Assembly (NCBI GenBank): GCA_903825395.1
Contig: CAIKAF010000023.1
Span: 124,001-188,000 of the forward strand
Reading direction: 5' to 3'
DNA: 64,000 nucleotides
Source of the DNA: an uncultured Flavobacteriales bacterium
GTDB taxonomy: Bacteria; Bacteroidota; Bacteroidia; CAIKAF01
Shown: positions 1-64,000 of the stretch, one piece after another
Position numbering within the stretch: position 1 is the first letter of the stretch
How the letters are laid out: each line of letters opens with the position of its first letter
The notes under the pieces: generated by a model
The model's database searches: none
Seen by the model: the letters and a program-made list of their open reading frames with translations, nothing else
What the model was told of the DNA's origin: nothing
Made by a program: the position numbers and the translations under genes

Positions 1-1
1 C

Positions 2-334
2 GCAGGATACCTCAGCACCTGGTACGACTTGCGCGCCTCAGGTGGCCTGATCCCTCAGCTTGCAGCCCCTTACGATAAAGGCTACGACCGACTCAGTACC
101 GGTTTTTATCTGAGCCAATGGCTGGGCTACCAACTGATGTCCAACAACCAAAGCATCAATTTCTACTTCGGTCTCGAAGTCGTTCAAGGCTTTCAAGAAC
201 ATCTACGGGTGTATCAATATGACATTGGAACGCTTCCCACCGGATTCCGAAGCGATGTTTGGATTGGCCTTAAAGCCGGCTGGTTTTTCCCGCTCTACCC
301 CCGCTCGAAGCGAGAATACATCGATTTTAAATAA
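2..334 (+). CDS. C-terminal part of a probable outer-membrane/envelope protein (5' end outside window)
   Basis: The frame is open from the window edge and ends at a stop 6 bp before waaA, so only the last 110 residues are visible. They are rich in alternating aromatic and polar residues (GFYLSQWLGYQL, INFYFGLEVVQGF, DVWIGLKAGWFFPL), which suits outer-membrane beta-strands. The family was not recognised. The tight spacing to waaA suggests co-transcription. Membership of a beta-barrel is inferred from strand pattern only. Confidence 0.6.
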   Translation, partial: AGYLSTWYDLRASGGLIPQLAAPYDKGYDRLSTGFYLSQWLGYQLMSNNQSINFYFGLEVVQGFQEHLRVYQYDIGTLPTGFRSDVWIGLKAGWFFPLYPRSKREYIDFK

Positions 335-340
335 CAGCAA

Positions 341-1564
341 ATGTGGGCATACCAGTGGGCCATAATTCTTTGGGAATACATCATCCGCCTGGCTGCGCTT
401 TGGCATTCGGGTGCAAAAGGTCGCCGGCAAATGATCCAAGACCCTTGGCCTGCAGTTCCTTCCAACCAGACCTGTATTTGGTTCCATTGTGCCTCGCTTG
501 GTGAGTATGAACAAATTCTTCCCTTAATTGAAATCTGGGAGCTCCGCCACCCCTCCCACCGCATTTTAATCAGTTTTTATTCCAATTCGGGCTATAAAAT
601 GGTAAAACCAAACAGCGGAAACCGCTTCGTTGTTGGATTTCCCGGCGATATCCGAAAGCCCATTCTGCAATTCTTATCTCATTTCAACCCGGCAATGGCC
701 ATTTTCACCAAAGCTGAAATTTGGCCGCTCTGCCTAGATGTGCTGAACGAAAAAGGCATTCCCTCAACACTGCTTGCGTTCCGCGCCGGGCGGTCAAAGC
801 GCTTAAAACATTGGACAGCCCGATTTTTAATTCAACGCATGCAGCATTTGGCGCTCATCAGTTGCCAAGATCAAGCCTCCGCCGACTTCCTCAGGCAGCT
901 GGGATTAACGAAGGTTAGTGTAGAAGGCGATCCGCGGGTGGCGCGCACGCTGGCCTTACAAAACCACCCATTAAACTGGCCTGAACACATTGCTTTGGAA
1001 TCGGGAAAACAGCTCATTGTTTTGGGTAGCATTTGGCCTGCCGATCTCCGAATTTGGTCAGAAATCATTCTGGAACGCAGCGATTTGCTATGGGCTATTG
1101 CTCCCCACCAAGTGCCATCCCAATTTATGGAATCGCTGCAAGGCCTTTTTCCACAGGCGCAACGCTGGACTCAGCCCGGCCCGCAGACAAAGTCAAACAT
1201 CATTCTCATCGATACCATTGGAGTGCTGAGTCGCTTGTATTCCAAAGCTCAAGCCGCCTATGTGGGCGGCGGATTCGGACGGGGCATCCACAGCAGTTTA
1301 GAGCCCGCAGCAGCTGGCATTCCGATTTCCTTTGGTCCCAATTGCACGCACAGCCGAGAGGCTCAGGCCTTTTTGCGCATGCAGGCCGGCAGCATCCTGA
1401 ATTCCAAGCAAGAGGCACAGCGCTGGCTTCAGCACGTTTTGCAGGCAGACGCACAGCAGCACATTAAACAACAGCTGTCAAGCTGGTTTCAGCAGGAAGC
1501 CGAAGCGCCCGAAAAATTGATGCAGCAGTTGGAATCCATTTTCCCTTCGCACACCGTATCTTGA
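341..1564 (+). CDS. waaA: 3-deoxy-D-manno-octulosonic acid (Kdo) transferase WaaA/KdtA
   Basis: This enzyme transfers Kdo from CMP-Kdo to lipid IVA at the inner face of the cytoplasmic membrane, the first core-sugar step of lipopolysaccharide assembly. The protein has 407 residues, the usual length. An N-terminal hydrophobic anchor segment is followed by the acceptor-domain motif CASLGEYEQ, with the catalytic glutamate expected at about residue 55. The GT-B C-terminal half holds the AAYVGGGFG and HSSLEPAAAGIP motifs (around residues 305-327), typical of the CMP-Kdo site. It lies 6 bp after the upstream envelope gene. The assignment is firm; the number of Kdo units added cannot be read from sequence. 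Confidence 0.93.
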   Translation: MWAYQWAIILWEYIIRLAALWHSGAKGRRQMIQDPWPAVPSNQTCIWFHCASLGEYEQILPLIEIWELRHPSHRILISFYSNSGYKMVKPNSGNRFVVGFPGDIRKPILQFLSHFNPAMAIFTKAEIWPLCLDVLNEKGIPSTLLAFRAGRSKRLKHWTARFLIQRMQHLALISCQDQASADFLRQLGLTKVSVEGDPRVARTLALQNHPLNWPEHIALESGKQLIVLGSIWPADLRIWSEIILERSDLLWAIAPHQVPSQFMESLQGLFPQAQRWTQPGPQTKSNIILIDTIGVLSRLYSKAQAAYVGGGFGRGIHSSLEPAAAGIPISFGPNCTHSREAQAFLRMQAGSILNSKQEAQRWLQHVLQADAQQHIKQQLSSWFQQEAEAPEKLMQQLESIFPSHTVS

Positions 1565-1573
1565 GGTTTTTTT

Positions 1574-1728
1574 GGGGGCGGCAGCCGGGCTTTCACAGGT
1601 AGTCCGCCACGGGCAGCGGGGCAGCAGCGGGCTGTGGTGGCTCCTAAAGTCGCCTCCTCGCCGCGCGCCGCCAGCCGCTGCCCTGTGTACGGGCTACCTA
1701 GTTCAATCCCTGCCGCAAGCGCCCTCAG
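1574..1728 (+). repeat. Palindromic GC-rich intergenic element, copy A
   Basis: First of eight related elements of about 150 bp. It starts after a T-run with GGGGGCGGC and ends in CTGCCGC followed by GCGCCCTCA. The outer arms AGGTAG and CTACCT pair, inner arms GGGCAGCGG and CCGCTGCCC pair, and the apex reads GGTGGCTCCTAAAGTCGCC. It fills most of the gap between waaA and the next gene. Reading frames across it are spurious. Confidence 0.9.
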
Positions 1729-1849
1729 TTAAAAAACCAATTCATAACTCAACCGCAGCCCCAAAAGCCTAAAACAAAGCAAAAGTTCTTAACTTGCGCT
1801 TAACAAACTGACCTGTGAACCCAAACTCATGCCACACATACGTTTAATA

Positions 1850-2275
1850 ATGAAGCAATTGCGGCGACAGGTACACCAAGGCTGCCATTGGATTTGCTTG
1901 TTTCTTGTTGGCGTCCTAGCCTTATCAAGTTGCTCAAACTCAGAAGGCTCAGGTGGCGATTTAACCCTGACAGGACAAGTCATTGCTCAAAAATACAACC
2001 TCACCTTTACCAATTTAATCGCCGAATATCCCCTACCCGAAGAACGTGTCTATTTGATTTATGGAGATGAAGAAATTTATTCGGAGGATTTTAGAACAGA
2101 TCCGCAGGGCCGCTATAAATTCGAGCACTTGCAACCCGGAACTTACCGTGTTTTTGGATATGCCCGCGACTCTTCCGGCACTCAACCCTCCGGTGTAATG
2201 CCTGTGTATATTGAAGTCACGCTCTCATCCGAGTCGCCCGTAACCACAGCGCCCGTGCTAAATCTGCCAAAATGA
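1850..2275 (+). CDS. Small lipoprotein with a carboxypeptidase-regulatory/transthyretin-like domain
   Basis: The predicted protein of about 141 residues has a basic N-terminus, a hydrophobic core and the lipobox LSSC, so it should be a lipid-anchored envelope protein. I chose the ATG at 1850, 21 bases inside the longest frame, because it gives a compact signal peptide. The mature part contains TDPQGRYKFEHLQPGTYRVFGY, a beta-sandwich signature of carboxypeptidase-regulatory-like or SdrB-like domains. The gene overlaps the next one by 4 bp (ATGA) and begins a four-gene operon. No specific substrate or partner is apparent. Confidence 0.75.
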   Translation: MKQLRRQVHQGCHWICLFLVGVLALSSCSNSEGSGGDLTLTGQVIAQKYNLTFTNLIAEYPLPEERVYLIYGDEEIYSEDFRTDPQGRYKFEHLQPGTYRVFGYARDSSGTQPSGVMPVYIEVTLSSESPVTTAPVLNLPK

Positions 2276-2757
2276 CCTTCAGAATTCTAGCCCTGTACCT
2301 GTTTCTTCCTGCCATAGGCATGGCTCAATCGCCAAAAGACCTGCGGCAAGCTCAGGTCAAATCATGCATGGTTACCAAATCCATTCCTGCCGCTTTAGGC
2401 GCAGAACGAATCCCCGAACGAAAAGATTGGTACGATGCACAAGGTCAACTGATTGAACAAATTCGATATTCAAAAACAGGAGAAATTGAAAAGCATCAAA
2501 AATTTTACCGCGCTGAAGACGGGTCTTGGAAGGCCGAAGTAGAAATTAAACCGGGCAAATCCATACGAATTGATTCCATTGTGGATAAAAAGGGAAGCAG
2601 CGGAGAATGGGTACGCACAGAAAAATACAACTCAAAAGGCGACCTTCAATACTACGAAGCGCACCGTTGGGATAAAGGCCTGAAAGTCGAAACCCAACGG
2701 TTCAACGCCAAGGACGTTTTACAATTCACCAAAACCTATCAATACATTTATCCATGA
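2272..2757 (+). CDS. Secreted protein of unknown function
   Basis: A 161-residue protein with a clear signal peptide (hydrophobic LYLFLPAIGMAQ, cleavage probably after AQ). The body has repeated short units such as YSKTGEIEKHQKFY, KYNSKGDLQYYEAH and RFNAKDVLQFTKTY, resembling MORN-like or toxin_15-like antiparallel beta-hairpin repeats that are common in exported Bacteroidota proteins. It overlaps both neighbours by 4 bp, so translation is probably coupled with the lipoprotein before it and the DUF4956 protein after it. No function can be assigned from the sequence. Confidence 0.7.
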   Translation: MTFRILALYLFLPAIGMAQSPKDLRQAQVKSCMVTKSIPAALGAERIPERKDWYDAQGQLIEQIRYSKTGEIEKHQKFYRAEDGSWKAEVEIKPGKSIRIDSIVDKKGSSGEWVRTEKYNSKGDLQYYEAHRWDKGLKVETQRFNAKDVLQFTKTYQYIYP

Positions 2758-3425
2758 GCAATGCCATGTTGTTGAACTCAAATCCCATTCCCATCATGGA
2801 TTGGCCAGCCACCCAACATTTGCTGGCAGCCCTCGCACTCCATTTGTTTTTCTCCATCCTGTTGGTCTTTCCATTGTATTACCAAAAGTCAAAACGAAGA
2901 ACCTATGCCTTTTCCTTTTTATTGATCGGTGCGGTGGTGTTTTTACTCAGCTTTTTATTGAGCGACATTAAGATTAAACTGGGTTTAGCCCTTGGTCTTT
3001 TTGCCATTTTTGGAATCATTCGATACCGAACCTTGCAAATGCCCATCCGTGAAATGACCTACTTGTTCACCACCATTGGAATGGCTGTTATCAATGCCTT
3101 AACAGCAGGTTCCATGAGCATTTCAGAAGTAGTGGCTTCAAACCTGGCTATTCTGCTGCTGTTTGCCGTCAAAGAAAAAGTGCCTCTGTTTAAAAATCTG
3201 GAAGAAAAAAACTTGGTGTATGTAGGCATTGATAAAGCCCACCCCAACCGAAGAGAAGAATTGATTGCCGAGCTGCGTGAAAAAACAGGATTGCCCATCG
3301 AGCGCATTTCGGTAGCTAAATACAACATCCTTAAAGATACCGCTGTTCTTCGCCTGTATTACCACAGCAGTCCGGGGTCAGAATCTGACGATTCTTTGCA
3401 GAGCGACGATGGGGACGACGATTAA
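2754..3425 (+). CDS. DUF4956 inner-membrane protein
   Basis: A 223-residue protein with four hydrophobic segments (roughly residues 22-42, 50-68, 72-86 and 100-140) and a soluble C-terminal domain of about 80 residues ending in an acidic tail. The motif GIIRYRTLQMPIREMTYLF just after the third segment is the hallmark of DUF4956. In other genomes DUF4956 genes often sit beside VTC-domain polyphosphate polymerase-like proteins and CotH; none is in this window. It overlaps the upstream secreted protein by 4 bp and the downstream DUF2490 gene by 17 bp. The biochemical role is unknown. Confidence 0.8.
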   Translation: MSNAMLLNSNPIPIMDWPATQHLLAALALHLFFSILLVFPLYYQKSKRRTYAFSFLLIGAVVFLLSFLLSDIKIKLGLALGLFAIFGIIRYRTLQMPIREMTYLFTTIGMAVINALTAGSMSISEVVASNLAILLLFAVKEKVPLFKNLEEKNLVYVGIDKAHPNRREELIAELREKTGLPIERISVAKYNILKDTAVLRLYYHSSPGSESDDSLQSDDGDDD

Positions 3426-4080
3426 ATGGTCCTTTATTTTTTGCAGCCTGGTTCTTTCCCTAAAGGCCCAGGACACCCGATTGTGGTTGGGGGCCTCCTC
3501 CTCTTATGCCTTTAATCAAAAGTGGGAGTTGGGGCTTGAAATCCAACAGCGTTGGACATCGGGTGGAGCCAAGCCCGATGCCTTTTTGGTAGAGCCATCG
3601 GTAACCTACGAACCCATTCGAAACCTGCGTTTCGGTGCCGCTTGGCGATTTGCACAATCCTTGGACGATGAAACCAATGCTTGGCACCTTCGGCATCGCC
3701 CCCAAATTGACATCGAACTTCGGCACCGTTGGGGCCGCTGGAGGCCCTTTGTTCGAACTCGGTTTCAGGCCCGATACACCACCTTGGGCGGCGTAAACAA
3801 ACCTTGGATGTTGCATTTTCGCACCAAAGCAGGCATAAAATACCTCTGGCCACGAAGTCCCCTTAGCCATACCCTTTTTGTAGAAACCTGGTTCCCCTTG
3901 AATCGAGACGGCCGAGACCAACCAGATCGGTACCGGGCCGGATTTAACACCTCGTTAGACCTTGGTAAAAGCCATGAGCTGAGCTTGCAACTGGCTTTTG
4001 AAGAACGGTTTAGGTCTGGCCCCAATCCTCAGGCCATCATCCTTGGATTGTTTTATTCTTTTTCTGCCAAAACCCCCTAA
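3409..4080 (+). CDS. DUF2490 family outer-membrane beta-barrel protein
   Basis: A 223-residue protein with a signal peptide (FIFCSLVLSLKAQ) followed by amphipathic strands: LGLEIQQRW, NLRFGAAWRFAQ, RHRPQIDIELRHRWG, HFRTKAGIKYLW and an aromatic C-terminal strand LGLFYSFSAK. This strand order, and the RHRPQ and DRYRAG type motifs, match DUF2490, a family of predicted 10-12-stranded barrels. The ATG lies 17 bp inside the end of the DUF4956 gene, so the two are probably made together. Substrate unknown. Confidence 0.78.
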   Translation: MGTTIKWSFIFCSLVLSLKAQDTRLWLGASSSYAFNQKWELGLEIQQRWTSGGAKPDAFLVEPSVTYEPIRNLRFGAAWRFAQSLDDETNAWHLRHRPQIDIELRHRWGRWRPFVRTRFQARYTTLGGVNKPWMLHFRTKAGIKYLWPRSPLSHTLFVETWFPLNRDGRDQPDRYRAGFNTSLDLGKSHELSLQLAFEERFRSGPNPQAIILGLFYSFSAKTP

Positions 4081-4123
4081 AAATCATTCTTGTTTTAAGT
4101 TCAAGCGCCCTGCTAGGCAAAAC

Positions 4124-4273
4124 CAGGCCCTGCGGCAGGGATTGAAGCCGGTTGCCCGCAAGGGGGGCGGGGGCTGGGCGCCGAGCGGCGAGGAGGCGAC
4201 GTCAGGAGCCACCACAGCCCTCTGGCGCCCCCACCGCCCACCGCGGACTACCGCTGAAAGCCCGCAGCCGCCC
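4124..4273 (-). repeat. Palindromic GC-rich intergenic element, copy B
   Basis: Opposite orientation to copy A. It begins CCTGCGGCAGGGATTGAAG and ends CAGCCGCCCTAAAA. The apex on this strand reads GGCGACGTCAGGAGCC, so the four-base loop is GTCA, different from the other copies, while the stem is kept. The outer arms CGGTTG and CTACCG pair with one mismatch. It fills the gap before the nonulosonic acid operon. Confidence 0.88.
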
Positions 4274-4357
4274 TAAAACCCCCACACCAAAACACATAAA
4301 ATCTCGCCTTCCATCTGCATTCTGCTTAAAAACAAACCGATATCAATGGGCGTAGCG

Positions 4358-4365
4358 TATATTTG
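4358..4365 (+). promoter_or_regulatory. -7 promoter box ending 3 nt before the operon's first ATG
   Basis: TATATTTG fits the Bacteroidota -7 consensus TAnnTTTG exactly. Only CGC separates it from the ATG at 4369, so transcription should start at or next to the start codon. No clear -33 TTTG is seen 19 bp upstream. Confidence 0.55.
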
Positions 4366-4368
4366 CGC

Positions 4369-5238
4369 ATGCAATGGCTGCACATGCTGCTGAGCCTGGT
4401 AAAATACCTCTGGCTCTCGAAAAAATTTAAACCCTTCAACCCGAAGGTAAAAACCGCCTCAACCTGGTGGATTTTGGGCAATGGACCTTCGCTAAAGCAG
4501 ATTATTTCCGAGTTCCCGGAAGAGCCCCTCAATCAAGTGTACTGCGCCGTCAACTATTTCTGCCTTTCGGCCGACTTTCAACGCATTAAGCCATCGGCCT
4601 ATGTGATTGGCGCACCTGAACTGACCTTTTTGCCGGAACAATCCATTCCCGACAACATCCTAGAAAGCAAACGCAACCTGTATGCCCAATTGGCAGAGCA
4701 AACTCAATGGCCAATGGTCTTGTTTGTGCCATATCCAACGCTGAAAGCACCTGCGTTCAAGTCCTTGCTTTCAGCAAATCCCATGCTGAGTGCCTGCGGC
4801 TACAATGCCACCCCACTGGAAGGCTCGGCCGGGTTTTGCCGTTTTGCCATCCTACATGGCTGGGGACTGCCCCGACCTCACAATGTGTTAATTCCTGCTA
4901 TAGCCATGGCCTTGCGCACCCGCATTCGGCAGGTGTATATGGTTGGCGCTGAACATTCTTGGCTGCAAACCCTACACGTGGACAACGAAAATCGGGTAAT
5001 GCTAGATCACCAGCATTTTTACGACGAGGGCAAACAAATCGCACACATGAACCACACCACATTCCGCCCCAGAAGGCTGCATGAGGTGCTGCAAAAATTT
5101 TTATACAGTTTTCAATCGTATTGGGTGCTGTCGGATTTGGCAGAGAAGCAACACGCGGAAATCTTAAATCTCACGCCAAACTCGTACATTGACGCCTTTA
5201 AAAAACAACCCTTTTCCCATGAGTATTTTCGAAGATAA
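4369..5238 (+). CDS. Probable GT42-like (sialyltransferase-type) glycosyltransferase
   Basis: A 289-residue protein of no certain family. It has ILGNGPSLKQI near the N-terminus, VYMVGAEHSW in the middle and LTPNSYIDAF near the C-terminus. In the same order, GT42 sialyltransferases such as Campylobacter CstII carry GNGPSLKEI, an IYLSGIDFY strand and CPNSLLANF, as I recall them. DUF115/Maf glycosyltransferases also use a GxGPSL motif. A His-rich stretch (HMNHTTFRP) sits where GT42 has its catalytic histidine. As the first gene of an operon making a CMP-nonulosonic acid, it is a good candidate for the transferase that uses that donor. The ATG at 4369 was preferred over the TTG at 4363 because of the adjacent promoter. 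It overlaps pseB by 20 bp. Confidence 0.55.
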   Translation: MQWLHMLLSLVKYLWLSKKFKPFNPKVKTASTWWILGNGPSLKQIISEFPEEPLNQVYCAVNYFCLSADFQRIKPSAYVIGAPELTFLPEQSIPDNILESKRNLYAQLAEQTQWPMVLFVPYPTLKAPAFKSLLSANPMLSACGYNATPLEGSAGFCRFAILHGWGLPRPHNVLIPAIAMALRTRIRQVYMVGAEHSWLQTLHVDNENRVMLDHQHFYDEGKQIAHMNHTTFRPRRLHEVLQKFLYSFQSYWVLSDLAEKQHAEILNLTPNSYIDAFKKQPFSHEYFRR

Positions 5239-6238
5239 AGCCATATTGGTGACCGGCGGCACAGGTTCCTTCGGCAAGCGCTTTATACATACCCTTTTGA
5301 ATCGGTACCCGGATGTGCGACGCATCGTGGTATTTAGCCGCGATGAATTGAAGCAATTCGAGATGCAGCAGGAGTTCAGCCCCGCTGAATTGAAAAAGAT
5401 GAGGTTCTTTTTAGGCGATGTGCGCGACAAAGAACGCCTTTCTCGTGCCTTTGAAGGCATAGACATGGTGGTGCATGCCGCTGCCCTAAAGCAAGTCCCC
5501 GCCGCCGAATACAACCCATCGGAATTCATAAAAACCAACATTATGGGCGCCGAGAATGTCATCGCGGCAGCCTTTGATGCCCAAATTACCCGCGTAGTGG
5601 CCTTGTCAACCGACAAAGCCGCTGCGCCCATTAATTTGTACGGAGCCACGAAATTGTGCTCGGACAAACTCTTTATTGCCGCCAACAACATTCGTGGCAA
5701 GCGCCCCATCCGATTTTCAGTGGTTCGGTATGGCAATGTCATGGGCTCTAGAGGCTCTGTTATTCCATTCTTCCTAAACATTCGGCAAAAAGGCAAAATG
5801 CCCGTAACCGATGCAACCATGACCCGCTTCAACATCTCGTTGGACGAAGGTGTGGACATGGTGCTCTTTGGCCTGGAACACCAATGGGGCGGAGAACTGT
5901 ACGTTCCAAAAATTCCATCCTACCGAATTTTAGATGTGGCCAAAGCCATCGCGCCTTCCATCGAACCCGAAATCATTGGCATCCGGCCGGGCGAAAAAAT
6001 CCACGAAGAAATGATTACCGAAGCAGATTCCTTCAGCACCTACGATATGGGGCCCTATTACGCGATTCTTCCGCAAGTGCCCAACTTCAATTTAGAGGAT
6101 TTTGTAGGTCATTTCAAGGCCAAAAAAGTAGAACAAGGCTTTCGCTACAGCAGCGGTAACAATACCGAATGGCTTAGTGTAGAAGACATTCGGGCGTTAA
6201 TTTGCCAGCACATCGACCCCGAATTTAAACCCCTGTGA
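5219..6238 (+). CDS. pseB: UDP-N-acetylglucosamine 4,6-dehydratase (inverting), PseB
   Basis: PseB makes UDP-2-acetamido-2,6-dideoxy-L-arabino-hexos-4-ulose from UDP-GlcNAc, the first step of pseudaminic acid synthesis. From the ATG at 5219 the protein has 339 residues. The Rossmann motif TGGTGSFG lies at residues 12-19. The active-site stretch STDKAAAPINLYGATK (around residues 125-141) has the D-K and Y-x3-K arrangement of the FlaA1/PseB subgroup of extended SDRs. RPGEKIHEEM near the C-terminus is also typical. The longer frame begins with TTG at 5189; the ATG is preferred. It overlaps pseC by 4 bp. Confidence 0.93.
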   Translation: MSIFEDKAILVTGGTGSFGKRFIHTLLNRYPDVRRIVVFSRDELKQFEMQQEFSPAELKKMRFFLGDVRDKERLSRAFEGIDMVVHAAALKQVPAAEYNPSEFIKTNIMGAENVIAAAFDAQITRVVALSTDKAAAPINLYGATKLCSDKLFIAANNIRGKRPIRFSVVRYGNVMGSRGSVIPFFLNIRQKGKMPVTDATMTRFNISLDEGVDMVLFGLEHQWGGELYVPKIPSYRILDVAKAIAPSIEPEIIGIRPGEKIHEEMITEADSFSTYDMGPYYAILPQVPNFNLEDFVGHFKAKKVEQGFRYSSGNNTEWLSVEDIRALICQHIDPEFKPL

Positions 6239-7449
6239 GCATGTTCCCCATTCCCTATGGCCGCCAAGACATTCGTCCGGAAGACCTGCAAGCCGTAGCT
6301 GAAGCGCTGCAATCCGACTTCCTGACCCAAGGGCCTAAAATTGCAGAATTTGAAACGGCATTTGCTGCCTACATCGGCGCACCCTATGCCGTGGCTGTAG
6401 CCAATGGCACCGCCGCTTTGCATTTGGCTGTCCTTGCCCTGGGCTTGCAGCCCGGCGATTTGGTCATCACTTCGCCCATTACCTTTGCAGCCAGCGGGAA
6501 CTGCGCTTTGTATGCAGGAGCCACCGTACTCTTTGCCGAAACCGACGAGGTTGGCACCATTCTACCCGAAGCCATCCAAGCCTTGTTTGAGCAACACGGA
6601 AGTAAAATTAAAGGCATCATTCCCGTCGATTTTGCAGGTCGTCCTGCCGATTTGCCCCGAATCCGTTCCATAGCAAATCAGTACGGCGCCTGGGTATTGG
6701 AAGATGCCTGCCATGCTCCCGGCGCAGAACGGCAAGGCCTCAACAAATTTCGCTGCGGCGATGGCAGCTTGGCCGATGCCGCTATTTTCTCATTCCACCC
6801 CGTAAAGCACATCGCCTGCGGCGAAGGTGGCATGATTACCACAGCCAACCCAGAGGTATATCAGCGCCTACTCACCTTGCGCACCCATGGAATAACCCGC
6901 GACCAAACCCGATTCAGCAATCCTCCTTCCCTAGCCGATGCCAGCCTGAACAATTCAGATGCCTACCCATTGTGGTACATGGAAATGCAAGAATTGGGCT
7001 ACAATTACAGGTTAACCGACATGCAAGCCGCCCTGGGTTTAAGTCAATTGAACCGTGCAGAATCTGGACTGCAGCGCCGCAAAGAAATTGCTCGGTTTTA
7101 CCACACTCAACTGCAAGGAATCGGCGACCTGCAGCTTCCCCATGCCGATTCGGAAGAAGAAACCGAAGCCCATGCATGGCACTTGTACGTAATCCGAACT
7201 CAACAACGAAAAGCCCTATACGATTACTTGCGCGAAAAACAGATTTTTGCACAGGTACATTATTTCCCCTTGCATTTAATGCCACACTACCGCACTGCCT
7301 TTGGCTATGGCCCGGGGTTGTTCCCTAAGGCAGAACAATTTTATCAGGAATGCCTCAGCATTCCCATGTACCCCTCGCTTAGCCAAGAACAGCTGATGCA
7401 TGTGGTACATTCCATTCGATCCTTTTTCCAGGAAAATCCAAGCGCATAA
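6235..7449 (+). CDS. pseC: UDP-4-amino-4,6-dideoxy-N-acetyl-beta-L-altrosamine transaminase, PseC
   Basis: A PLP-dependent DegT/DnrJ/EryC1-family aminotransferase that acts on the PseB product, using glutamate as amino donor. The protein is about 404 residues. The N-terminal substrate-binding NGTAALHLAV motif, the DACHAPGA motif around PLP, and the Schiff-base lysine at about residue 191 in FHPVKHIACGEGG are all present, followed by YNYRLTDMQAALG. Start is GTG at 6235, giving a 4-bp overlap with the pseB stop, or ATG at 6241. PseC is favoured over other sugar aminotransferases by the adjacent pseB and pseI. Confidence 0.92.
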   Translation: MSMFPIPYGRQDIRPEDLQAVAEALQSDFLTQGPKIAEFETAFAAYIGAPYAVAVANGTAALHLAVLALGLQPGDLVITSPITFAASGNCALYAGATVLFAETDEVGTILPEAIQALFEQHGSKIKGIIPVDFAGRPADLPRIRSIANQYGAWVLEDACHAPGAERQGLNKFRCGDGSLADAAIFSFHPVKHIACGEGGMITTANPEVYQRLLTLRTHGITRDQTRFSNPPSLADASLNNSDAYPLWYMEMQELGYNYRLTDMQAALGLSQLNRAESGLQRRKEIARFYHTQLQGIGDLQLPHADSEEETEAHAWHLYVIRTQQRKALYDYLREKQIFAQVHYFPLHLMPHYRTAFGYGPGLFPKAEQFYQECLSIPMYPSLSQEQLMHVVHSIRSFFQENPSA

Positions 7450-7455
7450 TTGGCT

Positions 7456-8202
7456 ATGACAACCATAGCGGCGCATACCGGAATTGTTGTTCAGGCTCGG
7501 ATGGGCTCCACCCGCCTGCCCGGAAAAGTTTCCATGCCCATTTTAGGTAAATCTCCCTTGGAATGGATAGACCATCGCTTACGCGCTCTAAACCTGCCCC
7601 TTGTACTTGCCACCTCCACCGGTTCACAAGACGACCGACTGGAAGAACTGGGAAATAAGCTGGGTTGGCCTGTTTTTCGAGGGAGTGAAACCGATGTGCT
7701 GTCTCGATTTGCCGGTGCCGCTTCCGCCCTTGGCTTGAAGCACGTTGTGCGCATCACCGCCGATTGCCCCTTGGTTTGCGCCGATATCATTCAACAGGGA
7801 TTGCAGCTCTATGCTACATTAGAACAAGGCCGAACCTATGTTTCAAACAGCCTAGAGCGTACCTATCCACGGGGCATGGACATGGAAATCTTCTCGACCG
7901 AATTGCTGCTTGAAGCCCAGGCCAAAGCCCAACACCCAGCTGAACGTGAACATGTTACACCTTACATGTACACCGGAAACACCCCGGCTACATACCAGGC
8001 CCAGGTGCGGCACAACCACAACTTCAGCCAAATCCGACTTACCTTAGATACGGCCGAAGACCTCTTGGTCATCACTCGGTCTATGCAAGAACTTCTACTT
8101 CATGAGTGCTTAAGCTATGAAGACATGTGGCCCAGATTTAAAGGGCATGAAGCCTTATTTGCTCTGAACCAGCATGTGGAACAAAAAAAGACCGGACTAT
8201 GA
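7456..8202 (+). CDS. SpsF-type cytidylyltransferase, probable CMP-pseudaminic acid synthetase
   Basis: About 248 residues of the SpsF/COG1861 cytidylyltransferase family. The nucleotide-binding signature VVQARMGSTRLPGK lies near the N-terminus, then ATSTGSQDD and RITADCPLV, the metal-binding region of the NeuA/KdsB-like fold. It most probably activates the pseudaminic acid made by the downstream pseI, filling the pseF role. Start is the ATG at 7456; a TTG lies at 7450 directly after the pseC stop. The last codon overlaps pseI by 4 bp. Family is firm; the exact sugar is inferred from the operon. Confidence 0.8.
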   Translation: MTTIAAHTGIVVQARMGSTRLPGKVSMPILGKSPLEWIDHRLRALNLPLVLATSTGSQDDRLEELGNKLGWPVFRGSETDVLSRFAGAASALGLKHVVRITADCPLVCADIIQQGLQLYATLEQGRTYVSNSLERTYPRGMDMEIFSTELLLEAQAKAQHPAEREHVTPYMYTGNTPATYQAQVRHNHNFSQIRLTLDTAEDLLVITRSMQELLLHECLSYEDMWPRFKGHEALFALNQHVEQKKTGL

Positions 8203-9239
8203 TTCGCATCGGACAACGCCCCATCGGACCTGAACACCCCGTTTATTTAATCGCTGAACTATCAGCCAACCACCGACAAGACATTTCCATTGCCCTTGAA
8301 ACCATACGGGCTATGGCAGATGCCGGAGCCGATGCGATTAAACTTCAAACCTATACCGCCGACACCCTCACCCTTCCTTACCGCACTGCTCCATTCCTCA
8401 TTTCCGGAGGAACAGCTTGGGATGGCGCTTACCTGCATGATCTTTACCGCGAAGCTGAAATGCCCTGGGACTGGCATGCCGAATTGATGGAAGAATGCAA
8501 AAAATTAGGCATGGATTGCTTCAGCACTCCCTTTGATCCCAGTGCCACCGACCTACTTCAGTCCCTGCACGTTCCAGCCTACAAAATAGCCTCATTTGAA
8601 ATCACCGACGTTCCACTCATTGAATACGTAGCATCCATGGGCAAACCCATGGTTATTTCTACGGGAATTGCAGGCATTCAAGATGTAGAATGGGCCGTTG
8701 AGGCCTGCCGCAGGCAAGGCAACGAAGACATCATCTTACTTAAATGCACCTCCGCCTACCCGGCTCCCGACAACAGCATGATGCTAAAACACATGCAAGA
8801 CCTTCAGGAGCGCTTTGGAGTTCCCGTAGGACTGTCCGATCATTCCGAAGGCGTTCTGGCTCCGGTGGTGGCCACCGCCATGGGTGCCGTTATGATTGAA
8901 AAGCATGTGATTTTAGACCGCAACATGGGCGGTCCAGATGCTCATTTCAGCTTGGAGCCCGCCGAGTTTGCCACCTTAGTAAAAGAAGTTCGGCGCACCG
9001 AAGCCATGATGGGAAAAGCACAGCCAAAATTTCCAGCTCAAGGAAAAAACAACCCCTTTGCCCGGTCCCTATTCATCACCCGCGATGTAAAAAAAGGGGA
9101 AGTACTAAGTGCCGAGAATGTACGCAGCGTACGGCCTGCCGATGGAATGCATCCCCGCTTTTTACCTGAGGTTTTAGGCCGCACATTTTCCATCGACCTG
9201 CCCGGAGGGACGCCTCTAAACCCAGATCACCTGAGCTAA
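8199..9239 (+). CDS. pseI: Pseudaminic acid synthase, PseI (NeuB family with SAF domain)
   Basis: A 346-residue NeuB-family enzyme that condenses a 6-deoxy-diacetamido hexose with phosphoenolpyruvate. A TIM barrel of about 280 residues contains AELSANHRQD, DAIKLQTYTADT, STPFDPSA and GLSDHSEG, the last a PseI-type signature. A C-terminal SAF (antifreeze-like) domain follows, with ARSLFITRDVKKGEVLSAEN. Full length for PseI. It overlaps the cytidylyltransferase by 4 bp and is 5 bp before the flippase. The TADTLTLPY segment and the pseB/pseC neighbours favour PseI over NeuB or LegI. Confidence 0.92.
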   Translation: MIRIGQRPIGPEHPVYLIAELSANHRQDISIALETIRAMADAGADAIKLQTYTADTLTLPYRTAPFLISGGTAWDGAYLHDLYREAEMPWDWHAELMEECKKLGMDCFSTPFDPSATDLLQSLHVPAYKIASFEITDVPLIEYVASMGKPMVISTGIAGIQDVEWAVEACRRQGNEDIILLKCTSAYPAPDNSMMLKHMQDLQERFGVPVGLSDHSEGVLAPVVATAMGAVMIEKHVILDRNMGGPDAHFSLEPAEFATLVKEVRRTEAMMGKAQPKFPAQGKNNPFARSLFITRDVKKGEVLSAENVRSVRPADGMHPRFLPEVLGRTFSIDLPGGTPLNPDHLS

Positions 9240-9244
9240 TCTGA

Positions 9245-10687
9245 ATGGGAATTCTAGTTCGGCAAGGCAGCAAAAACACCCTATACCTGTTCATTGGAGT
9301 TGGATTGGGTTTTGTCAGCAGCGCCCTGCTTCAGCCTCGCTTTTTAACCGCCGAACAAAACGGGATTATTAAACTGCTGGTGGCCTACTCTGCCATCTTG
9401 GCCCAATTGTTCACCTTAGGTTTCCCGGCAGCTTTATTGAAATTTAAAAGCGAGTTTAAAGACCGACAAATCAATGACCTGAAAACCACCCTGGTGTATA
9501 CCGGCTTGGGTTTATCGGCCTTTCTGCTGCTCTATTTCCTGCTCGGGAAAACCGCTTTCAGCTATATTTTAAATGCCCAAAGTGCATTTTGGCAGTACTT
9601 GCCCCTCTTGCCTTTGGCTACGGCAGCAACACTGATTTTTTTCAATTTAGATGCCTTCGCCAGAACAGAATTATACTCTACCCCCGGCACCCTAAGCAAA
9701 GAAGTTGGGCAGCGCATTTTCATCCTCTTGGCCCTGTTGAGCTTGGCGGGATTTGGACTGTCGTTCGACGCCTTTATAGCTGGGTACACCCTGGCCTTAG
9801 CCTTACCCATGCTGGCCTTAATTCTGTTTTTACATCAAAAAGGGAAATGGGTGTGGACTGGCTCAGGAGGCTTAAAGTCTCATCCGGATTTCAGAAAAAA
9901 CATTCATTCGGTATCGGCCTATGCCATTATATCAGGACTCTCGGCTTCATTCATAATCAGTTTGGATGCCATTTTTATTGAACGCATGCTGGGCACAGCA
10001 TCTACAGGCATTTATGCGGTATTTGGCTACTTCGCCACCTTGGTACTGATTCCGTACCGTGGAGTAGAGCGCATCGCTTCCCCGCTCATCTCCAGTGCAT
10101 TGGCTACCCAGCAAATGGATAAAATCAAAACGGTTTACCGCAGCAGCAGCAAATATTTGCTGTACGGTGGCGCTGTTCTTTTGGTGTTGCTGTTGAGCAA
10201 CCGGCACAATATTGCAGCCTTTTTACCGACCGAATACCGCATTGGCTTGCCCATTCTGTTTTGGTTGGGCTTAAGCAACCTGATTGACGCAGCCACCGGC
10301 ATCAACACCGCTATCATTGCAAACTCCAATTATTACCGGTTCAATATGGTATTGTTGGTGGGGCTCATTCTCTTGGCCTCTGCATTGAATATATGGTTTA
10401 TCCCCATTTGGGGGCTTCAAGGCGCGGCAGCCGCTACCTGCATCAGCGTCGCCATCTACAATCTCAGCAAACTTACATTCATTGGATTGAAGTTTAACAT
10501 GTGGCCCTGGAAAGCAGAAACGCTGTTGGTCGCGGCCATTCCGGGGGCATTATTTGTCCTTTCTGAATGCCTGCCGGCATGGTCAAATTTATACCTTGAC
10601 ACGGCCATTCGAAGCACACTGCTGCTTGGCCTGGCGGGCATGGCGCTGTTCATCCAGCCCTTGTTTCCCGGCGATTGGAAACTTTAA
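9245..10687 (+). CDS. Wzx-like polysaccharide flippase (MOP/MATE superfamily)
   Basis: A 480-residue integral membrane protein with about 12-14 hydrophobic segments. The N-terminal GSKNTLYLFIGVGLGFV and the overall pattern match lipopolysaccharide O-unit and teichuronic acid exporters. It probably flips an undecaprenyl-linked oligosaccharide bearing the operon's nonulosonic acid. It begins 5 bp after pseI and is the last gene of the operon, followed by palindromic element C. No polymerase (Wzy) or ligase is nearby. Wzx and other MOP exporters cannot be told apart by motifs. Confidence 0.83.
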   Translation: MGILVRQGSKNTLYLFIGVGLGFVSSALLQPRFLTAEQNGIIKLLVAYSAILAQLFTLGFPAALLKFKSEFKDRQINDLKTTLVYTGLGLSAFLLLYFLLGKTAFSYILNAQSAFWQYLPLLPLATAATLIFFNLDAFARTELYSTPGTLSKEVGQRIFILLALLSLAGFGLSFDAFIAGYTLALALPMLALILFLHQKGKWVWTGSGGLKSHPDFRKNIHSVSAYAIISGLSASFIISLDAIFIERMLGTASTGIYAVFGYFATLVLIPYRGVERIASPLISSALATQQMDKIKTVYRSSSKYLLYGGAVLLVLLLSNRHNIAAFLPTEYRIGLPILFWLGLSNLIDAATGINTAIIANSNYYRFNMVLLVGLILLASALNIWFIPIWGLQGAAAATCISVAIYNLSKLTFIGLKFNMWPWKAETLLVAAIPGALFVLSECLPAWSNLYLDTAIRSTLLLGLAGMALFIQPLFPGDWKL

Positions 10688-10717
10688 ATCTGTATTGAAA
10701 GTAGGAAAATAAGGATT

Positions 10718-10870
10718 GGGGCGGCTGCGGGCTTTCACTGGTTGTCCGCGGTGGGCGGAAGGCTGGCCCAGCGGGCTTGCGGTGGCTCCTAAAGTCGCCT
10801 CCGCGCCACGCGGGCCAGGCTCCGCCCTCCTTGCGGGCAACTCAGTTCAATCCCTGCCGCAAGCCACTCA
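10718..10870 (+). repeat. Palindromic GC-rich intergenic element, copy C
   Basis: Starts GGGGCGGCTGCGGGCTTTCA and ends CTGCCGCAAGCCACTCA. Pairing arms: CTGGTTG with CAACTCAG (one bulge), and GGGCGGAAGGCTGGCCC with GGGCCAGGCTCCGCCC. Apex GGTGGCTCCTAAAGTCGCC as in copies A and G. It occupies much of the 315-bp gap between the flippase and the M13 peptidase. Confidence 0.9.
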
Positions 10871-10990
10871 ACATAAAACACCTACTCAATAACCAAGAAC
10901 CGGGTTCAGTTTCAAACCTACAACCTGCTGAAGGCTAGAGCAATTAACATCTTTTACTGGATGAAAATGGGCAGAGCCCAAGGTTTCACG

Positions 10991-10998
10991 TACTTTTG
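10991..10998 (+). promoter_or_regulatory. -7 promoter box ending 4 nt before the M13 peptidase ATG
   Basis: TACTTTTG matches TAnnTTTG, and CACC separates it from the ATG at 11003. This again suggests a leaderless transcript and supports 11003 as the start rather than the longer frame from 10961, which would begin upstream of the promoter. Confidence 0.55.
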
Positions 10999-11002
10999 CA
11001 CC

Positions 11003-13057
11003 ATGAATGCACTTTACCGTCTTTCTCAAACCACAATTGGCTGCCTTACCCTAGCATTAATAGCTACTCTGGGCTCCTGTTCTGGCAGAGACAATCAAAA
11101 TAGCGATATGGCCATAGATGTTTCTTTATTGGATAGCACCCACAAACCTGCCGATGATTTTTTCGCCTTTGTCAATCAAAAATGGATTGATGCTCACCCC
11201 ATTCCGCCCTCAAAAAGTTCATGGGGCGCCTTTTATGAATTGCGCGAACGCAGCACCGAAGCCTTAAAAGGCATTTTAGAGGAATCGTCTAAAACCACAC
11301 ATCCCGCCTCCGACCCCCGCTCGCTCATTGGTAGTTTTTGGAAGGCCGCAATGGATTCTGCCACCGTTGCAAAACGAGGTTGGGAGCCCTTAATTTCAGA
11401 TTTAAAATCCTGGGTTCACCAAACCGACCCCCAGCAACGAAGCACAAAACTGGCGGAACAATTGAAACGAGGCAGCAAAGGTCCAATTGAAGTATATGTG
11501 TATCAGGATTTAAAAAATGCAACCCGTCAGGTTCTGTATGTCAATCAAAGTGGTTTAGGCCTGCCAGATCGCGACTATTACTTCAGAACCGGAGAACGCG
11601 CCGAAGAAATTCGGGCTGAATATCAGCGGTACATCGCTCAACTTTTAGGCTGTACCGGCCTATATTCGGCTGAGGAATCCACAGCTTTGGCTGCCAGTGT
11701 TTATGCCATGGAATTGCGCCTGGCCAAAGCTTCTATGACCTTGGAAGAGCAGCGCAACCCCTATGCCAGTTACCACCCCACTTCTGTAGATCAACTTCAA
11801 AAAACATACCCTTCCTTAGATTGGAAAACTCTATTCCTAAAGCTGGGAATGAACCCCAACGAAGTCATTCTTGGCCAACCCGATTTCTTCAAGCAACTCA
11901 ACCAAGAATACCAAAAAACGCCTGCAGCCACTTGGACAGCCTATCAGCAATTTCATCTGGCCAATACCTTCGCTTCTGAATTGCATCCGGCAGCAGAACA
12001 ACTGCATTTTGCCTTTTATGGTACCTTTTTGAACGGAAAAACAGAAATGGAGCCCCGCTGGAAACGAATGGCTCAATTGGCAGAAACCTATCTCCGCGAT
12101 TTGTTGGGACAGGAATACGTGAAAAAACACTTCGATGAATCGGCCAAAGCCAGGGCCCTGGAATTGGTAGAAAATCTAAAAAGCGCCCTGTCTGTACGAA
12201 TCCAAAAACTAGATTGGATGGGCGATTCTACCAAAATTGAAGCTCAAGATAAGCTAAAAAAAATCATGGTTAAAATTGGTTATCCCGACCAATGGAGAAG
12301 CTATGCCGGACTTCGTTTTTCCCCAACCACATTTTTAGAAAACATCCGCGCCGCAGAAGCCTATGAATTTGAACGCATGGCAAAAAAATTGGGGCAACCG
12401 GTTGACCGTTCCGAATGGTTTATGGGCCCCCAAACCGTCAATGCCTACTACAACCCAACCTTAAATGAAATCGTATTCCCAGCTGCTATTTTGCAGCCAC
12501 CCTTCTTTTACCCTGAGGGAGATGATGCTGTGAATTATGGAGGAATAGGCATGGTCATTGGCCATGAGCTGACCCATGGCTTTGACGACCAAGGCCGGCT
12601 GTTTGATGGAGATGGCAACCTGCGTTCCTGGTGGACCGCCCAAGACGAAGCCGGATTCAAAGAAAAAACCAAATCATTTGTTGACTTATACAACGGCTAC
12701 CAACCCTTACCCAATGTTTCCATCAATGGCAACCTAACCCTTGGCGAGAACATTGCCGATTTGGGCGGAATGGTCATTGCCTGGGAAGCCTTTAAAATTG
12801 CCTCTGCCAATAAACAGCAACCCAACATCTCCGGCCTTAGCCCAGAACAGCGGTTTTTCTTAAACTTCGGACAAATCTGGCGCGGCCACGACACCCCCAA
12901 AAGTTTAGAACAAAAATTATACACCGACGTGCATTCCCCTGCCAAGTACAGGGTTACAGGCGTCCTTTCCAACTTTATGCCCTTCTATGAAGTGTTCCAA
13001 GTCCAGAAAGGAGACGGGCTGTACCTAGAGGAACAGAAACGCTGCAGCATGTGGTAA
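11003..13057 (+). CDS. M13 family metallopeptidase (PepO/neprilysin-like) lipoprotein
   Basis: A 684-residue zinc endopeptidase. The signal peptide ends in a lipobox (ATLGSC), so it should be anchored in the envelope and act on small peptides in the periplasm or outside. An N-terminal M13_N domain is followed by the catalytic motif GHELTHGFDD at about residue 520, the third zinc ligand region GENIADLGG near residue 580, and the C-terminal HSPAKYRVTGVLSN. NAYYNPTLNEIVFPA is the expected substrate-cleft motif. All metal ligands are present and length is normal. It appears monocistronic, with a promoter directly before the start. Confidence 0.94.
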   Translation: MNALYRLSQTTIGCLTLALIATLGSCSGRDNQNSDMAIDVSLLDSTHKPADDFFAFVNQKWIDAHPIPPSKSSWGAFYELRERSTEALKGILEESSKTTHPASDPRSLIGSFWKAAMDSATVAKRGWEPLISDLKSWVHQTDPQQRSTKLAEQLKRGSKGPIEVYVYQDLKNATRQVLYVNQSGLGLPDRDYYFRTGERAEEIRAEYQRYIAQLLGCTGLYSAEESTALAASVYAMELRLAKASMTLEEQRNPYASYHPTSVDQLQKTYPSLDWKTLFLKLGMNPNEVILGQPDFFKQLNQEYQKTPAATWTAYQQFHLANTFASELHPAAEQLHFAFYGTFLNGKTEMEPRWKRMAQLAETYLRDLLGQEYVKKHFDESAKARALELVENLKSALSVRIQKLDWMGDSTKIEAQDKLKKIMVKIGYPDQWRSYAGLRFSPTTFLENIRAAEAYEFERMAKKLGQPVDRSEWFMGPQTVNAYYNPTLNEIVFPAAILQPPFFYPEGDDAVNYGGIGMVIGHELTHGFDDQGRLFDGDGNLRSWWTAQDEAGFKEKTKSFVDLYNGYQPLPNVSINGNLTLGENIADLGGMVIAWEAFKIASANKQQPNISGLSPEQRFFLNFGQIWRGHDTPKSLEQKLYTDVHSPAKYRVTGVLSNFMPFYEVFQVQKGDGLYLEEQKRCSMW

Positions 13058-13071
13058 ACCACAAAATCAGC

Positions 13072-13079
13072 TACCTTTG
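13072..13079 (+). promoter_or_regulatory. -7 promoter box upstream of the HAD phosphatase operon
   Basis: TACCTTTG fits TAnnTTTG and lies 23 nt before the ATG at 13103, just after the stop of the M13 peptidase. No convincing -33 element was seen. Confidence 0.4.
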
Positions 13080-13102
13080 ATGTTGTTTATCCCACGTTTG
13101 CC

Positions 13103-13621
13103 ATGAAGGAATACCCGGAAGAACTGTTAAACCGAGCACGTAAGGTGAAGATCGTTGTCACCGATTGCGATGGCGTCCTGACAGATACCGGTGTCTATTA
13201 CTCCGATCAAGGTGAACACATGAAGCGATTTAGCATACGCGATGGCATGGGTGTAGAACGCCTTAGAAACCTATGCGGCATCGATACGGCCATTATGACC
13301 GGAGAACGCTCTGGAAGTGTGGTGCGCCGTGCCGAAAAACTTAACATTCAACACCTGTTCCTAAACGCCAAAGACAAACGCAGCTTGTTGATTGATTTTT
13401 TACACCAACAAAACCTAAATCCTGAAAATCTAGCCTACATTGGCGACGACACCAATGATTTGGAAGCCCTTGAAATGGCGGGACTGGCGGCTAGCCCTTC
13501 CGATGCCATGTTCATGGCCAAACAAAAAGCCCACTACATCTGTTCTGAAAAGGGCGGTTATGGTGCCTTTCGAGATTTGGCCGAATTAATCATTTTTGCA
13601 CACCAATCGATTACTGAATAA
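13103..13621 (+). CDS. KdsC-type HAD phosphatase, possibly nonulosonate-9-phosphate phosphatase
   Basis: A 172-residue C0-type HAD phosphatase without a cap domain. The nucleophile motif VTDCDGVLTDTG is at about residues 18-29, IMTGERS provides motif II, and IGDDTNDLEAL supplies the metal aspartates. Family members include KdsC (Kdo-8-phosphate phosphatase) and the Bacteroides KDN-9-phosphate phosphatase. The gene is 6 bp before a NeuB-family synthase without a SAF domain, the same pairing as the Bacteroides thetaiotaomicron KDN genes, so a nonulosonate-9-phosphate substrate is likely. Kdo-8-phosphate cannot be excluded. Confidence 0.8.
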   Translation: MKEYPEELLNRARKVKIVVTDCDGVLTDTGVYYSDQGEHMKRFSIRDGMGVERLRNLCGIDTAIMTGERSGSVVRRAEKLNIQHLFLNAKDKRSLLIDFLHQQNLNPENLAYIGDDTNDLEALEMAGLAASPSDAMFMAKQKAHYICSEKGGYGAFRDLAELIIFAHQSITE

Positions 13622-13627
13622 AACACC

Positions 13628-14527
13628 ATGAGAAAAGTAACCCTGGCCGACGGCCGAATCATCGGAGATGGAGCTCCGGCCTATATCATAGCTGAAATCG
13701 GCATCAACCACAACGGAGAAGTAAGCATCGCAAAAAAACTAATCGATGCCGCTGTAGATGCCGGATGCGATGCCGTTAAATTCCAAAAAAGAACCCCTGA
13801 AATTTGCGTACCCCGCGATCAGTGGGATAAAGAACGCGACACCCCATGGGGCCGGATGACCTATATCGATTACAAAAAGCGCATTGAATTTGAATCGGCA
13901 GAATTTGCCCAAATCGATGCCTATTGCAAAGAAAAAGGCATTCATTGGTTCGCCTCTTGCTGGGATGAACCCAGCGTAGATTTCATGGAACAATTCAATC
14001 CGGTAATGTACAAAATGGCCTCGGCTTCCTTAACCGATTTGCCCCTGCTCAGCAAAGTACGCAGCACCGGCAGGCCATTGATGTTGAGCACCGGAATGAG
14101 CAACATGCATGAAATCGAAACGGCCGTCAAACACGTAGGAAATACCGATTTAATGGTGGCTCACTCCACTTCAGCATACCCTTGCCCTCCCGAAGAACTA
14201 AACTTGCGCATGATACATACCCTTATGGGCATGTATCCTACTGCCCCTATCGGATATAGCGGACATGAAACAGGATTGGCAACTACCGAGGCGGCTGTAG
14301 CCATTGGAGCCGCATTCGTTGAACGCCACTTTACCCTTGACCGCGCCATGTGGGGAACCGACCACGCAGCATCGGTTGAACCCGCAGGTATGGCTCGCTT
14401 AGTACGCAACATCCGCGATATCGAAGCCGCCATGGGCGATGGTGTTAAACGAATTTATGACTCAGAATTGGAGCCCCGCAAACGCCTGCGCCGCGTTACA
14501 TTAGAAGACCTTCAAAATAAAGGCTAA
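13628..14527 (+). CDS. NeuB-family nonulosonate(-9-phosphate) synthase without SAF domain
   Basis: A 299-residue TIM-barrel synthase with IAEIGINHNGE, DAVKFQKRTPE, FASCWDEPS and GYSGHETG, and a conserved VERHFTLDR strand. The C-terminal SAF domain found in NeuB and PseI is absent: the protein ends about 20 residues after the barrel. SAF-less enzymes include KDN-9-phosphate synthase of Bacteroides and related 9-phosphate synthases. With the adjacent HAD phosphatase it would make a free KDN- or Neu-like acid from mannose-6-phosphate or ManNAc-6-phosphate. No matching CMP-synthetase is in this operon. Confidence 0.82.
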   Translation: MRKVTLADGRIIGDGAPAYIIAEIGINHNGEVSIAKKLIDAAVDAGCDAVKFQKRTPEICVPRDQWDKERDTPWGRMTYIDYKKRIEFESAEFAQIDAYCKEKGIHWFASCWDEPSVDFMEQFNPVMYKMASASLTDLPLLSKVRSTGRPLMLSTGMSNMHEIETAVKHVGNTDLMVAHSTSAYPCPPEELNLRMIHTLMGMYPTAPIGYSGHETGLATTEAAVAIGAAFVERHFTLDRAMWGTDHAASVEPAGMARLVRNIRDIEAAMGDGVKRIYDSELEPRKRLRRVTLEDLQNKG

Positions 14528-14530
14528 TTC

Positions 14531-15514
14531 ATGGAAGAGTGGTTGTCCGGTTGGACTTGGAACGTAGAAAGCATCAGTGGACTCATTCTGCTGATGACGC
14601 CCTTCGTTTTTATCCTGTTGGAACGCTATTTCCCATATCAAAAAGGACTATCCATTTTCCGCAAGGGATTCTGGATTGACTTCTTGTGGTACACCTTGAT
14701 TCAGAGTTTTTTCCTTAAAATTCTAATTTTCGACTACATCATTGCCCCTTCAGAAGTGGCACTGGGTATCGATAAAACCGGATACATCAGCCATTGGCCC
14801 CTATGGGCCATTGTGCTGTTCTTTGTGATTACCCATGATTTCTACATTTACTGGTTCCATCGGTTTCAACACAGCAACCCTTGGTTTTGGAGAACCCACG
14901 AGGCACACCATTCCGTTGAAAATGTGGATTGGTTGGCTGGAAGCCGTTCCCACGTGGTAGAAATTATCATCAATCAAACCATTGAATTCCTGCCCATTTT
15001 CTTCCTGTTGGACGTTCAAACTGCCGCCATCGTAGTTCCCATTAAAGCTCTAATTGATGCCCTTTGGGGACAGTTCATTCATGCCAACATCGACGTAAAA
15101 TTAGGAAGACTGGGCTACCTGATTAATGGTCCGGAACTGCATCAATGGCACCACGCAGATCATGCCGAAGTCTATCATGCCAATTTCTCGACCAAACTGG
15201 CGCTCTGGGATTGGATGTTTGGAACCATTTATAAGCCCGGATTTAAGCCCAGACGATTTGGAGTATGGTATCGCTTTCCCCGAGGCTGGGCAGAACAACA
15301 TGTGTTTTCCATATTCCGCTTTAAGGTGAGCGACTGGGAAGACCAAGGCATTGGAAAACAAATCAACAACCTGCGCATAAATCTATTGAACCGAATGCGC
15401 CCCTGGCTCCCAAAATCATGGTTCGCGGATCGTTTGGACGGCCATGAAAAATATGGGCCTAAACCGGAATTGTACGACCGAATTCACCGTACCCGTTCCA
15501 ATTCAATGGCATGA
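14531..15514 (+). CDS. Fatty acid hydroxylase / sterol desaturase superfamily membrane protein
   Basis: A 327-residue membrane-bound di-iron oxygenase. After two or three hydrophobic segments come the histidine boxes HDFYIYWFHRFQH (about residue 102), HEAHH (about 123) and HQWHH (about 203), with IHANIDVKLG between them. These ligate the two irons in this superfamily, which hydroxylates or desaturates acyl chains and sterols. It starts 3 bp after the synthase and overlaps the first SMR gene by 4 bp. Its presence with a nonulosonate synthase suggests modification of a membrane lipid or lipid-linked glycan. The substrate is not known. Confidence 0.88.
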   Translation: MEEWLSGWTWNVESISGLILLMTPFVFILLERYFPYQKGLSIFRKGFWIDFLWYTLIQSFFLKILIFDYIIAPSEVALGIDKTGYISHWPLWAIVLFFVITHDFYIYWFHRFQHSNPWFWRTHEAHHSVENVDWLAGSRSHVVEIIINQTIEFLPIFFLLDVQTAAIVVPIKALIDALWGQFIHANIDVKLGRLGYLINGPELHQWHHADHAEVYHANFSTKLALWDWMFGTIYKPGFKPRRFGVWYRFPRGWAEQHVFSIFRFKVSDWEDQGIGKQINNLRINLLNRMRPWLPKSWFADRLDGHEKYGPKPELYDRIHRTRSNSMA

Positions 15515-15879
15515 CCATCTTGTGGCTTCTGCTGGCAGCCCTGTGTCAAACCATTTGGATTTGGTCCACCACCCGACTAAGCGGCTCGGCCATTAAGCAA
15601 TCCATACGCAGCAAAAATGCCGGCGCCATTTGGAACGCCATTCTGCCCCTATTGGTGTATCTAACCTCTGGAATTAGCAATGTAGTACTGTTGACGATGG
15701 TGATGGACGAGTGGCCGGCTTCGCTCACCTATGGGGTTTGGACTGGATTGGTAATGGGTCTGGCGGCCCTGCGCGAATGGCTGATGGAGAAAAAACCCAT
15801 TGGACTTAAACAGGCATTTTACCTGATTCTAATTGGAATTGGCACGGTAGGCCTTCAATATTTGCAGCATGACAACTAA
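15511..15879 (+). CDS. Small multidrug resistance-like membrane protein, subunit 1 (essential Glu replaced)
   Basis: A 122-residue protein with four hydrophobic helices, the SMR layout. LTYGVWTGL in helix 3 corresponds to the SMR AxWxG motif. In helix 1 the conserved substrate/proton glutamate (Glu14 of EmrE) falls at Gln13 in AALCQTIW. It overlaps the next gene, also SMR-like, by 11 bp, so a heterodimer is likely, with this subunit lacking a protonatable site. SMR relatives include drug exporters, guanidinium exporters and the ArnE/ArnF lipid-sugar flippase pair. Substrate unknown. Confidence 0.72.
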   Translation: MTILWLLLAALCQTIWIWSTTRLSGSAIKQSIRSKNAGAIWNAILPLLVYLTSGISNVVLLTMVMDEWPASLTYGVWTGLVMGLAALREWLMEKKPIGLKQAFYLILIGIGTVGLQYLQHDN

Positions 15880-16240
15880 ACAGCGGGCTTGGCTCTATTT
15901 ATTTCTTGCCGCCGGTATGGAAGCCTGTTGGTTTTATAGCATTCAATGGATGAAAAAACTGAGCTGGGCGGGCGGACTCTCATGGCCAACCGGGCCCATA
16001 GAAGGCTGGTTGGGTGTACTGGCTTATGCCGGGTTTGGCATTGCCAATGCCCTATTGTTCTTAAAAGCAGCCAAACACATCCGATCCAGCATCGCATTCA
16101 GCGTTTGGACCGGAACTGCCCTTGTCATTATGGTACTAACCGATCAATTGTTGGGACTGCAAGCCTTAGATCTGGCTCGAAGCGCCTTCCTGGCCTTGAT
16201 TTTAATCGGAGTTTGGGGATTGAAAACCGGGGAGGTTTAG
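15869..16240 (+). CDS. Small multidrug resistance-like membrane protein, subunit 2 (keeps the Glu)
   Basis: A 123-residue protein with four hydrophobic helices. Helix 1 contains AAGMEACWFYSIQW, keeping the essential glutamate (about Glu18) and the following tryptophan seen in the SugE/Gdx branch. FSVWTGTALV in helix 3 is the SMR signature. It starts 11 bp inside the preceding SMR-like gene, implying coupled translation and pairing. It is the last gene of the phosphatase-synthase-hydroxylase operon and ends 14 bp from a convergent gene. Confidence 0.78.
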   Translation: MTTKQRAWLYLFLAAGMEACWFYSIQWMKKLSWAGGLSWPTGPIEGWLGVLAYAGFGIANALLFLKAAKHIRSSIAFSVWTGTALVIMVLTDQLLGLQALDLARSAFLALILIGVWGLKTGEV

Positions 16241-16254
16241 TGGGGAAATACCCC

Positions 16255-17391
16255 TCAATACCCAACCGTCAAACTATCCAAACTACTCCCACAGGTATTG
16301 CTCACCTGCCATTCCAACACATAGGGCTCACCCACATTACCGGCAAATGAACTGTTGGCTTGGCTAGGATTTCCCAATTGTCCGTTCAACCCAGACACCA
16401 CCGACCATGTACCTGATCCCACTTGAGGCGGAGTCGCCGATAAATTAACAAGGTATTTGCTGGCACATCGAATCAGAATGTTGTCCAAGCGATGAAAATC
16501 ATTCAATCCACCACAATAGCCCGTAAAACCCCACTTCCAGCTGGCCTTGCTGGTGCTGGACCAAGCCGCGGGCAAAGCCACAGGACCCAATACCAAGGCA
16601 TTGTTAATCCAAACCCCGGTTAAGCCCGCCGCATCCAATTCAATTTTTACAGGAACCGTCTGATTCCGCCAAATAAAAGGCTGGGAAAAAGACAATTGAA
16701 CGTTGTTGTAACTAACACTAATGCGGTTGCAATAACTGGAATTGTTGTACGAACAAAAATCTATGGCCAACGATTGACTGGCCGAACTGTTGTTCAATAC
16801 ATTGAGCATTTGAAGCGAATCGCCGAAATGCACGCCATGTCCATCGGCACCGCTGCCTCCACCATGAAACATATCAAAATAGACCTCATACCGCTCGGAA
16901 CTGGCCGAAGGAGAAGGATGCTGCAACACCACCCGACCCGTCGTGTTGGACTGATGGGGAGTCAATTGAAGCAAACCGCCGGTAACAACCGCCGTTCCGG
17001 CCATGCTTACATTTGCAGGAACTTGATTGGTATTGAAATCGGCCTGAAAAACAGTGTCCCACTGTGTAATTTGAGGCGATGAGGGAACACCAGCTACTGC
17101 AATACTCGGCTGTGGTTGACAGGTTCCACAGACTTCAGACCAAAAGGTTCCGGTGTAAAAATTTAGGCAATTGGTCTGGGTATTAAACACCAGCAAGCCT
17201 GGAGCCGGTTGAACAATGGAATCGCGTTGTGCCGTTGTCAATCGGGGTGGTAAAAAGCCCCGATTCTGCGTACGCAACTCCAACAGTGCCGATGAATCCG
17301 GCTGAGCCGGTGAATTGCCCCCAATCAATACGCCCTGCGATTGAACTAGGCCTGAAATACCAAGGAACATCAAAAATAAATATCGAACCAT
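16255..17391 (-). CDS. Secreted protein with an L-type lectin-like domain
   Basis: A 378-residue exported protein. A signal peptide (MFLGISGLVQSQG) is followed at about residues 27-90 by a module PDSSALLELRTQNRGFLPPR ... GLLVFNTQTNCLNFYTG ... FWSEVCG, found at the N-terminus of many Bacteroidota surface and tail-fibre-like proteins. Residues of about 110-310 look like an L-type (legume/ConA-like) lectin: VFQADFNTNQ, a GGGSGADGHGVHFGD loop, and WKWGFTGYCGG near the end. A short PKD/Ig-like tail follows. No T9SS sorting domain is evident. It may bind glycans at the cell surface, which is inferred from fold only. Confidence 0.7.
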   Translation of the reverse strand: MVRYLFLMFLGISGLVQSQGVLIGGNSPAQPDSSALLELRTQNRGFLPPRLTTAQRDSIVQPAPGLLVFNTQTNCLNFYTGTFWSEVCGTCQPQPSIAVAGVPSSPQITQWDTVFQADFNTNQVPANVSMAGTAVVTGGLLQLTPHQSNTTGRVVLQHPSPSASSERYEVYFDMFHGGGSGADGHGVHFGDSLQMLNVLNNSSASQSLAIDFCSYNNSSYCNRISVSYNNVQLSFSQPFIWRNQTVPVKIELDAAGLTGVWINNALVLGPVALPAAWSSTSKASWKWGFTGYCGGLNDFHRLDNILIRCASKYLVNLSATPPQVGSGTWSVVSGLNGQLGNPSQANSSFAGNVGEPYVLEWQVSNTCGSSLDSLTVGY

Positions 17392-17610
17392 TTAAATTCT
17401 ATTCTAGGTAAAATTAAAAAAATAAGGCGTTCCCCTGAAATACAAATTCCTCCAAGCACAAATAAATATTGCATTCTTGATGTAAGTTGAGTCTTAACTG
17501 TTGAAATAGACCTTCCCCTTTTTGGATTGTGATTCCAACCCTTCAAACACAAAACATACGAAACTGGAGCGGGGCTGCGTTTGGTTTATATACCTCTAAA
17601 AATCAAAGCC

Positions 17611-17724
17611 ATGAAACTCCGAATTGCACTCTTTCTTTTGGTTCTAATTGTGTTTTCCGGCTGCGCCAGTGCCTACAAATGCAACGGACAACGTGCCATC
17701 CACACCCCCATGGGGCGCATGTAG
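17611..17724 (+). CDS. 37-residue lipoprotein
   Basis: A short open frame (ATG 17611, TAG 17722-17724). It encodes a basic start MKLRIALFLL, a hydrophobic core and the lipobox VFSGCAS, leaving a mature peptide of only 20 residues with one further cysteine and a THPMGRM-like end (HTPMGRM). Small lipoproteins of this shape are common in Bacteroidota and usually missed by gene finders. It lies alone in the 509-bp gap between the lectin-like gene and yifB. Nothing else was recognised in that gap apart from the yifB promoter. Confidence 0.6.
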   Translation: MKLRIALFLLVLIVFSGCASAYKCNGQRAIHTPMGRM

Positions 17725-17825
17725 ATGAAAAATCTGTTTCCTCGAAACTACACAAACTCCACCCCATTTTTCTTTGATTTGGTAAGCATTCGGAGAGCAA
17801 ATTGGAATTCTGTCTATCCCTAGGG

Positions 17826-17856
17826 TTGACATCCACAATTTTAAGGCGTATCTTTG
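17826..17856 (+). promoter_or_regulatory. Promoter of yifB/comM
   Basis: TTGAC at 17826-17830 and TATCTTTG at 17849-17856 are separated by 18 bp, close to the Bacteroidota spacing for -33 and -7 elements. The predicted start point is about 40 nt before the ATG at 17901. Confidence 0.6.
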
Positions 17857-17900
17857 AAGGTGTCGCTGCTGCCCCGGCGTGTTCTTATAACGAATTCGCT

Positions 17901-19430
17901 ATGCTGGTAAAAATTACAGGGGCTGCGCTATATGGCATTGAAGCCATTCCCATTACATTAGAAGTACATGCTGCCGATGGATTTCGGTTTTTTCTGGTTG
18001 GACTGCCCGACAATGCGGTAAAAGAAAGTGAACGCAGAATTGAAGCGGCACTGCACCACAGCGGGTTTAAACGCCCCGGGAAAAAAATCACCGTAAATAT
18101 GGCCCCTGCCGACATACGGAAGGAAGGCGCAGCCTATGATTTACCCATTGCATTGGGCATGTTGGCTGCCTCAGGCCAAATTCCGGCAGAGCCACTAAAA
18201 AATTGTTTGATCATGGGCGAGCTCTCGCTAGATGGAAGCATCTTGCCCATTCGTGGAGCCTTACCTATGGCTTTATTGGCCGCCAAATTGGGACTTAAAA
18301 CCGCTATTTTGCCCCATCAAAATGCGGAAGAAGCGGCCGTAGTTCATGAAATTGAACTGAGAACGGCCCGGAATTTACGGCAGGTGTGCCAAGAATTAAT
18401 GGGACAGCAACCCGCATCCATCCAAGCCGGAAAATCCCTGTTTCTGGAATCAGAAAGCTATCTAGGTCCAGATTTTTCAGAGGTAAAAGGACAGCAAGGC
18501 GTAAAAAGAGCCATGGAAGTGGCTGCGGCAGGGGGGCACAACCTCATCATGATTGGTCCGCCGGGGGGAGGAAAAACCATGCTCGCCAAGCGCCTGCCCG
18601 GCATTTTGCCACCCATGACACGAGAAGAGGCCCTGGAGGTTTCTCAAATCCACAGCGTAGCCATCGGCAAGGGGCAAAACGGATTGCTGTTGCAACGCCC
18701 CTTCCGAAATCCCCACCACACCATTTCTGAAATTGCCCTAACCGGAGGTGGTAGTCAGCCGAAACCCGGAGAAATTTCATTGGCCCATCATGGAGTTTTG
18801 TTCCTGGATGAACTTCCGGAATTTAAACGCTCCGCCTTAGAGGTCATGCGGCAGCCGCTGGAAGACCGTGTGGTTGTGATTGGCCGTTCAAAAATGACCG
18901 TGGCTTTCCCGGCCGGATTTATGCTGGTGGCCGCCATGAACCCATGCCCCTGCGGGCATTACAACAATCCGCATAAAGTTTGCGAATGTCCAAAGCCCAT
19001 GATTGAGCGGTATTTGGGCCGCATCAGTGGACCATTGATGGATCGGATCGACATGCAGCTGGAGGTTGTACCGGTAGAACTGAAGGAGTTGATGGATGCG
19101 CCGGTACAAGAAAACAGTCAAACCGTACGCGAACGGGTGGTAAAGGCCCGACTCTTTGGTATGGAACGCCGAAGCAACAAAAAGGTGTATTACAATGCAC
19201 AGATGAGTCCGGCGCAGGTCAGACAGGAATGTCAACCCGATGCCGGAGGCAAGCGTATATTGGAATTGGCCATGACAAGGCTGCAGTTGTCGGCACGAGC
19301 CTATGATCGAATCTTGAAGGTGGCCCGAAGCATTGCAGATTTAGAACATTCTGAACCCATTGAACAACACCATATTGCAGAGGCCATACAGTATCGAAGT
19401 TTGGATAAGGGCAGTTGGGGGCGACGGTGA
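17901..19430 (+). CDS. comM: YifB/ComM family Mg-chelatase-like AAA+ ATPase
   Basis: A 509-residue protein. It has an N-terminal ChlI-like S5/LonC-type domain (GLPDNAVKESERR, VNMAPADIRKEG, MGELSLDG) and a central AAA+ domain with Walker A GPPGGGKTMLAKR at about residues 217-229 and Walker B LFLDELPEF. A cysteine cluster (NPCPCGHY, CECPK) and the C-terminal helical domain complete the family pattern. In naturally transformable bacteria ComM is a branch-migration helicase for recombination. The ATG at 17901 fits the family N-terminus and the promoter, so the upstream 33 codons of the frame are excluded. Confidence 0.93.
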   Translation: MLVKITGAALYGIEAIPITLEVHAADGFRFFLVGLPDNAVKESERRIEAALHHSGFKRPGKKITVNMAPADIRKEGAAYDLPIALGMLAASGQIPAEPLKNCLIMGELSLDGSILPIRGALPMALLAAKLGLKTAILPHQNAEEAAVVHEIELRTARNLRQVCQELMGQQPASIQAGKSLFLESESYLGPDFSEVKGQQGVKRAMEVAAAGGHNLIMIGPPGGGKTMLAKRLPGILPPMTREEALEVSQIHSVAIGKGQNGLLLQRPFRNPHHTISEIALTGGGSQPKPGEISLAHHGVLFLDELPEFKRSALEVMRQPLEDRVVVIGRSKMTVAFPAGFMLVAAMNPCPCGHYNNPHKVCECPKPMIERYLGRISGPLMDRIDMQLEVVPVELKELMDAPVQENSQTVRERVVKARLFGMERRSNKKVYYNAQMSPAQVRQECQPDAGGKRILELAMTRLQLSARAYDRILKVARSIADLEHSEPIEQHHIAEAIQYRSLDKGSWGRR

Positions 19431-19461
19431 GGAGCATTCGTGTTTCAAGCCTATAAAAGAG

Positions 19462-19490
19462 AAAAGGGATGTTGTTGCCAACACCCCTTT
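19462..19490. terminator. Hairpin between convergent yifB and T9SS gene
   Basis: AAAGGGATGTTG and CAACACCCCTTT form a 12-base stem with one mismatch and a short loop. A-rich and T-rich flanks make it usable from both sides between two convergent genes. Confidence 0.6.
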
Positions 19491-19516
19491 AATCGAACAT
19501 TTAAAAAAAGAAAAAA

Positions 19517-21049
19517 CTATACTTTAATAAAATAAACTGACCCGAAATGCAATTTCAAGATATAAATCCCAGAGGATAAATTAGAAATGTCAATTTTAGC
19601 GTTTTGCCCTTGGATTATATTCGTTTGCACAATTCTACCATAAAGGTCAACAATATTGACTTCACCCAAATCCGAATCTTTTAGATTTAGCGTAAGGGTA
19701 GAAGTTGCAGGATTGGGGGCAATGCTAATCTGAGACAACCCATTATTTTCAAATCCAACGCCTTGCAACATGATTTTCACATTGTTAGAAGTGTCATTGC
19801 AATCACCATTTGACAGAACACACCTGAAGAATGAATTGTGATTTAAGGCAATAAGATTGGATACTTTCAACTCATTAGTAGTAGTACCTAAATATTGACC
19901 GCCATCATTAATGTTTTGGAAAACTCCATTATCTCTCCATTGCCATTGATAATTTTGAGCATTAGCCTGGACGGTAAAGATGGCTTGGTCACCGATAGCA
20001 CCTTGGAAACTTGATGGTTGTGAACTGATTTGCGGATAATCAACAACATTGATTGAAAGTGTGTTTGAGGTCCCTTGGCAACCATTGGCATCTGTGCCCA
20101 CGGCACTAACATTTCCTGTTGATTGGATAGATACCGAAGGTCCGGATTGGCCGGTTGACCATTGATAAGATACCCCGCCCGAAGCTGTTAAAGTAACCGA
20201 TTCTCCTTCACAAAATTCCAAGGGGTCAGCTGCAGAAATAGAAATTTGAGGTAAGGGATTAACTTGCACGGAAACAACATTTGAGGTGTCTTTGCAGCCC
20301 ATGGCAGTTGATCCCACAGCAAAATAAGACCCGGTAGAATTTACTGATATGGAATTGCCGGTTTGTCCTGTTGACCAAACATAGTTTTGAGCTCCGGATG
20401 CAGTCAAATTTGCTGTGGTGCCCTGACATAAGTTTAAGGAGCCTGTTGGGCTTACCGCAACACTCATTTGGTTAGATGGATTATTGAAGGAAATTGACCA
20501 ATCTTCTGTTTCACCATCCCATGTACAACCAGTATTCAAACCTGCGCAAGATTCAGAAGGTAAGATAATATTATTGTAACGAAGGCGAATTCTAATTCTT
20601 GTTTTTTGCAAATGACAAACGGTATTGGGAATAGATATTGAAGATGGCCAAAATTGCGGACTGGTTGGATTTGAATTAATAACACATTCTCCAGCATCAT
20701 TAAAATCCCCATCATTATTGAAATCAATCCAAACATTCAGAGCGGTTCCTTGCTGCTGCCCCCCAGTATTTAATGCATTAACATCGATTTGAATAGATTG
20801 ACCTGCATCAAATCCCTGAAATGTATTTTGACTTAGGTCAGAATAGCCTAGCGAAGTAACACCGCAACCCTGCCCAAGACTACCTGTAGAAAGAGCAGAA
20901 TAAACACCATTAATATTGCCATAGATTGCAATAGAAGAAATTTCAGGAGATGAATTTGGAAAACAACAAGCCGTAGGCACACAGTACGATTGGCCAACCA
21001 AATTAGTGAGAAGTAGAGTAAAAAGGAGTAAAGAATAAATGTTTTTCAT
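19517..21049 (-). CDS. T9SS-secreted protein with GEVED domain and Ig-like repeats
   Basis: About 510 residues. From the ATG at 21049 there is a signal peptide (LLLFTLLLTNLVGQ). A GEVED-type domain follows, with WIDFNNDGDFNDAGE and ending in GETEDWSISF (about residues 100-200). Two to three Ig/PKD-like repeats of the VWSTGQTGNSISVNSTG type come next. The C-terminus is a type A T9SS sorting domain (APNPATSTLTLNL, VDLYGRIV, SSGIYILKLH). It should be exported through the type IX system and attached to or released from the surface. The longer frame to 21079 would overlap the upstream gene; the ATG at 21049 leaves a 4-bp gap. Confidence 0.85.
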   Translation of the reverse strand: MKNIYSLLLFTLLLTNLVGQSYCVPTACCFPNSSPEISSIAIYGNINGVYSALSTGSLGQGCGVTSLGYSDLSQNTFQGFDAGQSIQIDVNALNTGGQQQGTALNVWIDFNNDGDFNDAGECVINSNPTSPQFWPSSISIPNTVCHLQKTRIRIRLRYNNIILPSESCAGLNTGCTWDGETEDWSISFNNPSNQMSVAVSPTGSLNLCQGTTANLTASGAQNYVWSTGQTGNSISVNSTGSYFAVGSTAMGCKDTSNVVSVQVNPLPQISISAADPLEFCEGESVTLTASGGVSYQWSTGQSGPSVSIQSTGNVSAVGTDANGCQGTSNTLSINVVDYPQISSQPSSFQGAIGDQAIFTVQANAQNYQWQWRDNGVFQNINDGGQYLGTTTNELKVSNLIALNHNSFFRCVLSNGDCNDTSNNVKIMLQGVGFENNGLSQISIAPNPATSTLTLNLKDSDLGEVNIVDLYGRIVQTNIIQGQNAKIDISNLSSGIYILKLHFGSVYFIKV

Positions 21050-21053
21050 TGAT

Positions 21054-21959
21054 TTAAAATTTATATGAAACTGAAACATTTGCCCCCAAATTGAAATCCA
21101 TTATGGGTGATGCAACTATGGGCGACCACTTCCTAACTACAGGATTATCAACCACGGAAAAACCGCCGTTAACATATTGTTGTTGAAGTATCTCACCGGT
21201 TGAAATATTTTCAAAGATGCCTTCAAAAGGAGTTGTCTGCTCTACAAGAACTGTATTCGGGTTGGTATAGGGAGAATAGATATACAAATTTTCACCACCA
21301 TTTAATCGGTAGCCAAGCATTCCTACTAGACCAACATCAAATGCCCAGGATTTGGAAAGTGGCACCTTATATCCTATAGTCAGCCGTGAAAACAGAATGG
21401 GACTTATCACATCTTTAGTCGCTCCACCAACGTTTTCGAATACGAAGGGCATTTTGTCCTGAAGGAAGGGGTCATCATTAACTGAGGTAGCCTGATACAC
21501 TTCCTGATTCCCAAAGGTGACAATTTGATGCACCGCCAAATTTGATAATGCCCTTAACTCTAATTCAGTATGAGAAACACCTAAACCACCTCCAATATCA
21601 AGGCCGGCATATAAACCTTTCCACAAAAACACTTTAGCTGTTATGCCAGCAAAAACGGCGAGATTTTTGGATACATTAAAAATACTATCATTTGGCTCCC
21701 ATGCCCCGATAAACTGACCAGAAACTGAAGCTCCAACACATAAATTACGCCGTAGGTAATAGTCATAATTAATTTGAAATGCAGGGACAAAGCCTATGCT
21801 CCGAAATAGGGCATCAAATCCTCCTGCACTATTTGAGAACGCAGATTCCCCTGCTCCAACCCCAACACTCAAAGAGTGTCGAGCCGGCTTTTGGGCATGG
21901 ATAAAAAAAGAGTACCCCAAAGAAATTAAAACAAGCAATAAACTGGAATTTCGTTTCAT
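21054..21959 (-). CDS. Predicted outer-membrane beta-barrel protein
   Basis: A 301-residue protein with a signal peptide (LLLVLISLGYSFFIHAQ) and many amphipathic glycine/aromatic strands (HSLSVGVGAGES, FQINYDYYLRRNLCVGASVSG, AVFAGITAKVFLWKGLYAGLDIGGG). It ends in LGANVSVSYKF, a terminal aromatic residue as in barrel proteins. It lies directly between a lipoprotein gene (no intervening base) and the T9SS protein gene, so the three form an operon. Base composition is visibly more A+T-rich than in flanking genes. Function unknown. Confidence 0.7.
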   Translation of the reverse strand: MKRNSSLLLVLISLGYSFFIHAQKPARHSLSVGVGAGESAFSNSAGGFDALFRSIGFVPAFQINYDYYLRRNLCVGASVSGQFIGAWEPNDSIFNVSKNLAVFAGITAKVFLWKGLYAGLDIGGGLGVSHTELELRALSNLAVHQIVTFGNQEVYQATSVNDDPFLQDKMPFVFENVGGATKDVISPILFSRLTIGYKVPLSKSWAFDVGLVGMLGYRLNGGENLYIYSPYTNPNTVLVEQTTPFEGIFENISTGEILQQQYVNGGFSVVDNPVVRKWSPIVASPIMDFNLGANVSVSYKF

Positions 21960-22292
21960 TTACTTGCATTTTACAACATCAAAAATGGCAGAATAACGCT
22001 TATTGGAATTCTTAATATCCCACCTAACATTTACAACCGTAACGTCGCTGCCGAATTTTTCTTTGGCAGCATCCAAGCATTCTTTAAGGGTATAGTTTGA
22101 TGTGGTTAATGACTTTCCATACGCATCCACCGTTGTTTTCGGCTCCAAACCGATTGTAGCAACATACGTAGGGTTCTCACAAACTTGGCCATAGATGGTA
22201 TCACGCTCAAGACCTGCATGCTTTACGCTAAATGTAGCACACGACATCATGAAAAACATACCCAAAGAAGGAAGAATAAAACTTTGTTTCAT
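21960..22292 (-). CDS. Small lipoprotein of unknown function
   Basis: A 110-residue protein whose signal peptide ends in the lipobox MMSCAT. The mature part contains two further cysteines (GQVCENP, LKECLDAA) and ends in VVKC, so disulfides are possible. ECLDAAKEKFGSDVTVVNVRWD resembles small envelope folds of the TRL-like type, but no family is certain. First gene of the three-gene minus-strand cassette; its start is 75 bp from the divergent XRE regulator gene. Confidence 0.65.
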   Translation of the reverse strand: MKQSFILPSLGMFFMMSCATFSVKHAGLERDTIYGQVCENPTYVATIGLEPKTTVDAYGKSLTTSNYTLKECLDAAKEKFGSDVTVVNVRWDIKNSNKRYSAIFDVVKCK

Positions 22293-22328
22293 AATTGATA
22301 AATTTTGACAAAAAAACGCAACATCCTA

Positions 22329-22358
22329 CATATATTTATTGTAAATAACATATATTTG
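22329..22358 (+). promoter_or_regulatory. Direct repeats and -7 box in the divergent XRE/lipoprotein promoter region
   Basis: CATATATTT occurs at 22329-22337 and again at 22349-22357, exactly 20 bp (two helical turns) apart. The second copy overlaps the -7 box TATATTTG at 22351-22358, which ends 9 nt before the XRE ATG. This is the arrangement expected of a repressor site controlling its own gene and possibly the divergent cassette. Confidence 0.5.
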
Positions 22359-22367
22359 TAGTAAAAA

Positions 22368-22736
22368 ATGGTGAACCTATCCGAACACATTCGCAAACTC
22401 CGCGTTGCACAAGGCTTCTCCCAAGATTATGTGGCAAAACGACTCCACATGTCTCAACAGTCCTATTCCCTGATCGAACGAAGCCCCGAAGAATGCGCTT
22501 TAAGCCGGCTAAAAGATTTGGCCAAAATCCTGAATGTTGAATTCCTAGCCCTAATCGGTGAAGATGAAGCTATGATTCAAACCAATGTCAACCAATCCGG
22601 CGGCAATGCAGCCACCAAAATGGTTATTCAAAATGCCAATGACCACACAGAATTAATTGCCCACCTTAAATCAGAAATTGATTATCTAAGACAAGAAAAC
22701 GCACAGCTTATCCATCAACTAAATAAGAAAAAATAA
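22368..22736 (+). CDS. XRE-family helix-turn-helix regulator with a coiled-coil tail
   Basis: A 122-residue protein. Residues of about 6-60 form a Cro/C1-type HTH (IRKLRVAQGFSQDYVAKRL, MSQQSYSLIER, LSRLKDLAKILNVEF). The C-terminal part (LIAHLKSEIDYLRQENAQLIHQL) has leucine-type heptads and probably dimerises as a short coiled coil. It is transcribed away from the lipoprotein/outer-membrane protein/T9SS cassette and shares a 75-bp promoter region with it. Autoregulation and control of the cassette are inferred. Confidence 0.85.
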   Translation: MVNLSEHIRKLRVAQGFSQDYVAKRLHMSQQSYSLIERSPEECALSRLKDLAKILNVEFLALIGEDEAMIQTNVNQSGGNAATKMVIQNANDHTELIAHLKSEIDYLRQENAQLIHQLNKKK

Positions 22737-22956
22737 TACAAGCAATATAAGTAAGGGGTTCTGCAGGCCGGGCAGATGCTTGAAAACTAGAAATTTATAA
22801 AGGGGAATTGAACAACACAACAACTCTGCATACTATCTACCCTCCGAGCCTAATTTCTGATTGCCGTCGTTAATTCCCTATCAAAACATTCCTCCAAGCG
22901 CCTTTTCACTAAAGAGGGAAACGGCAAATCACCAGGTCAGATAAGGACCACACCCC

Positions 22957-24642
22957 TTACTCCACCGCCTCCCAAGCAGACTGCTGATACTGAGCCGGCA
23001 CACGCCCTACATCCGCACCAAAATACGTCGGATCGCAATACACCCACTTCCGCCCCTTGTACCTCAACACATCCATTCCCGTTTCGGGCTCCAATTCCAC
23101 CGCCAAGGCCAAATGATTCGGAAACCGAATCCCAACCGTCTTCCAATTGGTGAAGGTCTGAATCAACCGATTCAATAGAAAGGTCCGGTCCTCGCAATCC
23201 GCAAATGGATAATGCAAGGTCTCTTCCGTTAAACAAAATTTCTCCTTGCCAAATTGCTCTTGATCTGTTTTATAGGGTATGCCCTGCAATACCATGGCAT
23301 GCAAAAAACGAAGCTTGTCCATCGGCCGCGGCAACCGACTCAACTCAGCCGCAATTCGCCGGCTGTTCGCCTCCGACAACCACGACTCTGCCGCCCGATT
23401 GCTTAAGTAGAACGGAATCTCCGATTGCGGCAAGGAAGCATACAATTGAACCCGCTCGGCATTGTACCGAATCGGCATGCTGTATTGATTTCCAAATACC
23501 TTGAAATCAAATTGCCTCTCTTTTCCCTGTTCCCCAATCTGAACCGCGCCCAAATTCTTAAACTCAATGGGTTTAGACGCGTATGCATTTTGGTTTTGAT
23601 AGGTATAATAAGGCTTTGCCGGAGCCCAATCCGGCATGGAATACCGCTTACCGTCTTTCTCTAAAAACCGACCATATACTTTTTCTGCAAAACAAATCCC
23701 CGTTACTACTTCTCGATCGGAATACATCAAGATGGCATCGTAGCCCAACTGAGTCAAGTAAAACCATTCGAACACCGAGGCCTGAGTGCGGCTGTAGCCC
23801 AATTTATCGGATACTTTGCGGACCAGCAGAAGCAAAGCCCAATCGTTAAGATTAAATTTCTTCTGACTCAATTTAAAATACCCCAACAGCTGTTCCTGAT
23901 CGCGGGAAATCCACTGAGCATATGCCGCCGCAATGACTTTGTCGTTGATGGCTCCCGATGGAGCCTCAAACCCCGGAGCCACACTGGGCATATACCAGTT
24001 CCAACCAAAGGGAGAGGCCTTTTCTAAACCCAAACTGCCCAAGGCCAATACTTCATCTTGCTGATCTACACCTTGAGGAGCCTCCGGCACCTTGGGCTCG
24101 GCAGGGACCGGTACTTCCGGCCGTTCTCCCCCCTTTTCCTCGTCCTCTTGCTCCAATTCCGGTTTAGGCTTCTGAACAACAGGTATTTCTTCCCTTTTGT
24201 TTTTTTCGGCTGCCGGAAGGGTGTCTGGCTTGGGTAAGGCCGGCTTTGGCTCTAGCTTTTCTTCTTTTTCCCGAACCGGCTTCGGTTCGGAAGTCCGTTG
24301 CTTTTGAACTTCTTTGCTCTCTTTTAGCATGTTGTCCGCCGGTTTCTTTTCAGGTGCTTTGGGTGGCTCAACCGGCTTGGGCTGTGGATAAGGTGAGATT
24401 AATTTTTTGCTTTTGCTTTCCTTCCATTCTTTTTGCAGCATGGCATTGAAGGCACGGTTGGCGGCCTGCCGCAAGGAATCCATTTCATGGGCCCGCTTTT
24501 CGGCAAACCGATTGAACGAGGCCTGCTGCTGACGCACATACCTTTCGTATTCCGATTCCGTGGTTTTAGGCGTCTGCGCCAACACCCGCAGCCCGGGAAC
24601 CAGGAATAAAACAAACAACAATAAGATTCTTTCTGATTTCAT
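22957..24642 (-). CDS. Secreted transglutaminase-like cysteine peptidase-fold protein with a Pro/Glu/Lys-rich linker
   Basis: A 561-residue protein. A signal peptide (LLLFVLFLVPGLRVLAQ) is followed by a charged helical region (residues about 25-75) and a long low-complexity segment rich in Pro, Lys and Glu (about 80-190). A globular C-terminal half follows, with FADCEDRTFLLNRL, FPNHLALAVEL and KWVYCDPTY. These resemble the Cys, His and Asp motifs of transglutaminase-like folds. Known members act as peptidases, amidases or non-catalytic folds, so activity is uncertain. The gene stands alone; the 344 bp upstream hold direct repeats. Confidence 0.68.
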   Translation of the reverse strand: MKSERILLLFVLFLVPGLRVLAQTPKTTESEYERYVRQQQASFNRFAEKRAHEMDSLRQAANRAFNAMLQKEWKESKSKKLISPYPQPKPVEPPKAPEKKPADNMLKESKEVQKQRTSEPKPVREKEEKLEPKPALPKPDTLPAAEKNKREEIPVVQKPKPELEQEDEEKGGERPEVPVPAEPKVPEAPQGVDQQDEVLALGSLGLEKASPFGWNWYMPSVAPGFEAPSGAINDKVIAAAYAQWISRDQEQLLGYFKLSQKKFNLNDWALLLLVRKVSDKLGYSRTQASVFEWFYLTQLGYDAILMYSDREVVTGICFAEKVYGRFLEKDGKRYSMPDWAPAKPYYTYQNQNAYASKPIEFKNLGAVQIGEQGKERQFDFKVFGNQYSMPIRYNAERVQLYASLPQSEIPFYLSNRAAESWLSEANSRRIAAELSRLPRPMDKLRFLHAMVLQGIPYKTDQEQFGKEKFCLTEETLHYPFADCEDRTFLLNRLIQTFTNWKTVGIRFPNHLALAVELEPETGMDVLRYKGRKWVYCDPTYFGADVGRVPAQYQQSAWEAVE

Positions 24643-24749
24643 GCTAGCTCAATGATAAGAAATTTGAAGCATTCCTTGCAACATCTGTGCCACAGACCTT
24701 GAGTATCTAAAGCAAATCGGTTGTTGTGAGCCCCAATAATACCACGTGG

Positions 24750-24817
24750 CCCTCTGTGCCCTTGGCGCCGACATTGAGTTCTTTGTGGTAAAAAAAACAT
24801 CAAGGCCTAACCGCCAT
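24750..24817 (+). repeat. Direct repeat, copy 1
   Basis: About 70 bp containing CCTCTGTGCCCTTGGCGCCG, ACATTGAGTTCTTTGTGGTA and, after a short spacer, GCCTAACCGCCATT. Copy 2 lies 153 bp downstream in the same orientation. Between them is a purine-rich AACACAAAGGCCGCAAAGGG stretch. The phrase style is that of degenerate intergenic repeats scattered in many Bacteroidota genomes. Confidence 0.75.
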
Positions 24818-24902
24818 TTTTTAACACAAAGGCCGCAAAGGGAGCCGCAAAGGTTCGCAAAGGAGCCTCCTAATTCCTACACACCCACGCTATACCTACA
24901 TT

Positions 24903-24973
24903 CCCTCTGTGCCCTTCGCGCCGACATTGAGTTCTTTGTGGTAAAAACAAACCGGAATGCCTAACCGCCATTA
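24903..24973 (+). repeat. Direct repeat, copy 2
   Basis: Nearly identical to copy 1: CCTCTGTGCCCTTCGCGCCG, then ACATTGAGTTCTTTGTGGTA and GCCTAACCGCCATT. It ends just before the stop of the minus-strand M28 peptidase gene. No gene was seen in this 344-bp gap. Confidence 0.75.
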
Positions 24974-24986
24974 TTCATTCACCTAT

Positions 24987-26663
24987 TTATTCAAAGGTTA
25001 GATTAAATTGCATGGTTTCCTGACCACGCACAATGCGCACCGTGGTAGATTCTCCCCGCTTAAACTTTCCAAGGGCTGCCATATATCCATAAATATCGTC
25101 CACCGCATGCGGGCCCAGCTGTAAAATCACATCGTTTTTCTGCAAACCGGCCAACGCCGCAGGCTTTCCTTCTGTCACCCCTGAAATTCGCATTCCTTTG
25201 TTTTCCCAGGCATAATCCGGCACCACTCCCATCGTCACTTTAAATTTGCTTTTACCCTGCTCTGGAGCCTTGGTTTTGCTAAACGGGAGCTGTTTGGGCA
25301 TGTGGGCAATAATCCGAAGCATGTAATTTCCAATCTCAGTCATTCCTCGATAATTCAAGGTATGGGTATCGTCGCTAGGCTTGTGGTAATCGTCGTGGGT
25401 ACCTGAAAAGAAATGAAGCACAGGCATATCGCTCAAATAGAAGGAGGTATGGTCGGAAGGCCCTATGCCACTTTCGCTGGTTTTAATTTTTAAAAAGGGC
25501 GGCCGTAGGCTATCCAATAGGGTCGCCCAGCGTGGAGAGGTTCCCGCTCCATGCACTTGAAGTGTATTTTCAACCGGATCCAAGCGCCCTACCATATCCA
25601 TATTAAACATGGTTAGCGTTTCATCGCGTTTAAATATCGGACTTTCAACAAAGGCTTTGGAGCCCAGCAATCCCAATTCTTCGCCGGAAAAACCGATAAA
25701 ACGGTAGTTAAAACGAGTGAATCTAGGGTCTTCCGTTTGAGCTAAGAAGCGAGCCAATTCCAACATAACGGCGGTGCCAGAGGCATTGTCATCGGCTCCA
25801 TTGTGAATGGCGGGCTCTCCCCGATACAAACTTCCGCGTTCTCCCCAACCCAAATGGTCGTAATGTGCTCCAACAATAACCACAGGTTGGTCTTTCCCCC
25901 GCTTTAGTTCGGCTATCGCATTGTGGCCCTTGCGTTTAACTACGTTCAATTGGCTTTGAATCCACATCAAACCGGCTTGTTTTTTCAGGTCAAGCCGTTC
26001 CTTGGAATACCAAACGGGTATGGGCAAGGCATGCACATGCGGGTCAATGGTTTTAGAGGGTTCATCATCGGCGCTTCCGCCCATAAAAACAACGGCTGAA
26101 GCACCGCGTTGAGCGGCCAATCGAGCACGTTCCAACAGCGTCCAGCGCGAGAAATCAGCATGAGGATTGCTTGAACTGGGCATGCCGGGTTGAATGACAA
26201 CAATTTCCCCACCCAAGTCGCTGAAGGCGGCATAATCGTTGTGTCCATTGGATTGGTCTTCAATACCATAGCCCAAATCCAGCACCTCTGTTCCCGGCAA
26301 CACCGCTTCTCCGCAGCCCGAAATTGGCCAGGCATTCAGGGGTCTGCGCGTCCCATTCCATTCCCATTCTAAGGCGGCTGAGGCTTCCGGAAGAATTTCC
26401 CAGGTAAATTCAAAGGATTGAGAAAATTGCTCAGCATTCATAGGCGTCAAAGCCCAGGATTGAAATTGTTCCGACAAAAATTCCAGGGCCCGTTGCTCTC
26501 CCTTGCTGCCGGTCAATCGCCCCTCCAATGCATCGTCGGCCAAAAATTCCACCCATTGTTTGAGCCGTTCGTCAGAATCCGATTGCAAAAACTGAGCCGG
26601 CAGGGGCATCATCGCCGCGCTGTACAGGCATACCGAAGCCAGAAAAAAATTGCGTGCATTCAT
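24987..26663 (-). CDS. Secreted M28 family zinc aminopeptidase with PA and PDZ domains
   Basis: A 558-residue exported peptidase. A signal peptide ending near PAQ is followed by a PA domain insert (about residues 130-230). The M28 catalytic domain shows GAHYDHLG, GADDNASGTAVMLELAR, GFSGEELGLLGS, NMDMVGR and SDHTSFYLSDMPVLHFF, giving all five zinc ligands and the catalytic glutamate. The C-terminal 90 residues form a PDZ domain (GMRISGVTEGKPAALAGLQKND). It probably trims peptides in the periplasm or outside. TACCTTTA at 26668-26675 (minus strand) ends 4 nt before the ATG, so its mRNA may be leaderless. Confidence 0.92.
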   Translation of the reverse strand: MNARNFFLASVCLYSAAMMPLPAQFLQSDSDERLKQWVEFLADDALEGRLTGSKGEQRALEFLSEQFQSWALTPMNAEQFSQSFEFTWEILPEASAALEWEWNGTRRPLNAWPISGCGEAVLPGTEVLDLGYGIEDQSNGHNDYAAFSDLGGEIVVIQPGMPSSSNPHADFSRWTLLERARLAAQRGASAVVFMGGSADDEPSKTIDPHVHALPIPVWYSKERLDLKKQAGLMWIQSQLNVVKRKGHNAIAELKRGKDQPVVIVGAHYDHLGWGERGSLYRGEPAIHNGADDNASGTAVMLELARFLAQTEDPRFTRFNYRFIGFSGEELGLLGSKAFVESPIFKRDETLTMFNMDMVGRLDPVENTLQVHGAGTSPRWATLLDSLRPPFLKIKTSESGIGPSDHTSFYLSDMPVLHFFSGTHDDYHKPSDDTHTLNYRGMTEIGNYMLRIIAHMPKQLPFSKTKAPEQGKSKFKVTMGVVPDYAWENKGMRISGVTEGKPAALAGLQKNDVILQLGPHAVDDIYGYMAALGKFKRGESTTVRIVRGQETMQFNLTFE

Positions 26664-26667
26664 GGTT

Positions 26668-26675
26668 TAAAGGTA
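26668..26675 (-). promoter_or_regulatory. -7-like box 4 nt before the M28 peptidase ATG
   Basis: On the minus strand TACCTTTA differs from TAnnTTTG only at the last base. AACC separates it from the ATG at 26663. Confidence 0.4.
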
Positions 26676-26705
26676 CGGATTGTCACCAATTATCCGATGT
26701 ATTTT

Positions 26706-26859
26706 GGGGGCGGCTGCCGGGCTTTCAGGGCTAGTCCGCGGTGGCCGCTCGGGCTGCTTGCCGGCTGCGGTGGCTCCCAAGGTCGCCTCCTCGCCAGGCA
26801 GCAGCTGCCGGCGCCCCCCTTGCGTTCTAGCCTCTTCAATCCCTGCCGCGGCCCCCTCA
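26706..26859 (+). repeat. Palindromic GC-rich intergenic element, copy D
   Basis: Starts GGGGGCGGCTGCCGGGCTTT and ends CTGCCGCGGCCCCCTCA. Outer arms GGCTAG and CTAGCC pair. Apex GGTGGCTCCCAAGGTCGCC. It faces copy E across a 67-bp spacer; the 431-bp gap between atpG and the M28 gene is almost entirely these two elements. Confidence 0.9.
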
Positions 26860-26926
26860 ATTCCAACAGGCCGAGGAATTCCAAAGCGGCAAACCGCAGA
26901 AAGTAAAACTAAAGCATTTTAGAATC

Positions 26927-27080
26927 GAGGGGGCCTGCGGCAGGGATTGAACAGGGTAGCACGCATGCAGACGGTGGCCTGGCCCGCGTGGCGCGGAGGC
27001 GACCTTGGGAGCCACCGCAAGCCCGCTGGGGCAGCCCACCGGCAGCAGCGGACTACCTGAGAAAGCCCGTCGCCGCCCTA
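26927..27080 (-). repeat. Palindromic GC-rich intergenic element, copy E
   Basis: Inverted relative to copy D. Begins GAGGGGGCCTGCGGCAGGGA and ends CGCCGCCCTAAAAAAAT. Outer arms GGGTAG and CTACCT pair over GGTAG/CTACC; apex GGCGACCTTGGGAGCC. It ends 14 bp beyond the atpG stop. Confidence 0.9.
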
Positions 27081-27094
27081 AAAAAATAAAAATC

Positions 27095-27967
27095 TTAGCC
27101 GTTGAGCGCCTCAGCTCCGGCAACAATCTCCAATATCTCGTTGGTAATGGCCGCCTGCCGAGCCTTGTTGTAGCTGAGCTTCAATGACTTCAGCAATTCG
27201 CCGGCATTGTCGGTCGCCTTATGCATGGCGGTCATCCGTGCTCCATGTTCTGCCGCATGGCTATCTAAAACCACTTTAAACAGCTGGGTTTTCAGCGATA
27301 GAGGAATCATATTTTCAATGATTTCCGCCTTGCCTGGCTCGTAAATGTATTCGGCACTTGCCACCTGCTCTTGCACCTGAGGCCGCATGGGAAGGAAGGT
27401 CTCCTCCATAACCTGCTGCGAAGCCGCCGTTAAGAACCGGTTGTAAATAAAAATCACCTTATCGGTTTGCCCATTTTTATACTCCTGCATGAGCGATTCG
27501 GATATCTTAACGCTCTCGCTGAAGGTCAGGTTGTTGAACAACTCATCGTGCTGAGCTTGAAGTTCAAATCCATTTCGAACAATCCAAGCGGAAGCTTTTT
27601 TACCGATGCCTACAAATTTCACCTTTCCGGCCTGATGCAAGGCCGCCAATTCTCCATTCAGCAAGGCCGTGGTGCGGCGAATAACCTGAGTATTGAAGGC
27701 TCCACAAAGGCCACGGTTTGAAGTGACCAGCACCAGAGTAACTGTACGCAGTTCGCGCTCAACCAGATAAGGGCTTTCGGCTCCTTCTAAGGATTGAGAC
27801 ACATTGTTCATAATGGCTTGCAATTTCTCAGCGTAAGGACGCATTTTAACCACCGCGTCTTGAGCGCGGCGCAGCTTTGCGGCCGATACCAACTTCATGG
27901 CGCTGGTAATTTGCCGGGTAGAGTTGACCGAGCTGATGCGGTTGCGGACTTCCTTTAGATTTGGCAT
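27095..27967 (-). CDS. atpG: ATP synthase F1 subunit gamma
   Basis: A 290-residue central-stalk subunit. The N-terminal MPNLKEVRNRISSVNSTRQI and ITSAMKLVSAAKLRRAQ helices and the C-terminal SYNKARQAAITNEILEIVAGA helix are the two conserved parts of the rotor coiled coil. TSNRGLCGAFN marks the Rossmann-like middle. It is the last gene of the atp operon, 20 bp after atpA. Beta and epsilon are not in this window, as is usual for Bacteroidota, where they sit in another operon. Confidence 0.97.
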   Translation of the reverse strand: MPNLKEVRNRISSVNSTRQITSAMKLVSAAKLRRAQDAVVKMRPYAEKLQAIMNNVSQSLEGAESPYLVERELRTVTLVLVTSNRGLCGAFNTQVIRRTTALLNGELAALHQAGKVKFVGIGKKASAWIVRNGFELQAQHDELFNNLTFSESVKISESLMQEYKNGQTDKVIFIYNRFLTAASQQVMEETFLPMRPQVQEQVASAEYIYEPGKAEIIENMIPLSLKTQLFKVVLDSHAAEHGARMTAMHKATDNAGELLKSLKLSYNKARQAAITNEILEIVAGAEALNG

Positions 27968-27987
27968 AGGTGTAGATGCATTAAGGC

Positions 27988-29565
27988 TTAGGCCATGGCA
28001 CTGCTGACTTCAGCCGCAACTTTTTCTAAAACAGAGGTCAGTTCGTCCGAAAACTCGCCCTTGCGCAAGCGCTCCAACACATCGGCATGTGAAGCTTGCA
28101 GGGCGCCAAGGTAGCGTTCCTGGAATTCTTTCACTTTGGCAATCGGAACCGAGCGAAGCAGGTTTTTAGTGCCGGCATAAATCATGGCCACCTGTTGTTC
28201 TACGCGCATGGGTTGAAATTGACCTTGCTTCAGAATTTCCACGTTGCGGGCACCTTTGTCCAATACATTTTTGGTAGATGCATCCAGGTCGGAACCGAAT
28301 TTTGAAAAGGCTTCCAATTCACGGTACTGGGCCTGATCTAATTTCAGGGTGCCGGCTACCTTTTTCATGGATTTGATCTGAGCACTACCTCCCACCCGCG
28401 ATACCGAAATACCTACGTTGATGGCAGGACGAACACCGGAGTTGAACAGATTGGATTCAAGGAAAATCTGTCCGTCCGTAATCGAAATAACGTTGGTGGG
28501 GATGTAGGCTGAAACGTCTCCGGCCTGAGTTTCGATGATGGGAAGGGCGGTTAAAGAACCTCCACCTTTTACTTTTCCTTTCAGCGACTCGGGCAAATCG
28601 TTCATGCCGGCGGCGATGGCATCGTTGGCGATCACTTTCGCTGCGCGCTCCAACAAGCGGCTGTGCAGGTAGAATACATCACCGGGGTAAGCTTCGCGGC
28701 CGGGAGGGCGACGCAACAGCAAAGACACCTCACGGTAGGCCACAGCTTGCTTGGATAAGTCATCATATACAATCAACGCCGGGCGACCCGTATCGCGGAA
28801 AAATTCTCCAATAGCGGCTCCGGCAAAGGGAGCGTAGAATTGCATCGGCGCGGGATCGGCAGCCGATGCGGCCACAATAACCGTGTAGGGCATAGCGCCT
28901 TTTTCCTCCAAAACCTTAGCGATTCCGGCAACTGTAGAAGATTTTTGTCCGATGGCAACATAGATGCAGAACACCGGTTCGCCGCGGTCGTAAAATTCTT
29001 TTTGATTGATGATGGTATCGATGGCAACGGCGGTTTTACCCGTTTGCCGGTCACCGATAATCAACTCGCGCTGACCTCGACCAATTGGAATCATGGCATC
29101 TACGGCCTTGATGCCCGTTTGAAGGGGTTCATTTACCGGTTGGCGGAAAATAACGCCTGGGGCTTTGCGCTCCAAGGGCATATCGTAGCGGTCTCCCTCA
29201 ATTGGGCCGCGGCCATCTAGGGGTTGACCTAGGGTATTAATTACCCGACCCAGCATGCCTTCACCCACTTGGATTGAAGCAATTTTACGGGTGCGCTTTG
29301 CAATATCGCCTTCTTTAACGCCCTTGGATTCGCCGAGCAATACAGCACCGACATTGTCTTCTTCCAGGTTCAAAACGATGGCTTTGATGCCACCGGCCAG
29401 CTCAATCAATTCGCCGGCTTCCACATTATTCAGGCCGTAAATGCGGGCAACTCCGTCGCCCACCTGTAACACGGTACCTACTTCTTCCAATTCGGTGGCC
29501 TGATTTAGGCCGGATAACTGCTGGCGCAAAATCGCCGTTACTTCTGCAGGTTTAATCTCTGCCAT
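27988..29565 (-). CDS. atpA: ATP synthase F1 subunit alpha
   Basis: A 525-residue non-catalytic nucleotide-binding subunit. The P-loop [15 protein letters not shown] is at about residues 169-183, with [20 protein letters not shown] and the [11 protein letters not shown] signature of the alpha/beta family further on. Full length. It starts 7 bp after the stop of an unrelated secreted-protein gene and is followed by atpG. Confidence 0.98.
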
Positions 29566-29572
29566 GGTTTAT

Positions 29573-30055
29573 TTATTTGATAATCACTTTTTTAATTCCG
29601 TATTTCCGGGCAACACTATCGCGTTGAGCTTTGTAAAGCATTCCCCGGGTTGTGCTAAACACTTCCGCCATACCCTTGTCTAGGCGGCTATCCCAAATTA
29701 AATCATTGGCTACAATCACGTCGTTCACGATGTAGCGTTTGCTGGGCACTTTGGGATATTCCATTTCACACACCTTTTTAAGGCTAGGGAAAGCCACCAA
29801 ATAGTATTCAATCCGCCCGGTAGGATTTGATGGAGTATAAACGCCCGGATCTCTGAACACGTGGTGGCGAATGGTCATGAGGGTATCGTTGCCTTGAATG
29901 GGCAGAATGTCGAATCCGCCTCCGGCTTGATCGTCCAAGATTCGAAAGGCGGTAATGCCATCCAAACTGACCTTGTCGTCGTTGATTTTAATTTTAATGT
30001 TCTGGGCTTGAAGAGTAGTCAAGTCGAAAAGTAGCAAAAACACCATTTGCTTCAT
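29573..30055 (-). CDS. Secreted protein of unknown function inserted in the atp operon
   Basis: A protein of about 160 residues with a signal peptide MKQMVFLLLFDLTTLQAQ. The ATG at 30055 is chosen because it places this peptide at the N-terminus; the frame continues upstream to 30139. The mature part (KIKINDDKVSLDGITAFRIL, GNDTLMTIRHHVFRDPG, KKVCEMEYPKVPSKRYIVND) looks like an ordinary beta-rich exported protein and resembles no ATP synthase subunit. It lies between atpH and atpA, 7 bp before atpA, and must be co-transcribed with them. No function recognised. Confidence 0.72.
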   Translation of the reverse strand: MKQMVFLLLFDLTTLQAQNIKIKINDDKVSLDGITAFRILDDQAGGGFDILPIQGNDTLMTIRHHVFRDPGVYTPSNPTGRIEYYLVAFPSLKKVCEMEYPKVPSKRYIVNDVIVANDLIWDSRLDKGMAEVFSTTRGMLYKAQRDSVARKYGIKKVIIK

Positions 30056-30156
30056 AGCGGAAAAATTAATGCCAACATGCCCACAAAATCCAAGGCTTGA
30101 AAGCGGCTTGGAAATCGTATGGAATGGTTGGCGGTTCATAATCCTCTAAGTTACAA

Positions 30157-30729
30157 TTAATATTCGGCTATGTATGGGTTGTCATTGAACTTGCGCTTAA
30201 AGGACTCTAAGGCGCTCTTCATGCTGGCATCCCACTGTTGGTCTTCTACACGAACAACCAGCCCTCCGATTAAAGAGGCATCAATCCGAATTTGAAGGTC
30301 AATCTGCTTGCCGCCCTTGTACACATCTGAAGCTTGTACCATTTGTGTAATGCGTGCTTTGGCTGCTTCATTCAAAGGAGCTGGAGTGCTCACCATTACG
30401 CGAACAATGCCCATTTGCCGGCGGTATAGCACATCGAAAGCGGGACCCACTTCGCCCAAAATATTGGTTCGGCGACCTTTTAGTAGCTTTTCAAAAAACT
30501 GAAAGGTAAGGGGTTGAAATGCAGAGGAAAAAGCGGCCGTAAAAAAGGGCATTTTTTTAAGGGGGGCCAGAACCGGATTGGTTAAAAAGGCCCGAACCTC
30601 AGCTTCCGATTCCCACACTTTTTGAAAACCAAGCAAATCTTGATGCACTGCATCGGCACAATGCTGTTCATTGGCCAAACTCAACAATGCTCCGGCGTAC
30701 CTGGACGCCACCATAGATAAGCCGCTCAT
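30157..30729 (-). CDS. atpH: ATP synthase F1 subunit delta
   Basis: A 190-residue peripheral-stalk subunit linking F1 to subunit b. The N-terminal ASRYAGALLSLANEQ helix and the C-terminal RIDASLIGGLVVRVEDQQWD signature identify it. It starts 4 bp after atpF. The next operon gene is the secreted unknown rather than atpA. Confidence 0.95.
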   Translation of the reverse strand: MSGLSMVASRYAGALLSLANEQHCADAVHQDLLGFQKVWESEAEVRAFLTNPVLAPLKKMPFFTAAFSSAFQPLTFQFFEKLLKGRRTNILGEVGPAFDVLYRRQMGIVRVMVSTPAPLNEAAKARITQMVQASDVYKGGKQIDLQIRIDASLIGGLVVRVEDQQWDASMKSALESFKRKFNDNPYIAEY

Positions 30730-30733
30730 GAAC

Positions 30734-31228
30734 TTAATTTAACGACATTTGATTCAAGGCCTGTTCAACCACCTTTTCATGCTGACCGCCTTGTTCCAAT
30801 TTTTCTTTTAGAATGCGTTCAGCAATTTCAATGGAAAACTGGGCTACTTGGTTGCGCAAGTCAATGGCTACGCGAGCCTGTTCGTTTTTGATTGTTTCTC
30901 TGGCTTGGGCCATCAGCTGCTCGGCTTGAACCTTAGCTTGTTCTTTGGCTTGAGCAATCAGCTCTTCTTTGGCCTCACGGGCTTCTTTCAGCATTTGATC
31001 GCGTTCTTTGCGCGCAGCGGTCAGAAGCGCCTCGTTATCGGCCGTTAATTGAGCCATTTTTAATTCGGCTTCTTTGGCTGCCTGCAAGGCCTTTTCAATT
31101 CCAGATTCACGCTCATGCAAGGCCGTTAGAATCGGCTTCCAGGCAAATTTGCGCAGCACCAGCAGCAACACCAAAAAAGAGATGGTCATCCAGACCACTA
31201 AACCAATTGAAGGATTAAGTAAATCCAT
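30734..31228 (-). CDS. atpF: ATP synthase F0 subunit b
   Basis: A 164-residue peripheral-stalk subunit. One N-terminal transmembrane helix (LVVWMTISFLVLLLVLRKFAW) precedes KPILTALHERESGI and a long charged helix that forms the stalk dimer. Separated from atpE by 67 bp containing a strong hairpin. Confidence 0.96.
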   Translation of the reverse strand: MDLLNPSIGLVVWMTISFLVLLLVLRKFAWKPILTALHERESGIEKALQAAKEAELKMAQLTADNEALLTAARKERDQMLKEAREAKEELIAQAKEQAKVQAEQLMAQARETIKNEQARVAIDLRNQVAQFSIEIAERILKEKLEQGGQHEKVVEQALNQMSLN

Positions 31229-31256
31229 GCTTATACTGTTTTTTTAGGGAAAGAGG

Positions 31257-31282
31257 ATCTGCCGGCCAATCGCCGGCAGATT
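31257..31282 (-). promoter_or_regulatory. Intercistronic hairpin between atpE and atpF
   Basis: ATCTGCCGGC and GCCGGCAGAT form a perfect 10-bp stem around a 6-base loop. On the mRNA strand it follows the atpE stop, with no immediate T-run, so it looks more like a stability/processing element or attenuator than a full terminator. It could raise subunit c output over the downstream subunits. Confidence 0.6.
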
Positions 31283-31295
31283 TCCTTTTTACTTT

Positions 31296-31571
<276 letters not shown>

Positions 31572-32708
31572 TTAATGAGCATGTTCATGGCCGTGATCGT
31601 GTTCCTCTACCGCTGCTCCCAGCATCAACGATCCCAGCAAAGTAAAAATATAGGCCTGTATAGCAGCCACCAAAAGCTCCAATATCAACATTACGACAGT
31701 GAACAAAGATGTTACCACTCCTACTGTATGACCTACTACCGATTGAAATGCAAAGGTGATTCCAATGATGCTCATGATGATAATGTGGCCGGCCGAGATG
31801 TTGGCAAACAAACGAATCATCAATGAAAACGGTTTGGTTAACAAACCAACCAATTCAATGACCAATAATAAAAGCTTCACCGGCACAGGCACCCCAGGAA
31901 ACCAAAAAATATGTCCCCAGAAGTTTTTATTCGCCACGGCCAATTGAACCACCAAAACTACGGCCGCAAGGGCAAAAGTAACAGCGATGTTGCCGGTTAC
32001 GTTCAAACCACCCAAAAAGGGAATCAAGCCCAATAGGTTATTGATCCAGATAAAAAAGAAAATGGTCAACATTAAAGGCATAAATCGACGGTAGTGTTTT
32101 TCACCAATGGATGGCTTCACTACATCGTCGCGGACAAACAGAATCAACGGCTCTAACAGCGACTGAAGACCTTTGGGGGCCATGCCTTCGCGGCGGGCAT
32201 AGGCTTGAGCTGAAGCTCTGAAAATAAAAAACAGAAGCAGCACCGACAGCAGCATTCCAAAAACGTTTTTGGTAATGGAGAAATTGTAGAAAACATCTTT
32301 ACCTCCGATGTTAATCAGGCGCGCCTCTTGGGCTGCAATTTCAGGATGACCATGCTCATCCACCATCGGATGTCCTTGCGCATCCAACGCGGCAACAGTA
32401 AGTTTTCCGTGGTGGTATAGGTACTTTCCATGAATCAATCCCTGCTCATCTGCATGATGCAATTCGGTGGACGAGAAAACATCCCAGCCTTGACCGGGAA
32501 AATACAACATAACAGGTAGGGGAATGGAAATAGGGCCGATATGCAACCCAAAATCATCGGAGATGTGGTGCAGAATTTCTGCGGTGCCAAACTCCTCCTT
32601 CTCTTCATGAGAATCATGGGCAGGACCTGAGGCGTAAGAACGCACAGAAATTAAACTAAAAATTAGAGCTATAAGTATATACATCCAGCGCATCACAGCG
32701 ACATTCAT
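31572..32708 (-). CDS. atpB: ATP synthase F0 subunit a
   Basis: A 378-residue membrane subunit that forms the ion channels beside the c-ring. The essential arginine is in FSLMIRLFANISAGHI; LLVAAIQAYIFTLL is the last channel helix. The N-terminus has a signal-like segment and about 120 extra, histidine-rich residues (HADEQGLIHGKYLYHHGK), and the C-terminus ends HDHGHEHAH. Long a-subunits of this type are usual in Bacteroidota. First gene of the operon, so no atpI-type gene precedes it. Confidence 0.96.
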   Translation of the reverse strand: MNVAVMRWMYILIALIFSLISVRSYASGPAHDSHEEKEEFGTAEILHHISDDFGLHIGPISIPLPVMLYFPGQGWDVFSSTELHHADEQGLIHGKYLYHHGKLTVAALDAQGHPMVDEHGHPEIAAQEARLINIGGKDVFYNFSITKNVFGMLLSVLLLFFIFRASAQAYARREGMAPKGLQSLLEPLILFVRDDVVKPSIGEKHYRRFMPLMLTIFFFIWINNLLGLIPFLGGLNVTGNIAVTFALAAVVLVVQLAVANKNFWGHIFWFPGVPVPVKLLLLVIELVGLLTKPFSLMIRLFANISAGHIIIMSIIGITFAFQSVVGHTVGVVTSLFTVVMLILELLVAAIQAYIFTLLGSLMLGAAVEEHDHGHEHAH

Positions 32709-32718
32709 TTTTCGAGGG

Positions 32719-32726
32719 CAAAGGTA
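32719..32726 (-). promoter_or_regulatory. -7 promoter box of the atp operon
   Basis: On the minus strand TACCTTTG matches TAnnTTTG exactly and ends 10 nt before the atpB ATG at 32708. Confidence 0.5.
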
Positions 32727-32992
32727 GAAATTATTTCTAGCCTTGCGCCGATGAACGACAAAAAATTGGATAAAAATTGGCGGGGTGCGAGGTTAGGTCG
32801 GCGCTGGCCTGAATTCATGCTTACAGAGCACATTGCGATTGGGCCCAGAGCCCATGCGCAATTAACAACGTATACTTTCGAAGCGTTGGGGACCTTTTTG
32901 CCAGCAAATCTTACGTATTAACATCATTTCAGCTGCTCGAATCGATTCAATTCTTTATCTTTAACCTTCCTTAACAAACCCAACCTATTTTT

Positions 32993-35900
32993 ATGAAAAC
33001 GATGGTACGTTTTTCTGTCCTAGTAACCCTACTAAGCGGTTTTAGTTTTTTCACGCAAAATGATTTGCTTCGTGCTCAGTGTTCAGGCGGAGTAGCTTAC
33101 CTGTCTCTAAGCCCCACTCAAAGCTGGCAAACGTTTAGCGGTGGATGGGCCGGAGAATATCAAACCTTTACTGCCATTGCCGGTGCCACCTATGAATTTT
33201 CGTATTGTGCTGCCGATGGTGGAAGTTCGACCTACGACACTGAAATCACGGTGCAAAATTCTACAGGGACTCCGATAGCCTACAACGATGACTTTTGCGG
33301 TGTTCAATCCCGCCTGACTTGGGTGGCCCCTTCGGCCGGCACATATCGGCTGTACACCACAGAATACACTTGCATGTCGAATTCGATTTCTTCAACCTTA
33401 GCCTACCGAATTCTATCTCAACCCAATCCAAATAATGATGTGTACTTGTCTTCTGCGAATTTTGGCAGCGAATACCTGCGGATTCCGCTGGCTCAGGTGC
33501 AAGCTCAATTGTTTAGCGGAGAAGTAACCAATGGCAGCGGCTCAACGGCCAGCGGTTTTGGATTAAAAGTAGATGTAATCAATACCGGAAACAATTCGAT
33601 CATTCAAACCTTTACCAGTGCCCTTACCAATGCTCCGGCAGGGACAGTTCAGGCCTACAACAACCTTGGTAGCTGGACGCCCAGTGCCATCGGATCTTAC
33701 CGCATACGCTATACGGCTCTAGCCAGCAGCCAAAATGGCAACGCCGGCAACGACACTGCATCGTATTTACTGCTGGTTACCGATACGGTGTATGGCCGAG
33801 ATGACAATGTGCCTCAAGGCACCCTAACTATAGGTTCTGTTACGGCCCCACAACCGGGGGAGCTTGGCGTGAACTACCAGCTTTTTTCATCAGCAAATTT
33901 AAAATCTGTTGGAATTCGAGTGAACAACAGCACGGGATCGGCCACCGGTTTCACGCTGAATGTTATTTTTCGTCAAGCCAACCCCAATGGAACGCCCGGG
34001 GCAGTGATTGATACTTCGGTGGCCTATACCGTTGGAGCCAACCTAAATGGCTGGGTTAACCTTCCTTTACGGCATGGGCCTGTGAACCTGCCCACCGGTA
34101 AAATATTTGTCGGAATTTTAGAGGCCAACCAGCCGATTCCGGTGTCAATGTTTACTGATATTTTTACCTTAAACAGCAACTGGGTTAACGCCCCCGGCCT
34201 TACCACCGGCTGGCAAGCCATTGAATCCTTTCAGTTTTTTGAGACCTACGGGGTTCGCATCAATGTAGGTCCTCCTTGCCCCAACCTAAACCCCAACACC
34301 ACGGTTACTCAACCCAACTGCAATCAGCCTCTAGGCAACATTCTTACCAACGTCAGCGGTGGCAATGGTCCTTTTACCTATGCCTGGAGCAATGGAGGAA
34401 CTACAGCTGGAATCAGTGGTGTTCCGGCAGGTACATACATTGTTACCATTACTCAAACTTCAACTGGATGTTCTGTAAAAGACACTGTAGTTTTGAACCC
34501 GGTGAATATTCCAACAATCAATTTCCTTTTGCCCGTAAACGCTTTGTGTTTTGGACAAAATGGACAAATTACTGCCAACATCAGCGGAGGTACTCCTCCC
34601 TATACCTATTTATGGTCTAACGGCAGCAGCAACGACACCTTGTTTGCTCCCGCCGGCCCCTACTCGCTAGGTATCACCGATGCGGCAGGTTGTCAGGCCA
34701 GTTCTCAGGTAGCCACCATTGCAGGTCCAAATGCAGCCTTAACCGTTACTCCCACGAGCAACAACCCTGCTTGCGGTCAAACCAATGGCAGCATCAACCT
34801 ATCGGTAAGCGGAGGCACCGCACCCTACACGGTTAGCTGGAACAACGGAAGTACGGGTACATCGCTGGGCAATCTTGCCGCCGGAAGCTATGTAGCCACC
34901 ATTACCGATGCGAACGGCTGCACCACTACTTCTACGGTTACCTTGGTAAACCCCAATTCTCCGACAGCTACTACCCAAACCATTACTCCACCCGCCTGCA
35001 ACGGAGGCAACAACGGGTCTATTTCACTGTCAGTGAGCGGGGGAACAGCCCCTTATTCCTACGCCTGGAGCAATGGAACTACGAATGCTACCCTGTCGGC
35101 TGCATCGGGCACCTACAGCGTTACCATTACCGATCAAGCAGGATGTAGCACTGTTCTTTCCAGTTTAATTATTCCGGTTCAGCCTGCAATCCAAGCTGCG
35201 GTAACATCCACGAATGTAGATTGCAATGGCAACCCGGGCTCGGCCTCGGTTAGTGCTACTGGAGGAGCCGGTGGTTTCACATACCTTTGGTCAACTGGAG
35301 CCAGTACAGCTAGCATCAATAACCTACAGCCAGGCCAATACATTGTTGTAATTACCGATCAAAATGGATGTACCCTAAGTGATACTGCCATTGTTCAACA
35401 AGCCATTCCAGTTTCCATTGACCAAATCAATCCTACCGCCGCCCTGTGTGCCGGACAAAATGGATCTGTGAGTCTAGTTGTGAGTGGTGGTCAAGCTCCC
35501 TACTCGTATCTGTGGTCCAATGGCAGTACCAATGCCACTCTAACCGCTCCTGCAGGTACCGGCTATTCGGTTGTTGTAACCGATGCGGCCGGCTGTACTG
35601 CACAGGCCGGAAACATTAGCATTACAGCTCCAGCACCCATTACCACAAGTTTCTCAGTTCAAGATGCCAACTGCGGCGCCAGCGATGGAAGCCTTACTGC
35701 CAGCTCAACCGGCGGAACAGGTGCCCTTACCTATCAATGGGCCAATGGTACCAATGGAGCTACCAATTCAAACCTGAGTGCCGGCTTTTATGTCTTGACC
35801 ATTACCGACGCCAACGGCTGTTCTGCCACAGATACCGGGGTTGTTGGAAACATCGGCGCTCCAACGGGAACAGCGGCAGTAACCAATGCCAACTGCTTTG

Positions 35901-36562
35901 GAGAAAATGGAACCATTACTACCAGCATAAGCGGAGGTCAAACTCCCTACACGTTTGCTTGGTCTAATGGCAGTTCTGCTACCACCTTAACCGCTCCTGC
36001 AGGAAGCTATACCTTGGTTATTACAGATGCCATTGGTTGTATTTTAAATCTAGGACCTTTCACCATTACTGAACCGCCTGTTTTGGGAGTAACAGCCAGC
36101 ACAGTGGACGCCAGCAGCTCAACTTCAGCAGATGGAAGCGCTACCCTAAGCGTAACCGGTGGCACTTCACCTTACACCTATGTATGGCCCGGCGGAGGCA
36201 ATCAAAGCAGCTATTCCAACCTATTGCCCGGCAATTATACGGTACTTGTAACCGATGCCAATGGCTGTAAAGATTCGGTGAGCTTCACCATCGGAGCAAA
36301 TATGGGAATAGAAAGTGCCGTTGAATCGGTGCGCATATATCCCAATCCGGCCACCACACGCGTAAATGTGGACTTAAGCGCCATTTCAGGCGAATGCCAT
36401 GTGCGTCTGCTTGATTTGCGGGGTCGTGAATTAACGTCTATGACAGCGAAAGGAGGACAAAAACTTGGAATTGACGTACTTGGCTTATCTGCCGGGGTGT
36501 ATTTGATTGATATTCAAACCGAGCATCAAACCTTCCGTCAGCGGTTGATATTGAGGCCTTGA
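32993..36562 (+). CDS. Giant secreted SprB-repeat protein with T9SS type A sorting domain
   Basis: A 1189-residue exported protein. After a signal peptide comes a beta-sandwich domain (about residues 28-135, with GAGEYQTFTA-like and AGTYRLYTTEYTC strands), then a middle region to about 425. Nine SprB-type repeats of about 75 residues span about 430-1100, each with a G-G-x-x-P-Y-x-Y-x-W-S-N-G core and an x-V-T-I-T-D-x-x-G-C end. All but the last have a Cys pair likely to form a disulfide. The C-terminus (RIYPNPATTRVNVDL, GLSAGVYLIDI) is a type A sorting domain. Similar proteins are surface adhesins, some used in gliding. Strong terminator follows. Confidence 0.92.
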   Translation: MKTMVRFSVLVTLLSGFSFFTQNDLLRAQCSGGVAYLSLSPTQSWQTFSGGWAGEYQTFTAIAGATYEFSYCAADGGSSTYDTEITVQNSTGTPIAYNDDFCGVQSRLTWVAPSAGTYRLYTTEYTCMSNSISSTLAYRILSQPNPNNDVYLSSANFGSEYLRIPLAQVQAQLFSGEVTNGSGSTASGFGLKVDVINTGNNSIIQTFTSALTNAPAGTVQAYNNLGSWTPSAIGSYRIRYTALASSQNGNAGNDTASYLLLVTDTVYGRDDNVPQGTLTIGSVTAPQPGELGVNYQLFSSANLKSVGIRVNNSTGSATGFTLNVIFRQANPNGTPGAVIDTSVAYTVGANLNGWVNLPLRHGPVNLPTGKIFVGILEANQPIPVSMFTDIFTLNSNWVNAPGLTTGWQAIESFQFFETYGVRINVGPPCPNLNPNTTVTQPNCNQPLGNILTNVSGGNGPFTYAWSNGGTTAGISGVPAGTYIVTITQTSTGCSVKDTVVLNPVNIPTINFLLPVNALCFGQNGQITANISGGTPPYTYLWSNGSSNDTLFAPAGPYSLGITDAAGCQASSQVATIAGPNAALTVTPTSNNPACGQTNGSINLSVSGGTAPYTVSWNNGSTGTSLGNLAAGSYVATITDANGCTTTSTVTLVNPNSPTATTQTITPPACNGGNNGSISLSVSGGTAPYSYAWSNGTTNATLSAASGTYSVTITDQAGCSTVLSSLIIPVQPAIQAAVTSTNVDCNGNPGSASVSATGGAGGFTYLWSTGASTASINNLQPGQYIVVITDQNGCTLSDTAIVQQAIPVSIDQINPTAALCAGQNGSVSLVVSGGQAPYSYLWSNGSTNATLTAPAGTGYSVVVTDAAGCTAQAGNISITAPAPITTSFSVQDANCGASDGSLTASSTGGTGALTYQWANGTNGATNSNLSAGFYVLTITDANGCSATDTGVVGNIGAPTGTAAVTNANCFGENGTITTSISGGQTPYTFAWSNGSSATTLTAPAGSYTLVITDAIGCILNLGPFTITEPPVLGVTASTVDASSSTSADGSATLSVTGGTSPYTYVWPGGGNQSSYSNLLPGNYTVLVTDANGCKDSVSFTIGANMGIESAVESVRIYPNPATTRVNVDLSAISGECHVRLLDLRGRELTSMTAKGGQKLGIDVLGLSAGVYLIDIQTEHQTFRQRLILRP

Positions 36563-36591
36563 TAATGCCCTGATGCCATAGCAACATTGAG

Positions 36592-36628
36592 AAGGCCGGT
36601 TTCTAAAATGAAGCCGGCCTTTTTTTTG
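36592..36628 (+). terminator. Intrinsic terminator of the SprB-repeat gene
   Basis: AAGGCCGG and CCGGCCTT form a perfect 8-bp stem around a 14-base loop, followed by a run of T. Located 30 bp after the stop codon and just before palindromic element F. Confidence 0.85.
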
Positions 36629-36780
36629 AGAGGCCGGGCCCCGGATCGAAGCGGCAGACGGAGTGCCCAACAGCGCGTGAGGCCCCGGTGGCGGGGCGAC
36701 CTTGGGAGCCACCGCCACCGGGCAGCCGCACGCAGCGGTTGGGCATTCCGGCTACAGCTGAGAGCCGGATCAGGCCCCAA
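36629..36780 (-). repeat. Palindromic GC-rich intergenic element, copy F (diverged)
   Basis: The most divergent copy. It keeps the apex GGCGACCTTGGGAGCC but most arm sequence differs. It still folds: GGAGTGCCCAAC pairs with GTTGGGCATTCC (11 of 12), CCCCGGTGGCGG with CCGCCACCGGG, and the ends GGGCC/GGCCC with nearby GATC-containing segments. It lies between two convergent genes. Confidence 0.8.
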
Positions 36781-36790
36781 AAAAATTAAA

Positions 36791-37180
36791 TTAAGGCCGC
36801 AGTGTTTCGGCTTCTTCCTGAATAAACGCCTGAATTTCAAGCCGCAACTGCACCTTCACCATGTTCAGCGTTTTTATTTTTTCAAGAGCGGCTTCATTCG
36901 TTCGGTGCGGTTGCAGACTCATTTCATTGAGCTGCCGCGCCGATTCCGCATCGGTGAAAAAGGCCAGGTGACTGTAGGCTACAATCAAACTTTCCAGCGT
37001 GTCTAAATCCAGGCTTCCGCTTTGAATTCGGAAGGAAAGCAGGAAGCAAATGGCGTGTTTGATGCGTGCCGCAGAACAGGGCAAATTCTCTACAGGTTGA
37101 AAATACTGACCTTCTCTGGAAAGCCGTATAATTTGGCTGTATTGCCCAACAATTTTCTGTGCTTCAGTAATGCGCATCAT
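36791..37180 (-). CDS. Small helical protein of unknown function at the end of the fad operon
   Basis: A 129-residue, mainly helical and soluble protein (IKHAICFLLSFRIQSG, LDTLESLIVAYSHLAFFTDAESA, KVQLRLEIQAFIQEEAETL). No signal peptide or membrane segment. It lies 48 bp downstream of the acyl-CoA dehydrogenase gene on the same strand and has a normal ATG. No family was recognised; a link with fatty-acid oxidation rests on position only. Confidence 0.6.
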   Translation of the reverse strand: MMRITEAQKIVGQYSQIIRLSREGQYFQPVENLPCSAARIKHAICFLLSFRIQSGSLDLDTLESLIVAYSHLAFFTDAESARQLNEMSLQPHRTNEAALEKIKTLNMVKVQLRLEIQAFIQEEAETLRP

Positions 37181-37228
37181 GGTTTACCCGTAAGGCGTTC
37201 AAAGTTCAGCATTTATTTTGTGAATTGC

Positions 37229-39019
37229 CTAATATGGATAAGCATTTTTTTGAAGAATTTCAGCCGCAATCGAACGTCTGGCGTCTTTAGGCGAAATGGG
37301 AGCAGTTTTAGTGAAGCGCTTCAAGCCCATGCTCAACATGCTCAGTTCATCGCCCGATGCAAAACTATAGATGGCGTTTTTGCCGTGCAGCCAGAGGCGA
37401 TCGGCAGCATCGTGGAACAGCACATTCAATACATCAACCTTACTTGCATGGCCTTCCAGGCCATCGCGATCAATCAACTTTTGAACCCGAAGCAAGGTGC
37501 TTTCAGCCACATACGTTTCAATGGCCATGTCGGCAATGTGCATTAGAATTTCTTGTTCTTTGGCCAGTTCCATCATTAATTTTTGAACGGCGGCTCCGGC
37601 CACCATCAATACGGCCTTTTTAAATTTGGCGGTATAGGTGTGGAAGTGCTCAAGCGGGTGCACCGGCTCGGAATCGGAAAAATCAGGAATTTCGAGCAAT
37701 TCAGCCGCCACTTTTTGTGCCGGCCCCATCAAATCCAGACTCCCTTTCATGGCCCGCTTTAAGATCATATCTACGGTGAGCAGCCGATTGATTTCATTGG
37801 TTCCTTCAAAGATTCGATTGATGCGCGCATCGCGGTAGGCTCTATCCATGGGGGCCTCGGCAGAATAGCCCATTCCCCCGAAAATTTGCACCCCCTCATC
37901 CACAACATAATCTAGGGTTTCAGAACCATGCACCTTCAACATGGCGCATTCAATGGCAAATTCTTCAACTCCTTTTAATTCTGCTTGCTGTGGATCCATT
38001 CCTGCCGCTTTACGGGCCTCGATGGCATCGGTGATGTTTTGACCGGCGCGGTAGGTGGCCGATTCGCAGGCAAAAGTCCGCACAACTTGCTCTGCCAGTT
38101 TATAGCGGATTGCTCCGTATTTGGCTATGGGGCGGCCGAACTGTTCCCGTTCGTTGGCATAAGAAGCCGAGCGACCAATAATGGCTTTGCAGGCTCCAAT
38201 GGAGGCGGCAGACAATTTAATTCGACCAATGTTCAAAATATTCACTGCAATTTTAAACCCGTTCCCCCGTTCGCTCAACAGGTTTTCTATGGGTACTGGA
38301 CATTGTTCGAAAAAGACCTGCCGGGTGGAGGAGCCTTTAATTCCCATTTTCTTTTCTTCGGGATTCAGGCGGATGCCGGGGTACGATTTTTCTACAATGA
38401 ATGCAGATAGATTTTCATCGGTGTCGATTTTGGCAAAAACGATAAAAACATCGGCAAACCCGGCGTTGGTAATCCACATTTTTTGTCCGTTCAAGATGTA
38501 AGACTTGCCATCGGGGGATAACTGAGCTTTGGTTTTTCCTGAATTCGCATCGGAACCCGCACCCGGCTCGGTCAGGCAATAACTGGCCTTCCATTCTCCG
38601 GTGGCCAATTTGGGCAAATACTTGGCCTTTTGTGATTCATTGCCATACAGTGCAATGGGCAAGGTTCCAATGCCGGTATGGGCCGATAAGGCCACTGCAA
38701 AGGAATGGCCAGACCCGGTTTCTTCGGTCACCAACATGGCTGTATTAAAATCCTTCCCAAAACCGCCATAGGCCTCGGGCAGAGAAACGCTCAACAAACC
38801 AAGTTCTCCGGCCTTATCCAGCAGTTGAGGCATCAAATCCGGATTTTGCATATCATCTAGGGCGTCCAAATTCGGAAACACCTCCTGCTGAATGAAATCA
38901 CGGCAGGTGGTTCGAATCATGATTTGTTCTTCATCAAAATCTTCCGGAATAAAGACATCTTGAGCTAAGGTGGGCCGAATCAGCCATTCTCCTCCGTTAA
39001 TGCTATTCATCTCTGCCAT
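37229..39019 (-). CDS. fadE: Acyl-CoA dehydrogenase, FadE-like
   Basis: A 596-residue FAD enzyme for the first step of beta-oxidation. The FAD/substrate motif CLTEPGAGSDANSG lies around residue 150, QFGRPIAKYGAIRYKLAE in the middle helices, and RDARINRIFEGTNEIN contains the catalytic glutamate. The C-terminal extension beyond the 380-residue core matches the long FadE/VLCAD type (Bacillus FadE is about 594 residues). It starts 19 bp after fadA. Long-chain preference is inferred from length. Confidence 0.92.
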   Translation of the reverse strand: MAEMNSINGGEWLIRPTLAQDVFIPEDFDEEQIMIRTTCRDFIQQEVFPNLDALDDMQNPDLMPQLLDKAGELGLLSVSLPEAYGGFGKDFNTAMLVTEETGSGHSFAVALSAHTGIGTLPIALYGNESQKAKYLPKLATGEWKASYCLTEPGAGSDANSGKTKAQLSPDGKSYILNGQKMWITNAGFADVFIVFAKIDTDENLSAFIVEKSYPGIRLNPEEKKMGIKGSSTRQVFFEQCPVPIENLLSERGNGFKIAVNILNIGRIKLSAASIGACKAIIGRSASYANEREQFGRPIAKYGAIRYKLAEQVVRTFACESATYRAGQNITDAIEARKAAGMDPQQAELKGVEEFAIECAMLKVHGSETLDYVVDEGVQIFGGMGYSAEAPMDRAYRDARINRIFEGTNEINRLLTVDMILKRAMKGSLDLMGPAQKVAAELLEIPDFSDSEPVHPLEHFHTYTAKFKKAVLMVAGAAVQKLMMELAKEQEILMHIADMAIETYVAESTLLRVQKLIDRDGLEGHASKVDVLNVLFHDAADRLWLHGKNAIYSFASGDELSMLSMGLKRFTKTAPISPKDARRSIAAEILQKNAYPY

Positions 39020-39037
39020 AATTGCGGTGTTTTTGCT

Positions 39038-40213
39038 TTAAATACGTTCGATAATTCCGGCGGCGCCCTGTCCTGTTCCCACGCACATGGTAACCAGGCC
39101 ATAGCGTTGATTCCGCCGTTCCAATTCATTCATAATTTGTACGGTGAGTTTGGCTCCAGTGCAACCCAAGGGATGCCCAAAAGCAATGGCTCCGCCGTGC
39201 ACATTAACCAAATCTGGATTCAGATTCAATTCCCGCAACACGGCCAAACTTTGACTGGCAAAAGCCTCATTCAATTCAATTAAATTCAAATCTGAAGATT
39301 GAATCCCGGCCTTTTTTAGGGCGCCGGGCACCGCCTGAACGGGCCCCATGCCCATAATGGCTGGCTCAAGACCAACCACGTGGTAGGCCACAAATCTGGC
39401 TCGAGGCTGAAGCCCCAATTCCTTGACAAGCCGTTCCGACATCAACAGCACGAAAGCAGCTCCATCCGAGGTTTGAGAGGAATTTCCGGCAGTAACACTG
39501 CCCTTGGCATCAAATACGGGTTTCAGGGCGGCCAGGGCCTCCAGTGTTGTATCTGCTCTTGGCCCTTCATCCTGTTGAAACAGTTTGGTCTGACCTTGCT
39601 TTTTGCCGTTGACCACCGTCACCTCTTCCACTTCAATGGGCACAATGCCTCGATTCAACCAACCTTCCTCTTGAGCTTTCAATGCTTTTTGGTGGGATTG
39701 CCATGAAAACACGTCTTGATTTTCCCGGGAAATGGCAAACCTTCGCGCCACCTCTTCGGCCGTTAGCCCCATGCCCCAATACCAATCGGGGTGAGCCTTA
39801 GCTACGGCAGGGTTTGGTACCAAACGCCAACCGCCAAAAGGAATTGGGCTCATGGTTTCTACTCCTCCGGCGATAATACAATCGGCCATTCCGCTGCGAA
39901 TTCGGGCGGCCGCCAAAGCTATGGTTTCAAGGCCTGAAGCGCAGTACCGGTTGATGGTTAGTCCGGGAACGGCATCGGTGCTCAATCCCATCAACGAAAT
40001 CATGCGGCCAATGTTTAAGCCTTGTTCTGCTTCAGGAGTAGCATTGCCCACCATTACATCGTCAATGCGGCTGGGGTCTAGTTGTGGACATTGGGCCATT
40101 AAATGCCGTACAACCTGGGCGCCCAAATCGTCTGCGCGCATGGAACGAAGTGTCCCACGGGGTGCTTTTCCAACCGCAGTGCGGTAGCCATCTATGATAT
40201 ATGCAGTTTCCAT
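39038..40213 (-). CDS. fadA: Acetyl-CoA C-acyltransferase (3-ketoacyl-CoA thiolase)
   Basis: A 391-residue thiolase for the last step of beta-oxidation. The active-site cysteine is in [15 protein letters not shown] (about residue 91), the histidine in [12 protein letters not shown] (about 350) and the second cysteine in [11 protein letters not shown] (about 380). The ATG at 40213 is preferred to the TTG at 40219. It lies between fadN and fadE. Confidence 0.94.
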
Positions 40214-40224
40214 CGCCAAATCAA

Positions 40225-42600
40225 TTAATTCCGTAAAGGTTTGCCCGTTTTAAGCATGTGTTGTATGCGCTGTAGGGTGGGCTTTGTTCCCAATAGACTT
40301 AGAAAAGCCTCCCTCTCTAAATCCAACAAATAGGTTTCACTGACCGGACTGGGCTGGGTTAAATCTCCACCGCACATCACATAGCCTAATTTTTCAGATA
40401 TCAGTCGGTCGTGTTCGCTGATGTAATGTCCGGCTTGCATGCTGTTGGCACCGGCATAGACAATACCCAAGCCTTCTCGGCCCAGCACTTGAATGTCGGT
40501 TCGTTCTTGTGGACGAACGTATCCGGCTTCGGCCATCAATAAAACCGTTTGTTTGGCAAGCCCGATGCGCTGTGCCCCATTCATAACCAGGCGATCTAGG
40601 CCCGGCCGGAAAATCCCAAGCTCAAAGGCCTGTAAGGCCGAGGTGGCCACCCTGGCTTGACCTATGGTTAAAAATCGATTCCTCAACACATTGGTGCGTA
40701 TGCCGCCTTCTCCAAATTCATTGGCGGCCCGAAGGGCAAATTCCTTGCTGCCTCCCCCACCGGGAATCAAGCCTACACCCACTTCGACCAATCCGATGTA
40801 GGTTTCGGCGCTGGCCACAATGGCATCGGCATGCAGGCACATTTCACATCCTCCACCCAGGGTTAGCCCGTGCGGAGCTACCACAACCGGTATGCTGGAA
40901 TACCTCAACCGCATGGTGGCTTTTTGAAAAGCCTTAACAGCGAAGTTGAGTTCATCCCATTCCTGCTCTATGGCCAGCATCAAAATCAAGGCCAAATTGG
41001 CCCCGGCCGAAAAATTCTCTCCATCGTTGGAAATCACCAAGCCATTCCAGCCTTCGGTTTCGGCCATATCAATGGCTTTATGCAATCCTTGTATGACCTC
41101 GGCTCCAATGGAATTCATTTTGGTATGAAAGGAGAGGTTCAAAACCCCATCGCCCAGATTGGTAATCCGAGTCCCTGAATTTGACCAAAGCGTATGTTCA
41201 GGGTACACATTTGACAGCACGATAAACCCTTCCTTTCCCGGTACGGGCTGCTGGTTCCCCTGCGCTAAGGAATGGTACTGAACTTGACCTTCAAGCCTAG
41301 TATAAAAGCGTTTTTCGCCCTTTGCTTGCATGGCTTTAATCCAGTCTGGCACAAGAATTCCGGCCAAGTCCATTTCTGAAACGACCCAATCAAACCCTAG
41401 GGCATCCCAAATTTCAAACGGCCCATGACTCCAGCCAAATCCCGCCTTTAACGCTTCATCTACTTTATACACTTCGCCCGCAATAATGGGCATTTGTTCG
41501 GCCGAGTACGACAATAAATCCAAGAACAATTCCTTGAAAAAGGGCCCTGGAGCGTCTGCCGATTTCAATAAAATGTCCAAGCGGGCTAACGGGTCTTCCA
41601 GCGGTTTCATCCGTTCCAAAATGGGTCCCTTGTATTTTTCTTGAGGTCGGTATTCCATGCGCTGAACATCCAAAATATGAATGTCTGAGCTGCCGTCTTC
41701 CTGGCGCACCTTCTTAAAAAAACCCTGTCCCGATTTTTGCCCCAGCCAACCTCGATTCACCATTTCGGTTAAAAATTGAGGCATAGAAAAGGTTTGGCTT
41801 TCTCGGGGCCCCGTAGCTTGGGCATGCAAACCTTGAGCCACCTTAACAAAGGTATCTAGGCCAACCACATCGGCCGTTCTGAATGTAGCCGACTTTGGCC
41901 GTCCGATCAAGGGCCCTGAAAACCGTTCAATGGTTTCGGGCAGCACATCGCTGTTTTCCATTAAATGCAATAAGCGCATCATGGAGTACACCCCTATTCG
42001 ATTGGCAATAAATCCGGGCGTATCTCGACATTGAACGGTGGTTTTCCCTAAAAATTTCCGACCAAATTCCATAAAGAAATCAACCCAATGCGCCTCTGTT
42101 TGTGCCGAAGGAATGATTTCAAGAAGGTTTAAATAGCGCGGCGGATTAAAAAAGTGCGTTCCTAAAAAACAAGAAACAAAATCAGGGCTCCGCCCTTGCA
42201 GCAAACTGCCAATCGGAATGCCAGAAGTGTTGGTACTTACGGGCACACCGGGGCGGCGGTGCGGCTCAATGGCTTCATACAAAGCCATTTTGTCTTCTCT
42301 ACGCTCAATAATGCACTCCAAAATCCAATCTGCTTCGGCCAGGCGCGGCAGGTGGTCGCGGAAGTTTCCCGTTCGAATTCTCGATTTCAGATTGCTGCTG
42401 AACAAAGGGGCCGGATTCATTTTAATGGCTGCTTCTAAGGAGGTGCGGGCCAACTCATCCACAGTCCCTTTCTCGCCTTCCAGCACGCGATCCAATAAAT
42501 CCACACTGAATCCGGCATTGGCCAAATGGCAAGCAATTTGAGAGCCCATTACGCCCGAGCCCAACACGGCTATCCGATTAATTTTCCAAGGCCATTTCAT
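40225..42600 (-). CDS. fadN: 3-hydroxyacyl-CoA dehydrogenase / enoyl-CoA hydratase fusion, FadN-like
   Basis: A 791-residue bifunctional enzyme. The NAD-binding 3-hydroxyacyl-CoA dehydrogenase is N-terminal (IAVLGSGVMGSQIACHLANAG at about residues 9-29; FIANRIGVYSM), and the crotonase-fold hydratase is C-terminal (LSFHTKMNSIG, ENFSAGANLALI, LTLGGGCEMCLHADAIVA). This order is that of Bacillus FadN, the reverse of Escherichia FadB. The ATG at 42600 starts 23 bp inside the marR gene; the longer frame lacks support. Operon order marR-fadN-fadA-fadE parallels Bacillus fadNAE. Confidence 0.93.
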   Translation of the reverse strand: MKWPWKINRIAVLGSGVMGSQIACHLANAGFSVDLLDRVLEGEKGTVDELARTSLEAAIKMNPAPLFSSNLKSRIRTGNFRDHLPRLAEADWILECIIERREDKMALYEAIEPHRRPGVPVSTNTSGIPIGSLLQGRSPDFVSCFLGTHFFNPPRYLNLLEIIPSAQTEAHWVDFFMEFGRKFLGKTTVQCRDTPGFIANRIGVYSMMRLLHLMENSDVLPETIERFSGPLIGRPKSATFRTADVVGLDTFVKVAQGLHAQATGPRESQTFSMPQFLTEMVNRGWLGQKSGQGFFKKVRQEDGSSDIHILDVQRMEYRPQEKYKGPILERMKPLEDPLARLDILLKSADAPGPFFKELFLDLLSYSAEQMPIIAGEVYKVDEALKAGFGWSHGPFEIWDALGFDWVVSEMDLAGILVPDWIKAMQAKGEKRFYTRLEGQVQYHSLAQGNQQPVPGKEGFIVLSNVYPEHTLWSNSGTRITNLGDGVLNLSFHTKMNSIGAEVIQGLHKAIDMAETEGWNGLVISNDGENFSAGANLALILMLAIEQEWDELNFAVKAFQKATMRLRYSSIPVVVAPHGLTLGGGCEMCLHADAIVASAETYIGLVEVGVGLIPGGGGSKEFALRAANEFGEGGIRTNVLRNRFLTIGQARVATSALQAFELGIFRPGLDRLVMNGAQRIGLAKQTVLLMAEAGYVRPQERTDIQVLGREGLGIVYAGANSMQAGHYISEHDRLISEKLGYVMCGGDLTQPSPVSETYLLDLEREAFLSLLGTKPTLQRIQHMLKTGKPLRN

Positions 42601-43087
42601 GCTCAATAGATTTTGTTTTTTTGATATTCGTTGCAGGTTTGGAATTTTGCTCTGCAAACTCAGAAGCATATTGAGGAATGTGCTCCAACATGTGCTGCAG
42701 CAGCTGCCATTGTTCCGGCGACCATTTTCCCATCAAAAACTGCTGAAAGGCCTTGACGGTTTGACTGGCTTCTTTTCTGAATTTCAGGCCTTGAGGGGTC
42801 AAAAAAACCCGCATCATACGTTTATCTTGGGTGTCTAATCTGCGCTTTATCCAACCTTTTGATTCCAGTCCGTTCAGGCTGCGAGACAGGCTTCGGGCGC
42901 TCAATCCCAGCAAGGGGCCAAGGTGAGTTACGGCAACACCTTCCCGCGGAACATTCAACAGCAAAAAGCCGGTAGAGCTGCTAATGCCCTTGGCCAAACC
43001 CAAGGTATTGTACATGCGAAATATGGCATGCCAGGCCGTTTTCACGCTAAAACAAGCTGTACTTTTTTGTTCTGCCCGTAGTCCCAT
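42578..43087 (-). CDS. MarR-family regulator of the fad operon
   Basis: A 169-residue winged-helix regulator: AVTHLGPLLGLSARSLSRSLNGLESKGWIKR is the HTH and RLDTQDKRMMRVFLTPQGLKF the wing. It is the first gene of the beta-oxidation operon and overlaps fadN by 23 bp. A 14-bp perfect palindrome 20 bp upstream of its start is a likely operator, so it probably represses its own operon and responds to an acyl-CoA. The ligand is inferred from the neighbours. Confidence 0.86.
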   Translation of the reverse strand: MGLRAEQKSTACFSVKTAWHAIFRMYNTLGLAKGISSSTGFLLLNVPREGVAVTHLGPLLGLSARSLSRSLNGLESKGWIKRRLDTQDKRMMRVFLTPQGLKFRKEASQTVKAFQQFLMGKWSPEQWQLLQHMLEHIPQYASEFAEQNSKPATNIKKTKSIEHEMALEN

Positions 43088-43106
43088 GCTCTAAAATTAA
43101 AAAAAA

Positions 43107-43120
43107 GTATGCATGCATAC
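43107..43120. promoter_or_regulatory. Perfect palindrome GTATGCATGCATAC, probable MarR operator
   Basis: The 14-bp palindrome lies 20 bp before the marR ATG. On the minus strand its last bases run into TACTTTTT, a possible -7 box, so a bound MarR dimer would cover the promoter. No second copy was seen in the window. Confidence 0.6.
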
Positions 43121-43155
43121 GGTATTTTGATTTTTTTTAGAGTTAAAAAGTTTTT

Positions 43156-43310
43156 GGGCGGCAGACGGGCTTTCACCGGTTGTCCGCGGTTGGCGGAAGT
43201 CTGGCCCAGCGGGCTTGCGGTGGCTCCTAAAGTCGCCTCCGCGCCACGCGGGCCAGGCTCCGCCACCCTTGCGGGCAACCGCGTTCAATCCCTGCCGCCG
43301 GCCCCCTCAA
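43156..43310 (+). repeat. Palindromic GC-rich intergenic element, copy G
   Basis: Begins GGGCGGCAGACGGGCTTTCA and ends CTGCCGCCGGCCCCCTCA. Outer arms CGGTTG and CAACCG pair perfectly; the central region is nearly identical to copy C. It fills the 301-bp gap between the marR promoter and the upstream sigma-partner gene. Confidence 0.9.
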
Positions 43311-43388
43311 TGGAACAGGCCAGTTCAATCGCTTAAAAATCAAATAAGTTAAAAAGGGGTTGAATTTAGAGTGTGCTCTAAACCCAAC

Positions 43389-45185
43389 TTAATACAAGCG
43401 GTGGTTTATAGAAAAACCACAGCCCAAGCCTCCATAGGTTTGGCGCAGCGCATGCTCCTGACTGTACACTGGGCTTAACCCCATGCGGACATCAAGGTGA
43501 ACGGCCGCCGACCAACGCCGCGACAGTTTCCATCCGGCCTTGAGCCTTGCTGTGGCATCAAACCCTACTCCATTCCACACATTTGGTTCTGCCGGGGTAG
43601 TCGGTGATATGTTGGTAGAACCGGTTGACATGTATGCCAAACCACGCCCTTCCATAAAGAAATTTATGGCCAGGCCAAGATCGGCTTGAGCAAACCAACG
43701 GCCACGCTCGTACCGATAGCCTATGGCAAGAGGCAGGCTGATGTATGAAGCCCTTGCAGAGTATGCAATCCGGGTGGTATCCAACTTGTCTTTTAATTCC
43801 GGCTTTTCATAGCTGTAAATTACAGTGGTGTCAACACCAAACTGGTTGGTAAAGCTGATGGTATCTGTTACAAAAACAGGCACAATCATTGAACTGTATG
43901 AAAAGTGCAAATCGCTTTGCTGATATGTCAGCCGAAGCATTCCAAGCCCGGTACGCACATACAAGGAACGAAATCCAAATTCAATTCCGGCCTGAACCTG
44001 ATATGAAAAATCGGGCGCTTGAAGTCTCGATTCCAAATCCTGATAGGCCTCCGGATTGAGCAATGCGCTTTTCTTCCCTTGATAATCGGGATTCTCGGAA
44101 AAATACATCTGGGTTGCCAAAGCAGTAACTTCCAACTGACCACGTACAGAAAAAGCAGCCGGGCGGCGCTGTGGACTGCGCAGATACACCTTGCCAATGT
44201 GAGGGCGTTTCCAATGGGTGTTGAAGGAACTCCAGCTGAATACAGGTTCAATGCGGCGGGCCTGATATTTTTCCCACATGGGCTCCAATGGCTCTAAATT
44301 GGCATGCTTTCGACCTTGATTTGTAGATTGACCGGCTTCTGAGACCACAGGCTTTTTCGTTCCAGACCTACCCTTGGACTGCGAATTGCGGGCAGTGCGA
44401 TTGCCTGTATTTTGACGGACATTCTTACCGGCATTTCGATTGGGAATGGCGGAATGGACCTGGCCTGCCCCTTGTTCTACAGGGGTATCGTCAGTCTCAT
44501 ATCCAAGCTCTGATGGTTCTGGGCTGTTGCCGGTTTGACCTTGTTTTTCTGTTCGCTCCAGCGCAATGGAATGGGAATTGGTCTCTTCCTGTTCGTTTCC
44601 TATAGCCACAGATTCGCCTTGATTTGAATTCAGTTGAGCCCGGTCTTGTTGATCTCCCTGAGCAGTTGAAATGGAATGAGCTTCGTTTGTTCCATTCGAC
44701 TCCGAGTTCAACCACAGCGTTGGCGCCAGGATGGAGGCAGAGCCGAAGAACAACAGCAATAGCAAGAGGGCGGCCACCCTTCTGCGCTTTCTAGCTTGAA
44801 GTTTCCGTTGAATTTGAACAAAGACGTGGTCAGAAGGCTGAATGCGGAACGAGGCTGCTTTTTCGCTCAGTTCGGGCAAATGAGAACCGTCTAGGCCCTG
44901 TTGAATTTTTGTGAACAAGCCCTCAGAAGGTTCCACGCGAAGCTGTTCAGCTTGTTCTTGCAGCACAGGGACTAAGGCCTCTGGCAATCCCGCCTGAATG
45001 GAAGCGAACAATCCTGCAGAAGGCTCTACTTTGAATGAGTCTGCAGATTCTTTTAAGCCGGGAATAGCCTGACCAGGCAGCTCCTTTTGGATCTGCCTGA
45101 AAATTCGGCCGGAAGGAGTCACTCTGAACTCCCCCGCACGCTTACGCAGAAGTTCGAACCACTTTACCGACATAGGGAATAGCAT
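43389..45185 (-). CDS. Sigma-factor-linked membrane protein: four N-terminal 31-residue repeats, one TM helix, C-terminal barrel-like domain
   Basis: A 598-residue protein. Residues 11-130 hold four tandem repeats of exactly 31 residues, with prolines at 24, 55, 86 and 117 and the pattern F-R-V-x-P-S-x-x-L-F-x-x-I-Q-x-x-L. A basic stretch and one transmembrane helix (about 137-155) follow, then a Ser/Gln/Asn-rich linker. The C-terminal 250 residues are barrel-like (FGFRSLYVRTGLGML, AQADLGLAINFF, GLGCGFSINHRLY). Its start overlaps the ECF sigma gene by 44 bp (or 32 bp from the second ATG). It probably acts as an anti-sigma or signal transducer; a related single motif occurs in many such Bacteroidota proteins. 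Confidence 0.7.
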   Translation of the reverse strand: MLFPMSVKWFELLRKRAGEFRVTPSGRIFRQIQKELPGQAIPGLKESADSFKVEPSAGLFASIQAGLPEALVPVLQEQAEQLRVEPSEGLFTKIQQGLDGSHLPELSEKAASFRIQPSDHVFVQIQRKLQARKRRRVAALLLLLLFFGSASILAPTLWLNSESNGTNEAHSISTAQGDQQDRAQLNSNQGESVAIGNEQEETNSHSIALERTEKQGQTGNSPEPSELGYETDDTPVEQGAGQVHSAIPNRNAGKNVRQNTGNRTARNSQSKGRSGTKKPVVSEAGQSTNQGRKHANLEPLEPMWEKYQARRIEPVFSWSSFNTHWKRPHIGKVYLRSPQRRPAAFSVRGQLEVTALATQMYFSENPDYQGKKSALLNPEAYQDLESRLQAPDFSYQVQAGIEFGFRSLYVRTGLGMLRLTYQQSDLHFSYSSMIVPVFVTDTISFTNQFGVDTTVIYSYEKPELKDKLDTTRIAYSARASYISLPLAIGYRYERGRWFAQADLGLAINFFMEGRGLAYMSTGSTNISPTTPAEPNVWNGVGFDATARLKAGWKLSRRWSAAVHLDVRMGLSPVYSQEHALRQTYGGLGCGFSINHRLY

Positions 45186-45726
45186 CTGTATTAAAACTCT
45201 CTTCTAAAATTTTTTTCAAGGCCGATTTGGCACGAACAAACTGAGAACGCGAAGTACTTTCGGTAATACCCAGCCGCTCTCCAATTTCTTTATGGCTTAA
45301 TCCTTCAATGGCAAATAGATTGAGTACCACACGGTATCCATCTGGAAGACGTGAAATGCACTCAAATAATTTTTCATGCTCCATGCTCCGTATCATTTCT
45401 GCCTCAGGATCTTCATTGTGAAATGCGGTGTAGGGCGTTACTTCTTCCGTAAACCCAAGGCGTTTTTGACTGCTTAAAAAATTCAGGGCCGTATTGATGG
45501 TTATTCGTTTCATCCAACCCTCGAAAGAGCCTTGATTGTTGAAAGACTCCATTCGAGTAAAAATCTTAATAAACGACTGCTGAAGAATCTCTTCCGCATC
45601 ATCTCGGCCGTTGGCATATCGAAAGCAAATGCCCAGCAATAGGGATGCATACCGGTCATAGAGCTCCCGTTGAGCCACCGGTTTGCCTTTAAGGCAATCT
45701 GATACGATATGGTCAAGCGGGCGCAT
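45142..45726 (-). CDS. ECF-type RNA polymerase sigma factor
   Basis: A 194-residue sigma-70 group 4 factor. Region 2 is seen in AQRELYDRYASLLLGICFRYANGRDDAEEILQ... and GSFEGWMKRITINTALNFL, and region 4 in LPDGYRVVLNLFAIEG and LSHKEIGERLGITESTSRSQ. Its 3' end overlaps the repeat-bearing membrane protein, the usual sigma/anti-sigma coupling. TATCTTTG ends 4 nt before the ATG, suggesting a leaderless mRNA. The stimulus is unknown. Confidence 0.93.
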   Translation of the reverse strand: MRPLDHIVSDCLKGKPVAQRELYDRYASLLLGICFRYANGRDDAEEILQQSFIKIFTRMESFNNQGSFEGWMKRITINTALNFLSSQKRLGFTEEVTPYTAFHNEDPEAEMIRSMEHEKLFECISRLPDGYRVVLNLFAIEGLSHKEIGERLGITESTSRSQFVRAKSALKKILEESFNTDAIPYVGKVVRTSA

Positions 45727-45730
45727 AATT

Positions 45731-45738
45731 CAAAGATA
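45731..45738 (-). promoter_or_regulatory. -7 promoter box ending 4 nt before the ECF sigma ATG
   Basis: On the minus strand TATCTTTG fits TAnnTTTG exactly, and AATT separates it from the ATG at 45726. No -33 box was evident. Confidence 0.5.
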
Positions 45739-45750
45739 AGTCAACCGCGA

Positions 45751-47196
45751 TTAAGGTGTTAAGGTAAATCGAACAAATCGGCCATTGGGCCAGGAAAGGA
45801 CATAGGTTCCGGGGGGTAAATCACCAATGCTTAGTTGGGCGTTGTGTTCCAATTTCCGGGAGCCTAATTGTTGTCCTCGCTCATTGGTCAAAAGGGCTTC
45901 CATTCCGAGCATATCGGCTGGCAAGCTTGACAAATGAAGGGTTTTGCCTGAACATGGATTTGGAAAGGCCATTGGCTCTTTTTCATCTCCTCCAAATTCA
46001 ACCACAGAGGTGGCCTCCTGATGGCTATACCCAAAATAGTAAGCGGGAGTTTGATTGATGGTGCTAAACAATCCGGCCACAAACAAGGTGCCATTGATTT
46101 CCAATACATCTTGGACGGTAGAATCGGCGAAGCTATCTCCGGTCAGGCCAACCCCTGCATCCAATCTAAGCATATTTCTTCCGGGACGGGTATTGGGATC
46201 TAAGGGTTGATATAAGAAATTGCCGCTGGCATAGAGTTGCCTGATTGAGAAATAATCGGGGTGATGGTTTTCTATGCTTTTGATTTTCCAAAAGCCCATG
46301 GATGCCAGTTGGGTAGGAGAAAAGGTTGATGTATTGTTGAAAAAATCGAGGGTAATTAAATTGTTCCATTGGTTGTTGACCAGTTTTGCCAAACCAAAGG
46401 TGTCGTAGCCCGACAATAAAGCTCCGCCGGCATACAATTCATTTTGAAACACCTCCATAGAATATACTGGAGCTCCGGGGCTTCCGGGGGCCCATCCGTT
46501 GCTGCCATCCCAACCAAACACATGCAGACTGGGCATAATTCCGCTGTGGTTAAATTCTCCTCCTACCATTAGTTTTCCTTGCCATTCAACCATCGTTCTT
46601 ACCACTCCGTTAAAAGCAAATCCGGGACTAATCCAAGATCCGTCTGTGTACTTTGCGATGAACGAAAGTTGATTGCCGCTCATGTTAATCGCAAAATTCC
46701 CGCCGGCGAACAATTTATTTTGATACACCTGTAAGCACAAAACCTTAGCCCCAAGAGTGCCGACAGGCTCCCAACCGTTTGCGCCCAATCGACAAACCCC
46801 GTATGTTTTACCGTCCGACCAGTTGAAATCACCGCCCGCATACAGCGTATCGTTAAAAAATATCAAATCGTTTACTGCCCCTGGCAGTCCACCTGCCACC
46901 TCAAACCACTGATTGGTACCTGGATTATAGCCTGCCACATGCCCATCTCCTTGAGTGGTGCCGGCTAAAAATGAGGTAAATGATCCACCCACAAAAATCA
47001 GTCCGCTGGCGCTGTCGTATTCCATGGTTAGCACTGGTCCGTTGGGACCTCCTGTAACGCCATAAAAGACACTTAAGCCGGGGGCCTGTTCCGGATCTCC
47101 CCCGTTTTGGCAGACCACACGACCTTCCAACGCATGGCCTGCCGTAACAAACAGGGGAATAAGAAATGCTGAGAACAGCAAAAAAGTATATCGCAA
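45751..47196 (-). CDS. T9SS-secreted beta-propeller-like protein
   Basis: A protein of about 480 residues with a hydrophobic signal segment (TFLLFSAFLIPLFVTAG). The start is uncertain: TTG at 47196 gives a normal signal peptide, but the frame stays open to a TTG at 47259 and no ATG is available. The body has repeated blade-like units ending in LYAGGDF, LFAGGNF, LMVGGEF and LYAGGAL, typical of kelch-like or delta-60-like propellers. The C-terminus (AFPNPCSGKTLHL, LPPGTYVLSW) is a T9SS type A sorting domain. It lies 24 bp upstream of the sigma gene on the same strand. Confidence 0.78.
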   Translation of the reverse strand: MRYTFLLFSAFLIPLFVTAGHALEGRVVCQNGGDPEQAPGLSVFYGVTGGPNGPVLTMEYDSASGLIFVGGSFTSFLAGTTQGDGHVAGYNPGTNQWFEVAGGLPGAVNDLIFFNDTLYAGGDFNWSDGKTYGVCRLGANGWEPVGTLGAKVLCLQVYQNKLFAGGNFAINMSGNQLSFIAKYTDGSWISPGFAFNGVVRTMVEWQGKLMVGGEFNHSGIMPSLHVFGWDGSNGWAPGSPGAPVYSMEVFQNELYAGGALLSGYDTFGLAKLVNNQWNNLITLDFFNNTSTFSPTQLASMGFWKIKSIENHHPDYFSIRQLYASGNFLYQPLDPNTRPGRNMLRLDAGVGLTGDSFADSTVQDVLEINGTLFVAGLFSTINQTPAYYFGYSHQEATSVVEFGGDEKEPMAFPNPCSGKTLHLSSLPADMLGMEALLTNERGQQLGSRKLEHNAQLSIGDLPPGTYVLSWPNGRFVRFTLTP

Positions 47197-47270
47197 AATG
47201 CAATTCACGCAGTGTAGACAAGTAAAAGTTAAAAACGCTGCGTTACTTTGTAAGAACAAGTTGCTGGCCT

Positions 47271-48260
47271 ATGACTTCCCCTCCTCTACATATTTTACTC
47301 ACTGGCGGTCGTGGTTTTCTTGGACAGCACATTGCCAAATTGCTGTTGCAAGCTGGGCATCGGGTACAGATTTTTCAGAGAGCCCCAACAGCACCCATGG
47401 CCGATCATCCCAATTTAAGCTATTGCACGGGAGACTTAACCGATTTTTTTGATGTTCAAGAAGCTATAGAAGGTAAAGATTTGGTTGTTCATGCCGGAGG
47501 TCGGGTATCGTTTCGACGCTTGGACCGTGCCGATGTTTGGAGGAACAATCTGGAGGGCACCACCACCCTTGTGCAAGCCATGCTCAATGCCCCGGCACCG
47601 GCTCGCTTAATTCACATCAGCTCTATTGCGGCTTTGGGAAGAAGCTTTCGGCCAAGTTTGGTCAACGAATCTCAAATTTGGAAAACCGACCCGGCGAACA
47701 CCTGGTATGCATACAGCAAATACAAAGCAGAATTGGAAGTTTGGCGGGCGGCAGAAGAGGGATTGGCTACAACCATTTTAAACCCGGCCGTCATTTTAGG
47801 CCCGGGCCCCTGGACAACTGGAACGGGTCAACTATTCAACCACATGCACGGTGGATTAAGTTGGTATCCGGGCGGCGAAACCGGCTTTGTTGATGTACGT
47901 GATGTTGCCCTGGCCGTTCTTCAGGAAATTTCAACTCCTTCCATCGGAAAACGGTACATTCTAGCCTCAGAAAATGCAAGCTGGCAATCGGTTTTAAATC
48001 AAATTGCCACCGCCCTACAAGTGCCGCCTCCAACCCGGAAAATTCCATCCAAAGCCATATTGCCCCTGGCAAAATCCTTGGAATGGATGCTCACAGCCCT
48101 GTCTATGCCATCGCCACTGCCCTACGAAATTCTGCTCAACTCTTCCCTTAAGCACACCTACGCTTCAGATGCATTCCTTCAGGCCCACCCCGAATTCAGA
48201 TTCAGGCCTTTAGCGACCACCATCCAAGAAACGGCCGAAGCCTATTTACAGCAGCTATGA
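47271..48260 (+). CDS. Extended SDR (NAD-dependent epimerase/dehydratase family)
   Basis: A 329-residue Rossmann enzyme. TGGRGFLGQHIAKLL at about residues 11-25 binds NAD(P); HISSIAALG and the catalytic YSKYKAE (about residue 149) follow. It resembles dihydroflavonol reductase-like or 3-beta-HSD-like extended SDRs (DLVVHAGGRVSF, VDVRDVA). Substrate not determinable. It overlaps rdgB by 4 bp. Confidence 0.85.
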   Translation: MTSPPLHILLTGGRGFLGQHIAKLLLQAGHRVQIFQRAPTAPMADHPNLSYCTGDLTDFFDVQEAIEGKDLVVHAGGRVSFRRLDRADVWRNNLEGTTTLVQAMLNAPAPARLIHISSIAALGRSFRPSLVNESQIWKTDPANTWYAYSKYKAELEVWRAAEEGLATTILNPAVILGPGPWTTGTGQLFNHMHGGLSWYPGGETGFVDVRDVALAVLQEISTPSIGKRYILASENASWQSVLNQIATALQVPPPTRKIPSKAILPLAKSLEWMLTALSMPSPLPYEILLNSSLKHTYASDAFLQAHPEFRFRPLATTIQETAEAYLQQL

Positions 48261-48850
48261 ATCCCACCACGATCCCAAAAATCCTGGTTTCCAGCCGAAA
48301 CCCACACAAGCGGCATGAAATACAGGCCATACTTGAAAACCGGTTTCAGGTCATTGGCCCTGAGGACATTGGATTTAATGAGGAGGTCGAAGAATCAGGA
48401 GCAACATTGGAAGAAAATGCACGGATTAAAGCTCTGGCCGTTGCAGATTGGGGCGGCCCCGTACTGGCCGATGACAGCGGCTTAGAAATTGAGGCCTTGG
48501 GAGGGGGCCCCGGCGTGCATTCAGCTCGCTTTGCAGGCTCCAAGTCCACCGACCTCCAAAACATTCAAAAGGTGCTTAAAATGATGGAAGGGATAAGCAA
48601 CCGCCGAGCTCAATTCAGTACCGTTTTGGCTTATTTTGATGGACAAAACCTTACAACGTTTAAAGGCTCCGTTTCTGGAACCATCCTTTTGCAACCCCGA
48701 GGAAACGATGGATTTGGCTACGACCCCATTTTCGTTGCGGACGGACATACAAAATCCTTTTCTGAATTGAGTCCAGCTAAAAAAAACAGCCTTTCCCACC
48801 GAAAAAAAGCCTTAGATGCCTGGCTGAATTTTTTAGACCTTTACCTCTAA
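48257..48850 (+). CDS. rdgB: Non-canonical purine NTP pyrophosphatase, RdgB/HAM1 family
   Basis: A 197-residue enzyme that removes ITP and XTP from the nucleotide pool. The signature stretches are SSRNPHKRHEIQAIL at the N-terminus, LADDSGLEIEALGGGPGVHS in the middle, then GNDGFGYDPIFV and SHRKKAL near the C-terminus. All catalytic and base-binding motifs are present. The 4-bp overlap implies coupling with the SDR gene. Confidence 0.95.
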   Translation: MNPTTIPKILVSSRNPHKRHEIQAILENRFQVIGPEDIGFNEEVEESGATLEENARIKALAVADWGGPVLADDSGLEIEALGGGPGVHSARFAGSKSTDLQNIQKVLKMMEGISNRRAQFSTVLAYFDGQNLTTFKGSVSGTILLQPRGNDGFGYDPIFVADGHTKSFSELSPAKKNSLSHRKKALDAWLNFLDLYL

Positions 48851-48881
48851 ATTTAAGCGTATTATTCCAAAGTACATCCAA

Positions 48882-50330
48882 ATGGAAAATTCATTTTATC
48901 TGTCCTCTTTAAGATCGATAATCATGGGCGCAGGCCTGTTCATTATTTCCTTTCCTTTTGCTTCTGCACAGCACCTTAGCATATCAGATTCGGCCGCCAT
49001 TCGTAAAATTTACGACCAAGCACTGGTATCAGGAAAAGCCTATGAGAACCTTAGAACGCTGTGCAAAGAAGCGCCCGGAAGGTTGAGTGGAAGCGCCAAT
49101 GCCGAAAAAGCTGTTCATCTAACGGCCCAAATGCTTCGTGAAGCAGGAGCCGACACCGTTTGGCTTCAACCCGTTCAGGTTCCTGCTTGGGAAAGGGGAG
49201 AAACCCAGGCCATTTTAAAAGTTAGCGGATCGGAACGAAATTTAGAGGCCGTAACGCTGGGGGGATCGGTTGGAACCAATAACCAATGGATTGAAGCTGA
49301 GGTCATTGAATTGCCGGGCATAGAGGCACTAAAAATGGCCAAAGAAGAGCAGATCAGGGGGAAAATCGTCTTTTTGAATGAAGCTATGAATCCACGCAAT
49401 GTCAACACCTTTGCATCTTATGGAGCCTGCGGGGGCAACCGCGTTTTTGGAGCCGACGAAGCAGGGAAAAAAGGGGCTGTCGCTGTTTTGGTACGTTCAT
49501 TAACCTTGAGCCATGACCATCATCCGCATACTGGGGTAATGATTTACCGTTCGGAACAAAAAATACCTGGATTGGCCGTTTCTACAGCCGAGGCAAAAAC
49601 CTTATCTGAACTACTGGCGAAAAACACCCGGCTACGGGTGGCCCTAAAGTTGAGTTGCCGCGACCTGGGCTTTAAACCCTCATTTAATGTAATAGCCGAA
49701 CTTCGGGGGCGAAAATTTCCACAAGAAATTGTAGTGGCCGGCGGACATTTAGACAGCTGGGACACCGGTGAGGGCGCCCACGATGATGGAGCCGGCTGCA
49801 TCCACAGCATTGAAACCCTTCGCATATTGGCTCAACTGCCATTTCGCCCAGATCGAACCTTCAGGTGTGTTCTATTTATGAACGAAGAAAATGGGGGGAT
49901 GGGTGCCGATGCCTATGCGAAATTGGCCGAGCAGGAGCAAAAGCGCGGCATTCGACACATTGCCGCCATTGAGTCCGATCGCGGCGGGTTTACTCCTCGT
50001 GGATTTTCTTTCGAAACCCAAGGTTTAGGGGCTGCGAAGGCTCAAGCATTTCTAGACCGTTTTTCGCATGAATTGCATCCCTATCAGCTGCAGCTGATTA
50101 CCAAAGAAGGCAGCGGTGCAGATGTAGGAAAACTGCAATCGACCGGAGCGGCGTTGTTTGGATTTTTGCCGGATTCTCAGCGTTATTTTGATGTTCACCA
50201 TGCAGAAACCGATCGGTTTGAAAATGTCCACAAGCGAGAATTGGAGCTGGGTGCCGCTGCCGTAGCATCGTTAAGTTATTTGCTAAGCCAGCATGGCTTG
50301 GAATTGCCGAAGGGCAAAAAAGGGGATTGA
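48882..50330 (+). CDS. Secreted M28 family carboxypeptidase Q-like peptidase
   Basis: A 482-residue exported metallopeptidase. Signal peptide ends near FASAQ. A PA-like insert (about residues 130-270) precedes the catalytic half with GGHLDSWDTGEGAHDDGAG, FMNEENGGMGADAY, IESDRGG and FDVHHAETDR, which give the two-zinc site. This motif set is that of plasma glutamate carboxypeptidase/carboxypeptidase Q. It probably releases amino acids from peptides outside the cytoplasm. It begins 31 bp after rdgB. Confidence 0.92.
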   Translation: MENSFYLSSLRSIIMGAGLFIISFPFASAQHLSISDSAAIRKIYDQALVSGKAYENLRTLCKEAPGRLSGSANAEKAVHLTAQMLREAGADTVWLQPVQVPAWERGETQAILKVSGSERNLEAVTLGGSVGTNNQWIEAEVIELPGIEALKMAKEEQIRGKIVFLNEAMNPRNVNTFASYGACGGNRVFGADEAGKKGAVAVLVRSLTLSHDHHPHTGVMIYRSEQKIPGLAVSTAEAKTLSELLAKNTRLRVALKLSCRDLGFKPSFNVIAELRGRKFPQEIVVAGGHLDSWDTGEGAHDDGAGCIHSIETLRILAQLPFRPDRTFRCVLFMNEENGGMGADAYAKLAEQEQKRGIRHIAAIESDRGGFTPRGFSFETQGLGAAKAQAFLDRFSHELHPYQLQLITKEGSGADVGKLQSTGAALFGFLPDSQRYFDVHHAETDRFENVHKRELELGAAAVASLSYLLSQHGLELPKGKKGD

Positions 50331-50454
50331 ATTTTCACTGTGAATTTAGGTGGAGTTTAGGGTAGGTTCCTTCTTCCTAAAATTGGATATCGAGTAAACT
50401 CTTTTCAACGGCACTTGATTGGGAGAGTAAAAACAAATCGTTCTTCTCATGACT

Positions 50455-50602
50455 CCGCATGCGGCAGGGATTGAAGAGGCTAGCCCGCATGGTGGGCGTG
50501 GTGCTGCCCGCGTGGCGCGGAGGCGACCTTGGGAGCCACCGCAAGCCCGCTGGGCAGCCCACCGGCCACCGAGGACTAGCCCTGAAAGCCCGTCTGCCGC
50601 CC
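50455..50602 (-). repeat. Palindromic GC-rich intergenic element, copy H
   Basis: Begins GCATGCGGCAGGGATTGAAG and ends GCCCGTCTGCCGCCCAAATT. Outer arms GGCTAG and CTAGCC pair; inner arms include GGGCAGC and GCTGCCC, different from the GGGCCAG/CTGGCCC of copy C. Apex GGCGACCTTGGGAGCC. It lies between convergent genes. Confidence 0.9.
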
Positions 50603-50833
50603 AAATTAATCTATGTAAGCCTATCTTAAAAAGGGGCAAAGCGATACCTCAACCTGCATGTAGGCTGCCGACATCTTCCCCCTGGGGGGAATTTTCGAGC
50701 CCCCTCAGGAAAGGTACGAAATCGTTTAAAATTACCCGTTTCATAAACGTTTAAAAACGGATAATCCCGAAACCCCTTAAATACAAAGAGATTCAGATGC
50801 TTCTTGTACAATTGGGCTGCTGCCACAAGGGCA
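50603..50833. other. Intergenic stretch without a recognised gene
   Basis: The remainder of the 548-bp gap after element H. A short GC inverted repeat (CCCCCTGGGGGG) lies near 50680-50691, followed by A+T-rich sequence up to the gdhA terminator. A 66-codon minus-strand frame crosses it but lacks convincing coding character. No RNA family was recognised. Confidence 0.5.
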
Positions 50834-50859
50834 TAAAAAAAGGGCCTTCCGGCCCTTTA
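50834..50859 (-). terminator. Intrinsic terminator of glutamate dehydrogenase gene
   Basis: On the minus strand AAAGGGCC-GGAA-GGCCCTTT forms a perfect 8-bp stem with a GNRA-like loop and runs into TTTT. It follows the gdhA stop by 19 bp. Confidence 0.88.
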
Positions 50860-50878
50860 ATATTGAAGTTCCTAATGA

Positions 50879-52309
50879 TCAAGGGAAAATACCCATCATT
50901 TCATAGCTAACAGCAATTTTCTCGATGGCCGTAACAAAGGCGGCAGTGCGCAAATTCTTAATGCCATCGTGCTTTAAATAAGTGGCCCGAATTTGATCGT
51001 AGGCGGTAATCATGGATTCTTCCAAGCCGCTGTATACCAAATCCTGCTCATCAGCTCCACGGTCAAGCACCTTCTTTTGGCTTTCTGTTAGGGCCTTTCC
51101 GGTAGAACTTTCAATGGCCTGAATGATGCTGTTGTTCATGTTCTGTTGATAGCGTTTTTCCATACGGCCAAAGCGAACGTGAGACAGATTTTTAAGCCAT
51201 TCGAAATAAGACACGGTAACGCCACCCGCATTCATATAAATGTCGGGGATGATCATTCCGCCGCGGGCAGTAATTATGTCTTCGGCATCTGGAGTAACGG
51301 GGCCGTTCGCGCCTTCAGAAATAATTTTAGCTTTTACCCGAGCGGCATTGCTGCCATTAATTTGGTTTTCAAGAGCAGCTGGAATTAACACATCGCACTC
51401 GACCTCCAACACATCCGTATTGTTTGGAAGTGCTTTAGAGCCTGGATATCCATGCAGAGTACCTTTGGCTGAAAAATAAGCCTTTGCCTCTGTGGGATCT
51501 ATGCCATTGGCATCGTAAATGGAGCTATTGTATTCGCCAAGAGAAACAATTTTAGCACCACCTTCAAAGAAGAACTTTGCAGCATGATAGCCAACGTTTC
51601 CTAGTCCTTGAACCGCCACTGTTTTACCCTCTAAGCCGGGAGTTAGACCCAATTTTTTCATGTCTTCTTCAAAAGACATGGCATATCTTGTACCATAAAA
51701 TACGCCCAATCCGGTAGCCTCGCGGCGACCGCGAATACCGCCTTGAGAAACGGGTTTGCCGGTAACACAACCAAGGGCGTTCAATTCGCCCATAGAGAAG
51801 GCAGCATAGGTATCGGCCATCCAAGCCATTTCGCGTTCACCTGTACCATAATCGGGGGCAGGCACATCAATACCAGGGCCAATAAAATTCTTTTTAACCA
51901 ATTCGGTGGTGTAGCGGCGTGTGATTCGTTCCAATTCATCCACACTGTACTCTCTAGGATTAATGGTAATTCCACCTTTTGCGCCTCCAAATGGCACGTC
52001 AACGATGGCGCATTTGTAGGTCATTAGGGCGGCTAAGGCCATTACTTCATCTTGGTTCACATTTTCGTTGTAGCGAATTCCGCCTTTGGTCGGCAATTTG
52101 TGGTGGCTGTGTTCCACACGATAGGCTTCAACAACCTCAATTCCTCGGCTTGTTTTAACGGGGAATCGCATTTTATACACTGAATTACAGTGTTTAATCT
52201 GCTCTAAAATACCTTCAGGGGCATTGACAAAAGAGGCCGCATAATCGAAATAGCGAATTACATCCTCAAAAAATGAATGGTGTTTTTGGGCGTCGGTTTG
52301 ATTGGACAT
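50879..52309 (-). CDS. gdhA: Glutamate dehydrogenase (Glu/Leu/Phe/Val dehydrogenase family)
   Basis: A 476-residue enzyme that interconverts glutamate with 2-oxoglutarate and ammonia. [20 protein letters not shown] and [17 protein letters not shown] carry the catalytic lysines at about residues 75-120. [17 protein letters not shown] (about 232-248) is the Rossmann motif. Coenzyme preference cannot be settled by eye. A TACATTTG box lies 23 nt before the ATG and a strong terminator follows, so it can be transcribed alone. Confidence 0.95.
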
Positions 52310-52332
52310 AAAAACAGGTGTTAATTTGAATA

Positions 52333-52340
52333 CAAATGTA
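52333..52340 (-). promoter_or_regulatory. -7 promoter box of gdhA
   Basis: On the minus strand TACATTTG matches TAnnTTTG and ends 23 nt before the ATG at 52309, within the short gap after the TonB-dependent receptor gene. Confidence 0.5.
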
Positions 52341-52348
52341 TATTTTCC

Positions 52349-54757
52349 TTAAAGTCTAATGGCATATTGGACAAGGAAAAATCGAGGGGGGTCGGCAAAT
52401 AATGGTCGCATGGAATACGCCACGTTCATCACATTGTTGACAATGAGTGACAATCGGCTTTCCGGAGTGATGCTAAAGCCGATTCGAGCGTCTACAATAT
52501 GCGTTCCATCGCGTTGAGTATCGCGAAAATCGGCAAGTCCGGTCTTGAAAATCAGGTTATCGAGTATCAAAAAGGCCCGATCTATATTTTGCATAAAACT
52601 ATTGTAGCGGTAACTAACTCCGATATTCCATTTTTTAATTACCACCTCGGCATCTAGTTTTGCTGTATGTCGGAACCGATATTTTAAAACGGTTTCATTG
52701 GGGTCTTCGGCAACCACGCTGGAGGAGCTATTGTACGTAATTGCTGTCCCTGATGCGTCAGAATAAATCACATAATTGGGGTCTAAAGTGAATGGATTTG
52801 AATAGTTGTATCCAGCTAGCACATTCAATGTTAGATTTTTAGATAATTTTCCTGAAGTTGCTATAGAGGCGTCTACTCCATACATACGGACAGGACCAAT
52901 ATTTAAGGAAGTGAAGGCCAGTGGGGCTAATGTAGAGAACGGTCCTGCAGTAAATTCAATGTAATTATCGTAGTCTTGCCAATAGGCTGCCACATCTACC
53001 AAGCCGTTGAATCCGGGCCCAATCTTAAATCCCTGTTTCAAACCCAACTCGTACGAAATACTGGTTTCGGCGGTCAAATTCGGAGATGGGACAATAAAAG
53101 CTCCGCCCACCACAGTTTGTACATAGCGTTCGGCAATGGTTGGGAATCGATATCCCTGCCCTACGGAGGCGCGAATAAAGGTGTGTTCCGCCATTTTAAA
53201 GCTTAATCCCCCCCGAAATACGGGCCGCGTTTCCTGAATATCTCCGATTTTAAAATGTTCTAACCGTAACCCAACCACGGCACTTAGTCGTTGTTTAAAA
53301 AATTTATTTTCAATTTGAGCATATGCGGCTAGGTTGGTTTGCTGATTTTCTCCTTGATTTACATTGCCGGCGAAAATTTGTGAACTGGCAAAAACCTGGT
53401 TGAGCATTAGACCTCCAATTAAATTTAAATGGCGAAGTAAGGATGTCTCACTGGAGCTTTGGGTAAAGCGCTTTTGATACTGATACTCTGCAAATAAAAC
53501 CTGATTGGCATTGGCTTGATTGTTGTCGTTGTCGTTGTTTAAGTGGTATAGTCGGGTGCGTAAATTGTGGCTGCTTCCCCGCTTTCCGACATAACTTACA
53601 TAGGGGTCTACAGCTACTTGCTGTTGCGTTGTACGCGTGACGCTACCGGCACTAAATCGATAAAATCCTTCGGCGCTGTTTTCGTGAATAAAACCGGACG
53701 AACTACGTGAAAAAAGAAGCGTAGAATTCAATCCAATGCTTAAACCGGGTATAGACTTGAAGCGGTAACGGGTGTTTAAATGTGTCCTGAGCCGATTGCC
53801 ATATTGCCCAGGGTCTGAATTGCTGGTATCGCCATTGGCCAATGAGGCAGCCATGGAAGGCGGTCCACTCCAGCCATTTTCAGCTTGAGCATTCATGCCA
53901 ACCACCAAATCAAACTGACCGAACTGTTGTAAATGCGTAGCTGAAATTCCGGCTTGCATCGGCGGAACATCGGTGCTCCAGTTGCGCTCTGAGGGCAAGT
54001 CGTAAATGCCGGCGTAGGTTTGAATTCGGGTAGAGGGCTTTGCCGAGGGATAGGTGGTACGGACATGAATTGCGCCATTCAAGGCGCTTGATCCGTAAAG
54101 TACCGAGGAAGCGCCTTTGATGACTTCAATTTGTTCGATGGTTTCGGTTGGCACAAAGCTCCAACTGGCACGTCCTGCATCGCCAGATAATATGGGCATG
54201 TCGTCAACAAGGACCATCACTCGGCTACCTGCCCCAAAAGAATACCCGCTGCCCGAACGAATTTGAGGTTCTTCATCTACAATATTAACTCCGGGCACTT
54301 GACTTAAAACTTGGCTTACCGTAGTCGTGTTTTTATTCTCGATAAGAGCTGGCCTGACGACTTCCATAGAAACAGTAAGTTCTTCCAATCTCTTTTCATA
54401 TTTCCCCTCGGATTTTACCATAATTTCTCCTAGGGTTCTCACCATTGGCTTAAGTTTAATGTCGATGGTTTGAGTTGAATTTGCGGCAAGGGAAAGGGAC
54501 TGGGAAGTTGGGAAGAACTCGATGGAAGTCACCTTTAACGTCACTTGACTTGAGGCGATTACCGGCAGTGTGAATCGACCGTCAATATCGCTGGAAGTTC
54601 CCGTTGTACTTCCATCCACAACTATATTGGCGAAAGGTACTGGCAGACCGGTTTCGGCATTGGTAATTCGGCCCTCAACAATGGCCTTTTGAGCAAGCAA
54701 AATCGAAGAAGAAAACAGAAGAGAAAACAGAAGGCTTCTAATGAAAAAAGGAATCAT
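52349..54757 (-). CDS. TonB-dependent outer-membrane receptor with carboxypeptidase-like N-terminal domain
   Basis: An 802-residue receptor. After the signal peptide, residues of about 25-110 form a carboxypeptidase-D-regulatory-like domain (VEGRITNAETGLPVPFANIVV). Then comes the plug (VSQVLSQVPGVNIVDEE, RVMVLVDDMPILSGDAG, IEQIEVIKGASSVLYGSSALNG) and a barrel ending in FFLVQYAIRL. The barrel has YRFPTIAERYVQ, as in CirA/BtuB-like siderophore, heme or vitamin receptors. No SusD partner follows, so it is not a SusC type. The ATG at 54757 is preferred to the one at 54784. No cobalamin riboswitch was found upstream; the ligand is unknown. Confidence 0.92.
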   Translation of the reverse strand: MIPFFIRSLLFSLLFSSSILLAQKAIVEGRITNAETGLPVPFANIVVDGSTTGTSSDIDGRFTLPVIASSQVTLKVTSIEFFPTSQSLSLAANSTQTIDIKLKPMVRTLGEIMVKSEGKYEKRLEELTVSMEVVRPALIENKNTTTVSQVLSQVPGVNIVDEEPQIRSGSGYSFGAGSRVMVLVDDMPILSGDAGRASWSFVPTETIEQIEVIKGASSVLYGSSALNGAIHVRTTYPSAKPSTRIQTYAGIYDLPSERNWSTDVPPMQAGISATHLQQFGQFDLVVGMNAQAENGWSGPPSMAASLANGDTSNSDPGQYGNRLRTHLNTRYRFKSIPGLSIGLNSTLLFSRSSSGFIHENSAEGFYRFSAGSVTRTTQQQVAVDPYVSYVGKRGSSHNLRTRLYHLNNDNDNNQANANQVLFAEYQYQKRFTQSSSETSLLRHLNLIGGLMLNQVFASSQIFAGNVNQGENQQTNLAAYAQIENKFFKQRLSAVVGLRLEHFKIGDIQETRPVFRGGLSFKMAEHTFIRASVGQGYRFPTIAERYVQTVVGGAFIVPSPNLTAETSISYELGLKQGFKIGPGFNGLVDVAAYWQDYDNYIEFTAGPFSTLAPLAFTSLNIGPVRMYGVDASIATSGKLSKNLTLNVLAGYNYSNPFTLDPNYVIYSDASGTAITYNSSSSVVAEDPNETVLKYRFRHTAKLDAEVVIKKWNIGVSYRYNSFMQNIDRAFLILDNLIFKTGLADFRDTQRDGTHIVDARIGFSITPESRLSLIVNNVMNVAYSMRPLFADPPRFFLVQYAIRL

Positions 54758-54865
54758 ACTATTTTTTTGAAGATGAGGCAACAACCGAGTTCAATCGAGG
54801 CTGGCATGGCTCAAATTGAACATTCCAACAAACAATACCGAACATTCTTCGCATCAGTCAGGATT

Positions 54866-54897
54866 TAGGTTTGTGCATTTTGGCATAGCCAAACCTA
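54866..54897. other. Inverted repeat between the phosphoesterase and TonB receptor genes
   Basis: TAGGTTTG and CAAACCTA form a perfect 8-bp stem around a 16-base loop. There is no T-run on the minus strand, so it is not a clear terminator; it may be a regulatory site in the receptor's upstream region. Confidence 0.35.
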
Positions 54898-54965
54898 TGA
54901 AGATTTCTGGATTTTCCAATACGTGAATCTACGGGCTAGCTTTCATCCCGTTCACCTTTTGTAGG

Positions 54966-55802
54966 TTATCTACCTAAAAACCCAAGCAGCATGGCCTTAT
55001 CCATGGGCATTAACACCTCTTCCAATTCCTCTTCTAATTCAGATTCACTCCATTTAGAATCGAGGGTGTGGGTGTACAATTCCCATTCACCATTGTTGTA
55101 TTCTAGGGCAGTTAAATTCTCGATCCAATCACCGGAATTCAGATACCGAACCCTGCCTGCTTTATTTTCTACCCAGCGATTGGCCGGCTGATGAATGTGT
55201 CCACAAATTACCGTTTGATAGCCTTGGTCTATGGCGAGTTCGGCCGCAGTGGTTTCAAAGTCGGCGACAAACTTAACTGCTTGTTTAACACTGTTTTTCA
55301 CCTGTTTTGACAAGGAGATTCTACCATTTCCTGTTTTTTCTGAAAGCCAATTCAATGCCCGATTGATTAAAATCAGCATATCATAGCCTTGACCTCCTAG
55401 TTTAGCAATCCACTTTGAGTATTGAATGCTGGCATCAAAAACATCCCCGTGAAAAATCCACGTTTTATGGCCATCCAATTCCAAAATCAATTTATCTTGA
55501 ATGCGGAGTGAGCCGAATTGAACGTTTGAAAACCGTCTAAGTACTTCGTCATGATTGCCTGGCAAATATATTACGGGAACTCCCTTCATTGCCCATTTTA
55601 ATAAATGGTGTAAAACTTTCATATGGGACTCTGGCCAATACCACTTTTTAAACTGCCACATGTCAATGATATCGCCATTCAAAACAACCTTTTCGGGTTT
55701 AATGCTTTTCAAATAGGTTAGCAATTCTTTGGCATGGCAACCAAAAGTCCCCAAATGAACATCAGAAAGCACTAAAACTTGCACCTTTCTTTTGGAGGGC
55801 AT
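54966..55802 (-). CDS. LpxH-like metallophosphoesterase (UDP-2,3-diacylglucosamine pyrophosphatase family)
   Basis: A 278-residue calcineurin-like phosphoesterase. The metal motifs appear in order: VLSDVHLGTFG, LNGDIIDMWQ, LPGNHDEVLRR, FHGDVFD and CGHIHQPANR. This arrangement and length match the LpxH/LpxH2 group, whose best-known role is removing UMP from UDP-2,3-diacylglucosamine in lipid A synthesis. Some homologues in Bacteroidota have other substrates, so the reaction is likely but not proven. Located downstream of rnpA with a gap of 152 bp. Confidence 0.8.
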   Translation of the reverse strand: MPSKRKVQVLVLSDVHLGTFGCHAKELLTYLKSIKPEKVVLNGDIIDMWQFKKWYWPESHMKVLHHLLKWAMKGVPVIYLPGNHDEVLRRFSNVQFGSLRIQDKLILELDGHKTWIFHGDVFDASIQYSKWIAKLGGQGYDMLILINRALNWLSEKTGNGRISLSKQVKNSVKQAVKFVADFETTAAELAIDQGYQTVICGHIHQPANRWVENKAGRVRYLNSGDWIENLTALEYNNGEWELYTHTLDSKWSESELEEELEEVLMPMDKAMLLGFLGR

Positions 55803-55954
55803 ATAGGGTTTTTACAATAATAGTAGGGGCAAAGAAATTGAGTGTTAATTCAGCATTAAATTAACGCTATGCATTTGAGATTGGGTCTGCTGGTTTTCCC
55901 TTGACTTGAGGATTTAAGATTGCTGCATTGAATTCTTGCAAGTTGAGCCGGGAA

Positions 55955-56287
55955 CTATCCTTTTAGCAATGCTTTCAATGCATTGGCGATGGCGATTGAA
56001 GATGTTAGTTCATTCCCAACATATATAAGCGCCCGGTTGGCTTGGATGGGCTCCCTGACCACAGAAAAATACACAGCCCGCATTTGCCTTTTGACTCGAT
56101 TTCGGTCTACGGCTCGTTTAAATTTTTTCTTCGATACGCTGAAAACGACTTTCCCTTCAGTAACGGAGTCTGCCGACGTAATCAATAGCAATGGATATCG
56201 AAATTCCCTCTGCCCCTTTGAGAATAAGGCTGCAATAACAATAGGAGATTTTAAGGAAAAACGGCGGCCATTTTTATTCGGCTTCAT
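55955..56287 (-). CDS. rnpA: Ribonuclease P protein component
   Basis: A 110-residue basic protein that binds RNase P RNA for tRNA 5' maturation. The RNA-binding RNR motif is visible as FKRAVDRNRVKRQMR at about residues 56-70, preceded by VVFSVSKKK. It overlaps hemD by 4 bp instead of lying next to rpmH, an arrangement seen in Bacteroidota. Confidence 0.93.
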   Translation of the reverse strand: MKPNKNGRRFSLKSPIVIAALFSKGQREFRYPLLLITSADSVTEGKVVFSVSKKKFKRAVDRNRVKRQMRAVYFSVVREPIQANRALIYVGNELTSSIAIANALKALLKG

Positions 56288-57039
56288 TTATTTGATTTGC
56301 CGTTAACTTGCTTTAAATACCATTCAAGTGCCATAGCCATAGAAGGAGCTTTGGGCATTGGGGCTTTTAATTGAACAACCAGTCCGGAAGCCTCTGCTGC
56401 TTGAGCCGTACCTTCTCCAAATGTGCCCACATGAATGTTTCCCTGTTTGAAATCCGGGAAGTTTTTTGACAAAGATTCTACCCCGTTTGGACTAAAAAAA
56501 ACAAGCATATCAAAGTCCTGAACAGGAAATTGAGACATATCGGAGGAAACCGTTTTATAAAATGCGGCTTTGGTAAAAGCGATTTTATTCTTGTTTAAAA
56601 AATCTGTGATTTTATCGCTGTGTTTGTCTGAACAAGGGAACAAGAACCTTTCTGTTTTATTCTTTTTGAAGTTATCCAACAAATCTTCTACCCCATTCGT
56701 TCCATGAAAAATTTTTCGCTTCCGGTACACAATGTACTTCTGCATATAAAGTGCAATGGTTTCTGATGCACAAAAGTATTTCATGGTTTCAGGAATGGAA
56801 AACCGCATTTCCTGAGCTAGCCTGAAATAATGGTCGACCGAGCTTTTGGAGGTCAATACCACGCATCCATACTCTGAGAAATCCACCTTTTGTTTTCTTA
56901 ATTCAGCGGCAGTTACCCCTTCGACGTGAATAAACGGCTTGAATTCCAAACTGACCTTTTGGGATTTTGCCACCTCATAATACGGAGACTTTTCTGTTTC
57001 CGGTTTGGGCTGACTGATTAACACCGACCTGATTTTCAT
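56284..57039 (-). CDS. hemD: Uroporphyrinogen-III synthase
   Basis: A 251-residue HemD-family protein for cyclisation of hydroxymethylbilane in heme synthesis. Sequence is poorly conserved in this family, but VLISQPKPETEKSPYYEVAK, VVLTSKSSVDHYFRLA, FFSPNGVESLSKNFPDF and VGTFGEGTAQAAEASG give the two-domain pattern. Upstream DUF4271 and downstream rnpA form the common Bacteroidota gene order and support the call. Confidence 0.87.
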   Translation of the reverse strand: MKIRSVLISQPKPETEKSPYYEVAKSQKVSLEFKPFIHVEGVTAAELRKQKVDFSEYGCVVLTSKSSVDHYFRLAQEMRFSIPETMKYFCASETIALYMQKYIVYRKRKIFHGTNGVEDLLDNFKKNKTERFLFPCSDKHSDKITDFLNKNKIAFTKAAFYKTVSSDMSQFPVQDFDMLVFFSPNGVESLSKNFPDFKQGNIHVGTFGEGTAQAAEASGLVVQLKAPMPKAPSMAMALEWYLKQVNGKSNK

Positions 57040-57059
57040 GGGTTTTACTGCAAATTACA

Positions 57060-57755
57060 TCAGGATAAAAATCCGCTCCACCTCAAAAAAAGGAAGAAAG
57101 GAATGAGTTCTATTGTGCAAAGATATAAAATATAGTACACTCCAAAAGTGCGTGTACTGAACCAAAGTACTGAGGATAAGCGAATAAAATAGAGTACAAA
57201 TCCACTTAACATTAGAATGAGTAAAAATCTGGGATTCAAATTTGACATTTGAACCCATTGAATGTTGAAAAAAAACAAAATCAACAATGCCAGCATGCCA
57301 ATCCAAAAAAGATATTGGTAAAATACTGCATTGTGGGCCCGGGCAAGCATTTTGAATGAAAACAACCTTCCGAGCTGTTCCACCAACAAGGCTTTGAAAA
57401 TAACGCTACACATTCCTATTAGGGTTATTGTTAAAGGAGCCCAATCCAGCCCCCCTGAAATCCACCAAGCAACCCACACTGGGGCGGTTGAAAACCCGGC
57501 TAAGAATAATCCCCAATCGGAAGGGAATCCCCTGCGGTCATAATCTTCAACATATTCCAGCAGCATGGGCCGATGAACCATTGAACGGAAAAAAATCTGA
57601 AGTCGGTGTCGGTTTCCCTGTATGGAAACAACTAAAAAAAACAAGGCGGCCAACAAGGCCCAAAAAAACCAAACCTGAACTGGAAATTCAGAGGGCTTAA
57701 GAATACCTTCCCTAAATTGGACCTGCAAAACCCCAGAAAACAAGGCAAATATCAT
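57060..57755 (-). CDS. DUF4271 membrane protein
   Basis: A 231-residue protein with six or seven hydrophobic segments. The end TFGVYYILYLCTIELIPFFLFLRW is the family hallmark. DUF4271 genes commonly precede hemD in Bacteroidota, as here (20-bp gap). Function unknown; a role in membrane or heme-related processes is only suggested by position. Confidence 0.85.
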   Translation of the reverse strand: MIFALFSGVLQVQFREGILKPSEFPVQVWFFWALLAALFFLVVSIQGNRHRLQIFFRSMVHRPMLLEYVEDYDRRGFPSDWGLFLAGFSTAPVWVAWWISGGLDWAPLTITLIGMCSVIFKALLVEQLGRLFSFKMLARAHNAVFYQYLFWIGMLALLILFFFNIQWVQMSNLNPRFLLILMLSGFVLYFIRLSSVLWFSTRTFGVYYILYLCTIELIPFFLFLRWSGFLS

Positions 57756-58011
57756 GAGTTGTGAAAGAAATGAACATCCAAAGGTAATTCATTTCTTTCC
57801 CTATTTGAAGACTCGCAAACCATGGCCTTCAAATTCAATTCTACTTGGCAAAACAAAAAATAGAAATTAGAGATACGGTTAAGCTGCGCATCAATTTGCA
57901 TCTTTGCCGTTGAGTTCTGTCTTCCGGATGTTTTTTTTAACTGTTTTCTTATGGTGTATTTCAAATCCGGGAACCTAAGTCTATCCTACAATTATTATAA
58001 CTTTCCGAACT

Positions 58012-59052
58012 ATGCCGTCGTTTGACCCAAATGCTCCAGCCTCATCTTCATCCGGGATTTTTGGGCTTCCCTATTCTGAAGCCGAAGCCGACCTTGTATT
58101 GCTGCCTGTCCCCTGGGCTGTGACTGTTTCGTATGGCTCTGGAGCTGACAAAGGCCCTCAAGCTATTTTTGATGCTTCAATGCAGGTGGATTTGTACGAA
58201 TCCTCCTTTCCAAATGTATGGGAATGCAAAACGGCCATGTTGCCCATTTCAAAGTCAATAAAAAAAGACAGCAAACATTTACGAGCGCTTGCAGAGACCT
58301 ACATTGACGGATTAATCCGTGGAACGGGTTCTGATAAAAAAGAACAGGCATTTTTACTTAAAAATATTGATGCTGGGTGCCAAGCCATGAACCAGTGGGT
58401 TGAAAAAAAAACTTTATCATTGCTTAAAAAAGGGAAAACGGTGGGATTGATTGGCGGCGATCATTCTACTCCGCTTGGTGCCGTTCGGGCGCTCAGCATG
58501 CAATTCCCACAGATGTCTATTTTACAAATTGATGCCCATTGCGACCTGAGGTTGGCCTATGAAGGATTTACCTATTCACATGCCTCAATCAGCAGAAATA
58601 TACACCAAGAGTTGCCTAATTTAAAGGCCTTGGTTCAGGTTGGTATTCGAGATTTGTGCGATGAAGAGGCTAAGTATGCCGAGCAGCACGACAATATTCA
58701 TTTATTTACAGACCGATGGATGCAAGAGTCTATGGCCAATGGCCAAACCTGGAACCAAACACTGAACAACATCATTGAACCCCTGGGTCAAGACGTTTAT
58801 TTAAGTTTTGATATTGACGGCCTTGAGCCTTCGCTATGTCCAAATACGGGAACACCCGTTCCTGGCGGTCTGAGTTTTTACCAAGCGGTATCGCTCATCC
58901 AATCTATTCATCGGTCGGGAAGAAAACTGATTGGATTTGATCTAGTCGAGGTGGTTCCTGGAGCTTCTGAATGGGATGCCAATGTTGGTGCCCGAATTTT
59001 GTTTCATCTTTGTACCGAATCGCATCGTTCTAAACTATCTGAAAACCAATAA
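58012..59052 (+). CDS. Agmatinase-family ureohydrolase
   Basis: A 346-residue manganese ureohydrolase. The metal ligands are in IGGDHSTPLGA, QIDAHCDLRLAYEGFTYSHAS and SFDIDGLEPSLCPNTGTP. The last motif has Glu where most members have Asp (SxDxDxxDP). Yielding putrescine and urea from agmatine is the likely reaction, as the YSHAS segment is agmatinase-like. It lies 12 bp before a deoxyhypusine-synthase-like gene, a polyamine pair. No arginine decarboxylase is in the window. Confidence 0.85.
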   Translation: MPSFDPNAPASSSSGIFGLPYSEAEADLVLLPVPWAVTVSYGSGADKGPQAIFDASMQVDLYESSFPNVWECKTAMLPISKSIKKDSKHLRALAETYIDGLIRGTGSDKKEQAFLLKNIDAGCQAMNQWVEKKTLSLLKKGKTVGLIGGDHSTPLGAVRALSMQFPQMSILQIDAHCDLRLAYEGFTYSHASISRNIHQELPNLKALVQVGIRDLCDEEAKYAEQHDNIHLFTDRWMQESMANGQTWNQTLNNIIEPLGQDVYLSFDIDGLEPSLCPNTGTPVPGGLSFYQAVSLIQSIHRSGRKLIGFDLVEVVPGASEWDANVGARILFHLCTESHRSKLSENQ

Positions 59053-59064
59053 CCGATTTGAAGT

Positions 59065-60036
59065 ATGAAAGGGCCTGTATCTAACTTTATTGAACACCAC
59101 TATCGTCATTTTAATGCTGCGGCCTTAGTGGACGCCGCCAAAGGGTATGAGCAGCATTTGTTGGAAGGAGGAAAAATGATGATCACCTTGGCCGGCGCTA
59201 TGAGTACTGCTGAACTGGGATTGTCATTGGCTGAGATGATACGTCAAGGCAAGGTGGATATCATTTCATGTACCGGAGCGAATCTGGAGGAAGATGTTAT
59301 GAATTTGGTGGCTCACAGCCATTATAAACGAGTACCACACTACCGTGACCTAAGCCCTCAAGACGAGTGGGATTTGTTGGAACATGGATTCAACCGAGTT
59401 ACCGACACGTGCATTCCGGAAGAGGAGGCTTTTCGTCGGATTCAAAAACACATTTTCAGCATATGGAAACAAGCTGAGGAGTCCGGTGAACGCTATTTCC
59501 CTCATGAATTTATGTATAAACTGCTGTTGAGCGGGGTGATGGAACAATACTACGAGATTGACCCTAAAAACAGTTGGATGATTGCGGCTGCAGAACGGAA
59601 TCTACCCATTATTGTTCCTGGTTGGGAAGACAGTACGATGGGTAACATTTTTGCTTCCTATTGCATCAAGGGTGAACTTAAGCCCTCAACCATGAAATCC
59701 GGTATTGAATATATGACATGGCTGAGCGATTGGTACCGAGGAAATTCTGGAGGGAAAGGGGTAGGTTTTTTCCAAATTGGCGGCGGTATTGCCGGAGATT
59801 TCCCCATTTGTGTGGTTCCTATGATGTACCAAGATTTGGAGTGGCATGATGTTCCATTTTGGTCATACTTCTGCCAAATAAGCGACTCTACAACTTCCTA
59901 TGGTTCATACAGCGGCGCCGTTCCCAATGAAAAAATCACTTGGGGTAAGCTGGATATTCACACTCCAAAATTCATTGTAGAGTCAGACGCTACAATTGTG
60001 GCTCCATTGATTTTTGCTTGGCTATTGGGCTGGTAA
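59065..60036 (+). CDS. Deoxyhypusine synthase-like protein (probable polyamine-modifying enzyme)
   Basis: A 323-residue NAD-dependent DHS-superfamily protein: AGAMSTAELG, DIISCTGANLEEDV, QIGGGIAGDFP and a conserved lysine in ITWGKLDIH that corresponds to the imine-forming lysine of DHS (Lys329 in human). Bacteria have no eIF5A, so the enzyme probably joins aminobutyl groups to a small polyamine, as homospermidine synthase does. The active-site His-His of eukaryotic DHS (KHHI after GGG, from memory) is replaced by GDFP here. Adjacent agmatinase would supply putrescine. The true product cannot be read from the sequence. Confidence 0.83.
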   Translation: MKGPVSNFIEHHYRHFNAAALVDAAKGYEQHLLEGGKMMITLAGAMSTAELGLSLAEMIRQGKVDIISCTGANLEEDVMNLVAHSHYKRVPHYRDLSPQDEWDLLEHGFNRVTDTCIPEEEAFRRIQKHIFSIWKQAEESGERYFPHEFMYKLLLSGVMEQYYEIDPKNSWMIAAAERNLPIIVPGWEDSTMGNIFASYCIKGELKPSTMKSGIEYMTWLSDWYRGNSGGKGVGFFQIGGGIAGDFPICVVPMMYQDLEWHDVPFWSYFCQISDSTTSYGSYSGAVPNEKITWGKLDIHTPKFIVESDATIVAPLIFAWLLGW

Positions 60037-60043
60037 ACCCGTT

Positions 60044-61015
60044 TTAATCCATTGCCTGCCCTGGTCGGTTGGACTGTTCAACCACCTTCGCATACTCTTC
60101 CGGACTTAAATCGGAGTAGTAGAAGTAAACTGGATTTACGGGCTGTCCTTTATGAATGACCTCATAATGCAAATGAGGTCCTGTCGATTTACCTGTACTG
60201 CCTAAAAGCCCTACTTTTTGGCCTCGGGTTACGCGCATTCCAGGGCGTACTGATACCGACATAAGATGCGCATAAATGGTTTCATATCCGAACCCATGAC
60301 GAATTCGTACACAGTTCCCATATCCACCAGCTTCTAAACCGGCACTGCTTACTACTCCATTCCCTGTAGCATAAACAGGCGCACCCAGTTCAGCAACAAA
60401 ATCCATACCCGCATGAAATTTCGGCGTTTGATAAATAGGGTCAATTCGAAACCCAAAACCACTGGTCATGCGTTCCAAATCACTCAAATCAACAGGAATT
60501 ATGGCTGGAATGCTTTTCAGCATTTCACTTTTGTTCTGAATTAGGCCCCACAATTCGTCATACGACCTTGTTTGTACGTAGGCCCTTTTTCGCAGCTGAT
60601 CCATTTTTTGAGTGACCTCTGTTAGCATTTCGGTAAGCAATAGGCCTTTGAATCTGTCGTATCGGTTCAACCCTGAAAGTCCTGATTTCCTAACCTCCGC
60701 AGAAACTGGCTCGGTTGCAAATAGAGCTCTATAAATTTGATCGTCGCGGTGTTCTAAATCCACAATAACCTCTTCCATTTGATTCAGTTGGTTTTCCAAA
60801 ATCTTGAGTTGTGACTCTGTGATATCAAGTTCTCGGCGCAACCTTTTTTCCTTAGGAGAGTCCAAATAACGGTATGCAAGCAACAAAACTGTTGTAGCAA
60901 ATAGCATCCCCGCAACAATATTAAAGGCAATTCGAAAAATGCGCTTCGACCATTTTTCACGGTAAGGCTCGAATCGCAGTGTTTTTGTATTGTAATGGTA
61001 CTTAATGCGCGACAT
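60044..61015 (-). CDS. M23 family metallopeptidase, membrane-anchored
   Basis: A 323-residue cell-wall endopeptidase-type protein. A cytoplasmic N-terminus is followed by one transmembrane helix (about 29-47), a coiled coil (about 55-90) and a C-terminal LytM/M23 domain. FHAGMDF and HLHYEV carry the zinc ligands, and GFGYETIYAHL the catalytic histidine. It faces the periplasm and likely cuts peptidoglycan cross-links. Ends 8 bp from the convergent DHS-like gene. Confidence 0.92.
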   Translation of the reverse strand: MSRIKYHYNTKTLRFEPYREKWSKRIFRIAFNIVAGMLFATTVLLLAYRYLDSPKEKRLRRELDITESQLKILENQLNQMEEVIVDLEHRDDQIYRALFATEPVSAEVRKSGLSGLNRYDRFKGLLLTEMLTEVTQKMDQLRKRAYVQTRSYDELWGLIQNKSEMLKSIPAIIPVDLSDLERMTSGFGFRIDPIYQTPKFHAGMDFVAELGAPVYATGNGVVSSAGLEAGGYGNCVRIRHGFGYETIYAHLMSVSVRPGMRVTRGQKVGLLGSTGKSTGPHLHYEVIHKGQPVNPVYFYYSDLSPEEYAKVVEQSNRPGQAMD

Positions 61016-61080
61016 TCGTTGCTATTGACCCAATTTACTTTGTTTCAGTTGTTCGATTAAACAATTTGGCTTGTTTTCAC

Positions 61081-61105
61081 AAAAAAGCCCTCCGAAGAGG
61101 GCTGC
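61081..61105 (-). terminator. Intrinsic terminator of the DUF1573 gene
   Basis: On the minus strand AGCCCTC-TTCG-GAGGGCT forms a 7-bp stem with a UUCG tetraloop, followed by TTTTT. It lies 19 bp after the DUF1573 stop. Confidence 0.88.
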
Positions 61106-61123
61106 AAAAACAAACCAAACATA

Positions 61124-61588
61124 TTATTCTCCAGGAACTCCGGAATTGTTATTCACCGGAAGACCTCCACTGGCAGGTGGTTGTTTTACATTTCCAGTAA
61201 TACGAACCACGTGTTGTTTGTATTGGGGATTTCCCGCATCATCCATGGATTCAACTTCGTTGGTAGTAATGGTGACCGTTTTTGAAATCATTCCAGGACG
61301 AGCTGTATCGTATTTAATTTTAATTACTCCCTTTGCTCCGGGCCGAATCGGATCTTTGGGCCACTCAGGTACTGTGCAACCGCAAGACCCTTTGGCATTG
61401 GTAATCATCAAAGGTTGTTTGCCTTCATTTTTGAACACAAAATCACGGACTCCATCCCCTTTATAAGGTACTTCACCGTAATCCACAATCATTGATTCAG
61501 CTGTCAATTTGGCTCCATCTGAATTTTGAGCCTGAACAGATGCTCCAAAAAACAGAGCCGAGGCGACAAGAAGAAATGAAATTTTCAT
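61124..61588 (-). CDS. DUF1573 secreted protein
   Basis: A 154-residue exported protein. After a signal peptide (LLVASALFFGASVQAQ) the domain VDYGEVPYKGDGVRDFVFKN ... ITNAKGSCGCTVPEWPKDPI is the DUF1573 (ASH-like Ig fold) signature with its SCGC motif. A glycine/proline/asparagine tail ends the protein. Often abundant in Bacteroidota envelopes; function unknown. Confidence 0.92.
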   Translation of the reverse strand: MKISFLLVASALFFGASVQAQNSDGAKLTAESMIVDYGEVPYKGDGVRDFVFKNEGKQPLMITNAKGSCGCTVPEWPKDPIRPGAKGVIKIKYDTARPGMISKTVTITTNEVESMDDAGNPQYKQHVVRITGNVKQPPASGGLPVNNNSGVPGE

Positions 61589-61709
61589 AATTCGATTTTT
61601 TAACGATTCATTCGTTTGCTATCCAAAACTATACAAATTTACAGCGTAGGTATTGGATTAACAAAAGTTTAACAGCATAAAAAAGCGGCTGAAGGTCCTG
61701 AGCAAATGC

Positions 61710-61739
61710 TTGGCTCTAGCAAGTTTCTACCTACTTTTA
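61710..61739 (+). promoter_or_regulatory. Promoter directly before the GT2 gene
   Basis: TTGG begins at 61710 and TACTTTTA spans 61732-61739, with about 19 bp between them. CCCC then separates the -7 box from the ATG at 61744, predicting a leaderless or near-leaderless mRNA. Confidence 0.5.
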
Positions 61740-61743
61740 CCCC

Positions 61744-62901
61744 ATGTCTATGTTGGAATTGGTTTTTTGGTTGCTCTTTGGCCTGATTTTATTCATTTAC
61801 ATAGGTTATGCTCTTTTAATCTGGCTTGGATCAAAATTATTTCCTAAGCCGCCGACACAATGGGCCAACCCCAAAGATTTACCTTCTGTCTGCATCATTA
61901 TTCCAGCATTTAATGAAGTGACATGCCTGAATCAAAAAGTCTTAAATACGCTGGCGTTGGATTATCCGACCGAAAAAATAAAAATCATTGTTATAACGGA
62001 TGGCAGCACTGATGGTTCAGAGACTTTAACATGGGCCGATGAGCGCATATTCATGTTGCACCAACCTCAGCGCGAAGGAAAATCAGCTGCGATTAACCGC
62101 GCTATGCCCTTTTCCGACGCTGAAATTACCGCAATTACCGATGCAAATACCCTATTGAATTCAGATGCGCTTATGGCCTTAACCGCTCCCTTTCAATGGA
62201 ACTCTATAGGAGGAGTTGCTGGTGAAAAGCGCGTTCAAACAGACTTTGGAAATAGTACTTCCAATGAAGGTCTGTATTGGAAATACGAAAGCCGTTTGAA
62301 GCGTTGGGATGCGCAGGTATACTCCATTGTAGGGGCTGCTGGAGAATTATTTGCCTTTCGAACCCATCTGTTCCAGCCACTGGAAACCGATGCCATTTTA
62401 GATGACTTTATGCTGTCGGTTCGAATTGTTGAGCAAGGGTTCCGGGTAGGCTATGCTCCAAATGCCCAAGCTACAGAAAGCGCAAGCCCAAGCCTTTCCG
62501 CCGAATGGAAGCGGAAAATACGAATCGCTGCCGGGGTTTTTCAGTCCTTACCTAGGCTAGACCTCCCCCTAAAACCAATCAAATATCCGTTGGCTTGGGC
62601 CATTTTTATAGGTCACCGATGGATGCGCTGGATGTTGGCTCCGCCTCTGTTGCTAATTCTATTGCCTCTGCACCTCTATTTGGGACTATCAATGGGTGGA
62701 TTGTGGTTGCCATTTTCCGGTATTCACCTAAGCGCCTACCTCTTGGCCGGTTTGGGCTTTGCCCTGAATTCATTTCAGCTCAAAATCCCCTTTTTCTACA
62801 CGCCGATGTACTTTGTCATGATGAATGCGGCCATGGTGGCAGGAGCATTTCGTTTTTTTTCAGGCAAACAATCCGTGCTCTGGGAAAAAGTGCGTTCGTA
62901 A
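61744..62901 (+). CDS. Glycosyltransferase family 2, membrane-bound processive-type
   Basis: A 385-residue inverting GT-A enzyme. One N-terminal transmembrane helix is followed by CIIIPAFNE, ITDGSTDGS, AITDANT (the metal/UDP aspartates), ILDDFMLSVRI (the base aspartate) and RKIRIAAG where QxxRW occurs in synthases. Three C-terminal hydrophobic helices follow (about 295-370). This layout is shared with poly-GlcNAc, hyaluronan and related synthases. Sugar and product unknown; no other glycan genes flank it. Confidence 0.88.
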   Translation: MSMLELVFWLLFGLILFIYIGYALLIWLGSKLFPKPPTQWANPKDLPSVCIIIPAFNEVTCLNQKVLNTLALDYPTEKIKIIVITDGSTDGSETLTWADERIFMLHQPQREGKSAAINRAMPFSDAEITAITDANTLLNSDALMALTAPFQWNSIGGVAGEKRVQTDFGNSTSNEGLYWKYESRLKRWDAQVYSIVGAAGELFAFRTHLFQPLETDAILDDFMLSVRIVEQGFRVGYAPNAQATESASPSLSAEWKRKIRIAAGVFQSLPRLDLPLKPIKYPLAWAIFIGHRWMRWMLAPPLLLILLPLHLYLGLSMGGLWLPFSGIHLSAYLLAGLGFALNSFQLKIPFFYTPMYFVMMNAAMVAGAFRFFSGKQSVLWEKVRS

Positions 62902-62914
62902 TTCAAGGCAGTTC

Positions 62915-64000
62915 CTACACTGAATCCATCATGGCAGCTCGCAGAAGCTGCCGGGTATATTCCTCCTCTGGCCGTTCGAATATGTCGTCAGCCGTTCCCC
63001 GTTCAACCACCTTGCCCGCTTTCATTACTAGGATGTGATCGCTCATAAAATGCACCACGGGTAAATCGTGCGAAATAAACAAACATGCAAACCCTTCTTC
63101 CTCCTGCAATTGGCGCAACAAATTCAACACTTGGGCTTGGACAGAAACATCCAACGCGGCTACAGATTCATCGCAGATTAAAATTTGGGGTTTTAGGGCC
63201 AAGGCCCGTGCAATGCCAATTCGCTGACGCTGCCCCCCACTAAATTCAGCAGGATATCGATCAAACATGCTGGAGCTCAGCCCTACTCGCTCCATCCAAT
63301 TTTTAGCTTCCTCTCGGCAGGACCGCGCACTTGAAAACCTTCGATGCACCCACAATGGCTCTGCAATAGCTTCTCCTACAGACATATATGGGTTTAATGA
63401 TCCAAAGGGGTCTTGAAAAATCAGTTGCACATTGGGCCTGAATTTCCTTAATGCTTCTCCGCTCAGCGTCCGCAAATTTGTCTCTCCGAAATGGATTGAG
63501 CCAGATTCAACTGGGGCAAGTCCTACTAAGGCTTTGCCCAGTGTTGATTTTCCACATCCCGATTCCCCAACCAAGCCCAATGTTTGCCCGGCATTCAAAG
63601 TAAAATCGACTCCATCGACGGCTTTAAGTATCGTTTTTGGACGACCAAGCCATGATTTCGAAAGAGGATAATGAACGCTTAGTGAGGATACCTCCAACAA
63701 GGGTTTTTCTGCCGCAGCGGGGCTGGTCCTTGGTTGAATAAATTCTGCAGCCTGTTCTCTGCCCGCTAAAAAATCTTCCACCGAAGGTAAGCGGGCAGGA
63801 CGAAGGTGCGCTGCCATGCGTCTAGGTCTACAGGCCCACAAACTGCGGGTGTATGGATGTGTTGGATGTGCAACAATATCTTTGACTGCACCCTGCTCCA
63901 CCAAATCTCCACGATAAAGCACGGCAATTCGGTGAGCCAAGGAAGAAACCACACCCAAATCGTGGGAAATGAAAAGCATAGACATTCCGCGCTCATCCTG
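62915..64000 (-). CDS. Peptide ABC transporter ATPase, double-cassette fusion (N-terminal part outside window)
   Basis: The visible 361 residues start in the last part of a first ABC domain (FISHDLGVVSSLAHRIA with its H-loop, then HPYTRSLWACRP, the oligopeptide-type C-terminal motif). A complete second domain follows: Walker A GESGCGKST, Q-loop IFQDPFGSLNP, signature FSGGQRQRIGIARAL, Walker B ILICDESVAALD, H-loop FISHDLPVV. This is a DppD-DppF/YejF type fusion energising an oligopeptide or microcin-like importer. The frame continues past the window end. It ends 13 bp from the convergent GT2 gene. Confidence 0.93.
   Translation of the reverse strand, partial: QDERGMSMLFISHDLGVVSSLAHRIAVLYRGDLVEQGAVKDIVAHPTHPYTRSLWACRPRRMAAHLRPARLPSVEDFLAGREQAAEFIQPRTSPAAAEKPLLEVSSLSVHYPLSKSWLGRPKTILKAVDGVDFTLNAGQTLGLVGESGCGKSTLGKALVGLAPVESGSIHFGETNLRTLSGEALRKFRPNVQLIFQDPFGSLNPYMSVGEAIAEPLWVHRRFSSARSCREEAKNWMERVGLSSSMFDRYPAEFSGGQRQRIGIARALALKPQILICDESVAALDVSVQAQVLNLLRQLQEEEGFACLFISHDLPVVHFMSDHILVMKAGKVVERGTADDIFERPEEEYTRQLLRAAMMDSV

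Follow-up and report, generated by a model that had tools for sequence, protein, structure and literature searches.

A conserved SMR gene pair of Flavobacteriales with the central glutamate in one subunit and glutamine in the other

The window, a 64,000-nucleotide stretch of DNA from an uncultured Flavobacteriales bacterium (contig CAIKAF010000023.1), carries on its forward strand an operon that closes with two adjacent SMR genes. Subunit A is encoded at 15511..15879 (ATG start, TAA stop, 122 aa) and subunit B at 15869..16240 (ATG start, TAG stop, 123 aa). The two reading frames share 11 bp, as had been predicted originally, the overlap being ATGACAACTAA at 15869..15879 of the same strand. Directly upstream lies a gene for a 327-aa FA_hydroxylase (PF04116) protein (14531..15514, +), whose TGA stop overlaps the start codon of A (ATGA). 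It is preceded by genes for a short NeuB-family protein of 299 aa (13628..14527, +) and a 172-aa HAD phosphatase of the KdsC/KDN-9-phosphatase type (13103..13621, +). The best curated match of the phosphatase was of the KDN-9-phosphate type, at 140.4 of 180 bits and thus under the cut-off, and that of the hydroxylase was OlsE, at 97 of 475 bits and far under the cut-off.

Several tests of weak to moderate strength identify A and B as SMR proteins, the pair having both the four-helix fold and profile matches. Searched as proteins alone against the Pfam family PF00893 (cut-off 23.7), B scored 25.5 bits and A 21.9 bits; a whole-genome scan listed A alone, at 23.5 bits, a score that counted as passing once the neighbours in its frame were included (24.1), and left B unlisted. 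Profiles of A and B, each built from eight rows, matched SMR chains in the PDB with best E values of 2.4e-9 (A) and 5.6e-11 (B). In PHROGs there was no match for A and a weak QacE match for B. AlphaFold monomer models built from the same eight-row alignments (mean pLDDT 82.6 for A and 81.7 for B) contained the four SMR helices in both proteins; the remaining four models of A were of lower confidence, down to 60.3. The top structural match of both was Gdx-Clo, for A at Z 13.3 (2.6 A over 103 residues) and for B at Z 15.8 (1.7 A over 104 residues), followed by EmrE at 12.7 (A, a tie with Gdx-Clo) and 13.2 (B), although unrelated helical bundles may score Z 13, so that the fold match of A is insufficient on its own.

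Relatives of the pair were collected from the window's order, where 12 of 16 genomes carry an adjacent pair, two (G007 and G011) a single copy and two none at E 1e-15. One pair (G003), whose A is identical to that of the window, was dropped, which left 11 distinct pairs; together with 20 single copies they form a family set of 42 rows (11 A, 11 B and 20 single copies). A script chose the start codons of the relatives, not all of them with certainty. When these rows were aligned with EmrE, E. coli Gdx, MdtI, MdtJ, ArnE and ArnF, Gln13 of A and Glu18 of B fell in the column of EmrE E14 and Gdx E13. This agrees with the original prediction, which had placed these residues at EmrE Glu14 and proposed an alignment with EmrE, Gdx and ArnE/F as the check. 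Furthermore, the split is kept throughout, with Gln in the A protein and Glu in the B protein of all 11 distinct pairs. In HMMER alignments to Gdx-Clo, the Glu of the B profile paired with E13 inside the main match, and the Gln of the A profile paired with it in a separate, weak fragment of the match (2.2 bits). Structural alignments, of which the range ends are available, gave the same starting register, residue 1 of A and residue 6 of B lying on residue 1 of Gdx-Clo. An ordinary two-Glu PSMR was ruled out by the invariance of Gln in A, and a sequencing or annotation accident by the agreement across 11 distinct species. The pair departs both from Gdx/Qac/polyamine SMR proteins, which have a central glutamate in both subunits, and from lipid SMR proteins of the ArnE/ArnF type, in which it is replaced, since here it is replaced in A only and retained in B. 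This contrast with ordinary SMR pairs is drawn against E. coli MdtI/MdtJ and ArnE/ArnF and the papers cited here.

A second, reciprocal split is found at the position of EmrE Y60, the "tyrosine switch", which is Tyr in 11/11 A proteins (Tyr74 in the window) and Phe in 11/11 B proteins (Phe77). Gdx/Qac/polyamine SMR proteins have this tyrosine in both subunits. This SMR group can do without Tyr, since 17 of the 20 single copies also have Phe at the position. Other site residues are uniform: Trp at the Gdx W16 and EmrE W63 positions, the latter being the binding-site Trp typical of Gdx/Qac/polyamine proteins, and Asn at the EmrE S43 position are present in all 42 family rows. In lower TM3, an acid that EmrE and E. 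coli Gdx lack occupies the EmrE S75 position, likewise in all 42 and also in four further rows from outside the class (f83, described below); it is E89 in A (15775-15777) and D92 in B (16142-16144).

That lower-TM3 acid, present in every family row, could suggest that another acid substitutes for the glutamate in A and that the dimer keeps two sites, the very situation named originally as the one that would overturn the prediction. The acidic residues of A are D66, E67, E89, E93 and D121, and with the helix boundaries set by the authors all of them lie outside TM1, TM2, the TM3 core and TM4. A replacement acid at the site of the window's A protein was thereby ruled out, and the same regions are free of acids in the A proteins of 10 of 11 species, the exception (G008A) having one near the start of TM3. 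The Ser75-position acid lies 12 residues beyond the binding-site Trp and, because B and the single copies have it besides their own Glu or Gln, it is no stand-in for the glutamate of A. A two-site dimer of this kind is therefore extremely unlikely.

The wider distribution bears on how the pair arose. In a survey of the class, at least 31 of 395 genomes held a copy scoring 80 bits or more, the next score being 55.7 (with at most 11 candidates scored per genome), and among those 31 genomes adjacent copies were confined to the window's family. The single copies read in related bacteria have Glu in 18 of 20 cases and Gln in two (G354 and G388, both of family f68). By synteny, the Gln gene of G388 corresponds to a gene with Glu in G296, of the same genus (loci L082 and L084 compared), which indicates that Glu is dispensable; no second copy of this SMR group was found in G388, where all 52 candidates were scored. 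G354 has one Glu and one Gln copy at unlinked loci. A survey of 395 genomes of the phylum added the four f83 hits outside the class, which score between the group and ordinary SMR proteins (62.8-78.1 bits) and stand outside the 42-row counts. All four are open frames of 112-119 aa with both Glu and Tyr and lie near a NeuB gene, and three lie near a hydroxylase gene. Both Glu and Tyr were presumably ancestral in this SMR group, and because 18/20 single copies have Glu, the Gln of the pair probably reflects a loss of Glu in one copy.

In each of two trees a single branch set the A proteins apart from all other rows, and another the B proteins (supports 100/99 and 99/95 for the first tree, 100/99 and 99/98 for the second). 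Both trees were built without ArnE and ArnF; the first carried a long-branch warning for EmrE, MdtI and MdtJ, and from the second these three were left out as well. For one single copy with an uncertain start (G370) the last 124 residues were used. As sister groups A and B appeared in neither tree, so it is not claimed that they are each other's closest kin. At least three changes at the Glu14 position are needed on these trees. Both proteins are under constraint. Values of dN/dS were 0.05-0.30 for A (four of seven comparisons) and 0.04-0.085 for B (five of seven), the rest being saturated and dS in the usable comparisons reaching about 3, near saturation. Because dN/dS of A was below 1 in all usable comparisons, there is no visible decay of this subunit, and of 117 fully filled columns 18 are invariant in A and 19 in B.

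These figures bear on the view that A is a decaying duplicate whose loss of Glu is mechanistically meaningless. A precedent exists in the adjacent SMR pair YvaD/YvaE of Bacillus, in which YvaD has lost E14 and, as described in the part of the source available here, is poorly conserved and under little selection (PMC2716321); A also evolves faster than B in some comparisons (dN 0.127 versus 0.032 between G002 and G004). The two pairs are alike in being adjacent and in having one member without E14. However, compared with YvaD as described in that partial text, A is conserved: Gln, Tyr, both Trp residues (Gdx W16 and EmrE W63), Asn (S43) and the acid (S75) are kept in the A proteins of 11/11 species, its invariant columns are nearly as many as those of B, and dN/dS is below 1 in 4/4 usable comparisons. 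Decay is thus very unlikely.

Whether A and B act together was approached through gene order and charge bias. Adjacent genes with opposite Arg/Lys bias are the mark of a PSMR and are found here, A directly preceding B in all 11 distinct pairs. With loop boundaries set by the authors, the K/R bias of A ranged from -10 to -3 and was negative in 11/11 proteins, and that of B from 0 to +4, with ten positive values among the 11 proteins and a single zero, that of G002, where the start codon is in doubt. The same script gave -5/+5 for MdtI/MdtJ, -6/+3 for ArnE/ArnF and -1 each for EmrE and E. coli Gdx. The subunits are therefore predicted to have opposite topologies, A N-out and B N-in, and to form an A/B heterodimer. 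The mean bias of 19 counted single copies (G370 excluded) was -2.4, with 8/19 below -2; because this is not neutral, dual topology of the single copies is not clear. One might instead suppose that A and B are unpaired, each forming homodimers or associating with another SMR protein, given that the complex is a prediction from gene sequences and that G388, for its Gln copy, offers no same-group partner with Glu among the 52 candidates scored. This is distinctly improbable, as the opposite charge biases point to single, opposite topologies that are incompatible with antiparallel homodimers, and the invariable A-B gene order argues against it as well.

The operon context is also conserved. At all 11 distinct pair loci the SMR pair has NeuB and phosphatase genes upstream, and at nine of them the hydroxylase gene also precedes it. 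The 20 single copies lie near NeuB in 13 cases, near the hydroxylase in 12 and near the phosphatase in eight; for 11 of them the cluster extends to a class-III aminotransferase, an SDR and the two halves of a transketolase, a cytidylyltransferase gene is beside seven, and all nine genes occur together in five. The context is absent from 7/20, although the stretches of several relatives end close to the cluster, so that an outer gene scored as absent was perhaps just cut off. In the window's own genome the cytidylyltransferase and transketolase genes are on another contig. Since that genome also carries another NeuB gene and a further, weaker KdsC match, neither Kdo nor pseudaminic acid has to be the purpose of the operon. 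A glycosyltransferase gene was not found in the operon. The amino group of the product is suggested by the aminotransferase only, and this gene lay away from the pair locus in all five genomes searched, out of the 12 that carry the pair. Judged from the operon alone, a sugar or lipid cargo is plausible.

Just upstream in the window, positions 5189-10687 gave cytidylyltransferase and NeuB matches in family searches. From the appearance of its reading frames, this region presumably holds a gene set of the pseudaminic-acid type, with PseB-, PseC- and PseI-like genes followed by a Wzx-like flippase gene.

Because amino-sugar-type enzymes are encoded beside many of the relatives, and a lipid-hydroxylase-like protein with them, a serious rival is that the pair is an uncoupled lipid flippase like ArnE/ArnF, the flippase of undecaprenyl-phosphate-Ara4N: a lipid-linked amino sugar would pass to the outer leaflet, and the Glu of B would merely bind the amino group. 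This is possible, if doubtful. Like ArnE/ArnF, the A/B pair has opposite biases and ends an amino-sugar operon, as the SMR genes do in arn; E. coli ArnF aligns with Gln at the Glu14 site; and a glycosyltransferase gene precedes the single copy at L079. Moreover, lipid SMR proteins often have Asn at the Glu site and are perhaps not proton-coupled, according to the portion of a review consulted here (PMC9574504). On the other hand, Glu is kept in 11/11 B proteins and 18/20 single copies, and the binding-site Trp is present in 42/42 family rows, whereas in the alignment E. coli ArnE and ArnF both have Leu there; ArnE has Ser at the glutamate site, so that no Glu is left in that pair. With Glu retained in B and the binding-site Trp in both subunits, equating the pair with ArnE/ArnF is disfavoured.

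Tentatively favoured, with a little less than an even chance of being correct, is an antiparallel A/B heterodimer with one proton site that exports the amino-sugar or lipid product of the operon. Substrate and protons bind in Gdx to the two central glutamates, which set the exchange of two protons per guanidinium and contact the switch tyrosine across the dimer interface (PMC9574504, in part). In the A/B pair, two formerly symmetric sites would have been split between two specialised subunits. B, N-in, would carry the sole protonatable glutamate, Glu18, and Gln13 of A, N-out, would act as a permanent mimic of a protonated Glu. The switch tyrosine of A, Tyr74, could reach Glu18 of B across the interface, and the mirror contact, with Gln in A and Phe in B, would be lost. 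Each cycle would then handle a single proton, or a single cationic group on the cargo, rather than two. The cargo might be an aminated nonulosonate-type sugar, or a lipid bearing it, taken from the cytoplasmic to the periplasmic side.

Mixed EmrE/E14Q dimers offer an analogy for the resting state. In these, Gln is reported to favour monomer B and Glu monomer A (PMC11133458 and PMC12464994, available in part), and a subunit that prefers monomer A, when combined with an N-out partner, is reported to favour the inward-open state (PMC6805155, likewise in part). As the single Glu belongs to the subunit predicted to be N-in and the single switch Tyr to its N-out partner, the A/B dimer is predicted to be biased inward and to have one proton site, and by this analogy its resting state would face the cytoplasm. 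Drug resistance by EmrE was reported to require both glutamates (PMC6805155, citing earlier work, in the part seen), so that coupling might be lost altogether in a dimer with one Glu, which argues against the favoured model. Further points against it are the Gln of two single copies and the Phe at the switch position in 17 of 20, the seven single copies outside the operon context, the lack of a glycosyltransferase gene in the operon, the non-neutral charge of the single copies, and the trees, in which A and B are not sisters. That a single proton site would break the symmetry of the dimer was part of the original prediction; the one-Glu pair and the lack of a substitute acid in A stand behind it, the reciprocal Tyr/Phe split adds a further asymmetry, and the dimer itself is a prediction. 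The different mode of transport, as in lipid-flipping SMR pairs, that was also proposed originally stays a conjecture.

Known systems resemble the pair in part. The engineered EmrE/EmrE-E14Q dimer (PDB 8UOZ), which was among the structural matches (Z 11.6 for the A model and 10.6 for the B model), also pairs Glu with Gln at position 14 (PMC11133458 and PMC12464994, as far as these texts were available). However, it is a laboratory mixture of a dual-topology protein, whereas the A/B split is natural, is predicted to have fixed topology and is accompanied by the Tyr/Phe split. The Gdx guanidinium exporters share Trp16 and Trp62 and provide the best structural match, but A and B differ from them in having Asn for Ser42, a loop 1 about 15 residues longer, no intact GXG motif and one Glu per pair. 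The spermidine exporter MdtI/MdtJ is likewise a paired SMR with opposite bias. Glu and Tyr are present in both MdtI and MdtJ, unlike in A and B; only Glu14 of MdtI is described as essential, a functional asymmetry (Bay and Turner, PMC2716321, text seen in part), whereas a review describes the complex's central glutamates as critical (PMC9574504, in the portion consulted). Thus, a pair member that has lost E14 (YvaD), functional asymmetry in MdtI/MdtJ and an engineered E/Q dimer are already in print, according to the partial texts of these sources. Among the open-access literature matches listed, there was no conserved Gln/Glu SMR pair that combines a reciprocal Tyr/Phe split with a conserved sugar/lipid-type operon, and no title or opening of an abstract concerned this group, including the best 12 of 63 and best 12 of 51 matches listed for the operon's gene combination.

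A different reading, possible but held with considerable doubt, is that the pair represents a further Bacteroidota SMR subtype that serves an aminated nonulosonate or lipid pathway. A symmetric two-Glu dimer would have turned into a one-proton, inward-biased heterodimer with Glu and switch Tyr divided between its subunits, a natural intermediate towards asymmetric inverted-repeat transporters. SMR transporters are a model for the passage from a symmetric homodimer to an asymmetric transporter, and the role of each glutamate is a long-standing question. A one-Glu pair kept in most sampled members of an order is a natural counterpart of the laboratory-built EmrE/E14Q mutant; single-gene Glu relatives give its likely before-state, and it is marked by the reciprocal Tyr/Phe split. 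A natural protein thereby becomes available for tests of stoichiometry, of conformational bias and of the Glu-Tyr switch, and an orphan SMR group is linked to an uncharacterised sugar or lipid operon.

Relatives of this operon with a single SMR gene are themselves of interest. Eight Bacteroidota loci (L087, L089, L091, L093, L094, L095, L098 and L099) contain a cluster of two transketolase halves, a class-III aminotransferase, an SDR, a KdsC-type phosphatase, a short NeuB and one SMR gene, with the hydroxylase in all but L089 and the cytidylyltransferase in six. At L079:5902-7445 a single SMR gene of the Glu type stands directly after a glycosyltransferase gene (Glyco_trans_1_3). Finally, a second, distant FA_hydroxylase-like gene lies upstream of an M13 peptidase gene at L067:230-1183 and L070:2-925.

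Follow-up and report, generated by a model that had tools for sequence, protein, structure and literature searches.

Anti-sigma factors of the Dma (dual membrane-spanning anti-sigma) type combine an N-terminal sigma-binding region with one transmembrane helix, a long disordered tether and a C-terminal beta-barrel, and their genes adjoin ECF sigma genes. Dma2 has been described with one N-terminal domain and without repeats. The class II anti-sigma factor CnrY has a single clamp and no outer-membrane barrel. Class I anti-sigma domains average about 100 residues, and in the Bacteroidetes a gene for a class I anti-sigma factor adjoins only 6% of the ECF genes (PMC7406223). How the numerous ECF sigma factors of the Bacteroidota are held back is largely open, and the 31-residue unit found in this analysis is a candidate for a large part of the machinery.

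The stretch of DNA analysed (the window, 64,000 nucleotides from an uncultured Flavobacteriales bacterium) contains an ECF sigma gene and, next to it, an ORF of 598 codons (43389-45185, minus strand), in which four gap-free 31-residue units precede a transmembrane helix (Table 1). The two reading frames differ and overlap by 44 nt. Met5 (45173) is probably the true start of the repeat protein, since the single-unit orthologues begin there. The protein has a Dma-like architecture. Its N-terminal sigma-binding region is supported computationally by unit homology, coevolution and partner ranking. AlphaFold2, run on the full protein with a shallow alignment of 20 sequences, predicts a helix at residues 119-157 that contains the transmembrane segment, disorder at 153-340 (pLDDT below 50) and barrel strands at 345-596, OmpA/NspA-like by Foldseek (OmpA 9fzd, TMt 0.72; NspA, TMt 0.61). 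The barrel region matches Pfam OMP_b-brl at E=0.07, below the cut-off. Two helices are predicted in each unit, with an array pLDDT of mostly 31-53 that may partly reflect the shallow alignment. The partners of Dma factors are ECF21-family sigma genes; with Sig70_bacteroi1 the window sigma reaches a score of 90, where the cut-off is 126.

The operon probably begins with the Rax2-like beta-propeller gene, a possible operon member whose product might be a ligand or target of the switch. A gene of this type also lies upstream of sigma in the loci of relatives. Downstream of the repeat gene and on the same strand (40225-43087), a gene for a MarR-family regulator overlaps a 3-hydroxyacyl-CoA dehydrogenase/enoyl-CoA hydratase fusion gene.

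Table 1. Features of the sigma/repeat-protein locus, in window coordinates.
Feature	Position	Strand	Evidence and remarks
Beta-propeller gene	45751..47259	-	Pfam Rax2 E=7e-11; same strand, 24-nt gap to the downstream sigma gene
Gene for the ECF sigma partner of the repeat protein, 194 aa	45142..45726	-	Pfam Sigma70_r2 E=1e-14, Sigma70_r4_2 E=2e-14; TIGR02937 above cut-off
Gene for a putative Dma-type anti-sigma factor with four units, 594 aa counted from Met5	43389..45173	-	ORF as listed begins 45185
Unit 1, residues 8-38, KWFELLRKRAGEFRVTPSGRIFRQIQKELPG	45072..45164	-	Profile 17.5 bits; own-sigma percentile 4.6
Unit 2, residues 39-69, QAIPGLKESADSFKVEPSAGLFASIQAGLPE	44979..45071	-	Profile 14.9 bits; own-sigma percentile 5.7
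Unit 3, residues 70-100, ALVPVLQEQAEQLRVEPSEGLFTKIQQGLDG	44886..44978	-	Profile 20.2 bits; own-sigma percentile 14.4
Unit 4, residues 101-131, SHLPELSEKAASFRIQPSDHVFVQIQRKLQA	44793..44885	-	Profile 14.2 bits; own-sigma percentile 2.1
Predicted single transmembrane helix behind basic patch, residues about 135-156	44718..44783	-	Hydropathy; AF2 helix 119-157
Predicted disordered periplasmic tether, residues about 157-340	44166..44717	-	pLDDT mostly about 30-43; dN/dS 0.62-0.66
Predicted C-terminal outer-membrane beta-barrel, residues about 345-596	43398..44153	-	Strands, mostly high pLDDT; Foldseek to 8-stranded OMPs

The period is exactly 31 across the first 133 residues of the ORF. The mean BLOSUM62 self-match of the array is 1.63 at lag 31, followed by the multiples 62 (1.31) and 93 (1.15). 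The best lag of shuffled arrays (n=4000) averaged -0.37 (SD 0.11, maximum 0.31), and the period z of the array is about 17. Prolines at residues 24, 55, 86 and 117 recur every 31 residues without gaps together with F/L, I-Q and L columns, as the initial annotation had described and as the translated ORF reproduces. The (near-)invariant columns, in the numbering of the periodicity analysis, are L3, A7, F10, P14, S15, F19, I22, Q23 and L26, and the unit motif, with two predicted helices, is xFxxLFxxxLxxFxVxPSxxhWxxIxxxL. The repeats had also been called exact. This holds for their spacing, which is exact and gap-free, but not for their sequence, where two units share only 11-15 of 31 residues (35-48%). 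The coding DNA of unit pairs agrees at 37-49 of 93 nucleotides (about 40-53%); with such identities at both levels, the duplication of the units must be old. A recent DNA duplication or an assembly artefact was ruled out by this nucleotide identity, by TRF, which found no tandem repeat in the unit-coding DNA, and by the presence of the array in four genomes. No known domain was found in the array with Pfam and NCBIfam, and no curated family covers the unit at the family's own cut-off. Phage records gave no match, and nothing relevant was found among PDB sequences, whether the query was the array, the profile of the unit or its consensus.

Related ECF sigma loci were gathered by a sigma profile and direct fetches, and the downstream gene was taken as the partner; the survey is anchored on sigmas similar to the window's and is not a phylum census. 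Units were called at a threshold of 6 bits with a profile built from 95 single-copy N-termini, the window's genus being left out. This profile of single units from outside the genus found the window units at 14.2-20.2 bits. The maximum in 1175 shuffled N-termini was 7.9, and matches of 6-8 bits are therefore marginal. Among 235 distinct sigma/partner pairs, one unit was found in 208, two in 16, three in one, four in six and none in three. The expectation that relatives usually carry one similar motif before the transmembrane helix is thus borne out, and the count of repeats in homologues gave mostly one; multi-unit partners (two or more units; 23 of the 235 pairs) recur in the phylum, with up to five units, in both barrel proteins and short barrel-less ones. 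Second units in L070-074, L207 and L216 fall under the profile threshold and were called by eye only. A double match in L268 was an overlap artefact and was taken out of the two-unit count.

Besides the window clade, three loci have four or more units. The unrelated four-unit partner in L082 (L082:592-1476) has 294 aa, no barrel and a gap-free spacing of 32, 32, 32; stepwise growth from two to four units is suggested here because the nearest sigmas have two-unit partners. The four-unit partner in L241 (L241:944-2668; 574 aa) has spacings of 31, 31 and 34, and in L257, which has the sigma closest to that of L241, the partner carries one unit. In L202 (L202:547-2412), five unit-like segments about 32 apart lie before a transmembrane helix and a predicted barrel, three of them above the profile threshold and two called by eye only. 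Parsimony gives four changes for the four-or-more state and at least ten between single-unit and multi-unit partners, and four or more units appear to have arisen independently about four times. A profile of the four-unit protein, searched against 395 phylum genomes, found a full-length match in its own genome only. Unrelated partners with several units thus escape a search by sequence similarity alone; they were found by the sigma-anchored survey.

In the genus, four units were found in four genomes and one unit in two. The three further four-unit genes are in identical register (91%, 61% and 62% identity to the window protein), and the one-unit genes are syntenic orthologues whose protein is about 29% and whose sigma is 64% identical. 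In the sigma tree, the sisters of the four-unit group (the pair L006/L007) and its next neighbour, L056, each have a one-unit partner, and a change from one to four units is therefore the likely direction. Matching units of the window and L004 are identical at 26, 22, 18 and 18 of 31 residues, and non-matching ones at 8-16. Since corresponding units match best, the array is older than the split of the four-unit genomes, and its units have not been homogenised. The unit dN/dS is 0-0.10 for the window versus L003 and 0.08-0.19 for L004 versus L005, against 0.62-0.66 for the tether in close pairs. To judge from these ratios, the units are under purifying selection, in contrast to the tether. At the genome's second related sigma locus (L072:1-1453), the N-terminus of the partner is degenerate, arginine- and proline-rich, and perhaps contains two decayed units.

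The initial annotation had proposed that the repeats bear on the sigma factor, and coevolution supports this. Mean-field DCA of the 196 pairs with one unit (effective number 170) gave top sigma-unit couplings of 3.45, 2.85, 2.15 and 1.63, which are on par with strong couplings inside sigma and are located outside the overlapping reading frames. The maxima were 0.99-1.61 in 15 random re-pairings and 1.12-1.75 when partners were exchanged between a sigma and the six closest ones available (mean identity 51%); in the latter swap the top three position pairs dropped to averages of 0.34, -0.03 and -0.01. Columns 3 and 6, in helix 1 of the unit, are coupled to sigma-4 (window F163, L120). Columns 13, 16 and 18, at the end of this helix and in the turn, are coupled to sigma-2 (window G32, S28, E45). 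The W/F column 22 is coupled to window sigma L135 in sigma-4. Sigma F136 pairs with unit W22, and F22 is more frequent in partners of L/I136 sigmas (Fisher p=2e-7, not phylogeny-corrected). The residue of the window sigma that is coupled to column 22 is the rarer L, and column 22 itself is the rarer F in each of the four units.

Across the Bacteroidota, the cognate sigma can be predicted from one 31-residue unit (196 pairs). When sigma clusters were held out, the cognate unit reached a median percentile of 8.7, and 51.5% of the units fell within the top decile. All four window units are compatible with the window sigma in a model trained without the genus (percentiles in Table 1), and the orthologues score similarly. 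These four scores are not four independent tests, as the units share ancestry, and part of the compatibility is inherited rather than maintained, because the units derive from one ancestral clamp; the match persists despite roughly 50-65% divergence among the units. Other multi-unit proteins gave mixed scores against their own sigmas, poor ones in L306 and L059; with the window sigma as the reference, the values of foreign multi-unit proteins were scattered from 0.05 to 0.98.

A contact with sigma is likewise predicted, from the coevolution and from the structure model of a different pair. The structure prediction suggested at the outset gave a confident joined model, but of a single-unit pair from another genome (L285), in which the sigma stop was read as glycine as a modelling device only. 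In this chain (18 paired sequences) the unit helices have a pLDDT of 88-95, the overall pTM is 0.78 and the sigma linker is disordered. The contrast in confidence with the array alone is suggestive and not controlled, since the array was modelled without sigma and from a different alignment. The modelled sigma was compared with anti-sigma-bound sigmas (SigW/RsiW, TMt 0.61-0.66; CnrH/CnrY, 0.56; RpoE/NepR, 0.55; SigK/RskA, 0.55; rmsd 5-10 A) and with RNAP-bound ones (TMt 0.33-0.45, rmsd 22-28 A). With high confidence, the unit joined to its sigma is predicted to adopt a compact, anti-sigma-bound geometry, which fits better than the RNAP-bound one. AlgU/MucA and sigmaE/RseA gave lower values (TMt about 0.45-0.48), consistent with different binding topologies.

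The array is real and functionally meaningful, and the idea of sigma binding is strongly backed by computation. The repeat protein is rather likely to be a Dma-type anti-sigma factor with four tandem minimal sigma clamps on its cytoplasmic end. Each unit would be a whole clamp, made of two short helices with the V-x-P-S turn between them, which would touch the adjacent ECF sigma at both sigma-2 and sigma-4 and keep it in a compact form unable to engage RNA polymerase, with CnrY on CnrH as the model for this action. By carrying four clamps on one transmembrane helix, an envelope-spanning sensor could sequester up to four sigmas, or quickly recapture one, and the sigma molecules would be set free by a signal acting on the barrel in the outer membrane. 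The units very probably bind the adjacent sigma. The chances that the array holds two or more sigmas at once, as the initial annotation had suggested, are about even, and such loading may sharpen the switch. The graded switch of the initial annotation and a tuning of the switch by the copy number of units are tentative proposals.

The linkers separating the units have only about 4-5 residues, so that neighbouring sigmas could clash on the array. The four equal sites might then hold one sigma at a time by avidity and rebinding, which would provide retention, slower release and tighter repression, not capacity. All four units look competent for this, the short linkers could stop adjacent sites from filling together, and a membrane-tethered string would be expected to favour rebinding; however, one unit already has both the sigma-2 and the sigma-4 couplings, which means that units need not cooperate on one sigma, and this explanation is unlikely. 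It is quite improbable that the units are specialised, one for the adjacent sigma and the rest for other sigmas or proteins. About 50-65% of the positions differ between units and unit 3 has the lowest score, yet all four are within the top 15% for their own sigma, carry F22, which suits sigma L135, and have core positions that are mostly invariant among the four four-unit orthologues. Two units might also share one sigma, the first clamping it with helix 1 and the second with helix 2, in a large interface or an alternating domain-swapped lattice. The domain-swapped dual-binding mode of BldN/RsbN (PMC7406223) and the regular spacing of 31 or 32 residues would suit such a composite site, which is very improbable considering that one unit suffices in 208 of 235 partners and that both halves of each window unit still score well against the window sigma. 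A structural, TPR-like alpha-solenoid acting as scaffold or spacer would match the constantly spaced two-helix 31-residue repeats, but a unit that is single in most relatives and coevolves with sigma, in an array modelled alone at low confidence, makes it highly improbable.

The unit may represent an uncatalogued, widespread sigma clamp of the Bacteroidota, used as a countable module of one to five per anti-sigma that has changed repeatedly. Its number might set how many sigmas are stored, up to four in the window protein, and hence a threshold or burst size; this broader view is somewhat doubtful. The single unit merits its own domain family, its partner specificity is predictable from sequence, and it could pair orphan sigmas with anti-sigmas. 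The one- to four-unit syntenic orthologues in one genus offer a natural experiment on binding capacity versus switch threshold and noise.

CnrY, which acts on CnrH (PDB 4cxf), is a short cytoplasmic two-helix segment, as the unit is predicted to be, and its helix 1 binds sigma-4 and its helix 2 sigma-2 (PMC7406223). The couplings of the unit to sigma-4 and sigma-2 fit CnrY-type contacts and the modelled pair resembles the CnrH conformation (TMt 0.56), from which we infer that the unit may work like CnrY. No sequence homology to CnrY was found when the unit profile and consensus were compared with PDB sequences up to E=10, and solved anti-sigma chains have no detectable sequence similarity to the unit. 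NCBIfam NF052375 (anti-sigma factor) reaches 21-31 bits against a cut-off of 100 over the unit end and transmembrane segment in L082, L138 and L146, and does not match the window protein. Class I anti-sigma domains (RsiW/SigW and others) clamp the same two sigma domains, and no full-length sigma matched the joined model with a higher TMt than RsiW-bound SigW (0.66); no class I domain was found in the window protein with Pfam up to E=1 or with NCBIfam. In the literature collection searched, no paper described tandem anti-sigma units. The window protein and the Dma factors are alike in the N-terminal sigma-binding region (predicted in the window protein), the one transmembrane helix, the long disordered tether, the C-terminal beta-barrel and the neighbouring ECF sigma gene. 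With four tandem units it differs from Dma2 as described, and from CnrY it would differ both in its four clamps and in its outer-membrane barrel.
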